Below, in pieces: positions 1 through 32,425 of a stretch of 32,425 nt of DNA. Under the pieces are notes generated by a model, which was not told the DNA's origin, did not search any database, and was given only the letters and a program-made list of their open reading frames with translations. Where the stretch lies: NCBI GenBank assembly GCA_018822805.1, contig JAHJJU010000081.1:1-32425 (forward strand), in the 5' to 3' direction. Source of the DNA: a bacterium (lineage in GTDB: Bacteria > Campylobacterota > Campylobacteria > Campylobacterales > Sulfurovaceae). Positions within the stretch are counted from its first letter, which is position 1; the number at the start of each line of letters is the position of its first letter. Both the position numbers and the translations under genes were made by a program.

Positions 1-92
1 ATTTAATATTTAATAATTGTGAAAAAAATAGCAATAAGTGTATATTATATTTAAATCAAAATATATTTGTTAAACTTATGAAGAACTTTAAA

Positions 93-108
93 TATAATTT
101 GATATAAT
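93..108 (+). promoter_or_regulatory. Putative promoter -10 region for the LysR gene
   Basis: Two TATAAT hexamers lie 10 bp apart, at 93-98 and 103-108, in very AT-rich DNA upstream of the LysR start. No good -35 box is seen, which is usual for Campylobacterota sigma-70 promoters. An AAGGGA ribosome site at 127-132 precedes the ATG by 5 nt. The bases from 1 to 92 hold no gene that I can see. Confidence 0.4.
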
Positions 109-137
109 AATTTGAATAAAAGTTATAAGGGAATGTA

Positions 138-1040
138 ATGTTAAAAGATTTTGTAAAAATGGAGACCTTTTTAACCGTTGCAAGGGAACGAAGTTTCTCA
201 AAAGCATCGGCAAAATTAGGTATTTCTCAGCCGGCAGTAACACAGCAAATTAAATACATTGAAAATTATCTTGAAGCCAAAATAATTGATCGTAAGAAGA
301 ATGGTATAAAGCTAACAGCTGAGGGGGATGAGCTTTATAAAGTAGTAACACAATTAGAAAAGTGTATTTTAAATCTTGAAAAAGATGTTTTAAAAATCAT
401 TAAAAAAGAGATGACCTTTAGATTGGCTGCTTCGTATACCATTGGATCCTATGTGATTCCGGGTGAATGTTTAAACAGTATTTCCGAGAGTATTGGTAAT
501 GATGTTACTTTGAGTATTGATGTAACGGATAAAATTATTGAAGGCTTAAAAGAGAGAAAATTTGATGTTGGCTTGATTGAATCACCAATCTTTGATGATG
601 AGTTGGTTTATAGAGAATGGTTTGATGATGAGTTGGTAATTTTTTCAAATACACCATTGCCTAAAGTGGTGAATACGGAAGAGCTTTATGATTATAAATG
701 GGTCTGTCGTGAAGAGGGGTCTCACACAAGAAGATTAATTTCAGAAGTTTTTGAAGAGTTGGGTGTTTCATGTAAAAGTTTTAATGTTTTATCTGAAGTA
801 AGTAATACTACTGCAGCACTACAGAGTGTTAAACGTGCGACTAAAGATCCTGAAAGTCCAACCGTTTCAGTCATTTCAAAACATGCAATTGCAGATGAAG
901 TAGCAAGAAAAGAGCTTTTTGAAGCACGAATTTATGGCTTTACCATGAGTCGTAAGTTTTACATTGTTTATACCAAAGAGAATAAAAACAATGTATTTAT
1001 CGATAACGTAGTGAACTATATTATTACAGGAAAATGCTAA
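138..1040 (+). CDS. LysR-family transcriptional regulator
   Basis: A 300-residue DNA-binding regulator of normal LysR length. Residues about 5-65 form the winged helix-turn-helix, with the family pattern F..VA...SFS.AS..L..SQPAVTQQI..IE and the L/I-D-R-K wing. Residues about 92-296 form the periplasmic-binding-like effector domain. The overall pattern is closest to the CysL/CbbR-type branch, but the inducer cannot be told. The ATG has AAGGGA 5 nt upstream. The gene stands alone and converges on the pyrC-cysK operon with only 11 nt between stop codons. Any divergent target gene would lie left of the window, so the regulon is unknown. Confidence 0.9.
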   Translation: MLKDFVKMETFLTVARERSFSKASAKLGISQPAVTQQIKYIENYLEAKIIDRKKNGIKLTAEGDELYKVVTQLEKCILNLEKDVLKIIKKEMTFRLAASYTIGSYVIPGECLNSISESIGNDVTLSIDVTDKIIEGLKERKFDVGLIESPIFDDELVYREWFDDELVIFSNTPLPKVVNTEELYDYKWVCREEGSHTRRLISEVFEELGVSCKSFNVLSEVSNTTAALQSVKRATKDPESPTVSVISKHAIADEVARKELFEARIYGFTMSRKFYIVYTKENKNNVFIDNVVNYIITGKC

Positions 1041-1045
1041 GCATT
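1033..1045. terminator. Small hairpin with a stop codon in its loop (possible weak terminator)
   Basis: AATGC and GCATT arms flank the TAA stop codon of the LysR gene. The stem is only 5 bp. Read leftwards it is followed by a short T run, so it could help end the minus-strand pyrC operon. It may also be chance. Confidence 0.25.
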
Positions 1046-1051
1046 AACCTA

Positions 1052-1513
1052 CTATTTTTTACTCTTTTTAAGAAGTTTGGCATTTTCAGGATTGTTCAAT
1101 AAAGCCTTCATTGAATTAATTTCTGCGTGCTTGGCTTCTTCCTCATCTTCTCTATCTCTTGGAGAAGCAATATTTATCAAAACGGGATACTCCTCAACAA
1201 AAATTTGTTTAATTGCCAATAGAGGAATTTGTACCAAAGCCCCAATATTATCTGCTCCAAATCCAGCTTCAAATGTTAAATAATGCAGGTCAATCGTTGC
1301 ACTTTCGAATGAGTAGTTGGCCAACATGAAGAGTGTCACTTCAGGAAGTGCCTCTTGTAATTCAAGAGGAAGTTCCGGAGTAAAATGGACTTCAGAAATT
1401 TCACAAGCAATTCCAAATTCTTGATTGGCATTGAACATATACTCAATGGTTTTTAAAATATGTTCTTGCATCAAATCTTTAAATGCTTCGGTTTCTAGGT
1501 TTTCAAGGGACAT
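1052..1513 (-). CDS. SspB-like protein (possible ClpXP substrate adaptor)
   Basis: A 153-residue cytosolic protein with no signal peptide or membrane segment. Residues about 11-112 resemble the alphaproteobacterial type of SspB, as I recall that family: an N-terminal helix, a T-P-x-L-P-L-x-L-x-x-x-L-P-E segment (45-58), a strand with L-F-M-L (61-64), then F-E-A-G-F-G (81-86) and a strand plus helix with I-P-L-L-A-I (96-101). SspB brings ssrA-tagged and other substrates to ClpXP. The rest is a charged linker (about 117-135) and a basic end, A-K-L-L-K-K-S-K-K, where SspB proteins carry the ClpX-docking peptide. It is the last gene of the pyrC operon, 14 nt after the aminotransferase gene. The SspB call is inferred from pattern only; otherwise this is a conserved hypothetical. 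Confidence 0.5.
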   Translation of the reverse strand: MSLENLETEAFKDLMQEHILKTIEYMFNANQEFGIACEISEVHFTPELPLELQEALPEVTLFMLANYSFESATIDLHYLTFEAGFGADNIGALVQIPLLAIKQIFVEEYPVLINIASPRDREDEEEAKHAEINSMKALLNNPENAKLLKKSKK

Positions 1514-1527
1514 AATGGTTAAATCCT

Positions 1528-2103
1528 TTATAGTCGTATCGTTATGTGTTTTTGAATTTTGAATCCTATCATAGCATTCATTAAAGCAAAGTGTGTGAAA
1601 GATTGAATCTCATGAGATCGAATATTTTTAAGTTTTAAAAAGTTTTCACTCAGCAGTCTCTCTCTGGTGGTTCCCTCGAGTAGAGGATACTTTGGAGTAA
1701 ACCACGCTTCTCCATTATAAAATGCAATGTTAGCCATAGAGGTATCGGTTAAAAAACCATTTTTTTCAATAATAATCTCATCATAAGAGGAAGGAATAAG
1801 TCTTTCAAGCTCTTTTCGATCACTGTATTTATAAGCATAATCCATTTGACTTTGGATAATTTTAAAATGTTTGATTTCTTTGGGGACATAAGGTAGATAC
1901 TCAACTGAATGAATCTCTTTGTCATAAAGAATACGACAACGGTAAATGCCCTCTTCGGGAGCTGTTATAAACCCCTCAAGGTTCAATGCTTTAGGTTCAT
2001 TAAAAAGTTTTTGTCGACTTTTATTGAACCGTTGGTTATGCCACTCTATGTTCATAATTTGACCATTTTCTATTTTAATGGTCTCTAGCAATTTTTTATT
2101 CAT
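1528..2103 (-). CDS. Class IV aminotransferase family protein (PabC/IlvE-like)
   Basis: A 191-residue PLP enzyme of fold type IV. It has the Y-R-C-R segment (54-57), the likely PLP lysine K92 in YKYSDR, the strand D-E-I-I-I-E (108-113), the T-D-T-S-M-A-N-I loop (119-126, the family's usual E-x-S-x-x-N-I region) and L-L-E-G-T-T-R (141-147). It is shorter than E. coli PabC (about 270 residues) but both halves of the fold appear to be present. The most likely role is 4-amino-4-deoxychorismate lyase (p-aminobenzoate for folate); branched-chain or D-amino-acid transamination is possible. It lies 23 nt after cysK in the pyrC operon. A frequent Glu after the loop is replaced by Thr (T121), so activity is uncertain. 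Confidence 0.7.
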   Translation of the reverse strand: MNKKLLETIKIENGQIMNIEWHNQRFNKSRQKLFNEPKALNLEGFITAPEEGIYRCRILYDKEIHSVEYLPYVPKEIKHFKIIQSQMDYAYKYSDRKELERLIPSSYDEIIIEKNGFLTDTSMANIAFYNGEAWFTPKYPLLEGTTRERLLSENFLKLKNIRSHEIQSFTHFALMNAMIGFKIQKHITIRL

Positions 2104-2126
2104 AACACTTTCTAAAACTTTTCATC

Positions 2127-3041
2127 TTAATTAAATAAATCGGTAGAGAGATAGCGTTCAGCTGTGTCACAAAGAATAGTAACAATAATTTTTCCTTTGT
2201 TCTCTCGACGTTTGGCAACTTCATAGGCTGCAGCTACATTGGCACCGGCCGAGATACCTACAAGCAATCCTTCGCTCATGGCAATCTCTTTTGCCATCTC
2301 AAATGCATCATCGTCATCAATGGTGATAACTTCATCATAAATGGTTCGGTTTAAAATTTTAGGAACAAAACCGGCACCGATACCTTGAATTTTATGAGGA
2401 GCACCTTTCCCACCTGAAAGCACCGGTGAATTACTTGGCTCTACAGCAATGGCTTTGAGCTTAGGAAGTTGTGCTTTTAAAGTTTCAGATGTTCCTGTAA
2501 GGGTTCCTCCTGTTCCAACAGCAGCCACAAAATAGTCAACTCGATTGTCGGTATCTTTTAAAATCTCTAATGCTGTAGTTTTTCGGTGTATGGCAGGGTT
2601 GTCCGGGTTATTAAACTGTTGTAGTACACATCCATTTAATTGCGTAGCCAACTCTTCAGCTTTGTTGATGGAACCATTCATGCCCTCTGTTGCAGGTGTT
2701 AAAACAATCTCTGCTCCTAAATGTGTAAGAAGTTTTCGTCGTTCAATACTCATGGACTCCGGCATGGTCAAGATAAGCTTTAGACCTTTTGATGCACAGA
2801 TGGCTGCTAGACCAATACCGGTGTTTCCTGATGTTGGTTCAATGATGGTTGAGTCTTTATTAATTTTTCCTGATGCCAATGCTTCGTTTATCATGTTTAA
2901 CGCAATTCTATCTTTCACAGAAGAGGTTGGATTCATAAATTCACATTTTCCTAAAATGGTTGCACCTGAAAGTTCCGAGAGTTTGTTTAATTTAACCAGT
3001 GGGGTGTTGCCCACTAAATCTTCAATACTGTTAGCTATCAT
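2127..3041 (-). CDS. cysK: Cysteine synthase (O-acetylserine sulfhydrylase)
   Basis: A PLP enzyme of 304 residues that joins O-acetylserine and sulfide to make cysteine. The N-terminus shows V-G-N-T-P-L-V; the PLP lysine is K43 in P-T-S-S-V-K-D-R; TSGNTG at 70-75 is the substrate loop; a G-T-G-G-T-L-T-G phosphate-binding loop follows. I chose ATG at 3041 because GGAG lies 9 nt upstream and the protein then starts right at the conserved domain. A TTG at 3065 would overlap the carbonic anhydrase gene and add eight unusual residues. The gene begins 4 nt after the carbonic anhydrase stop. CysK or CysM cannot be fully separated by eye; no serine acetyltransferase gene is nearby. Confidence 0.92.
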   Translation of the reverse strand: MIANSIEDLVGNTPLVKLNKLSELSGATILGKCEFMNPTSSVKDRIALNMINEALASGKINKDSTIIEPTSGNTGIGLAAICASKGLKLILTMPESMSIERRKLLTHLGAEIVLTPATEGMNGSINKAEELATQLNGCVLQQFNNPDNPAIHRKTTALEILKDTDNRVDYFVAAVGTGGTLTGTSETLKAQLPKLKAIAVEPSNSPVLSGGKGAPHKIQGIGAGFVPKILNRTIYDEVITIDDDDAFEMAKEIAMSEGLLVGISAGANVAAAYEVAKRRENKGKIIVTILCDTAERYLSTDLFN

Positions 3042-3045
3042 GATT

Positions 3046-3699
3046 TTAATCTCCGGTTTTTTCAATTAATTTTTTAAATTCATAGGATTCATCGTTATAA
3101 TATTCGATGGTTCCCTCTTTAATGTCGTAATACCAGCCATGTAAAAAAAGTTCACCTTTATCGACTCGACGTTTTACGGCCGGATAGGTCAGTAAGTTTT
3201 CAAGCTGAAAAATAATCGATACTTTCTCCGTGTACCTTAAAATCTCTTCTTGAGGTTTTCCACGATAAGCAAGTAGGGCTGTTTTTTTTGCATTTCCTCC
3301 CAACTCCAACCACTTTATGGTATGGATATTTTCATCGGTAGGTTTAATTTCTTTATACAGTGCTGCAATGGCACCACATTGTGAGTGTCCACAAATAATA
3401 ATATCTGAAACTTCCAAAACAGAAACAGCATACTCAATAGCCGAAGCTGTTGCGTGATAATCTTGTTTAGGATTAAACGGAGCTACAAAGTTTCCAATGT
3501 TTCGGGCAATAAATAAATCACCGGGATTACTGCCCGTAATTAAATCAGGGACAACACGGGAATCACTACATCCAATAAAAAGGGCTTTGGGGTTTTGTCC
3601 TTCATCGACCAAATTTTTGTAACGTTCTTCATTTTTTTTAAATTTAACCGATTGAAAATTGCTATAACCTTTAATAATCTCTTTGATATTGCTGTCCAT
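3046..3699 (-). CDS. Beta-class carbonic anhydrase
   Basis: A 217-residue zinc enzyme that interconverts CO2 and bicarbonate. The zinc ligands and catalytic dyad are visible: C44, D46 and R48 in C-S-D-S-R, and H105 with C108 in G-H-S-Q-C-G-A. No signal peptide is seen, so it is cytosolic. It starts 5 nt after the pyrC stop, and its AAGGA ribosome site lies in the last pyrC codons, so the two are probably translated together. Bicarbonate is the substrate for carbamoyl phosphate, so the neighbourhood fits supply to pyrimidine synthesis; supply to autotrophic carbon fixation is an alternative. Confidence 0.93.
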   Translation of the reverse strand: MDSNIKEIIKGYSNFQSVKFKKNEERYKNLVDEGQNPKALFIGCSDSRVVPDLITGSNPGDLFIARNIGNFVAPFNPKQDYHATASAIEYAVSVLEVSDIIICGHSQCGAIAALYKEIKPTDENIHTIKWLELGGNAKKTALLAYRGKPQEEILRYTEKVSIIFQLENLLTYPAVKRRVDKGELFLHGWYYDIKEGTIEYYNDESYEFKKLIEKTGD

Positions 3700-3704
3700 G
3701 AATA

Positions 3705-4718
3705 TTATCCTTGAATATTAACAATTGAATATGCCAATGTTTCACTTGCATACATCGGCACAACGTCACCATATTTTGCAGGGACAATAAAGGGTTTTTT
3801 CTCTAAAGTAACGGTTTTATGAGGTACTTTTATATGGTTATAGATGGCTTTGGCATTATTTGAAACAAAAGCTTGAAGATTTTCTATGGTTGAATGCCCT
3901 TCAAAAAGTTCTGCTAAAACTTGTAGAGCAATAGGTGCCGTAAAGACACCGGCAGCACAACCACAAGACTCTTTAGTATGTTGTGGATGAGGTGCAGAGT
4001 CTGAACCGAACATCACTTTTGGGTGACCCTCTAGAGCGACTCTTCTTAATGCTTCTCGGTCTTCCGGACGTTTAGCAATGGGCTTACAAAAAAGATGAGG
4101 TTGTAACATACCACCGGCCACATCATCAAGGGTAATGAGCAGGTGATGCAAAGTAATGGTGGCGTAAAGGTTATCAAATTTATCAAGTGCTTCAACACTC
4201 TCTCTTGTGGTAATGTGCTCCATAATAATTTTGAGTTTAGGAAAGTTAGAAGCCAACATTTCATAAATCGAGACAAACTCTGCTTCTCTATCCATCACAA
4301 AACCGTTGGTTTCACCATGAATACACAAAGGTATTTCAAGCTCTGACATTGCATCAAGCGTTGGTCGTAACTCATTTACGTCAAATCCAGAAACACCCCC
4401 TTCAGAGTTGGTGGTAATTCCTGCCGGGTAGAGTTTAATGGCTGTGAGTTCATCTTTGACCGATTTTAAAAACTCCTTGGTGTAGCTTGGTTTAAAAAAG
4501 AGGGTCATGTAAGGTGTAAAGGTATCTTCTCCACAAGCTTCTATAATACGTGATTTATAAGCAATAAGTTCTTCTTTAGTAGAGACAGGTGGAACCAAGT
4601 TAGGCATAATAATCGCCCCTGAAAAACTCGCAGAAGAGAGAGGACCTACAGTTTTAAGCATGGCTTTGTCTCTTAAGTGGAGGTGCATATCAAGGGGTTG
4701 ATTTATGGTTATTGACAT
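3705..4718 (-). CDS. pyrC: Dihydroorotase
   Basis: A 337-residue type II dihydroorotase that closes carbamoyl-aspartate to dihydroorotate in pyrimidine synthesis. The metal ligands are in the expected order: H12 and H14 in M-H-L-H-L-R-D, K95 (the carbamylated lysine) in A-I-K-L-Y-P-A-G, H134 in C-I-H-G-E, H168 in M-E-H-I-T-T, and D240 in G-S-D-S-A-P-H. Length matches the E. coli PyrC class. AAAGGA lies 5 nt before the ATG. It is the first gene of a five-gene minus-strand operon and follows yidD after 74 nt, where its promoter should lie. Confidence 0.95.
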   Translation of the reverse strand: MSITINQPLDMHLHLRDKAMLKTVGPLSSASFSGAIIMPNLVPPVSTKEELIAYKSRIIEACGEDTFTPYMTLFFKPSYTKEFLKSVKDELTAIKLYPAGITTNSEGGVSGFDVNELRPTLDAMSELEIPLCIHGETNGFVMDREAEFVSIYEMLASNFPKLKIIMEHITTRESVEALDKFDNLYATITLHHLLITLDDVAGGMLQPHLFCKPIAKRPEDREALRRVALEGHPKVMFGSDSAPHPQHTKESCGCAAGVFTAPIALQVLAELFEGHSTIENLQAFVSNNAKAIYNHIKVPHKTVTLEKKPFIVPAKYGDVVPMYASETLAYSIVNIQG

Positions 4719-4792
4719 TGTAATCCTTTAATGAAGATGGTTCATATTTTGATAGGTATTTTGCCACAATTATGGTTAATGTGGGGTTGGTT

Positions 4793-5131
4793 TTATTTGC
4801 TATAAGCTCCATAGTCCTTAATCACGTAATAAAAACTGTTCTCTTTAGGTACGAACCAGTATTTAATTTGTTTTAAATTTTGATTGAGAGAGAGAAGTTT
4901 TGGGGGTGTATAGTCCATAATTGGGTAGTCTATGCCTCCAGCAAAGAGTTGGTTGCAACGTAAGATTCTAAGTGTGCTTTGCACCAATGCTTTATGAGGT
5001 TTATTTAACTCAAAGTGCCATTTTGTATACTCTGAACAGGTCGGGTAGTAGCGACAGCTACCCGGTAAAAGACGTGAAATGTATTGATAAGCATTGAGAG
5101 GTACCAGATAAAATTTTTTATAATTTTGCAT
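4793..5131 (-). CDS. yidD: Membrane protein insertion efficiency factor YidD
   Basis: A 112-residue YidD (UPF0161) protein. The signature L-L-P-G-S-C-R-Y-Y-P-T-C-S-E-Y is at 21-35, with cysteines C26 and C32, and is followed by the R-I-L-R-C-N segment and the G-G-I-D-Y-P-I motif. The family is thought to sit at the inner face of the membrane by an N-terminal amphipathic helix and to assist YidC. It usually sits with rnpA-yidC; here it follows lnt by 33 nt and is probably cotranscribed with it. The C-terminal 35 residues extend past the core domain. Confidence 0.93.
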   Translation of the reverse strand: MQNYKKFYLVPLNAYQYISRLLPGSCRYYPTCSEYTKWHFELNKPHKALVQSTLRILRCNQLFAGGIDYPIMDYTPPKLLSLNQNLKQIKYWFVPKENSFYYVIKDYGAYSK

Positions 5132-5164
5132 TCAGTGTCTTTCTATGGTGAATTTTAATTCTTC

Positions 5165-6475
5165 TCATTTAATAACCTCTCCATTGTTCACGGTATAGGA
5201 GTCAGACATATTGACACTGTGGTAGATGGTTGTTCCATATTTTTTATTGTAGTATTGTAAAAGTATTTTTTGTTGGGTAGATTCAATGGAAGGGGTGAAC
5301 CAGCCATTGTTACTTAACACAATCATATTTTTCGGTTTGCCTTCATAAAGTTTTTCCGAAGTGGCCTCAAAACAGATGGCATTTCTATAGTGTACTCCGT
5401 CAATTGTATAGTCTGTAAAGTCGGCTGAAGCAACATAATCCGGTGCTCCATCAAAAAAGATTTTATTAACCCAACTGCCCATCCATGAGGGTAGAGGGTT
5501 CTTTTCACCAAATGGAACCAGTTTTACCTTGTTGGCTATTTGATGGCTTCCCTCTTTAAAAATATAGGTAGAGTTACGAGGAATGGTGTTATCCCAGTAG
5601 AGACCTCCTACAACAATGATGATTTTATTGGAGTAATGTTGAAGATCTTCCATGATTTGGGGTTGCATGTTAACAAAAAAGGCAAAGATAGATTCTGGAA
5701 AGACAATCACTGTTTGCTCTTTATCAATGGCTTCTCTAATGGCTACAAACACTTCATCCACATGTTTGGATATTAACTTTTCGTTCCATTTATCTTGTAC
5801 GGTTGTATGGGTGTTGTAGAGGGTGATTTTAGGATTGATGTCTTTTTTTTCTTCAAAATGAGCAGTAAAAGGGTGAGCCAGTAGAATTAAAAGAAGGTAG
5901 AAGAGTTGCTTTTTATAAAGTGAAAGTATCAGTGCCAACAGTACCAATCCAAATTGCCATTTTTCTATGCCTAAATAGCTGTTGGTAAACATCAGTTCAG
6001 GTTTAAACCAATCAAACCCAAAAGGATGAATGTATGAAAGTAATAATAAAATCACAGCTTTAGCAAGCATATCAAACCCCGTAGGGGCAGAGCCATGTCT
6101 CTGCCCTTGCTTCATAGGTAAAAAACGCCCAAAAAACTCAACCAAAGACAAAGTACCCCAAAAGATACTCATATAAATAAACCCCAGACCTAAAATAGGA
6201 AGGGGAATTGCCCATGCCATGTCATAGTTTTTGAAGCTGATACCGATCCACCAAAACCACAAAATACCAATCCAAAAACCGGTCCATACCCATCTCTTTT
6301 TGTTACCAGTCAATAAGAAATATAGAGCAGAAATGCCTAAAATGGTATTGATAAAATAGTTAATGAAACCAAGCCAATCTAGGTACATGGCTCCAGCACT
6401 TAAAAAGGCAATGAAAAAGCCTGCTGTTATATTCTTAATGGTAAAATATTTGCTTATTTTTACATATAAACTCAA
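5165..6475 (-). CDS. lnt: Apolipoprotein N-acyltransferase
   Basis: A 436-residue inner-membrane enzyme that N-acylates the N-terminal cysteine of lipoproteins. The N-terminal half has several membrane segments (about 15-55, 62-80, 88-118, 136-156, 173-200). The C-terminal half is a nitrilase-type domain with the triad E261 (F-P-E-S), K318 (K-V-K-L-V-P-F-G-E) and C368 (A-I-C-F-E). The start is a TTG with AGGGGA just upstream, only 11 nt from the divergent yajC start; no ATG occurs before residue 30. Residues about 123-132, in the loop between the third and fourth hydrophobic stretches, are encoded by a REP-like palindrome found again at 9801-9828. At 436 residues it is shorter than E. coli Lnt (about 510). 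Confidence 0.92.
   Translation of the reverse strand: MSLYVKISKYFTIKNITAGFFIAFLSAGAMYLDWLGFINYFINTILGISALYFLLTGNKKRWVWTGFWIGILWFWWIGISFKNYDMAWAIPLPILGLGFIYMSIFWGTLSLVEFFGRFLPMKQGQRHGSAPTGFDMLAKAVILLLLSYIHPFGFDWFKPELMFTNSYLGIEKWQFGLVLLALILSLYKKQLFYLLLILLAHPFTAHFEEKKDINPKITLYNTHTTVQDKWNEKLISKHVDEVFVAIREAIDKEQTVIVFPESIFAFFVNMQPQIMEDLQHYSNKIIIVVGGLYWDNTIPRNSTYIFKEGSHQIANKVKLVPFGEKNPLPSWMGSWVNKIFFDGAPDYVASADFTDYTIDGVHYRNAICFEATSEKLYEGKPKNMIVLSNNGWFTPSIESTQQKILLQYYNKKYGTTIYHSVNMSDSYTVNNGEVIK
6081..6108 (+). repeat. REP-like palindrome inside the lnt reading frame
   Basis: A 5' GTAG followed by GGGCAGAG, the loop CCATGT and CTCTGCCC. The stem is 8 bp and perfect. The reverse complement matches 9801-9828 in 27 of 28 bases. 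GTAG before a hairpin is the mark of REP sequences mobilised by Y1-type (RAYT) transposases. It reads through in frame in lnt and encodes residues about 123-132 in a loop between membrane segments. Confidence 0.75.
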
Positions 6476-6486
6476 AGGATTCCCCT

Positions 6487-6747
6487 ATGGAACAAGTAGC
6501 ACAATTTTTACCACTTATCTTTTTATTTGGTATTTTTTACTTCTTAATTATCAGACCTCAACAAAAACAACAAAAAGAGCACGCAGCAATGTTAGAATCA
6601 CTGGCTAAAGGTGATAAAATTCTTACTTCAGGTGGTATCTATGCTGAAATCATTAAAGTTGAAGAGGATTTTATCAAAATCAAACTGAATGATACAGCAA
6701 TTGTGAAATTAGACAAGCTTTATGTGCTCAAGAAGGTAGATGCATAA
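6487..6747 (+). CDS. yajC: Preprotein translocase subunit YajC
   Basis: An 86-residue membrane protein with one N-terminal transmembrane helix (about 5-22), the family's I-I-R-P-Q-Q-K-Q-Q-K segment (21-30), then a small cytosolic domain with K-G-D-K-I-L-T-S-G-G-I. YajC associates with SecDF at the SecYEG channel. AAAGGA at 6474-6479 is 7 nt before the ATG and overlaps the divergent lnt start codon. It is the first gene of yajC-secD-secF; secD starts 3 nt after its stop. Confidence 0.96.
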   Translation: MEQVAQFLPLIFLFGIFYFLIIRPQQKQQKEHAAMLESLAKGDKILTSGGIYAEIIKVEEDFIKIKLNDTAIVKLDKLYVLKKVDA

Positions 6748-6750
6748 GTA

Positions 6751-8337
6751 ATGGGAAAATTAAACTACAGAGTTGTTATCTTTTTCTTTGCTTTTTTGTT
6801 TGGAATTGTTTTTTCTATTCCTTCATTAACGCAGAGTGAAGAGGGTAAAAAGATTACTCTTGGGTTAGACCTACAAGGTGGACTTCATATGTTGCTTTCG
6901 GTGAAAACTGAGGTAGCCATTGAGTCTAAAGTAAAATCGATAGGTACCAGTCTAAAATACTCTTTAGAAGATGAAGGGATAGTTTTTGAAGACCTTAAGA
7001 TTGATGAGGGAAAGGTTATTTTTGAACTTCTTGATAGTGAAGATGTTCCAAAAGTAGATAAACTTTTACAGGATGACTTTAAAGAAGTATTGATTCAAAA
7101 AAATGCTTTGGTCTATGAAGTTGGCTTAAGTTCTGAACTCTCTAAAAAAACTGAACAGAATGCTATTGATCAAGCAGTAGATACCATTAGAAATCGTTTA
7201 AACATGTTTGGACTTGCTGAACCTACTGTTGCAAAGCAAGGTACAGATAAGATTTTGGTGGAGGTTCCAGGTGTTAAAACAGCTGAAGATGAGCAACGTA
7301 TTCGAGCTTTAATTGCAAAAGCAGCACACCTGCAAATGATGGCTGTCGATGAAGATAGAGCGAATCGTGTTTACGGTATGACTGATGCTGAAGCGAAACA
7401 GTACGGTGATGTAATCTTGTCGGATGTTAATGACAATCGTACCAAATATCTTCTTTACTCTATTCCTATTTTAGATGGTTCTATGTTGACCGATGCACAA
7501 GTGGGATATGAAGAGAAGAGTAATAGACCATTAATTAACTTTTCATTAAATGGACAAGGTGCAAAGATTTTTGCTGACTTTACAGAAGTGAGTGTCGGTA
7601 AACGTATGGCTGTCGTTTTAGACAATCAAGTCTATACAGCACCAAACATTGTTCAAAGAATTGGTGGTGGTCAAGTTCAGATTACAGGAAGTTTTACACC
7701 TCAAGAAGCACATGATGTTGCTATCGCTTTACGTTCAGGGGCACTATTGGCACCGGTTAAAGTAGAAGAGAAACGAAGTGTAGGACCGAGCCTTGGTGCC
7801 GACAGTATTAAAGCTTCTTCCATTGCTTTAATGGTTGGTTTCATTATGGTTGTTATTTTTATGTTGATCTATTATGGAATGGCTGGAGTTATTTCCAACT
7901 TTGCTTTGGTAGCCAACCTTTTCCTTATTTTGGCTGTAATGTCTCTTTTTGAAGCAACTTTAACCCTTCCGGGTATGGCCGGTATTGTTTTAACGGTGGG
8001 TATGGCTGTTGATGCGAACGTTATTATTACGGAACGTATACGAGAGTTGTTGCATCAAGGAAATTCAATTACCAAGTCAATAGAACAGGGATACAATAAT
8101 GCTTTTACTGCGATTTGGGATGCAAACATTACTACCTTGATTGCTGCTGTGGTACTTTATGCGTATGGAACAGGTCCGATTAAAGGATTCTCTTTGACCA
8201 TCAGTATTGGTGTCTTAGCATCGATGTTGACAGCAATTTTGGGAACCCATGGTATTTACCAATGGATATTGCCTAAAATTGACAAGAATAAACTGGGCTT
8301 TTGGTTCGGTATTAAACCAGAGAAAGGAGCTAAATAA
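6751..8337 (+). CDS. secD: Protein translocase subunit SecD
   Basis: A 528-residue RND-type membrane protein that uses the proton gradient to pull preproteins through SecYEG. It has one N-terminal transmembrane helix, the G-L-D-L-Q-G-G motif (38-44), a large periplasmic P1 region with the D-x-x-R-x-R-L-N-x-F-G motif near residue 145, and a C-terminal block of membrane helices with G-M-A-V-D-A-N-V-I-I. Length is typical for epsilon-type SecD and shorter than E. coli SecD (615). Its stop overlaps the secF start by one base (TAATG), so the two are translationally coupled. Confidence 0.97.
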   Translation: MGKLNYRVVIFFFAFLFGIVFSIPSLTQSEEGKKITLGLDLQGGLHMLLSVKTEVAIESKVKSIGTSLKYSLEDEGIVFEDLKIDEGKVIFELLDSEDVPKVDKLLQDDFKEVLIQKNALVYEVGLSSELSKKTEQNAIDQAVDTIRNRLNMFGLAEPTVAKQGTDKILVEVPGVKTAEDEQRIRALIAKAAHLQMMAVDEDRANRVYGMTDAEAKQYGDVILSDVNDNRTKYLLYSIPILDGSMLTDAQVGYEEKSNRPLINFSLNGQGAKIFADFTEVSVGKRMAVVLDNQVYTAPNIVQRIGGGQVQITGSFTPQEAHDVAIALRSGALLAPVKVEEKRSVGPSLGADSIKASSIALMVGFIMVVIFMLIYYGMAGVISNFALVANLFLILAVMSLFEATLTLPGMAGIVLTVGMAVDANVIITERIRELLHQGNSITKSIEQGYNNAFTAIWDANITTLIAAVVLYAYGTGPIKGFSLTISIGVLASMLTAILGTHGIYQWILPKIDKNKLGFWFGIKPEKGAK

Positions 8338-9311
8338 TGGAAGTATTTAAGTATAATAAACCTATTGTAAGCTTTATGGAAAATGCTAAAAAATTTGGTA
8401 TTTTCTCTTTGGTTTTGGTGGTTCTCTCTTTAGGACTTCTTTTCACAAAAGGTTTAAATTATGGTATTGACTTTGCCGGTGGTACGGTAATTCAAGTCAA
8501 ATATAAGGGTGATGCACCAATTGAAGAAGTTCGAAATTTACTTCATGAAAATAAAGCCTATTCAGGAGCGAGTGTTACTTTCTTTGGTTCAAACGATGAG
8601 ATTGCGATTCGCACTAAAAGTACCTCTTCAGATGTTGATGCTGATGTAAGTGATGAAGTTCGTCAATTACTTCAAGGAACAGGTGAGTATGAAATCAGAG
8701 GTGTTGATATGGTTGGTCCTGCAGTTGGGGATGAGTTACGAACACAAGGTCTTATGGCAATGGTATTGTCTATTATTGGAATTTTACTCTATCTTTCATT
8801 TAGATTTGAGTGGCGTTTCGCTTTGGCTTCTGTTGTAGCATTGATTCATGATGTTACCATTGCTATGGGAATGTTGGCACTGTTTCAGATTGATGTCAAC
8901 TTGCCAATCTTGGCAGCAATATTAACGATTTTGGGATACTCGTTGAACGATACCGTTATTGTATTTGACAGAATTAGAGAGGGGATTCGTACCATTAAAT
9001 CACCTGAACTCGGTGATGTGATTGATGAGTCGGTAACCCGAACACTTTCACGAACAACTTTGACCTCTCTTACAACTTTCTTTGTTGTTTTAACACTTTA
9101 CCTTTTCGGTGGAGAGATTCTTAAAGGATTCTCATTTACTTTATTGGTTGGTGTGGTTGTGGGTACTTACTCCTCTATTTTTGTGGCTTCACCTGTTTTA
9201 ATGTGGTTGAAGTTCTCTATAGTTGAATTTAGAGAGAAAGAGGCAGCTGCACTTAAACGAGAGAAAGAGAAAGAGAAGATGCGTGCTCAGTTTGAACAGG
9301 GTACCATATAA
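8337..9311 (+). CDS. secF: Protein translocase subunit SecF
   Basis: A 324-residue partner of SecD. It has a first membrane helix (about 20-38), G-I-D-F-A-G-G-T (43-50), a periplasmic domain, then membrane helices that include L-G-Y-S-L-N-D-T-V-I-V-F-D-R-I-R, the hallmark of SecF. The C-terminal 30 residues are a charged cytosolic tail rich in Lys, Glu and Arg. It is the last gene of the core operon; a hairpin at 9322-9340 may end or weaken the transcript. Confidence 0.97.
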   Translation: MEVFKYNKPIVSFMENAKKFGIFSLVLVVLSLGLLFTKGLNYGIDFAGGTVIQVKYKGDAPIEEVRNLLHENKAYSGASVTFFGSNDEIAIRTKSTSSDVDADVSDEVRQLLQGTGEYEIRGVDMVGPAVGDELRTQGLMAMVLSIIGILLYLSFRFEWRFALASVVALIHDVTIAMGMLALFQIDVNLPILAAILTILGYSLNDTVIVFDRIREGIRTIKSPELGDVIDESVTRTLSRTTLTSLTTFFVVLTLYLFGGEILKGFSFTLLVGVVVGTYSSIFVASPVLMWLKFSIVEFREKEAAALKREKEKEKMRAQFEQGTI

Positions 9312-9321
9312 AAGGAACATG

Positions 9322-9340
9322 ATTTGGGCAGAGCTCAAAT
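9322..9340 (+). terminator. Candidate terminator after secF
   Basis: ATTTGGGC and GCTCAAAT pair over 8 positions (one G-U) around an AGA loop, 10 nt after the secF stop. The T-rich tract after it is broken up (AATTTGTTTG), so termination may be partial. Confidence 0.4.
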
Positions 9341-9371
9341 AATTTGTTTGCTTAAAAAGTTCTTATAGGCA

Positions 9372-9393
9372 TTCCCAACGAGGACGTTGGGAA
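9372..9393. repeat. Short palindromic repeat-like element (TTCCCAACG arms)
   Basis: TTCCCAACG and CGTTGGGAA form a perfect 9-bp stem around an AGGA loop. It is much more GC-rich than the surrounding DNA. From memory, near-identical hairpins are scattered in many unrelated genomes such as cyanobacteria and large sulfur bacteria. Only one copy is in this window. It lies 37 nt before the next gene. Confidence 0.55.
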
Positions 9394-9429
9394 CGAGAAA
9401 AAAATTGTTTCATTCTAAGGAGTAGCATT

Positions 9430-9777
9430 TTGAATTGGGGTAAAGTTTTTTATATCTTTTTTACATTGATGAGTTTAACCACCTCTGTTTCATTTATTTT
9501 TGAAAACTCGGTGATTGCACTTTTTGCTGCAGCAAGTATTAACCTGATATCAAGTATTTTAAAACTGGGTGTACGAAATTTACTTTCAGCTGAACTTTTA
9601 GCAGGTTCTTTGGTGGCAGACTTACATTTACTTCCGGCATTTTTTATGTATCAGTTTGGGAATACAGAGACACATGCAGGGTTGATTACGGGTTTGGTTA
9701 TTGGTGCAATTATTGCAAATGTTTATACCATTGTTATTTCAATTGTAGAGAGTGCCAAGACCAAAGAGGATTTTTAA
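9430..9777 (+). CDS. Small integral membrane protein (DUF6394-like)
   Basis: A 115-residue protein made almost wholly of hydrophobic segments (about 5-27, 29-45, 56-75, 82-106), with a short charged C-terminus. The start is a TTG with AAGGAG 7 nt upstream; the next in-frame ATG would cut the first helix. It resembles the uncharacterised DUF6394 family of Campylobacterota. Its position after secF in a conserved Sec/leuS neighbourhood suggests an envelope role, but no function can be read. Its stop is 52 nt from that of the convergent mltB-like gene, with a REP-like hairpin between them. Confidence 0.75.
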   Translation: MNWGKVFYIFFTLMSLTTSVSFIFENSVIALFAAASINLISSILKLGVRNLLSAELLAGSLVADLHLLPAFFMYQFGNTETHAGLITGLVIGAIIANVYTIVISIVESAKTKEDF

Positions 9778-9800
9778 GCATATAGAATTATTAATGAACA

Positions 9801-9828
9801 AAGGGCAGAGACTTGGCTCTGCCCCTAC
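9801..9828 (-). repeat. REP-like palindrome between convergent genes
   Basis: The minus strand reads GTAG, then GGGCAGAG-(loop)-CTCTGCCC. It is the second copy of the element inside lnt at 6081-6108, with one mismatch in 28. It lies between two convergent genes and ends 1 nt before the stop codon of the mltB-like gene, so it may act as a two-way terminator. Confidence 0.75.
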
Positions 9829-9829
9829 T

Positions 9830-10927
9830 TTAATGTTCGTATCGTCTCTCTTTAACGGTTTTTGCCAGTTGGTGAACAGCCATTCCATATAAGGTACTAT
9901 GATTATAGGTGGTAATTACTCTAAAGTTATGGGTACCGAACCAAAGTTCATCATAACTATACATAGGAAGTTTTATTAGTGAAACTTGACCATTAAAACG
10001 GAGTTGTTCCCGTGGTATAATGTTAAACTTTTTACGTAATGTGTATTGAGAATATTTTGTTTTATATCCTGTTTCTAATTTTTTAAATCTTGTACCTTTA
10101 TATTTTGCTCTGATGGCAACATCTCTAAGTGAACGTTTCCAGCCATTTTTATGGAAATAGTTAGCAATGCTTCCTATAGCATCTACAGGATTCCATAAAT
10201 CAATTACTCCATCATTATCAAAATCAACGGCAAAATCCAAATATGAGCTAGCAATAAATTGTCCGTAACCCATGGCACCTGCACTTGAACCCATAAGTTC
10301 AGAAGGATCAAGACCGGCATCTCGGGTCATAATAAGAAATTTTTCTAACTGCTTGGTATAGAAAGCTTCTCTTCGGTCATTAAACATACTTTTAGTTGTT
10401 AGAACATCAATGACTTTGCTTTTTCCAAAATTCACACCATAGGCTGTCTCAATACCAATGATACCTACAATGTATTCCGGTAATACACCATATTGATGGT
10501 AAGCACGGTTCAGTGTATTGGCATGTTCTTCCCAAAAAGCTAAGCCTCTTTGAATATTTTTTTCATAAATGAACATGTTTCTGTAACGATCCCATGCTCC
10601 TGTACGGCTAGGAGTACTAGGTTGTGATCGACGTTTCTTAGCATAAGTAATACATGGAAGGCAGGTTGTATTTCTAGCTTTTGAAAAGAGTTCTATGAGG
10701 CTTGTTTTATCAAAATGATGTTCACTTACCATACGTTCTATAAAGTTTACTAATTTATAATTGTTCCCAAAGTCACCCGAGACTCCATATCTGTCTTGAG
10801 TAGTAGAAGCTGATTGAATACCTAAATTAATATTTGATTCTATATTTTCTTTTTCAACTTTTTTTGAACTACATGCTGTTAAAAGCAGTAGAGAGAGGGC
10901 AAGTGTGTTTATTTTCTTAAAATTCAT
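9830..10927 (-). CDS. Lytic murein transglycosylase, MltB family (lipoprotein)
   Basis: A 365-residue peptidoglycan-cleaving enzyme. The first 18 residues are a lipoprotein signal ending L-L-T-A-C, with C19 as the lipidated residue. The catalytic glutamate is E160 in I-I-G-I-E-T-A-Y-G, and the family motif G-A-M-G-Y-G-Q-F follows, then F-D-N-D-G-V-I-D-L-W and N-Y-F-H-K-N-G-W. This order fits the MltB/SltB family (SLT_2). It has its own CAGGAAC ribosome site and is a lone gene between the sec operon and leuS. The enzyme would be anchored to the outer membrane or the periplasmic face of the inner membrane. Confidence 0.9.
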   Translation of the reverse strand: MNFKKINTLALSLLLLTACSSKKVEKENIESNINLGIQSASTTQDRYGVSGDFGNNYKLVNFIERMVSEHHFDKTSLIELFSKARNTTCLPCITYAKKRRSQPSTPSRTGAWDRYRNMFIYEKNIQRGLAFWEEHANTLNRAYHQYGVLPEYIVGIIGIETAYGVNFGKSKVIDVLTTKSMFNDRREAFYTKQLEKFLIMTRDAGLDPSELMGSSAGAMGYGQFIASSYLDFAVDFDNDGVIDLWNPVDAIGSIANYFHKNGWKRSLRDVAIRAKYKGTRFKKLETGYKTKYSQYTLRKKFNIIPREQLRFNGQVSLIKLPMYSYDELWFGTHNFRVITTYNHSTLYGMAVHQLAKTVKERRYEH

Positions 10928-11216
10928 ATTTATGTTCCTGAAGTGCTATATTTGGTACCATTATAATGGTTTGAGTATGAAAAAAATATTAATAAAAGCG
11001 AATCTAAGAAGATAAAATAGAGTAAAATAATATTTTAAGCTTAAAAGCTATTTTTATTGTTGAATTCTATTTTTTAACTCTTGAATTAGAATTAATAGTA
11101 TGAAGTTAATAGTTTTAATTTTTTTAATATTAAGCTACCAATGCCCAAATTTAAGACATCATTTTCTAACCCATCATTCGGTATAATCACCCTAATTTTT
11201 TAGCAACGGAGTACGA
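10928..11216. other. 289-bp divergent intergenic region, mltB-like / leuS
   Basis: Very AT-rich DNA between two divergent starts. It should hold both promoters. Apart from the TATAAT before leuS at 11182-11187, I see no RNA gene, riboswitch or repeat. There is no obvious T-box. Confidence 0.5.
11182..11187 (+). promoter_or_regulatory. Putative -10 box for leuS
   Basis: A consensus TATAAT lies 29 nt before the leuS ATG. The predicted start of transcription is near 11194, giving a short leader with the CGGAG ribosome site (11207-11211) 5 nt before the ATG. Confidence 0.5.
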
Positions 11217-13658
11217 ATGAGTTACAGTCCAAGTGATATAGAGTCAAAATGGCAAACAATATGGAATGAAAAAGGGGCGTTTGAGCCTTTAGATGATAAA
11301 AGTTTGGATAAAAAATACATTTTAAGTATGTTCCCTTTTCCGAGTGGTCGTCTGCACATGGGACACGTTCGTAACTACGCGATTGGTGATGCTATGGCTC
11401 GTTACTACCGAAAACAGAACTACAATGTTCTTCACCCCATCGGTTGGGATGCCTTTGGTATGCCTGCTGAAAACGCTGCGATAAAACATGGACGACACCC
11501 AAAAGATTGGACCTATTCCAATATTGACTACATGCGTAAAGAGCTGAACACTTTGGGTCTCTCTTTCTCTAGCAAACGAGAGTTTGCAACCTGTGATGAA
11601 CTCTATACCAAATGGGAACAAGAGTTTATTATAAAAATGTTTGAAGAGCAGTTGCTTTACCGTGAGTCAACCACCGTTAATTGGTGTGAAGATTGTCATA
11701 CCGTACTGGCCAATGAGCAGGTAGAAGAGGGCTGTTGTTGGCGTTGTGACAATGAAGTAGAACTTAAAGAGATGCCTGGGTATTACCTAGATATTAAAAA
11801 GTATGCTGATGAGTTGCTGGATGATTTAAAACTTTTGGAAGGAAAATGGCCGTCACAAGTTTTAGCGATGCAGAGCAACTGGATTGGTAAATCTCAAGGG
11901 TTGGAGTTTTCATTTAAGTTTTCTGATGACTCAAAAGCGAAGTTAGCAAACAAGTTTGAAGGTTTTGAGGTTTTTACCACCCGACCAGACACGGTTTATG
12001 GGGTAACCTATACAGCCTTGGCTCCTGAACATCCTATTGTAAAAGCACTGATTAAAAATGAATTGCTTGATGCTGATATTGCAGAAAAAATCACAGCCAT
12101 GGGGAATCTGAGCGAAGTAGAGAGAGCCAAAGCCGACAAAGAGGGGTATGATTTAGGTCTTACCGTGATTCACCCATTAACAGGCGAAGAGACGCCTGTT
12201 TGGACGGCCAACTTTGTATTGGCATCGTATGGTGGTGGGGCTGTTATGTCGGTTCCTACTCATGATGAGCGTGACTTTGAGTTTGCAACCAAATACGATT
12301 TACCTCTGAAATATGTTATCGAAGGTGGCGAAGAGGGGTCTGCCTATACAGGTGAAGGTGCGTTAATGAACTCGGCAGTGTTTACAGGACTGAGTAATGT
12401 TGAAGCCAAAGCAGCGATCATCAACCATTTTGAAGAGCAGCACTTAGGAAAAGGTACAACCAACTATAAGCTAAGAAACTGGGGTATCAGCCGTCAACGA
12501 TACTGGGGAGCTCCAATTCCATTTGTGCATTGTGACGCTTGTGGTTTGGTGGCTGAAAAAGTAGAAAACCTACCAATTGCTTTACCTGAAGATGTAGAAA
12601 TCACAGGTGAAGGAAACCCACTTGAAAATCATCCAACATGGAGTAAGTGTGCTTGTCCAAAGTGTGGAGCTGATGCGACACGTGAAACCGATACGCTCGA
12701 TACCTTTGTGCAGTCAAGCTGGTATCAGTTCCGTTATGCAACCCATCCTGATAAATGGAATGCTTGTGGTATCGACAAAGAGGATGTCAACTATTGGTTG
12801 GGCGTTGACCAATACATCGGTGGCATTGAACATGCTATTTTACACCTGCTGTATGCACGTTTCTTTACCAAAGCGTTGAGAGATTTAGGATTTATAGATG
12901 ATTTAAAAGAGCCATTTGAGAACTTATTAACCCAAGGAATGGTGTTGATGGATGGGGCTAAAATGTCTAAGTCAAAAGGAAACACGGTTGACCCTGATGC
13001 ATTGATTGCTAAATATGGAGCCGACACAGCACGACTCTTTACCCTTTTCGCTGCACCACCACAAAAAGAGTTGGAGTGGAATGATTCTGCTGTTGAAGGA
13101 GCATTTAGATTTTTGAAAAAACTTTATGATAGAAAGTCTAAAGTAATCACTAACTCTATGCCAACCATCGACCATGCTTCACTGGACAAAGAGGAGAAAT
13201 TGGCAAGAGCCAAAGTTTATGATGCCCTTAAAAAATCGGTAGATGTTTATGAAAAAACCTTTGCTTTTAACACCCTCATCGCTGCTTGTATGGAAGCATT
13301 GAATGCCTTAGACAAACAGAATAATGAGCAAGTTTGGTCAGAAGGGCTTTATATTATTACCCATCTGTTAGAGCCTATTGTTCCTCATGTTTGTGCAGAG
13401 CTTAGTGAAGAGCTGTTTGCCTCTGAAAACTTAGCAGGTAAAATTGAACTGCTTGAAGAGGTGTTTGTTCAAGATACCATTACTTTAGGTGTGGCTGTAA
13501 ATGGTAAAAGAAGAGCCGAGATAGAAGTAGACGCAGGTGCCCAAAAAGAAGACATCATCGCCATGGCAAAAGAGAGCATTGCCAAATGGCTAGAAGATGT
13601 AACGGTGGTTAAAGAGATTGTTGTTCCTAATAAGATGGTGAATATAGTCGTCAAATAA
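11217..13658 (+). CDS. leuS: Leucyl-tRNA synthetase
   Basis: An 813-residue class I aminoacyl-tRNA synthetase. The HIGH motif is HMGH at 47-50 (P-S-G-R-L-H-M-G-H), and the KMSKS loop is at 582-586. An editing (CP1) domain with T-T-R-P-D-T lies between them. Two cysteine clusters are present: C-x-x-C...C-x-x-C near 155-180 and C-x-x-C...C-x-x-C near 440-490. Length is slightly below E. coli LeuS (860). It is followed by the convergent response regulator gene after 48 nt. In the C. jejuni order, as I recall it, lptE and folC lie close to leuS; here four other genes intervene or have moved. Confidence 0.98.
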
Positions 13659-13673
13659 CGGTCTACTTCTCTG

Positions 13674-13686
13674 ACTCTTAGAGAGT
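13674..13686. terminator. Weak hairpin between convergent leuS and the regulator gene
   Basis: ACTCT and AGAGT pair around a TAG loop, followed by TT. The stem has only 5 bp. It is the only hairpin I see in the 48-nt gap, so it is a candidate shared terminator. Confidence 0.25.
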
Positions 13687-13706
13687 TTATCGAGAACTGT
13701 TTTCTT

Positions 13707-14804
13707 TTACGACTCCAAACTGTAATTAAGTGCATGTTGGCGAAGGGATTTCTCTCGTAGTTGGATAAAGTTGTCAAAATGTTCTAAAAATGAGCTGACC
13801 ATAGAGGCTTTAAATTTTCGATTACTCTCTTGTTCTAAAATTCGATAGGTCTCTTGTGTGGTATAGCTCTCTTTAACCCTATAGGCACGTGGTGAGAGAA
13901 GGGCATGAAATGTCTCTGATATGGCAACAATGGTTGCAAAAGGACTAATTTTGTCAGCTTTTAATTGATGGGGAATTCCTGAGCCATCATAAGCCTCTTT
14001 TCGTTGAGAGATGACAGCTTTGGCTATTGTTATAAAATTGGTTTCAATGGAGTTGTTCACCACTTGATATCCCATCAACATAGAGTGGTTATAGTGTTCT
14101 TTATCTTTTTTTGTGAACCTATAATCTTGACGTACATTTTTGGTAATGGCAAGGGAACCTATGTCTCGAATCATGGTGGCATAGTAGATATTATTGGCAA
14201 CATTTTCATCATAACCCAAAACCAGAGCATACTCTTTAGCAATATTGGCAATGATTTTAGAGTTGGCTGAGTTGTATTTTTTACTGTACAACATTGCCAT
14301 TCCATAAAAAATCTCTTTTTGTGAATCTTCGATGGCTTTGAGTGTGTAGGTTTCATCACTACTGTGAAGATCTTTTGTATCAATCTCCCAATACATGTTT
14401 TTATAGTTCTCTCTGTACTGTTTTTTCTCGATATGTTTATAAATGATGGCTTCTAAGTGGGTAAGTTTAAGTGGTTTAATGAGAATGTCGTTGGCACCAT
14501 TGGCATAGAGATTTTTCTTTTCTCTTTCATCGGTGGTAATCATCACCACAGGGATATACTCATATTTATCTTCTTTTTTAATCGCCTTTAGGGTCTCTTC
14601 TTGATTTTCATGTTGCATATGGTAGTCAAGTAGAACCATATCAATCTTTTCATTATCCAACAGTTCAAGGGTCTCATTGGAATTTTCAGTTTCAATAATT
14701 TTAATGGTAGGAATTTTTGCCAACAGCGATGTGATTAATTTACGATTAAGAAGATCCGTATCAGCTATCAATAATGTTACTTCTCCAAGTGCTTCCCACT
14801 TCAT
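13707..14804 (-). CDS. Response regulator with degenerate HD-GYP output domain
   Basis: A 365-residue two-domain protein. Residues about 9-125 are a CheY-like receiver with acidic D15 and D17, phosphoacceptor D60 (L-L-D-Y), T90/T91 and K110 (I-K-P). Residues about 160-345 keep the layout of an HD-GYP cyclic-di-GMP phosphodiesterase, but the usual H-D-I-G-K reads R213-D214-I-G-S, the H-H-E before D-G-S-G reads R268-K-E, and GYP reads G-I-P. The metal site is therefore probably lost, and the domain would bind a ligand or partner, not hydrolyse. AGGAG lies 7 nt before the ATG. No histidine kinase is in the window, so the input signal is unknown. Confidence 0.85.
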   Translation of the reverse strand: MKWEALGEVTLLIADTDLLNRKLITSLLAKIPTIKIIETENSNETLELLDNEKIDMVLLDYHMQHENQEETLKAIKKEDKYEYIPVVMITTDEREKKNLYANGANDILIKPLKLTHLEAIIYKHIEKKQYRENYKNMYWEIDTKDLHSSDETYTLKAIEDSQKEIFYGMAMLYSKKYNSANSKIIANIAKEYALVLGYDENVANNIYYATMIRDIGSLAITKNVRQDYRFTKKDKEHYNHSMLMGYQVVNNSIETNFITIAKAVISQRKEAYDGSGIPHQLKADKISPFATIVAISETFHALLSPRAYRVKESYTTQETYRILEQESNRKFKASMVSSFLEHFDNFIQLREKSLRQHALNYSLES

Positions 14805-15100
14805 ATATCTGCTCCTAAAAATTATTTCAATGTTTATTATATAAGATTATGACCAAAATATAAATATAAGCTTAGTGAAATAGAAAATATATTTCATATA
14901 ATTGACAATTTAGCTCTTTAGATCACTTTTTGATGGGAAAGCAAATTTTTTATTAGCATAATTTTTGTATTTGAAGAGACAGCTGCCACTTTCTAACTAA
15001 AATATTCTTAAGCCAAGAATGGTTTTAAACTTTAATTAAGAGGCATATTGATAAAAGTAACGTTATATAAAATGATAAAAATATAACACAGGAAAGACCA
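14805..15100. other. 296-bp divergent intergenic region, regulator / AmgK-like gene
   Basis: Very AT-rich. It contains one small inverted repeat, ATTCTT and AAGAAT (15004-15009 and 15015-15020), about 80 nt before the kinase gene. No RNA gene or clear consensus promoter is seen. The kinase gene has its ribosome site, GGAAAG, just before the ATG. Confidence 0.4.
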
Positions 15101-15991
15101 ATGGATAAAATAGAAGCATGGTTAGAGCGTATTGATTGTGAAGGGGAGTTGGAGCTTATCTCTTCCAAAGAAAACGTGAAAAAGGTTTATAGACTTAAAA
15201 GTTCTATGCACAGTGGGATTGTGATGGATGCCTCGTGTTGTAAGGAGACAGTTGAGCCTTTTATTGAGATAGAGCATCGTCTTTATGAGGCCGGGGTGAA
15301 AGTGGCTAAGATCTTTACCTACAATAAAAAAGAGGGTTTTGTTTTTATGGAGGATTTGGGGGATACGCATCTGTTTGACATTTTAAACAATGATTTTGAA
15401 CTTTTTTACAACCAAGCCTTAGACAGCATTATGAAAATGCAAAATGTAGATATAGAAGATTTGCCTCTCTATGATGAAGAGCTTTTACGTTCGCAGATGG
15501 ATTTGATGGTTGAGTTCTATTTAGAAAAACATCTTGGAATTACTTTAGATGATGAGCAAAAAAAGAATTTAGAGACTGTCTTTAAGATCATTACAACAGA
15601 AGTACTTGCACAGCCTCATGGTGTTTTTGTACATGGTGATTTTCACTCAAAAAATATTATGTTTGGATGTAGTGATAATATAGTGCTTATTGACTATCAA
15701 GATGCTAAAGTTGGAGCTTTAACCTATGATTTGGTTTCATTGCTTCGTGATGTTGCTGTAGAGTTTGACGTAAACGATGTAGAGCGATTGGCACTGGCGT
15801 TTAAAGATAAAATAGGCTTAGATGTGGATAATGAAACTTTTATGCGTTGGTTTGACTTTACAGGACTTCAACGACACCTTATGTTGTTGGGAACATCTGT
15901 AAACGATAGACCTTTGACGCTAAAATATATTTATGAGACGGCATCGAAATACCCTGAAACAAAAGGGTTAATTGAACTTTTAGAACTATAA
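15101..15991 (+). CDS. AmgK-like sugar kinase (aminoglycoside phosphotransferase family)
   Basis: A 296-residue cytosolic kinase of the APH/choline kinase fold. The catalytic loop V-H-G-D-F-H-S-K-N is at 177-185 (D180), and the metal-binding aspartate is D198 in I-D-Y-Q-D-A. The N-lobe pattern I-V-M-D-A...E-P-F-I-E-I...L...G-V-K-V...G-F-V-F-M-E-D-L-G is what I know from AmgK, the anomeric N-acetylmuramate/N-acetylglucosamine kinase of cell-wall recycling. AmgK normally works with the nucleotidyltransferase MurU, which is not adjacent here. Neighbours for peptidoglycan or envelope work (mltB-like, lptE, bactofilin) fit. The substrate is inferred. Confidence 0.75.
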
Positions 15992-16001
15992 TCTTTTACG
16001 C

Positions 16002-16007
16002 TATAAT
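16002..16007 (+). promoter_or_regulatory. Putative -10 box for ung, placed for a leaderless mRNA
   Basis: A consensus TATAAT ends only 6 nt before the ung ATG, so transcription would begin at or next to the A of the start codon. No Shine-Dalgarno sequence lies in front of this ATG. The box may be fortuitous, with ung read from the upstream kinase gene 22 nt away. Confidence 0.4.
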
Positions 16008-16013
16008 CCAATT

Positions 16014-16694
16014 ATGAAAAATAGAATAGATTTAGAGGCTTCGTGGTTGGTACTCTTAGAAGATGAATTTGATAAACCATACATGCAAACATTAAAAAAC
16101 TTTCTCTTTACAGAGAAAGAATTGGGAAAAAATATTTTACCTCGAGCATCTTTATGGTTTAATGCTTTAAATTCTACACCACTAGATAAGGTGAAAGTGG
16201 TTATTTTAGGACAAGACCCGTACCCTACGGTTGGTCATGCACATGGACTCTGTTTTTCGGTACTCCCAGAGGTTCAACCTCTTCCTAAATCATTACTTAA
16301 TATTAATAAAGAGTTACAAGATGATTTAGGTATCAATAATTTTAATACAGGTTACTTACAGCCATGGGCAGAACAGGGAGTTTTACTGTTAAATGCCGTA
16401 CTCACGGTAGAAGCAGGAAAAACAAATGCACACCAAGGCAAAGGATGGGAACAGTTTACCGATAGAGTGATTCAAGTGATTAGTGAACATTGTGACAATG
16501 TAGTTTTTGTTTTGTGGGGTGCTTATGCTCAAAAAAAAGGAGCTGCGATTGATGGCACAAGACATCTTATTATTAAATCTCCTCACCCTTCGCCACTATC
16601 GGCATATCGTGGTTTTTTTGGAAGTAGACCGTTTAGTAGAGCCAATGAATATTTAATGGCTCATGGAAAAAATGAAATTAATTGGAAGGTTTGA
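16014..16694 (+). CDS. ung: Uracil-DNA glycosylase (family 1)
   Basis: A 226-residue base-excision repair enzyme that removes uracil from DNA. The water-activating loop G-Q-D-P-Y-P is at 66-71 (D68), F81 is the uracil-stacking residue in C-F-S, N127 in L-L-L-N reads uracil, and the leucine/minor-groove loop H-P-S-P-L-S is at 191-196 (H191). Length matches E. coli Ung (229). The start is fixed by the family N-terminus, S-W at 10-11 with D-K-P-Y at 20-23. The gene lacks a visible ribosome site and may be leaderless. lptE follows after 4 nt. Confidence 0.97.
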
Positions 16695-16698
16695 TAAA

Positions 16699-17217
16699 AT
16701 GCGAAAGATAAAACAGATACCATTGCTTTTGGGAGTAGTAATACTATTAACAGCCTGTGGGTATAAGCCATCAGCACACTATGCAGCACCGGTATTAGGA
16801 GAAAAAGTCTATACTGAAATTGAAGTTTCTCTTTCAGATCCAGAGAACTCTGTTTTGACTAAAGATGCCTTGAATAGAGCATTGCATACGCGTCTAAAGA
16901 GAATTGTAACTAAAAAAGAAAAAGCTGACAGTACGATTCGTGTGGTGTATGATACAATTCGTTTTGTGCCACTACAGTACAATAGACAGGGATATGTTGT
17001 TCATTATCAGGCACATATTACTTTGGGGTTCACCTTTATTAAAGGCGAGAAGAGTGAAAAACGTCAGATTATTGGTCGTTATGAATTCCCTATTCGTCCC
17101 AGTGCAATTATCTCCAATGATTTACGTTTGAAAGCAATTGAAAAAGGTTCCATTAAAGCACTTGATCAATTTATAGCTTATATTTCGGCTAAAGGTCTTT
17201 TTAGTGATGGAAAATAG
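16699..17217 (+). CDS. lptE: LPS assembly lipoprotein LptE-like
   Basis: A 172-residue outer-membrane lipoprotein. Residues 1-19 are a signal peptide ending L-L-T-A-C with C20 lipidated; the C-G-Y-K that follows is typical of LptE. The rest shows strands and a helix as in the LptE plug of the LptD pore, which inserts lipopolysaccharide. The ATG at 16699 was chosen because it has GGAAGG 9 nt upstream and directly starts the signal peptide; an ATG at 16663 lies inside ung and adds 12 poor residues. It starts 4 nt after ung and overlaps folC by 11 nt. Assignment rests on the lipobox, length and locus, because LptE sequences diverge strongly. Confidence 0.8.
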   Translation: MRKIKQIPLLLGVVILLTACGYKPSAHYAAPVLGEKVYTEIEVSLSDPENSVLTKDALNRALHTRLKRIVTKKEKADSTIRVVYDTIRFVPLQYNRQGYVVHYQAHITLGFTFIKGEKSEKRQIIGRYEFPIRPSAIISNDLRLKAIEKGSIKALDQFIAYISAKGLFSDGK

Positions 17218-18382
17218 ATTTTCATTTGAAACATTTATACAAAAGAAACCTCTCTACTATAAAAAGATAGACCATCAGCGTGTGCATAAAGCCTATGCGA
17301 TGCTCAAACCTGAAATTTGTCAACCTTTAACCATTCATATTGTGGGTACAAATGGAAAAGGGAGTACGGGACGAATTATGGCAACCCTTTTACATGAAGC
17401 CGGAAAAAGGGTAGGGCATTTTTCTTCACCTCATATTTTGAAGTTTAATGAGCGTATTTGGATTGAGGGTGAAGATATCTCAAATGAAGCTTTAGAAAAA
17501 GCACATGCCAAGCTTTATACCATTTTAGGTCAAGCAATGAGTGAAAGTTTAAGCTATTTTGAGTACACAACACTCTTAGCATTTGTTGCAATGCAAGAAC
17601 TTGATGTTATGATACTCGAAGCTGGACTTGGAGGTGAGTTTGATGCCACTAATGTTTGCTCAAAAGCATTAAGTGTTATTACTCCTATAGGTCTGGATCA
17701 TCAAGATTTTTTAGGTGACACGATAGAAAGTATTGCTCGAACCAAGTTAAACTCTATGGAAAAAGAGGTGGTGTTGGCACTTCAATCTTACCCTGAAGTT
17801 TATGCTGTGGCTGATGGGGTAGCTCAAGAGAAAAATGCTACTGTACATAGAGTAGAGCGTGAAGTATCCAATGAGTTATTGAGCATTACCGAAGCGTTGG
17901 GATGGGCTGACTATCTATATGAAAATGCAAAATTAGCCCTGAAAGCTTTGGATATTTTGGCATTACCTTATCGTTTAGAAGATTTAAGAAAGGTGGTACT
18001 TTTTGGTCGTTTTTATCCTTTATTGGAAAATGTTATTATTGATGTTGGGCACAATCTTTTAGCAGCGAAGCGTGTGGTTAAAGCTTTAAAGAAAAAATAT
18101 AATGAAAAAAAAGTGGTTTTAGTCTATAATGCTTTGGATGATAAAGATTATAAAAGCATTCTTTTAGAATTTAAACCTATAATTAAACGGGTAGAAATTA
18201 TTCCTATTGAGACCCGGCGTGCTGTGAATCAGAGTGATCTAAAGAAAGTACTAGATGGGTTGAATATAGCGTACACATACTACACTCAACTTAATCAAGA
18301 AGATGAGTATTTTGTTTTTGGTTCATTTTATCTTGTAGAAGCATTTTTAAATAAAATTGAACACAACATTAAAGATAAATAA
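17207..18382 (+). CDS. folC: Bifunctional folylpolyglutamate / dihydrofolate synthase-like (Mur ligase family)
   Basis: A 391-residue ATP-dependent ligase that adds glutamate to folates. The P-loop G-T-N-G-K-G-S is at about 47-53, followed by F-S-S-P-H-I-L-K-F-N-E-R-I at about 72-84 and the E-A-G-L-G-G-E-F-D-A-T-N box, all typical of FolC. The C-terminal domain has I-D-V-G-H-N. A GTG directly before the ATG (17204) is an equally possible start; an AAAGG site is 8 nt before the GTG and 11 nt before the ATG. The start lies inside the end of lptE, so translation is probably coupled. Confidence 0.93.
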   Translation: MENRFSFETFIQKKPLYYKKIDHQRVHKAYAMLKPEICQPLTIHIVGTNGKGSTGRIMATLLHEAGKRVGHFSSPHILKFNERIWIEGEDISNEALEKAHAKLYTILGQAMSESLSYFEYTTLLAFVAMQELDVMILEAGLGGEFDATNVCSKALSVITPIGLDHQDFLGDTIESIARTKLNSMEKEVVLALQSYPEVYAVADGVAQEKNATVHRVEREVSNELLSITEALGWADYLYENAKLALKALDILALPYRLEDLRKVVLFGRFYPLLENVIIDVGHNLLAAKRVVKALKKKYNEKKVVLVYNALDDKDYKSILLEFKPIIKRVEIIPIETRRAVNQSDLKKVLDGLNIAYTYYTQLNQEDEYFVFGSFYLVEAFLNKIEHNIKDK

Positions 18383-18390
18383 TAATTAGA

Positions 18391-18396
18391 TATAAT
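18391..18396 (+). promoter_or_regulatory. Putative -10 box for the bactofilin gene
   Basis: TATAAT lies 8 nt after the folC stop and 32 nt before the bactofilin ATG. An AAAGGAAG ribosome site (18417-18424) precedes the ATG. This suggests that the bactofilin gene, and perhaps mfd, has its own promoter. Confidence 0.45.
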
Positions 18397-18428
18397 TCAT
18401 ACAGAATAAGTATTTCAAAGGAAGAAAA

Positions 18429-18845
18429 ATGGCATTTTTTGGTAGAAAGAAGAAGAAACCTGTACAAGTTAGTTCAGCGAGTATTATTACTCCGGGTACC
18501 TCCATTAAAGGAGAAATTAAATGTGAGGGGAATATTCTTTTAAATGGGGCGTTTGAAGGTGCAATCATCTCTCAAGGTGAAGTTGTTGTGGGGAAAAGTG
18601 GGCGTGTTACGGGTGAAATTCAAGCTCAAAAACTTCTTGTTTCCGGAGAGTTTCGTGGTAACTATACCGGTGAAGTAATTGATATTATGCCGTATGGTAA
18701 AGTGTATGGTGATGTGAAAGTAAACAATATTATTATTGAGCCAAATGCTGTGTTTGAAGGGGAAACAAAAATTGTTTCCGGAAGAATTGAACGTGATGAT
18801 ATTTCTGATGTTCATATTGTTCAGCCCAAAAAATTGGGTTATTAA
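18429..18845 (+). CDS. Bactofilin family cytoskeletal protein (CcmA-like)
   Basis: A 138-residue bactofilin. After a short basic N-terminus (F-G-R-K-K-K-K-P) comes a right-handed beta-helix core with repeating G-x-I-x-x-x-G-x-V hydrophobic/glycine patterns from about residue 20 to 125. Bactofilins polymerise without nucleotide; in Helicobacter pylori the homologue CcmA is needed for helical shape together with M23 peptidases (Csd proteins). In C. jejuni I recall an M23 peptidase gene next to the bactofilin in this locus; here folC abuts it directly. mfd follows after 24 nt. Confidence 0.93.
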   Translation: MAFFGRKKKKPVQVSSASIITPGTSIKGEIKCEGNILLNGAFEGAIISQGEVVVGKSGRVTGEIQAQKLLVSGEFRGNYTGEVIDIMPYGKVYGDVKVNNIIIEPNAVFEGETKIVSGRIERDDISDVHIVQPKKLGY

Positions 18846-18869
18846 AAGTTAGGATACTAAACCTTTTAA

Positions 18870-21863
18870 ATGACACAATCTGATGTTTATGAGTATCTTC
18901 TCTTAGAGGATACTCAGTTTAATGATAAGCTTCTTTTTGTCTGTAAAAATGACAAAGAGTCCCTAAAAACTGCTGACACGGCGACCCTTCTCAAGTATAA
19001 ACCCTTTATCCTTCCCGATTTAAGACTCTCACATGGTGATGATTTACGCTCTTTTCAAGTGGAGATTTATGAGCTTATCGAGGCATTGCATGGGTACTTT
19101 AATAGCAAAGAAAAAAAACTTTTAATCGCCCCACTACGTACCCTACTTATGCCTCTACCAAAAGAGGAGTTTTTCCCAACTTTAGAACTTGAGTTTGCCT
19201 CTACGGTTAATTTAACCGTATTAAAAGATAAACTCTACTATTGGGGTTATACTTTTGTCGATATTGTTACCCAAAAAGGTGAAGTCTCTTTTCGTGGGGA
19301 TATTATCGATATCTATCCCTTGGGCAATAATGTAGCCTACCGTATTTCACTTTTTGATGAAGATGTAGAGAGCATAAGAATATTCTCGGTAGACACTCAA
19401 AAAAGTTCTAAAGAGGATATTGAATTTATACAGATTATTCCTGCCGGATTGGGACTGAATGCTGAACAGTATAAAGCATGGAAAGAACGTGTTGAACAAA
19501 GTTCACTTGACAGTTTTGTAAAAGATATTGATAGTTTAGGTTTTTGGTATCTGAATGAACTGGGGGAAAACTATGTTCAATCTTTTACTGCTCTGTTTCT
19601 TTCTGCTATGCATGAAGAGTTGGAAGAGATATACTCCTTAGATAAGCCATTAATCTATCAAGAAGATTTCAACTTACCTCTTATTCCTAAAGCTAAAAAT
19701 TTCAGAGAGCTAGAGGTCATTAACCCTAACGCCATTATGAAATCAAATGCTCATAAAAAGATAACACTTATTGCTAAAAATGAGTCGATTATCCGTAGCT
19801 CCCAACTGCACTCTTTTGAAAATGTAGCGTTTGTTTATGAAGATATTATTGTTAATCTTATCTCGGATGAACAGGTGTTCATATCGTTAAATAAACCGAT
19901 TAAACGCAAAAAAGTCAAAAAAGCTTCCATTATTTTAGATGAGTTAAAACTGGGTGACCATGTCGTTCATGAAAATCATGGTGTAGGGCTGTTTAAAGGG
20001 GTAGAAAAACGGGTTGTTTTAGGAGCAACGCGTGAGTTTGTTTTGCTAATGTATCAAAATGAAGATTTGCTTCTGATTCCTGTAGAAAACCTCAATGTTA
20101 TTGACCGTTATGTGGCTGATTCGGGTGGATTGCCTATTTTAGACAAGATGGGCAAAGCGAGTTTCAAAAAGCTCAAAGGTAAAGTTAAAGAGAAACTTTT
20201 TGCCATTGCTTCTGAAATTATTAATTTATCAGCCCAGCGACACCTAAAAAAAGGAATTATGCTTAAACGTGATTTGGTAGAGCATCAAATCTTTATGAGT
20301 GAAGCAGGGTTTGTTCATACCGAAGACCAAGAAGAAGCGATTAACGGTATGTTAGAAGATATGGCAAGTGGTCGTATGATGGACAGATTACTAAGTGCTG
20401 ATGTTGGATTTGGTAAAACAGAAGTGGCAATGAATGGGATGTTTATCGCATGGAAAAACGGTTACCAATCGATGATGGTCGCTCCGACTACTTTGCTAAG
20501 TTCTCAACACTTCAAAAGCATGAAAGAGCGTTTTGGAAAGTACGATATTAAGTTAGGAAAACTTGACAGATTTACCACTGGAAAAGAGAAAACAGCTTTG
20601 CTTAAAGGGTTAAAAGAGGGTACGGTAGATATGGTGGTAGGAACCCATGCACTGCTAAAAGCCGAGTTTAAAAATTTAGCCTTTATTATTATCGATGAAG
20701 AGCATAAGTTTGGGGTAAAACAGAAAGAGGCTCTTAAAGAGATAGCCATTAATGTACATCTGCTTTCTATGTCGGCTACCCCAATTCCACGAAGTTTAAA
20801 CATGGCTCTTTCACAAGTCAAGACCTTTTCGGAAATCTTAACCCCACCCGTAGAACGTCAAGGGGTACGAACCTTTGTGAAGTCTTATGACGAAAAAATC
20901 ATCAAAGAGGCAATTACCCGTGAAATGCGACGAGGGGGGCAGATATTTTATGTTTTTAACTCCATTGCCCAGATAGAAGAGAAGAAGAGAATACTCTTGG
21001 AGTTGATGCCAAAACTACGCATTGCTGTGCTTCACTCTAAAATATCAGCTGCTCAAACCGAAAAAGATATGGAATTGTTTGAAGCTGGTGAGTATGATGT
21101 AATGTTGTCGACCTCTATTGTCGAATCGGGAATTCACATGCCACACGCCAACACCATGATTGTCGATGGAGCCGACAACTTTGGTATTGCCGACCTGCAC
21201 CAATTGCGTGGTCGTGTAGGACGTGGTGGAACAGAGGGTTACTGCTACTTTATGGTTGAAGATAAAGAGCGACTTACCGACAATGCCAAACGACGACTCT
21301 TAGCCTTGGAATCGCATTCCGATTTGGGTTCAGGAGCCGTTCTGGCCTTCCACGACTTAGAGATACGAGGTGGAGGAAACATCATCGGTGAAGCCCAGTC
21401 GGGACACATCAAACAAATAGGATACTCTCTCTACCTACGTATGTTAGAAGATGCCATCAAAGAGCTCAGTGGACAAGCCAAAGAGGAAGAGGAGGAGATA
21501 CAAGTTGATATTAAACTCACCATTAATGCCTACCTCAATGAAGAACTTATAGAAGAGGACAGACTCAGACTTGAACTCTACCGACGACTCTCTCAATGTG
21601 AAACCACGGGTGAAGTCTACGAAATAGAGACTGAAATAGCCGATAGATTTGGTAAACTTGATACCATTTCACGCCAATTCATCGATGTGATGGTGATGAA
21701 AGTCTTAGCCAAAGAGCAGAAAATTACCAAAGTAGCCAATGCCGGTGAAAAGGTTTTTATAGAGTTTGCCGATGGACATGATAGGGTGATGTTGAAGGCG
21801 TATAGCAAAGATGATGATGATTTGATTGCGACGGCTATGGGGTATTTGAAGGGGAAGTATTAA
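18870..21863 (+). CDS. mfd: Transcription-repair coupling factor
   Basis: A 997-residue DNA translocase that removes stalled RNA polymerase and recruits UvrA. The N-terminal third is the UvrB-like region. The RNA-polymerase-interacting (CarD-like) domain starts near 356 with L-G-D-H-V-V-H-E-N-H-G-V-G. The RecG-like motor has Walker A A-D-V-G-F-G-K-T-E near 510-518, the D-E-E-H box at about 609-612, S-A-T-P-I-P-R-S-L, and R-G-R-V-G-R-G. The C-terminal D7 domain follows. Length fits Campylobacterota Mfd and is shorter than E. coli (1148). The ribosome site is weak (AGGA about 15 nt upstream). Its TAA stop lies in the 56-nt palindrome at 21860-21915. Confidence 0.97.
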   Translation: MTQSDVYEYLLLEDTQFNDKLLFVCKNDKESLKTADTATLLKYKPFILPDLRLSHGDDLRSFQVEIYELIEALHGYFNSKEKKLLIAPLRTLLMPLPKEEFFPTLELEFASTVNLTVLKDKLYYWGYTFVDIVTQKGEVSFRGDIIDIYPLGNNVAYRISLFDEDVESIRIFSVDTQKSSKEDIEFIQIIPAGLGLNAEQYKAWKERVEQSSLDSFVKDIDSLGFWYLNELGENYVQSFTALFLSAMHEELEEIYSLDKPLIYQEDFNLPLIPKAKNFRELEVINPNAIMKSNAHKKITLIAKNESIIRSSQLHSFENVAFVYEDIIVNLISDEQVFISLNKPIKRKKVKKASIILDELKLGDHVVHENHGVGLFKGVEKRVVLGATREFVLLMYQNEDLLLIPVENLNVIDRYVADSGGLPILDKMGKASFKKLKGKVKEKLFAIASEIINLSAQRHLKKGIMLKRDLVEHQIFMSEAGFVHTEDQEEAINGMLEDMASGRMMDRLLSADVGFGKTEVAMNGMFIAWKNGYQSMMVAPTTLLSSQHFKSMKERFGKYDIKLGKLDRFTTGKEKTALLKGLKEGTVDMVVGTHALLKAEFKNLAFIIIDEEHKFGVKQKEALKEIAINVHLLSMSATPIPRSLNMALSQVKTFSEILTPPVERQGVRTFVKSYDEKIIKEAITREMRRGGQIFYVFNSIAQIEEKKRILLELMPKLRIAVLHSKISAAQTEKDMELFEAGEYDVMLSTSIVESGIHMPHANTMIVDGADNFGIADLHQLRGRVGRGGTEGYCYFMVEDKERLTDNAKRRLLALESHSDLGSGAVLAFHDLEIRGGGNIIGEAQSGHIKQIGYSLYLRMLEDAIKELSGQAKEEEEEIQVDIKLTINAYLNEELIEEDRLRLELYRRLSQCETTGEVYEIETEIADRFGKLDTISRQFIDVMVMKVLAKEQKITKVANAGEKVFIEFADGHDRVMLKAYSKDDDDLIATAMGYLKGKY

Positions 21864-21915
21864 CCTGAGTTCGACGGAATACCATAGCTATGGTATTCCG
21901 TCGAACTCAGGTTAA
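21860..21915. repeat. Perfect 56-nt palindrome with no loop
   Basis: Two arms of 28 nt are exact reverse complements, centred between 21887 and 21888 (centre TAGCTA). The ends read TTAACCTGAG and CTCAGGTTAA. The mfd stop codon, TAA at 21861-21863, is in the left arm. It could form a cruciform or a very stable RNA hairpin that ends mfd transcription. It is richer in GC than its surroundings, which suggests an inserted element. Confidence 0.95.
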
Positions 21916-22000
21916 CAAGTTTCTCTCGTACCCAAACTATTTCCAATTATCATTTTAAGATTACTCACTTTACCTACTATTTATTTAGAAGTTTTGACAC

Positions 22001-22052
22001 GATTAAACCCCATAATCAAATCAAAATATGATATGATTAGACCATATAATCA
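22001..22052 (+). promoter_or_regulatory. Twin operator-like inverted repeats in the fic promoter
   Basis: Two copies of an 18-nt sequence, at 22001-22018 and 22035-22052, agree in 15 of 18 bases. Each is an inverted repeat, GATTA-N8-TAATC (first copy 5-bp arms, N7-8 spacing; second copy TGATTA-N7-TAATCA). A consensus TATAAT (22045-22050) is inside the second copy. The AAAAGG ribosome site (22057-22062) and ATG (22069) follow. A repressor bound here would block the promoter; the wHTH tail of the Fic protein is the obvious candidate. Confidence 0.6.
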
Positions 22053-22068
22053 CCTCAAAAGGTAAACT

Positions 22069-23193
22069 ATGTCGTTAGAAAAAAAGTGGATATGGGAACA
22101 TGAAGGCTATCCAAATTTTAGATACAACCAAGATACTTTAATAGTATTGCTCCAAGAGATTAAATACCATCAAGGTTTACTCGATGGTATCTATAGTTCC
22201 ATAAATGATGAAGATTTAGGAAAAGCACAGATAGAAGTTTTTACGCAAGAGGCGATGGATACTTCAGAGATAGAGGGAGAGATACTCAATCGTGACTCCG
22301 TGCGTTCATCGCTCTCTAATAAGTTTCGCATTGATATAGGTGTTAAAGATAGTTCCAATAGAGTCACTGATGGATTGGTAGAGGTACTTATAGATGCTGT
22401 CTCTAATTTAGAGAAGCCTTTGGATGAAAATAGGCTGTTTTCTTGGCACAGGCTACTGTTTCCTCAAAATGAAAACCGTTTAATAGATATTCATATAGGG
22501 GCGTATCGTACAGAGGAGATGGAGATAGTGTCAGGGGCGATGACAAGAGAAAAAGTTCACTATGTTGCACCTCCTCCAGATACTTTAAAAAAAGATATGG
22601 GTTCTTTTTTGACTTGGTTAAATCAAGATGATGCGACGATTGTAAAAGCTGCTATTGCTCATTTGTGGTTTGTGATTATCCACCCAATGGATGATGGAAA
22701 TGGTCGAATAGCACGAGCCATTTCAGATTGGGTTTTAGCCAAAGAGGTCAACAAACGACAAAAACTCTACTCTCTCTCATCAGCCATTAAAAATGAACGA
22801 AAAGCCTATTATGAAATTTTGGAAAAAACAACAAAAGGTGACCCGGAGATAACGGCTTGGATAGCGTGGTTTTTAGAGACATTTTTACAAGCATTAAAAG
22901 ATGCTAGAGAGAGCATCAAATTTATTGTAGCGAAAACAGCATTTTGGGATAGACATAGAGGTACCGTTTTAAACGAGCGACAGATAAAAATACTCAATCG
23001 TCTACTTGATGTAGGTTATGGCAATTTTGAAGGGGGAATAAATACCAGAAAATATGCCTCACTGGCTAAAGTGAGTAAACCGACTGCTTCAAGAGAGTTA
23101 AAAGACTTGGTTGAAAAAGGGTGTTTAGTCCAAAAAGAGGGAACTTCCGGACGGAGTATTGCTTATGAGGTTAAGTATTACTCTGAAAATTAG
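22069..23193 (+). CDS. Fic family protein with DUF4172-like N-terminus and C-terminal wHTH
   Basis: A 374-residue Fic protein; the fold usually transfers AMP from ATP to a target hydroxyl. Residues 1-85 resemble the DUF4172 N-terminal region (W-I-W-E-H-E-G-Y-P-N-F). The autoinhibitory motif [S/T]xxxE[G/N] is T65-S-E-I-E-G70, making it a class II (N-terminal inhibitory helix) Fic. The active motif is H205-P-M-D-D-G-N-G-R213. Residues about 300-370 are a winged helix with a D-N-A-reading helix S-K-P-T-A-S-R-E-L. It is monocistronic, with no antitoxin gene beside it. The operator-like repeats upstream suggest autoregulation. The target is unknown. Confidence 0.9.
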   Translation: MSLEKKWIWEHEGYPNFRYNQDTLIVLLQEIKYHQGLLDGIYSSINDEDLGKAQIEVFTQEAMDTSEIEGEILNRDSVRSSLSNKFRIDIGVKDSSNRVTDGLVEVLIDAVSNLEKPLDENRLFSWHRLLFPQNENRLIDIHIGAYRTEEMEIVSGAMTREKVHYVAPPPDTLKKDMGSFLTWLNQDDATIVKAAIAHLWFVIIHPMDDGNGRIARAISDWVLAKEVNKRQKLYSLSSAIKNERKAYYEILEKTTKGDPEITAWIAWFLETFLQALKDARESIKFIVAKTAFWDRHRGTVLNERQIKILNRLLDVGYGNFEGGINTRKYASLAKVSKPTASRELKDLVEKGCLVQKEGTSGRSIAYEVKYYSEN

Positions 23194-23262
23194 TCATTGT
23201 ATTTAAACGACGCTTTTTAGTCTATTTTGTTTGATTAAGGTTTATATAAAAAGGAGAATAAC

Positions 23263-23688
23263 ATGATAAAGAAAAGTTTATGGGTAGCTGTTTTGCTATT
23301 CTTTACAGCCTGTGAAGAGAAGATGAAACCCGTAGTAACCATTAATCCTAAACTGGAACGCCCCATACCCTGTATGAAGTTAAATCATCTCAATGTTGAA
23401 AAAGAGGTTCTTGATACCTTTAATACTTTATATGATTTTGATGAAACTTGTGATTTAATTTTGAGTGTTTCGTATAAAACAGATATTGTTTGCAACAGCA
23501 CACAAAATGTCTATATGAAAAATGTAGGGAAGTTTCCAAAAAGTTACTTGAAGTTAGAGTTACGAAAAGGGTTAGAGATGCAGTACAGTTACTATATTGA
23601 CTTGCACAGCAATGTGGATGAAGATGATATAGAAGAGGGGTTTGAGAGGTTGAAAGATGATTTGCTTAAAGATAAAGGAGACAAATGA
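23263..23688 (+). CDS. Putative lipoprotein of unknown function
   Basis: A 141-residue protein with a lipoprotein signal peptide, L-L-F-F-T-A-C, with C17 as the lipidated cysteine. The mature part has three more cysteines (C37, C54 and C71 by approximate count) that could form disulfides in the periplasm, and an acidic then lysine-rich C-terminus. AAAAGGAG lies 6 nt before the ATG. Its stop overlaps the ymdB start (ATGA), so the two are translationally coupled. I do not recognise a family. A similar C-terminal E-D-D-I-E-E-G-F-E-R-L-K-D-D pattern suggests an amphipathic helix. Confidence 0.75.
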   Translation: MIKKSLWVAVLLFFTACEEKMKPVVTINPKLERPIPCMKLNHLNVEKEVLDTFNTLYDFDETCDLILSVSYKTDIVCNSTQNVYMKNVGKFPKSYLKLELRKGLEMQYSYYIDLHSNVDEDDIEEGFERLKDDLLKDKGDK

Positions 23689-24500
23689 AACTGGCATTTA
23701 TAGGAGACATCGTAGGCAAACCGGGGCGTGAGATGGTGGCTAAACATTTGGCAAGTTTGAGAGAAGAGTATGCACTCGATTTGGTGATTGCCAATTATGA
23801 AAATGCTTCACATGGTTTTGGATTGACCAAAAAAAATGCAGACGAACTTTTGGGCTATGGGATTGATGTGATGACAGGGGGGAATCACTCTTGGGATAAA
23901 AAAGAGATATTTCAATTGTTTGACACTTACCCTTTGGTTCGTCCGATTAATTATCCTGACAGTTCACCTGGAAAAGGTTTACTTGAAGTGGAAGTTTTAG
24001 GGGAACGTGTGGCGATTGTTAATGTGATGGGTCACTATACCATGCCGATGGTTCAGAACCCTTTTATAGCCATAGATGAAGTGGTAAATGAGCTACAAGA
24101 AAAAGGAATAAAACATATTATTGTCGATGTTCATGCAGAAGCAACCAGTGAAAAGTTGGCGATGTTGCATATACTTAAAGAGCGAGTTTCAGCTATTTTG
24201 GGAACCCATACTCATGTGGGAACGGATGATTTAATTATTGCTGATGGTTGTTGTTATGTGACTGATGTGGGGCTTACAGGTTGTCGAGATGGAGTGATTG
24301 GGATGGATAAAAAGATTCCTATTCAGCGTTTTATGACAGGTATTGGAGGACATTTTGATGTTCCTAAGAAATGTCAAGCAATTTTTCAGCTGATTGTTTT
24401 TGAACTCAATGATGAGGGTCGTGGAAAAAAAGCAGTGAAATTAAAAATATATGATAATGGTGAAATTCAAAAAGTAGATGCTCGAATAGAGCAATATTAG
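23685..24500 (+). CDS. YmdB-family metallophosphoesterase (TIGR00282)
   Basis: A 271-residue calcineurin-like phosphoesterase. Metal-binding motifs are in order: G-D-I-V-G-K-P-G-R near residues 7-15, N-Y-E-N near 37-40, G-G-N-H-S-W-D near 65-71, V-D-V-H-A-E-A-T-S-E-K near 147-157 and G-T-H-T-H-V-G-T near 172-179. The Bacillus subtilis member YmdB hydrolyses cyclic nucleotides and affects biofilm formation; the substrate in Campylobacterota is not known. It overlaps the upstream lipoprotein gene by 4 nt. It is cytosolic while the coupled protein is exported, so a direct complex is not implied. Confidence 0.9.
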   Translation: MKLAFIGDIVGKPGREMVAKHLASLREEYALDLVIANYENASHGFGLTKKNADELLGYGIDVMTGGNHSWDKKEIFQLFDTYPLVRPINYPDSSPGKGLLEVEVLGERVAIVNVMGHYTMPMVQNPFIAIDEVVNELQEKGIKHIIVDVHAEATSEKLAMLHILKERVSAILGTHTHVGTDDLIIADGCCYVTDVGLTGCRDGVIGMDKKIPIQRFMTGIGGHFDVPKKCQAIFQLIVFELNDEGRGKKAVKLKIYDNGEIQKVDARIEQY

Positions 24501-24542
24501 TCTATTCTCGTTCCAATAATTCACATTTTATGCCATTTTGGC

Positions 24543-24548
24543 TATAAT
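24543..24548 (+). promoter_or_regulatory. Putative -10 box for leuD-leuB, with a leader hairpin
   Basis: TATAAT lies 53 nt before leuD. The predicted leader contains a small hairpin, ATAGG-GTAAAG-CCTAT (24563-24578), just before the AAAGGA ribosome site (24583-24588). No leader peptide rich in leucine codons is visible. Confidence 0.45.
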
Positions 24549-24595
24549 CGCGACCATATTACATAGGGTAAAGCCTATATTTAAAGGATGACACT

Positions 24596-25087
24596 TTGCA
24601 AGGTAAAGTTTGGAAATTTGGCGACAATATTGATACTGATTTAATTATCGCTGCGAGATACCTCAATACAAGTGAGCCAAGTGAGTTGGCAAAATATGTA
24701 ATGGAAGATGCAGACCCTGAGTTTGTTGCTAAGATGAGTGTCGGAGACATTATTGTCGCTGGAGAAAATTTTGGTTGTGGTTCAAGTCGTGAACATGCAC
24801 CCATTGCACTAAAAGCTGCCGGTGTTTCTGCTGTTATAGCACCAACATTTGCAAGAATATTTTATAGAAATGCATTTAATATGGGATTACCGATTTTTGA
24901 GCTTGAAGAAGCAGCCGAGATTAACGAAGGCGATACGGTTAAAGTAGACATGGAGAAAGGTGAAGTGATTAATATTTCACAGGCAAAGACCTATAAATTT
25001 ACTCCTATTCCAGACTTTATGCAAGCGTTGGTTGATGCAGGTGGACTCATTGAGTTTGCTAAACAAGAGATTAAGAATAAGGCATAA
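24596..25087 (+). CDS. leuD: 3-Isopropylmalate dehydratase small subunit
   Basis: A 163-residue small subunit of the enzyme that isomerises 2- to 3-isopropylmalate in leucine synthesis. It has the [13 protein letters not shown] segment near the start and the [14 protein letters not shown] motif near 60-72. The archaeal/epsilon-type short form lacks the long C-terminus of E. coli LeuD (201). The start is TTG with AAAGGA 7 nt upstream; an ATG at 24589 is in another frame. leuB follows after 3 nt. The large subunit leuC and leuA are not in the window. Confidence 0.95.
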
Positions 25088-25090
25088 AAT

Positions 25091-26161
25091 ATGGGTAGAA
25101 ATTATAAAATTGGTGTGATTAAAGGTGATGGAATTGGTCCGGAGATTGTTGATGAAGCGATTAAAGTTTTAGATGCACTTTCAGCAAACATGGGTTTCAA
25201 TTTAGAATACACTGAAATGCTTATGGGGGGTGCAGCGATTGATGAGACCGGTGTTCCTCTTCCTCAAGAGACCATTCAAGGTGTAAAGAGTTGTGATGCT
25301 GTACTTTTTGGTGCTATCGGTGGTCCAAAATGGGACAATTTGGAGCGTCATTTACGACCTGAATCCGGTCTTTTGAGCCTTAGAAAAGAGATGGGAACCT
25401 TTGCCAACCTTCGTCCTGCAATTGTTTACGATGAGTTGGTTAATGCCTCAACACTTAAACCCGATGTGGTACGTGGTGTAGATATTATGGTGGTTCGAGA
25501 GCTTACAGGAGGTATCTATTTTGGTCAGCCAAGAGAGTTGCTTGAAGATAGAGCCTACAATACCATGGTTTATACACGTGAAGAGGTGGTACGTATTGCA
25601 AAAGTAGCATTTGAAATTGCTATGAAACGTGATAAGAGAATCTGTTCGGTTGATAAAGCCAATGTACTTGAAGTCAGTCAGTTTTGGCGAGAAACAGTGA
25701 TTGAGGTTTCTAAGGATTATCCAAAAGTAGAGTTGACACACATGTATGTTGATAATGCTGCAATGCAATTGATACGAAACCCAAAACAGTTTGATGTTAT
25801 TTTAACAGGAAACATTTTTGGTGATATTCTTTCAGATGCTGCAAGTATGTTGTCGGGCTCTATAGGTCTTCTTCCAAGTGCCAGTACAGGTGCCGGTGTG
25901 GGTCTTTATGAACCAATTCACGGTTCTGCTCCGGATATTGCAGGTCAAGGTATTGCGAATCCCTTAGCGACCATCTCTAGTGCTTCTATGATGTTACGTT
26001 ATGCTTTAGGTGAAGATGCAGCTGCCGATAAGATTGATAAGGCGATTAAAAAATCATTGGCTAAAGGGTACAGAACGGGTGACTTGGGTGCTTATGATGC
26101 ACGTGAAATCTGTTCATGTTCTGAGATTGGTGATATTATTGCCAATTATGTTTCTAAATAA
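25091..26161 (+). CDS. leuB: 3-Isopropylmalate dehydrogenase
   Basis: A 356-residue NAD-dependent oxidative decarboxylase of leucine synthesis. The N-terminus has G-D-G-I-G-P-E (12-18). The substrate region [11 protein letters not shown] and the metal-binding stretch [15 protein letters not shown] are present, and [10 protein letters not shown] marks the cofactor loop. Length is typical. It starts 3 nt after leuD. A long inverted repeat (26167-26278) begins 5 nt after its stop and separates it from the convergent DUF6172-like gene. Confidence 0.97.
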
Positions 26162-26166
26162 TATTT

Positions 26167-26278
26167 GTAGGGACAACGCCCCCGTGCTTGTCCGATGCCC
26201 GATAGATAAAACAATTTGAATGATTGTTGTCCGAAAATCAAAATGAGCATCGGACAACCACAGGGGGATTGTCCCTAC
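26167..26278. repeat. 112-nt inverted pair of REP-like sequences (BIME-like)
   Basis: Two 32-nt arms, 26167-26198 and 26247-26278, are inverted copies matching in 28 of 32 bases, around a 48-nt AT-rich centre. Each starts with GTAG on its own strand, then GGACAA, a loop holding CCCCC and GTG, and TTGTCC. The mismatches lie in the loops, which keeps both stems intact. The right end overlaps the stop codon of the DUF6172-like gene (TAG, complement of 26275-26277). Confidence 0.85.
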
Positions 26279-26577
26279 TCTTCTATCTCTTCTTTAAGAG
26301 GTTTGTCGACAGCTTTCGCAATTACTTCAATATAACATTCAGTCCAACCGGCTACAACAACACCTGATAATTCTGTAAAAATATAATCAAAATCACACTC
26401 TTTTGCAAACTCTGCACTTTTCCCAAATTTACAATCAAAATCCCAATACATTGTTTTTTTATTTGGAAGATCTTTTTTCTTTTCACGTTTTGCATATTTG
26501 CGTAGTTCATTTTTGATAGCATCTACAGCTCTGTCTGGCTTTAGTTTATCTCGTTGTATTTTAAATACTTTTTTCAT
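26275..26577 (-). CDS. Conserved hypothetical protein (DUF6172-like)
   Basis: A 100-residue cytosolic protein. It starts M-K-K-V-F-K-I, has a very basic stretch (about 28-45, K-Y-A-K-R-E-K-K-K) and a W-D-F-D-C-K-F-G motif (about 45-52), and ends acidic. This matches what I recall of DUF6172, whose function is unknown. GAGGA lies 4 nt before the ATG. It diverges from the patatin gene with 63 nt between starts. Its last codon and stop are supplied by the right end of the REP-like element, so the natural C-terminus may have been altered. Confidence 0.7.
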   Translation of the reverse strand: MKKVFKIQRDKLKPDRAVDAIKNELRKYAKREKKKDLPNKKTMYWDFDCKFGKSAEFAKECDFDYIFTELSGVVVAGWTECYIEVIAKAVDKPLKEEIEE

Positions 26578-26640
26578 ACAGTCCTCATTCGGATAATTTT
26601 TTTGATATTATATCTAATATAAAGCAATGAAAGGCTATGA

Positions 26641-27396
26641 ATGAAAATCACATTAAGTTTAAGTGGTGGTGGATTGCGTGGTGCAGCTCATGTGGGTGTC
26701 ATTAAATTTTTAGAAGAGCAGGGTATTGAAGTCGTAGCCGTATCAGGGTCGAGTGCCGGTGCAATCGTAGGTTTGTTTTTAGCAGCCGGTTTGAAGAGTG
26801 ATGATATATTGGTTTTTTTACGGAGTTTAGAGAAGAAAGATCTATTTGTTTGGGCCAATGGTAATGTTGGATTGTTTAGTATGGAGCGTTTAGAAGAAAA
26901 GCTTCGTCACTTTGTTGATGTTCATCGTTATAGTGATTTAAAAATTCCTTTTTATACTTGTGTAACGGACATTGATACGGGTGAGTATTGTTATATAAAT
27001 GAGGGAGATCCTATAGCGTATACGGTAGCTTCTTCAAGCATTACACCTCTTTTTGTAGCAAAAAAAATAGGAAAACATACCTATATAGATGGTGGATTTT
27101 CAGATAACTTACCTGTTAAACCTTTAAAGTCTTACAATGAAAAGAGTTTAGCAATCGATATTAATCCCTTGCGTGGTGAAGATTTATCTACTTTTAAGTC
27201 GCTAACCATTCGTTCTATACTCATTATGATTCGTTCAAACTCTACACCGGCTAAAAAGTTGGCTGATGCCTATTTTGAAGTGCAAGGGGTTGCCAATATG
27301 TATCTGTTTGATTTTGATAAGATAGAGATGGCATATCAAGTCGGTTATAATGAGATGAAAGAAAATTGGGAAGAGTTATCTAAAAAATTGGTATAA
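26641..27396 (+). CDS. Patatin-like phospholipase family protein (RssA-like)
   Basis: A 251-residue lipid acyl hydrolase. The oxyanion hole is G-G-G-L-R-G (9-14), the nucleophile is S38 in G-S-S-A-G (36-40), and the catalytic aspartate is D150 in D-G-G-F-S-D-N-L-P-V. The compact length fits the bacterial RssA/YlbK group. No signal peptide is seen, so it probably acts on the inner membrane from the cytosol. AAAGG lies 7 nt before the ATG. It is followed by a structured intergenic element, then purU. Substrate unknown. Confidence 0.92.
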   Translation: MKITLSLSGGGLRGAAHVGVIKFLEEQGIEVVAVSGSSAGAIVGLFLAAGLKSDDILVFLRSLEKKDLFVWANGNVGLFSMERLEEKLRHFVDVHRYSDLKIPFYTCVTDIDTGEYCYINEGDPIAYTVASSSITPLFVAKKIGKHTYIDGGFSDNLPVKPLKSYNEKSLAIDINPLRGEDLSTFKSLTIRSILIMIRSNSTPAKKLADAYFEVQGVANMYLFDFDKIEMAYQVGYNEMKENWEELSKKLV

Positions 27397-27407
27397 TTTC
27401 GAAAAAC

Positions 27408-27498
27408 TTCTATTTGCCAATAATACTTATACGAAATAGAAACGCAAGCGTCCCTTCGGGATGAAGTCTATTTCTTTTCGCATTTTTGGCAAATAGAA
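27408..27498. repeat. 91-nt nested palindromic element upstream of purU
   Basis: Outer arms 27408-27420 and 27486-27498 pair over 13 bp without error. Inner arms 27433-27440 and 27467-27474 pair over 8 bp. The core has two small hairpins, ACGC-AA-GCGT (27442-27451) and TCCC-TTC-GGGA (27451-27461). The heptamer TCTATTT occurs four times in alternating orientation (27409, 27434 complement, 27467, 27491 complement), so left and right halves can also fold by themselves. It ends 28 nt before the purU start. Confidence 0.85.
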
Positions 27499-27526
27499 AT
27501 TATTATAGAAAAAAGCTAGGGAAAAA

Positions 27527-28363
27527 ATGGAAAAAAAAGCACGAGTATTAATAGATTGTGATGACGAAAAAGGGTTGGTTTATAAGTTTTCAAAAGTATT
27601 TTTTGATCGAGGTTTAAACATAGACTCTAACCGTGAATTTGTTGATAAAGAAAAAGGTAAATTCTTTATGCGTACTGTAGTGACCGGTGATTTTAATATT
27701 AAAGAGTTAGAAGAAGAGTTAAAGAAAATTATTCCAAGTAACGCTCATTTAAAAGTTATTGAGCCTAAACGTAAGAAGATTGTTATTTTAGCTACCAAAG
27801 AGTCTCATGCTTTGGGGGACATACTTATTCGTCATGAAGCAGGTCAATTGGATGCTGATATTGAAGCTGTAATTTCCAACCATGATGTGTTGGAGCAATT
27901 GGTACGTCGTTTTGATATTCCATTTTTTCATGTACCTACTGAAGGTCTTTCTCGGGAAGAGCATGAAGATTATGTAGCAAAACTTATAGATGAACAAACT
28001 TTTGACTATATTGTTTTGGCTAAATACATGCGTATTTTAACCTCCTCTTTTGTGGCACGTTATCCAGAGAAAATTATTAACATACATCATTCATTTCTAC
28101 CGGCATTTATAGGAGCAAATCCGTATAAACAAGCGTATGAGCGAGGAGTGAAGATTATTGGAGCAACAGCACACTTTGTAACAGATGATTTGGATGAAGG
28201 TCCAATCATTGCACAAGATGTTATTCCTGTCAATCACCGTTTTGAGTGGCGTGACATGCAGAGTGCAGGACGCGATGTAGAGAAAATAGTACTTTCTCGT
28301 GCATTAAACTTTGTATTAAATGATAGGGTATTTGTCCATGGAAATAAGACAATCGTTTTTTAA
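27527..28363 (+). CDS. purU: Formyltetrahydrofolate deformylase
   Basis: A 278-residue enzyme that splits 10-formyl-tetrahydrofolate to formate and tetrahydrofolate. Residues 1-80 are an ACT domain; residues 83-278 are the formyltransferase-type domain with the catalytic N185, H187 and D223 in I-N-I-H-H-S-F-L-P and D-L-D-E-G-P-I-I. Length matches E. coli PurU (280). AGGGA precedes the ATG. The stop codon lies in the hairpin of a terminator at 28349-28371. The product supplies formate, for instance for PurT-type purine synthesis, and balances one-carbon pools. Confidence 0.96.
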   Translation: MEKKARVLIDCDDEKGLVYKFSKVFFDRGLNIDSNREFVDKEKGKFFMRTVVTGDFNIKELEEELKKIIPSNAHLKVIEPKRKKIVILATKESHALGDILIRHEAGQLDADIEAVISNHDVLEQLVRRFDIPFFHVPTEGLSREEHEDYVAKLIDEQTFDYIVLAKYMRILTSSFVARYPEKIINIHHSFLPAFIGANPYKQAYERGVKIIGATAHFVTDDLDEGPIIAQDVIPVNHRFEWRDMQSAGRDVEKIVLSRALNFVLNDRVFVHGNKTIVF

Positions 28364-28374
28364 ACGATTGTTTT
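28349..28374 (+). terminator. Intrinsic terminator overlapping the purU stop
   Basis: ACAATCGTTT and AAACGATTGT form a perfect 10-bp stem around a TTT loop, followed by TTT. The purU stop TAA (28361-28363) is within the loop and 3' arm. Confidence 0.75.
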
Positions 28375-28382
28375 GTATGGTT

Positions 28383-28403
28383 GGTGGGGTTTTCCTACCT
28401 TTT
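28383..28403 (+). terminator. Second, tandem terminator-like hairpin after purU
   Basis: GGTGGG and CCTACC pair (one G-U) around GTTTT and are followed by TTTT. It lies 12 nt after the first terminator. Confidence 0.45.
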
Positions 28404-28432
28404 AAACGATGGGGGATTAAGCACAAAAATCG

Positions 28433-28438
28433 TATAAT
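28433..28438 (+). promoter_or_regulatory. Putative -10 box for the DUF2868/GTPase pair
   Basis: TATAAT lies 24 nt before the ATG of the DUF2868 gene, after the purU terminators, so the pair should be a separate transcription unit. No clear ribosome site precedes that ATG. Confidence 0.45.
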
Positions 28439-28462
28439 TTACCTAAAAACATAAAGTCATTC

Positions 28463-29875
28463 ATGCACACAACAATCAAAAAAGTTACCATCAAATCTTA
28501 TCTTGACTTTGCTCAGCTTATTAAAGAGTATCAAGGCTCTCATGAGGAGAACCGAGTTTTTGCTTTAAAGCATAAAGGGGCACTCGAAAACCCTAGTAAG
28601 CTGGTAATGTTATGGACAAAAACGAATCTTTTTCGTTTACGAGAGACAGCTGATTCTGAGAACTTTTTACACCATTTTTCTTCGGTGAGTAATCTTATAG
28701 GTTTTCTCTTTTTACTAATGGGTTTTTTTGCCGGGATAGGGCTTTTAAGTTACAGTGGACATGCACCTGTGAATATTATTTACTATCTTCTTTTTGCAAT
28801 GATGATTCCTTTGTTAAGTATGCTCATAACGATTTTTTCTATGATCAGTGGAGGCGAAGTTTCAAACTTTTTTAATCTTTTTTTCTCCTTGCATTGGGTA
28901 GAAAAGTTTGTGAATCTCTTTGCTTTTAACAGCAAGATAAAAACGTTAAACAGTAGCTTTCCTCAGACGTTGAAAAAATGGATATTCATCCACCGTTTAC
29001 AACTGTTTTCTCTGCTCTTTTCGGTAGGTCTGTTACTCTCTTTACTTGTTATGGTTGTTTCAAAAGATATTGCTTTTTCATGGAGTACCACACTTAACGT
29101 TACACCCATGGCTTTTCATGAACTGTTGAGTTGGGTAGCAAAACCTTGGGAGTTCTTGGTTCCTAGTGCCATTCCTTCAGTAGAGTTGGTAGAGATGAGT
29201 CAATACTTTAGACTTGGGGAAACTCTAAACAAAGAGATGGTTCAAAATGCAGATAAGTTGGGTGCATGGTGGCAGTTTTTAGCGATGGTAACTTTGATCT
29301 ATGCGATTTTTTTACGGGCTATTTTATGGTTGGTGAGTCGTTATGCTTATCAAAAACAGCTTGAAAAAGATTTTTTAGAAATAGAAGGTATGGAGATGCT
29401 GATACGTGAGTTTCAAACTCCTTATGTATCGACAGAAGCACCGAAGGTTGAGCAACATTTAGACATTGTAGAAGAGACCGATGCACAGGTGAAACAAAAT
29501 CGGCGTAGAGCTTTTAACAATATTGTTGGTTGGAACTTCTCTGCTGATGAGATAGCACTGGTCAATGACAGTAAAGAGATTAAAGGAGTACATATAGATA
29601 TCGTAGGAGGAAGTCATACTTTTAGTAAAGACCAAGAGATTGCTAGACAAATAAGTCGAACGGTGCTTCTTTATGTCAAGTCTTGGGAACCACCTACGAT
29701 GGATTTTGTAGATTTCTTAGAGCTTTTAATCGAGAGTAAAAAAGTAGATGAAATTCACGTCTATCCTTTGGGGACAGTAGGGCGTTACTATGCAAGCGAT
29801 GCAAAAGAGGTTGCTGTATGGAAACGAAAGATACAAGGTTTAAAATCAAAAAAGGTATGGGTTATAGATGCGTAA
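28463..29875 (+). CDS. DUF2868 domain-containing membrane protein
   Basis: A 470-residue inner-membrane protein. Four hydrophobic segments are visible at about 76-97, 103-128, 181-200 and 269-291, and a soluble C-terminal part of about 170 residues follows. The layout matches DUF2868, whose function is not known. Its last 8 nt overlap the start of the DUF3482 GTPase gene. In proteobacteria, as I recall, these two families are regular neighbours, so they probably work together at the membrane. The C-terminal part ends with K-K-V-W-V-I-D-A and has a V-D-I-V-G-G-S-H like strand-loop, but it carries no complete nucleotide-binding motif. Confidence 0.85.
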   Translation: MHTTIKKVTIKSYLDFAQLIKEYQGSHEENRVFALKHKGALENPSKLVMLWTKTNLFRLRETADSENFLHHFSSVSNLIGFLFLLMGFFAGIGLLSYSGHAPVNIIYYLLFAMMIPLLSMLITIFSMISGGEVSNFFNLFFSLHWVEKFVNLFAFNSKIKTLNSSFPQTLKKWIFIHRLQLFSLLFSVGLLLSLLVMVVSKDIAFSWSTTLNVTPMAFHELLSWVAKPWEFLVPSAIPSVELVEMSQYFRLGETLNKEMVQNADKLGAWWQFLAMVTLIYAIFLRAILWLVSRYAYQKQLEKDFLEIEGMEMLIREFQTPYVSTEAPKVEQHLDIVEETDAQVKQNRRRAFNNIVGWNFSADEIALVNDSKEIKGVHIDIVGGSHTFSKDQEIARQISRTVLLYVKSWEPPTMDFVDFLELLIESKKVDEIHVYPLGTVGRYYASDAKEVAVWKRKIQGLKSKKVWVIDA

Positions 29876-31286
29876 TAATAAAGAGAATGTAAATGATTAC
29901 CCAAAGTTTGCTGTAGTAGGGCACCCCAACAAAGGGAAGAGCAGTATTGTCTCCTCTTTGGCATTGGATGATTCTGTGCAAATAGGGGATACCCCCGGAA
30001 CCACACAAATCAAAAGGGGCTTCCCTTTAAAAGTGGATGGTAAAATTATTTATGAACTCTTTGATACACCGGGGTTTCAACGTGCCAGACGGGTTTTGGC
30101 TTGGTTAAATGAGCAAGATGCTGTTTCAGCAGATAAACGTTCCGATGTGGTTCGTGAATTTGTGGCTACCCATCGTCATGATGATAAGTTTAGAGATGAG
30201 ATAGAACTGCTTGAACCCATACTCGATGGAGCCGGTATTATTTATGTGGTGGACGCTTCAAAACCCTATGGACCAGAGTATGAAGTGGAGATGGAAATTT
30301 TACGTTGGTGTGGGCAACCTTCTATGGCGATTTTAAATTTGATAGGAGATGAAGATTATCGTGATCAGTGGAAAAGTGCTTTAGGTCATTACTTCAGAAT
30401 GGTGCGTACCTTTAACCCTATAGAAGCAACCTTTAGAGACCATATGGATCTGTTAGAGAGTATGGCACAGCTTAAAGAGGAGTGGACAAAAGAGATTAAA
30501 GTGGCCATTACTATTTTAGATGAGCTGCACCAACAAAAAGTAGAACAGACCATTGATGCCATTGTTGATAACATGATAAAAACACTCTCATTGGTTTATA
30601 AGCAAGAGATTAAAGGTGAAAAAGCAACAAGCAAAGAGGAAGAAGATGCCAAGCAAGGTTACCGACAACAGATAATGGAGTATGAAAAAGCTCAAGAGAA
30701 AGCCATTGAGTTTATTTGGAATCATCGTAGTATTGAAAAAATAGAGAATGTATTGGTGCTCGATGAGGTAGGACTTTTTTCAAAAGAGAGTGCTTCCATA
30801 TTTGGTTTGAGTCAAAACGAGTTGATCCTTACGGGAGCTTCTGCCGGTGCCATTACAGGAGCAGGAGTGGACTTGATGTTGGCTGGACACACGCTATTCA
30901 TAGCTTCTTTAGTAGGTGGAGTTGTTGGAGGTGTGGGTGCAATGTTTGGATTTAACAACCTCTACTCACTGGAGATACTCGGACAAAATTTAGGAAAAAG
31001 AGAACTAAGCATTGGTCCTATGAAAAATTTGAATTTTCCGTATATTTTACTGGGGCGTGCCCTATATCATGCCTCGGTTATCGCCAAACGTTCTCATGCC
31101 TTACGTGAAAGTATTAAACTGGAAGATGAAGAGTTTTATACAGAACAGATCATCAACACAGAGATGCGTAAAAAACTTGAAAAAGTTCACATACAACTTA
31201 GAAAAGGTGAAGGACCTAGTAATGAATTATTGGATGAATATAAAAAAGTTATTTCAAGAAGTTTTTTGGGGTTGTTGAGAGAGTGA
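29868..31286 (+). CDS. GTPase with DUF3482 C-terminal domain
   Basis: A 472-residue Era/TrmE-type GTPase. G1 is G-H-P-N-K-G-K-S (18-25), a G2-like G-D-T-P-G-T-T is at 40-46, and G3 is D-T-P-G at 66-69. The usual N-K-x-D is replaced by I-L-N-L-I-G-D-E-D (155-163), so base specificity may differ. After a long helical region (about 195-290) comes a Gly/Ala-rich hydrophobic segment at about 320-361 that could enter the membrane. It overlaps the DUF2868 gene by 8 nt, so translation is coupled. The partner and process are unknown; a membrane-remodelling or stress role is only a guess. Confidence 0.88.
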   Translation: MRNNKENVNDYPKFAVVGHPNKGKSSIVSSLALDDSVQIGDTPGTTQIKRGFPLKVDGKIIYELFDTPGFQRARRVLAWLNEQDAVSADKRSDVVREFVATHRHDDKFRDEIELLEPILDGAGIIYVVDASKPYGPEYEVEMEILRWCGQPSMAILNLIGDEDYRDQWKSALGHYFRMVRTFNPIEATFRDHMDLLESMAQLKEEWTKEIKVAITILDELHQQKVEQTIDAIVDNMIKTLSLVYKQEIKGEKATSKEEEDAKQGYRQQIMEYEKAQEKAIEFIWNHRSIEKIENVLVLDEVGLFSKESASIFGLSQNELILTGASAGAITGAGVDLMLAGHTLFIASLVGGVVGGVGAMFGFNNLYSLEILGQNLGKRELSIGPMKNLNFPYILLGRALYHASVIAKRSHALRESIKLEDEEFYTEQIINTEMRKKLEKVHIQLRKGEGPSNELLDEYKKVISRSFLGLLRE

Positions 31287-31292
31287 AAAATA

Positions 31293-31312
31293 TTTGTAGG
31301 CATGCTTACAAA
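31293..31312 (+). terminator. Near-palindrome after the GTPase gene (possible terminator)
   Basis: TTTGTA and TACAAA arms surround a GCATGC core, starting 7 nt after the GTPase stop. The tail is A-rich, not T-rich, on the plus strand, so function as an intrinsic terminator is doubtful. It could be a decayed repeat. Confidence 0.3.
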
Positions 31313-31336
31313 AGAACCCCATAACCCAAAAAAGAG

Positions 31337-31342
31337 TATAAT
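31337..31342 (+). promoter_or_regulatory. Putative -10 box for the AAA-ATPase-like gene
   Basis: TATAAT lies 29 nt before the ATG at 31372. This gives a leader of about 22 nt with only a weak AAAG ribosome site. Confidence 0.45.
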
Positions 31343-31371
31343 CAAAACAATTTCACAACAAAGATAGCATC

Positions 31372-32425
31372 ATGAAAAAAATACCTTATGGCATTAGTAG
31401 CTTTAAAAAACTGATAACAGAAGATTACCTCTATATTGATAAAACCAATTTTATAAAAATCATAGAAGAGGATAGCCCTTATTTGGTGATGCTACGACCA
31501 AGACGATTTGGTAAATCATTGTTGCTTTCAACGCTTCAACACTATTATGATGAGCAAGAGGCTGAAAATTTTGATGCACTGTTTGGTAACTTTATAATAG
31601 GGAAAAATCCAACAGTTAAAAAAAATAGTTATAAGATTTTGTTTTTTGAGTTTAGTCGGATTGAGACAGAAGATAGAAATACGATTTATAGAGGCTTTTT
31701 AGCCAATGTACGGTTAACCCTTTTAAACTTTTTGGACAAATATGGGTATGCAGAGCAAAAAGAGGAGGTTGAATCGATAGATAACCCTGAAAATATGATG
31801 AAAACATTCTTTTCTATTGTGAAACAAGAAAAAATTTATCTACTCATAGACGAATACGACCACTTCGCCAACTCCATTTTGGCAGAAGATATGGAGCTGT
31901 TTAGAAAAATAGTGGGTAAAGGGGGATTTGTACGAAGTTTTTATGAAACCATCAAAGCTGAAACCCAAACAGGGGTGGTGGATAGACTCTTTATAACAGG
32001 GGTTACCCCCATTACCATGGACAGTATGACGAGTGGGTTTAATATTGGTGATGATGTGAGTACCGAAGAGAAGTATAACCGTATGCTAGGATTTACCAAA
32101 GAGGAGACACTAAGTATCTTGCAACGTGTTTTTGATGTGTGTGATATTACTGAAAAAAAATTGTTAACCAAAGTAACCAAATGGTATAACGGGTATAAGT
32201 TTAATACCCAAGCCGAAGAGACGATATTTAACCCCAATATGTTGCTCTATTTTGTCAATAAATTTGATTATGAACGGTGTCAGTATCCCCAAAATATGCT
32301 CGATGCCAACATAGCAAGTGACTACGGAAAGATTATGCGACTTTTTAAACTGGGCGATAGAGAAGAGAACTTTAAAGTGTTAGAGAGTCTCATTAAAGAC
32401 AATGAAATCATTGCCAAACTCATAG
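31372..32425 (+). CDS. AAA-ATPase-like protein (DUF1703 / PD-(D/E)XK type), 3' end outside window
   Basis: An open frame of 351 codons that runs off the right edge. It begins K-K-I-P-Y-G-I-S-S-F-K-K-L-I and Y-I-D-K-T-N-F-I, the usual start of the AAA-ATPase-like family. The P-loop-like motif is R-P-R-R-F-G-K-S (42-49) and the Walker B is Y-L-L-I-D-E-Y-D (156-163). Further on, F-I-T-G-V-T-P and W-Y-N-G-Y-K-F match the family. Full-length members usually end with a PD-(D/E)XK nuclease domain (PF08011), which would lie beyond the window. These genes occur in many paralogues in some anaerobes and sulfur bacteria; their function is not established, though a mobile or defence link has been suggested. 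Confidence 0.85.
   Translation, partial: MKKIPYGISSFKKLITEDYLYIDKTNFIKIIEEDSPYLVMLRPRRFGKSLLLSTLQHYYDEQEAENFDALFGNFIIGKNPTVKKNSYKILFFEFSRIETEDRNTIYRGFLANVRLTLLNFLDKYGYAEQKEEVESIDNPENMMKTFFSIVKQEKIYLLIDEYDHFANSILAEDMELFRKIVGKGGFVRSFYETIKAETQTGVVDRLFITGVTPITMDSMTSGFNIGDDVSTEEKYNRMLGFTKEETLSILQRVFDVCDITEKKLLTKVTKWYNGYKFNTQAEETIFNPNMLLYFVNKFDYERCQYPQNMLDANIASDYGKIMRLFKLGDREENFKVLESLIKDNEIIAKLI

Follow-up and report, generated by a model that had tools for sequence, protein, structure and literature searches.

How does a palindrome that also stands between genes come to be read as part of a housekeeping protein, and what becomes of it once it is there? The question is raised by lnt, the gene for apolipoprotein N-acyltransferase, in a stretch of 32,425 nt from a member of the Sulfurovaceae (assembly GCA_018822805.1, contig JAHJJU010000081.1), the whole of which we call the window. 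An earlier note on this DNA had described the palindrome as a REP domesticated within lnt. REP movement is still poorly understood. When occupied and empty coding sites are found in close genomes, the reading frame serves as a ruler and gives direct evidence of the bases gained or lost per insertion, and the repeated occupation of homologous loops tells which protein segments tolerate foreign peptides. Our preferred answer, which we hold with considerable confidence, is that the lnt hairpin belongs to the GTAG-type REPs, which a RAYT (REP-associated Y1/HUH transposase) spreads, that it has been inherited since an old entry and that it is tolerated in a loop that accepts changes of length. The class of element and the explanation by loop tolerance are already known; recurrence at homologous sites among these deep-sea relatives and the pattern of replacement exceed the published accounts that we found.

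Results

The hairpin in lnt and the loop that it encodes

Read on the plus strand, the lnt hairpin is GTAGGGGCAGAGCCATGTCTCTGCCCTT; the intergenic copy, read on the minus strand, is GTAGGGGCAGAGCCAAGTCTCTGCCCTT. The two, which are inverted relative to each other, are identical at 27 of 28 bases, as the earlier note had claimed, and the inverted-repeat finder extends the match to 35 nt at 91%. Each copy folds into a hairpin of 8-9 bp (z = -2.6 and -3.8 against shuffles). A palindrome of 20-40 nt with an unpaired GTAG at one end is the form of the GTAG REP superfamily, and the hairpin in lnt has this form. The genes on either side of the intergenic copy end at 9777 and 9830, while lnt reads through its own copy in frame (Table 1).

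Table 1. Positions of lnt, of the REP copies discussed and of the RAYT-like gene
Feature	Position	Strand	Remarks
GTAG-tagged REP hairpin within lnt	6081..6108	+	GTAG end at 6081; stem GGGCAGAG/CTCTGCCC at 6085-6106
lnt, apolipoprotein N-acyltransferase, 436 aa	5165..6475	-	residues 124-132 (GQRHGSAPT) REP-encoded
REP-encoded in-frame codons, G Q R H G S A P T	6080..6106	-	predicted low-confidence loop between helices 91-116 and 133-146
Intergenic copy, same REP family as lnt hairpin	9801..9828	-	between two convergent genes
RAYT-like Y1_Tnp ORF	G000:C86:33820-34353		REPs on both sides, one within the reading frame

The protein was assigned to Lnt by NCBIfam NF008934 (457.6 bits, cut-off 427) and by a profile search that matched solved Lnt chains, and its predicted fold agrees with solved Lnt structures (TM 0.68-0.74); as a single query it gave no match in the Pfam or PDB sequence search. 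In the AlphaFold model, with a mean pLDDT of 81, values fall below 50 at residues 123-129, so that the REP site is modelled with low confidence as a loop between two predicted membrane helices, in agreement with the earlier note. By analogy with the topology of E. coli Lnt, this loop probably faces the cytoplasm, remote from the active site on the periplasmic side. The insert stands at the identical place in independent assemblies, which rules out an assembly artefact.

A multi-copy family linked to a RAYT-like gene

The genome that contains the window (G000; 2.79 Mb in 121 contigs, 99.8% complete) holds the stem pattern GGGCAGAGNCNNGNCTCTGCCC at 45 places with up to three mismatches, and the reversed pattern, used as control, at none. 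A chance match of the lnt hairpin is thereby ruled out, and the multi-copy family supposed by the earlier note is present. We distinguished 46 copies, and GTAGGGG stands at one end of nearly all of them; about 56 GTAGGGG hairpins are listed when a looser stem pattern is used. Stems include CAGAG, TAGAG, TCAAG and others, both arms co-vary, and the stem always stands behind GTAG. About eight inverted pairs resemble REPINs: their members are oppositely oriented, stand about 41 nt apart and have the GTAG ends inward. To judge from the aligned copies, the unit is probably somewhat longer, with a form close to AACC(T/C)-GTAGGGG...CCC-TTTGTT. Across the genomes of the genus, 127 of 142 distinct copies lie outside ORFs of at least 100 aa and 15 inside, which makes coding copies a minority. 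Five of the six reading frames of the hairpin are open, and three of these five are in use.

A RAYT-like ORF is found among the REP copies, as the earlier note had supposed. It is one of seven Y1_Tnp matches in the genome and sits among REPs at G000:C86:33.6-34.6 kb. The ORF matches PF01797 (IS200-like Y1_Tnp) with 30.1 bits against a cut-off of 23, and its sequence MPNHVHF contains HVH, an HUH motif; its best NCBIfam match is NF047646 (REP_Tyr_transpos), at 63.8 bits and under the cut-off of 80. The REP within its frame has a counterpart at the same place of a RAYT gene in G080, where the cognate palindrome is different. For RAYT genes with their own in-frame REP at the same place in two lineages, we found no report in the open-access literature. 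The RAYT enzyme of E. coli cuts at CT beside the hairpin in a GTAG-dependent manner (PMC8266576), and by analogy these data would fit REPs of the lnt type. We infer that the REPs described here are moved by RAYT catalysis; our search of the literature found no direct in vivo demonstration of RAYT-driven REP movement.

The second RAYT lineage is present in G080 and G062 and has its own REP family, GTAGAGACAAGGCRYGCCTTGTCTC (L274:155-182 and 492-519; L273:1316-2154); G080 carries one of these REPs in frame within its RAYT gene.

Comparison with known repeats

The family resembles the GTAG-tagged REP superfamily in its short hairpin, its unpaired GTAG end, a copy number far above chance, a mainly intergenic location, inverted dimers, RAYT neighbours and a minority of in-frame copies. 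Di Nocera, De Gregorio and Rocco 2013 (PMC3733652), who define GTAG REPs, count Sulfurovum among their hosts and suggest that copies within genes are tolerated because they fall in flexible loops or linkers. They also describe in-frame intragenic units in several non-rickettsial species, and the opinion of the earlier note that such units are rare outside Rickettsia is thereby contradicted. In their account, the recB genes of two Xanthomonas species are hit at about the same site and other units lie at different sites; here, in contrast, homologous sites recur across several genomes, the stem sequence varies between genera, and the targets are Lnt, HisH, EI of the PTS, ArgJ, ABC-F and the RAYT itself. 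With REPIN/RAYT systems (Nunvar 2010, PMC2817692; Bertels and Rainey 2011, PMC3116915), our family shares inverted REP pairs and a REP-flanked Y1 transposase gene, but it has about 56 copies instead of hundreds, single REPs predominate, and one copy lies inside the transposase frame. Like Rickettsia palindromic elements (RPE), these repeats are palindromic and stand in frame within functional genes. However, the intragenic RPE-4 and RPE-6 carry the CGTC tag of a superfamily that has no linked transposase (PMC3733652), whereas here the tag is GTAG, not CGTC, and a RAYT-like gene is linked.

The lnt insert among relatives

Presence of the REP codons was scored in 30 Lnt sequences of the genus, taken mostly from draft metagenome assemblies, none of which offers an empty lnt site of the same species. 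Seven genomes have them (G000, G076, G036, G078, G077, G066 and G062) and the remaining Lnt of the genus do not. Relatives without the repeat lack the residues in question, so that the lnt copy is an in-frame insert; the two outcomes that the earlier note had named beforehand as contrary to its reading, the same residues in repeat-less relatives and a lack of further copies, were not seen. Five of the seven (G000, G076, G036, G078 and G077) form a clade with support 99/95 on the Lnt tree. Since the REP is common to these five genomes, and Lnt of G000 is only about 70% identical in protein sequence to that of the other four, the event must be old. We hypothesize that a single GTAG-type REP, a non-autonomous hairpin of roughly 27-39 nt spread by a RAYT, entered lnt in the ancestor of these Sulfurovum-like genomes and has been kept vertically since. 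It would have survived because most of its frames are open, because the net change of length at occupied sites is a multiple of three and because it fell into a length-tolerant loop between helices.

The REP is thus not private to one genome, being shared by at least five, and the same loop has been occupied again elsewhere. G066 and G062 are placed outside the five-genome clade, and on the Lnt tree three changes are required to explain the REP label; well-supported branches force at least two of them. A single origin for all Lnt-loop REPs of the genus is rejected on this ground, loss or recombination being indistinguishable from gain in this count. The lnt gene of G066 has a second in-frame REP at another inter-helix loop (GQTHWSAPT).

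In G076, G077, G036 and G078, a stretch of about 100 nt at the lnt REP conflicts with the phylogeny of the remaining lnt (L093, L095, L064 and L094), indicating recombination around the repeat. PtsI of G000 groups with G066, G060 and G062, while the nearest sequences to Lnt, SecD and SecF of G000 are those of G076/G036/G078/G077. From these few genes, the lnt region may have come into G000 by horizontal transfer.

REPs at recurrent sites in other genes

In-frame REPs also occur in hisH (G000, G071, G077, G036, G080, G018), in ptsI, encoding HPr-EI (G000, G066, G062, G060, G080), in argJ (G066) and in ABC-F linkers (G000, G074, G076). The Lnt loop, the hisH loop, the ptsI segment, the ABC-F linker and the loop of the RAYT gene each hold REPs in more than one genome, several of them with different stem types. 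The ptsI site, for instance, has both CAGA[G/C] and TAATC stems, each in frame. We propose that such loops and linkers serve as permissive landing places for REPs.

Reuse of the Lnt loop extends beyond the GTAGGGG family. In G016 (genus g6), the same loop holds a copy of the unrelated GTAGGGTGTGCAATTGCACACC. Each of four g6 genomes contains this sequence dozens of times and its control pattern nowhere. A GTAG-tagged palindrome, seen in one sequence only, lies in this loop in G037, of another genus, and several genera have TTCACTC-type arrays there. For a loop that holds unrelated REP families in different genera, we found no report in the open-access literature. Among 92 Lnt genes, 10 of 11 stems of at least 12 bp fall in residues 108-141, which is a rough guide only, as the region was chosen after viewing and kin sequences were counted as independent. 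Most of these stems are long palindromes on the gene's own helix codons, and the long palindromes of other genera are probably the outcome of a different process.

The occupied sites differ in the length that they have gained. In ptsI, the segment with the REP does not exceed in length that of REP-less relatives from this and other genera. In hisH, six residues are gained on balance; G018 gains three, and its HisH is nearly identical to that of the closely related G008 except that VGANPRGC replaces KKKNT, 24 nt where 15 nt stood. Without net change in ptsI and with so small a gain in hisH, native codons were either replaced or removed afterwards; the sequences would be compatible with either a one-step replacement of target bases or an insertion followed by trimming. 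Insertion, the term of the earlier note, is too simple for these comparable sites, from which native codons are missing. Length-neutral REP occupation is another pattern for which we found no report in the open-access literature.

The hisH site that is REP-occupied in other genomes carries heptamer-like repeats (GAACAGn, GTGAAAA) in G063 and G065 (L225, L228).

Discussion

One observation speaks against plain vertical inheritance of the lnt REP. The 39-nt block is more conserved than its flanks predict: G000 is identical to G076/G036 at 38 of 39 positions while the flanks differ by 26-32%, and the close relatives G076 and G077 differ at 8 of 39. It is possible, if unlikely, that in-gene REPs are repeatedly overwritten by the genome's current variant, through RAYT-mediated exchange, gene conversion or reinsertion at the same target, the coded loop thus tracking the mobile family. 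Such turnover could also explain why in-gene copies are identical to another copy of their own genome in lnt (G000, G076, G062), ptsI (G000, G062) and hisH (G000), why 1-4 bases separate copies at orthologous sites, the two arms of the stem being altered jointly, and why one ptsI site has two stem types in frame. However, the lnt and ptsI copies of G066 and the ptsI copy of G060 mismatch their own genomes, and the lnt copies of G077 and G078 are decaying. Own-genome matches are partly expected with so few variants, recent parallel insertion yields the identical pattern, and the recombinant tract in G076/G077/G036/G078 muddies inheritance at the site. We regard own-genome identity as a lead and not as a result.

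We are somewhat more doubtful of a wider version, according to which REPs would overwrite short coding stretches at preferred sites and resident copies would be rewritten to the current variant, re-editing the loops of housekeeping proteins and even of their own transposase. The hints are the length neutrality in ptsI, the exchange of 24 for 15 nt in hisH, the own-genome identity and the parallel self-REPs in two RAYT lineages. If in-gene copies do track the current variant, mobile DNA would have a route to keep altering essential proteins.

The function implied by the word domesticated in the earlier note is not supported. Selection on the hairpin, either as a regulatory structure of the lnt mRNA or as a functional peptide, would account for the intact copies in G000, G076 and G036 and for the strong nucleotide conservation of the 39-nt block. 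We consider it very unlikely, as most relatives in the genus do without the insert, the copies of G077 and G078 have decayed, and the same family is read in three different frames in unrelated proteins. The REP-encoded peptide is presumably neutral. Altogether, the earlier note is partly supported: the core of its inference holds, and the repeat is ordinary in its class and of interest in its recurrence.

It is hardly credible that quasi-palindrome correction or replication template switching built the lnt hairpin from local sequence with no mobile element, as the perfect palindromes of other genera at the same loop border might suggest, since the hairpin has many exact genomic copies, a GTAG tag and a RAYT neighbourhood, and neither of its arms matches the adjacent lnt codons; the genome-wide family refutes this origin for the window copy.

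For the long palindromes of other genera, such an origin is likely. Six lnt genes (L200, L202, L208, L083, L152 and L156) have perfect or near-perfect palindromes with stems of 12-21 bp at the 3' border of the Lnt loop, in which one arm, the right one, consists of conserved helix codons. To judge from their sequences, they look like recurrent template switching or quasi-palindrome correction.

Two further palindromic features were seen in the window. At 26167-26278, between leuB and a convergent ORF, two REPs of a second family (GTAGGGACAAYSCCCCYGTGSTTGTCC) form an inverted pair with the GTAG ends outward, and a perfect 56-nt palindrome without spacer occupies 21860-21915, immediately 3' of the mfd stop codon.

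Follow-up and report, generated by a model that had tools for sequence, protein, structure and literature searches.

A perfect, loopless palindrome at the 3′ end of mfd in a Sulfurovaceae draft genome is very probably a MITE copy reduced to its two IS982-type ends

The window analyzed here, a 32,425-nt stretch of Sulfurovaceae DNA (contig JAHJJU010000081.1, assembly GCA_018822805.1), contains a palindrome that is very probably a miniature inverted-repeat transposable element (MITE) of the kind mobilized by IS982, which came to lie over the stop codon of mfd and was then stripped of its interior. Each of the two arms (21860-21887 and 21888-21915) measures 28 nt; they are 100% complementary and 0 nt apart, just as an initial annotation of this DNA had described them. 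This is the only loopless perfect palindrome in the window with arms of at least 8 nt, the chance expectation for such palindromes being ~3e-12 given the size and composition of the window, and its GC content (42.9% versus 36.8% for the window) agrees with the enrichment remarked upon earlier. Upstream lies the mfd ORF (18870-21863, + strand), which encodes a 997-aa transcription-repair coupling factor (TIGR00580 mfd, 1019 bits). Since the ORF ends at 21863, its TAA stop codon (21861-21863) falls inside the palindrome, as had also been noted. The element proper, whose boundaries were defined by the points at which the 5-bp duplications of other copies start, spans 50 bp (21863-21912; ACC...GGT) and consists of two 25-nt terminal inverted repeats placed back to back, ACCTGAGTTCGACGGAATACCATAG / CTATGGTATTCCGTCGAACTCAGGT; its first base is the final A of the mfd stop codon. 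The left repeat (21863-21887, + strand) has as its outer 13 nt the tip of IS982-family elements of relatives, and the right repeat (21888-21912, - strand) was delimited from the palindrome arms and by comparison with the family. The outermost 3 nt of each palindrome arm are flanking DNA that pairs by coincidence. The next gene downstream (22069-23193, + strand) encodes a 374-aa Fic/DOC-domain protein with DUF4172. The 50-bp element holds no gene, and therefore no DDE transposase, so that it is not a member of the IS982 family proper.

The genome-wide search that the initial annotation had called for showed that the palindrome belongs to a repeat family. In the 2.79-Mb draft of the same genome (G000), a 14-nt core, CCTGAGTTCGACGG, has 28 exact copies and eight more that differ at one position, and a reversed-core control gave 0 matches. 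The core was found in 16 of the 120 genomes searched, G000 included, and in two of the 44 genera, with the highest count (162 exact tips) in genome G024. An 18-nt pattern scan of a named genome collection, for which ~7 chance matches were estimated, returned 79 stretches, 76 of them titled Campylobacterota (Campylobacteraceae, Campylobacterales, Nitratifractor); the other three were single tips in Pseudomonas and Desmonostoc and a contig labelled Patescibacteria (L110, JAHJJO010000148.1). The DNA flanking the L110 insertion is, to its left and to its right, 70-77% identical to that of G012 and G021, and this synteny with the Campylobacterota genus of the window means that the contig is probably misbinned. 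The full MITE had no match in a plasmid collection, queries with the 31-nt ends matched plasmid and phage collections only weakly and at chance level, and a scan of viral contigs returned 33 stretches with a single tip each, approximately the chance level estimated for a 15-mer.

Copies in this family begin and end with ACCTGAGTTCGACGG...CCGTCGAACTCAGGT and are mostly 265 bp long. Paired copies were collected as inward-facing tips with up to 3 mismatches, no more than 450 bp apart and with both flanks present (the window and loci L009-L184), and merging of duplicate elements left 57 distinct copies; unpaired tips, which numbered 49 in the first collection and include 16 of the 28 exact tips of G000, were excluded. 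The 57 copies span 36-340 bp, the commonest lengths being 265 bp (n = 23) and 291 bp (n = 8). An exact 5-bp target duplication flanks 41 of them, whereas re-pairing the flanks in 1000 shuffles gave 4.2 on average and never more than 11. Every one of the 41 has T as its first base and A as its last. With the ACC...GGT boundaries, no duplication of 3, 4 or 6-9 bp was found at any of the 57 copies. Duplications of this fixed length and T...A form are the hallmark of transposase-mediated insertion. Short, repeated and non-coding, with matching terminal inverted repeats and a target duplication of fixed length, these elements are MITEs. Folded as a single strand, the 265-bp parent form is predicted to have two inner hairpins enclosed by a long stem of its terminal repeats (z = -16.7).

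Eleven of the 28 exact tips in G000 are solitary and lie away from contig ends (L009, L011, L018, L019, L022-L027, L029). Behind them the sequence diverges after 14 to ~80 nt; the outer flank, in most cases, still resembles a T...A target. These tips are one-ended remnants. In G024, a 1.7-Mb draft, many contigs end within a MITE (L036-L045, L296, L297, L299), and tandem tips occur ~30-40 nt apart (positions 40/70 of L037 and 4962/5001 of L039).

The ends of the MITE point to the IS982 family as their source. A profile search for the IS982 transposase (NF033520) matched 26 of 120 genomes, nine of them over the cut-off; G000 and G024 gave 0 matches, although a draft assembly can miss such a gene. 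Among 30 IS982-type loci examined, seven distinct ones (L262, L268, L269, L271, L273, L284 and L290; L289 coincides with L269) carry the tip ACCT(G/A)AGTTCG(A/T)(C/T)AA. This group, of the ACCTGAGTTCGAC type, matches the MITE ends, and the tip common to the MITEs and the IS982-family elements of relatives is 13 nt long. The element at L269 is 1036 bp long, is flanked by the duplication TTTTA, which has the T...A form seen at the MITEs, and encodes a transposase that scores 166.7 bits against NF033520 (cut-off 130); the gene lies in two open pieces (166.7 and 52.7 bits), of which the larger has PF13612. No target duplication was found at L262, a locus with the right tip from a different family within the order. 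Among IS982 elements of the genus, those that score better mostly carry a different tip, of the ACCCAAACTGCTAGTT type, and seven well-scoring loci (L263-L267, L287, L288) have the type ACC(C/A)AAA(C/T)TGCTAGTT. A disrupted insertion sequence in genome G022 (L051, 2669-3491), with tips ACCTAAGTTCGACAA and ACCTGAGTTCGACAA, is of IS982 type, has the tip found in the MITEs and carries a MITE copy inserted inside its transposase gene; its flanks, TATAAA on the left and TATAA on the right, are near-identical without an exact 5-bp duplication. Beyond the tip, 12 nt are common to the G024 form of the MITE and two of the four IS ends compared, and the longest runs shared by the G000 form (5-9 nt) are not telling. 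Derivation from such an insertion sequence is therefore likely for the ends of the MITE and less sure for its interior.

Two other sources of the ends were considered and set aside. An IS1380 parent was suggested by the ends and the 5-bp duplications, but no locus examined had the tip on both sides of an IS1380-type gene. The IS1380 profile (NF033539) matched 20 of 150 genomes of the bacterial family, six over the cut-off, with no match in G000, and one IS1380-type locus (L221) has a single tip-like stretch with 3 mismatches that lies away from the gene. Two long tip pairs, L117 (1380 bp) and L128 (2194 bp), were tried as autonomous forms and enclose only ordinary genes. Clustering of ORFs across the copy-bearing loci examined revealed no recurring transposase.

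Compared with a full-length copy in its own genome (L028, 3045-3309), the element in the window has kept 25 nt of each end and lost the rest. It is one of nine distinct shortened copies (36-77 bp), six of which, the window copy not among them, retain an exact duplication; it is the only perfect palindrome of the nine. A search of 175 genomes of the bacterial family for exact tips no more than 30 nt apart yielded the window copy, a 53-bp form on contig C66 and a 36-bp form in G024, and the same three elements were obtained when the search was restricted to 16 genomes. In the reading that we favor, a MITE with IS982-type ends entered the 3′ end of mfd at a five-base T...A target, presumably moved in trans by an IS982-type transposase. 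The interior (~215 bp in the 265-bp form) would then have been lost, leaving the inverted ends joined without a spacer. Slippage or hairpin bypass may account for this loss, because the parent strand folds into a terminal stem and the junction in the window can be read as two ends that overlap on the 2-nt sequence GC.

A rather unlikely alternative, yet the strongest of those considered, is that the 50-bp form was not made in place, and that short, near-loopless copies transpose as units, one of which landed at mfd. Two species each have the 53-bp form, at loci unrelated to one another; the copies agree at 52 of 53 bases, and each is flanked by its own exact duplication (TTAAA at L021; TATTA at L110, the contig syntenic with the genus of the window). 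These two sites are the best hint that short forms may move. However, a deletion after insertion would also preserve the duplication, an identical junction could arise recurrently, the 50-bp form was found nowhere else in the exact-tip search of 175 genomes, and the duplication of the window copy is broken. We raise only tentatively the idea of an interior-free transposon, in which IS982 ends placed back to back (36-55 bp, with no loop or one of a few nt) would be mobilized in trans by an IS982-type transposase. If this were true, the genome would contain palindromes, perfect or nearly so, that are mobile although no larger than the usual minimum for bacterial MITEs, the mfd copy among them, and independent movement of 50-bp forms would show how close together two transposon ends can lie.

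Among the points against the favored reading are the flanks at mfd. The left target-duplication slot (TATTA, 21858-21862) differs from the right slot (TAACA, 21913-21917) at two of five positions, and we infer that the duplication of this copy was lost or altered after insertion. An intact duplication of odd length would forbid a 3-nt extension of the palindrome; thus, either a flank has changed or the two ends derive from different copies. The initial annotation had invoked active repair of the arms. Correction of one flank by template switching, as in quasi-palindromes, is possible; by converting TAACA to TATTA it would neatly account for the difference between the slots and would agree with the mfd ends of relatives, but the family-wide test was not significant: arms extend by at least 3 nt in 5 of 16 copies without an exact duplication, versus 16.4% for random pairing (p = 0.11), and by at least 5 nt in two of the 16 (p = 0.30). 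Repair of the arms is thus conceivable for the outer 3 nt and finds no significant support across the family.

The suggestion that the palindrome is an insertion was correct, in that it is a copy of a dispersed transposable element. The tip was present at the mfd end in none of 26 mfd-homologous loci of relatives, one of which (L095) has a single tip ~1.4 kb from the mfd end. An exact empty site was not found among these loci, because the DNA downstream of mfd is not conserved. At 13 of the 26 loci a Lys codon of mfd is followed directly by TAA or TAG, whereas the window reads AAG TAT TAA. The direct effect of the element is that it supplies the final base of the stop codon of mfd; relative to those 13 loci, it is accompanied by one extra tyrosine codon. 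Stop codons are completed by the first A of the tip at mfd and at two other tips of G000 (3 of 36 tips), and two further tips in that genome contain the stop codon TGA.

The initial annotation had raised the instability of long spacerless palindromes in the presence of SbcCD. This concern was fair, in that the genome itself encodes SbcD (221 bits, cut-off 77.65; contig C48) and the palindrome persists nevertheless. Directly downstream of SbcD is a long open frame that looks SbcC-like by eye. Within the genus SbcD is patchy, with 7 of 34 genomes over the cut-off and any match at all in 3 of the 13 best-quality genomes. The palindromes known to be strongly counter-selected are those well over 100 bp, and at 56 bp the present one is shorter than those known to be inviable in E. 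coli. Copies of this family are natural sites for testing the persistence of loopless palindromes with or without SbcCD.

MITEs derived from IS982 are already known. MITECca01 of Cardinium is one such element, and the accessible portions of its description (PMC9769881) show that it resembles the present family in being ~240 bp long, transposase-free and present in high copy number with IS982-like ends. It differs in its host phylum, in its ends and in having its parental IS in its own genome, whereas none was found in G000, and copies reduced to the two ends, like that in the window, are not reported in those portions. In the account of the IS982 family (PMC7335449, as excerpted), ends start with AC and carry a T at position 9, and the target repeats measure 2-10 bp. 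The tips described here fit the AC start and the T at position 9, the 5-bp duplications fall within that range, and L269 has the NF033520 transposase; positions 15-16 are AA in the tip-sharing IS and GA in most MITE copies, as opposed to TT in the IS982 consensus, and the MITE copies, unlike IS982, are gene-less. MITEAba12 and other bacterial MITEs, according to the part of PMC6382973 available to us, are likewise non-coding and thought to be mobile in trans, and they can come to lie at a gene's 3′ end and provide its stop codon; bacterial MITEs measure ~50-600 bp, and the smallest MITEAba12 is 111 bp long, whereas the 36-55-bp copies found here are little but ends. The partially accessible literature on MITEs in Sulfurovum or Campylobacterota and on IS982 in Campylobacter contained no description of this family. 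What is new is the family itself, in Campylobacterota drafts near Nitratifractor, and the unusually reduced copy. A striking palindrome is thereby explained without new machinery, as an extreme but explicable case of a known kind of element.

The palindrome is probably without cellular function, and it is very unlikely that it is a selected cis element at the mfd end, be it a terminator, an mRNA-stabilizing hairpin or a dimeric protein site. RNA of either strand would fold back on itself into one long hairpin without mismatches (-59.5 kcal/mol; z = -13.2 for the + strand), which could affect the mfd transcript. Against such a role, the tip is absent from the mfd ends of relatives and copies of the family adjoin many different genes. 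The strong terminator proposed earlier is unsupported: no T run follows the stem, and a terminator scan of 21600-22200 returned 0 sites, although that scan counts no more than 20 stem pairs and the stem here is longer. A dimeric binding site, which had also been proposed, holds insofar as the arms are transposon ends and not otherwise. Rfam gave no match in the window.

We consider it equally improbable that the palindrome is a fold-back assembly artefact or a collapsed longer MITE. MITE copies do break this assembly, where 5 of the 16 exact tips without a partner are found no farther than ~210 nt from the end of a contig, but the flanks of the window copy are different, unique sequences that mirror one another for only 3 nt beyond the element, and shortened copies are present in several independent assemblies.

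Least credible of all is that a RAYT/Y1 transposase moved the palindrome as a REP of the GTAG or CGTC class, as the present family is mostly 265 bp long with ends of ~30 nt and makes 5-bp target duplications, which REPs are not known to do. Both REP classes are reported in Sulfurovum, and G000 has seven Y1_Tnp matches, but REPs are 20-40 bp long, their stems measure 5-13 bp and their GTAG or CGTC tags are unpaired (PMC3733652, as excerpted). Moreover, no tip-like sequence was found near Y1 genes at five of six loci examined, and the sixth (L303) has, ~1.4 kb away, a tip with 1 mismatch that is a known copy of contig C64. GTAGGGG was near the Y1_Tnp genes at 0 of the six loci. The initial annotation was right that the palindrome is unlike the GTAG-type repeats of the window, where a 35-nt REP-like stem-loop of that type (GTAGGGGCAGAGCC...) occurs as an inverted pair at 6081-6115 and 9794-9828.
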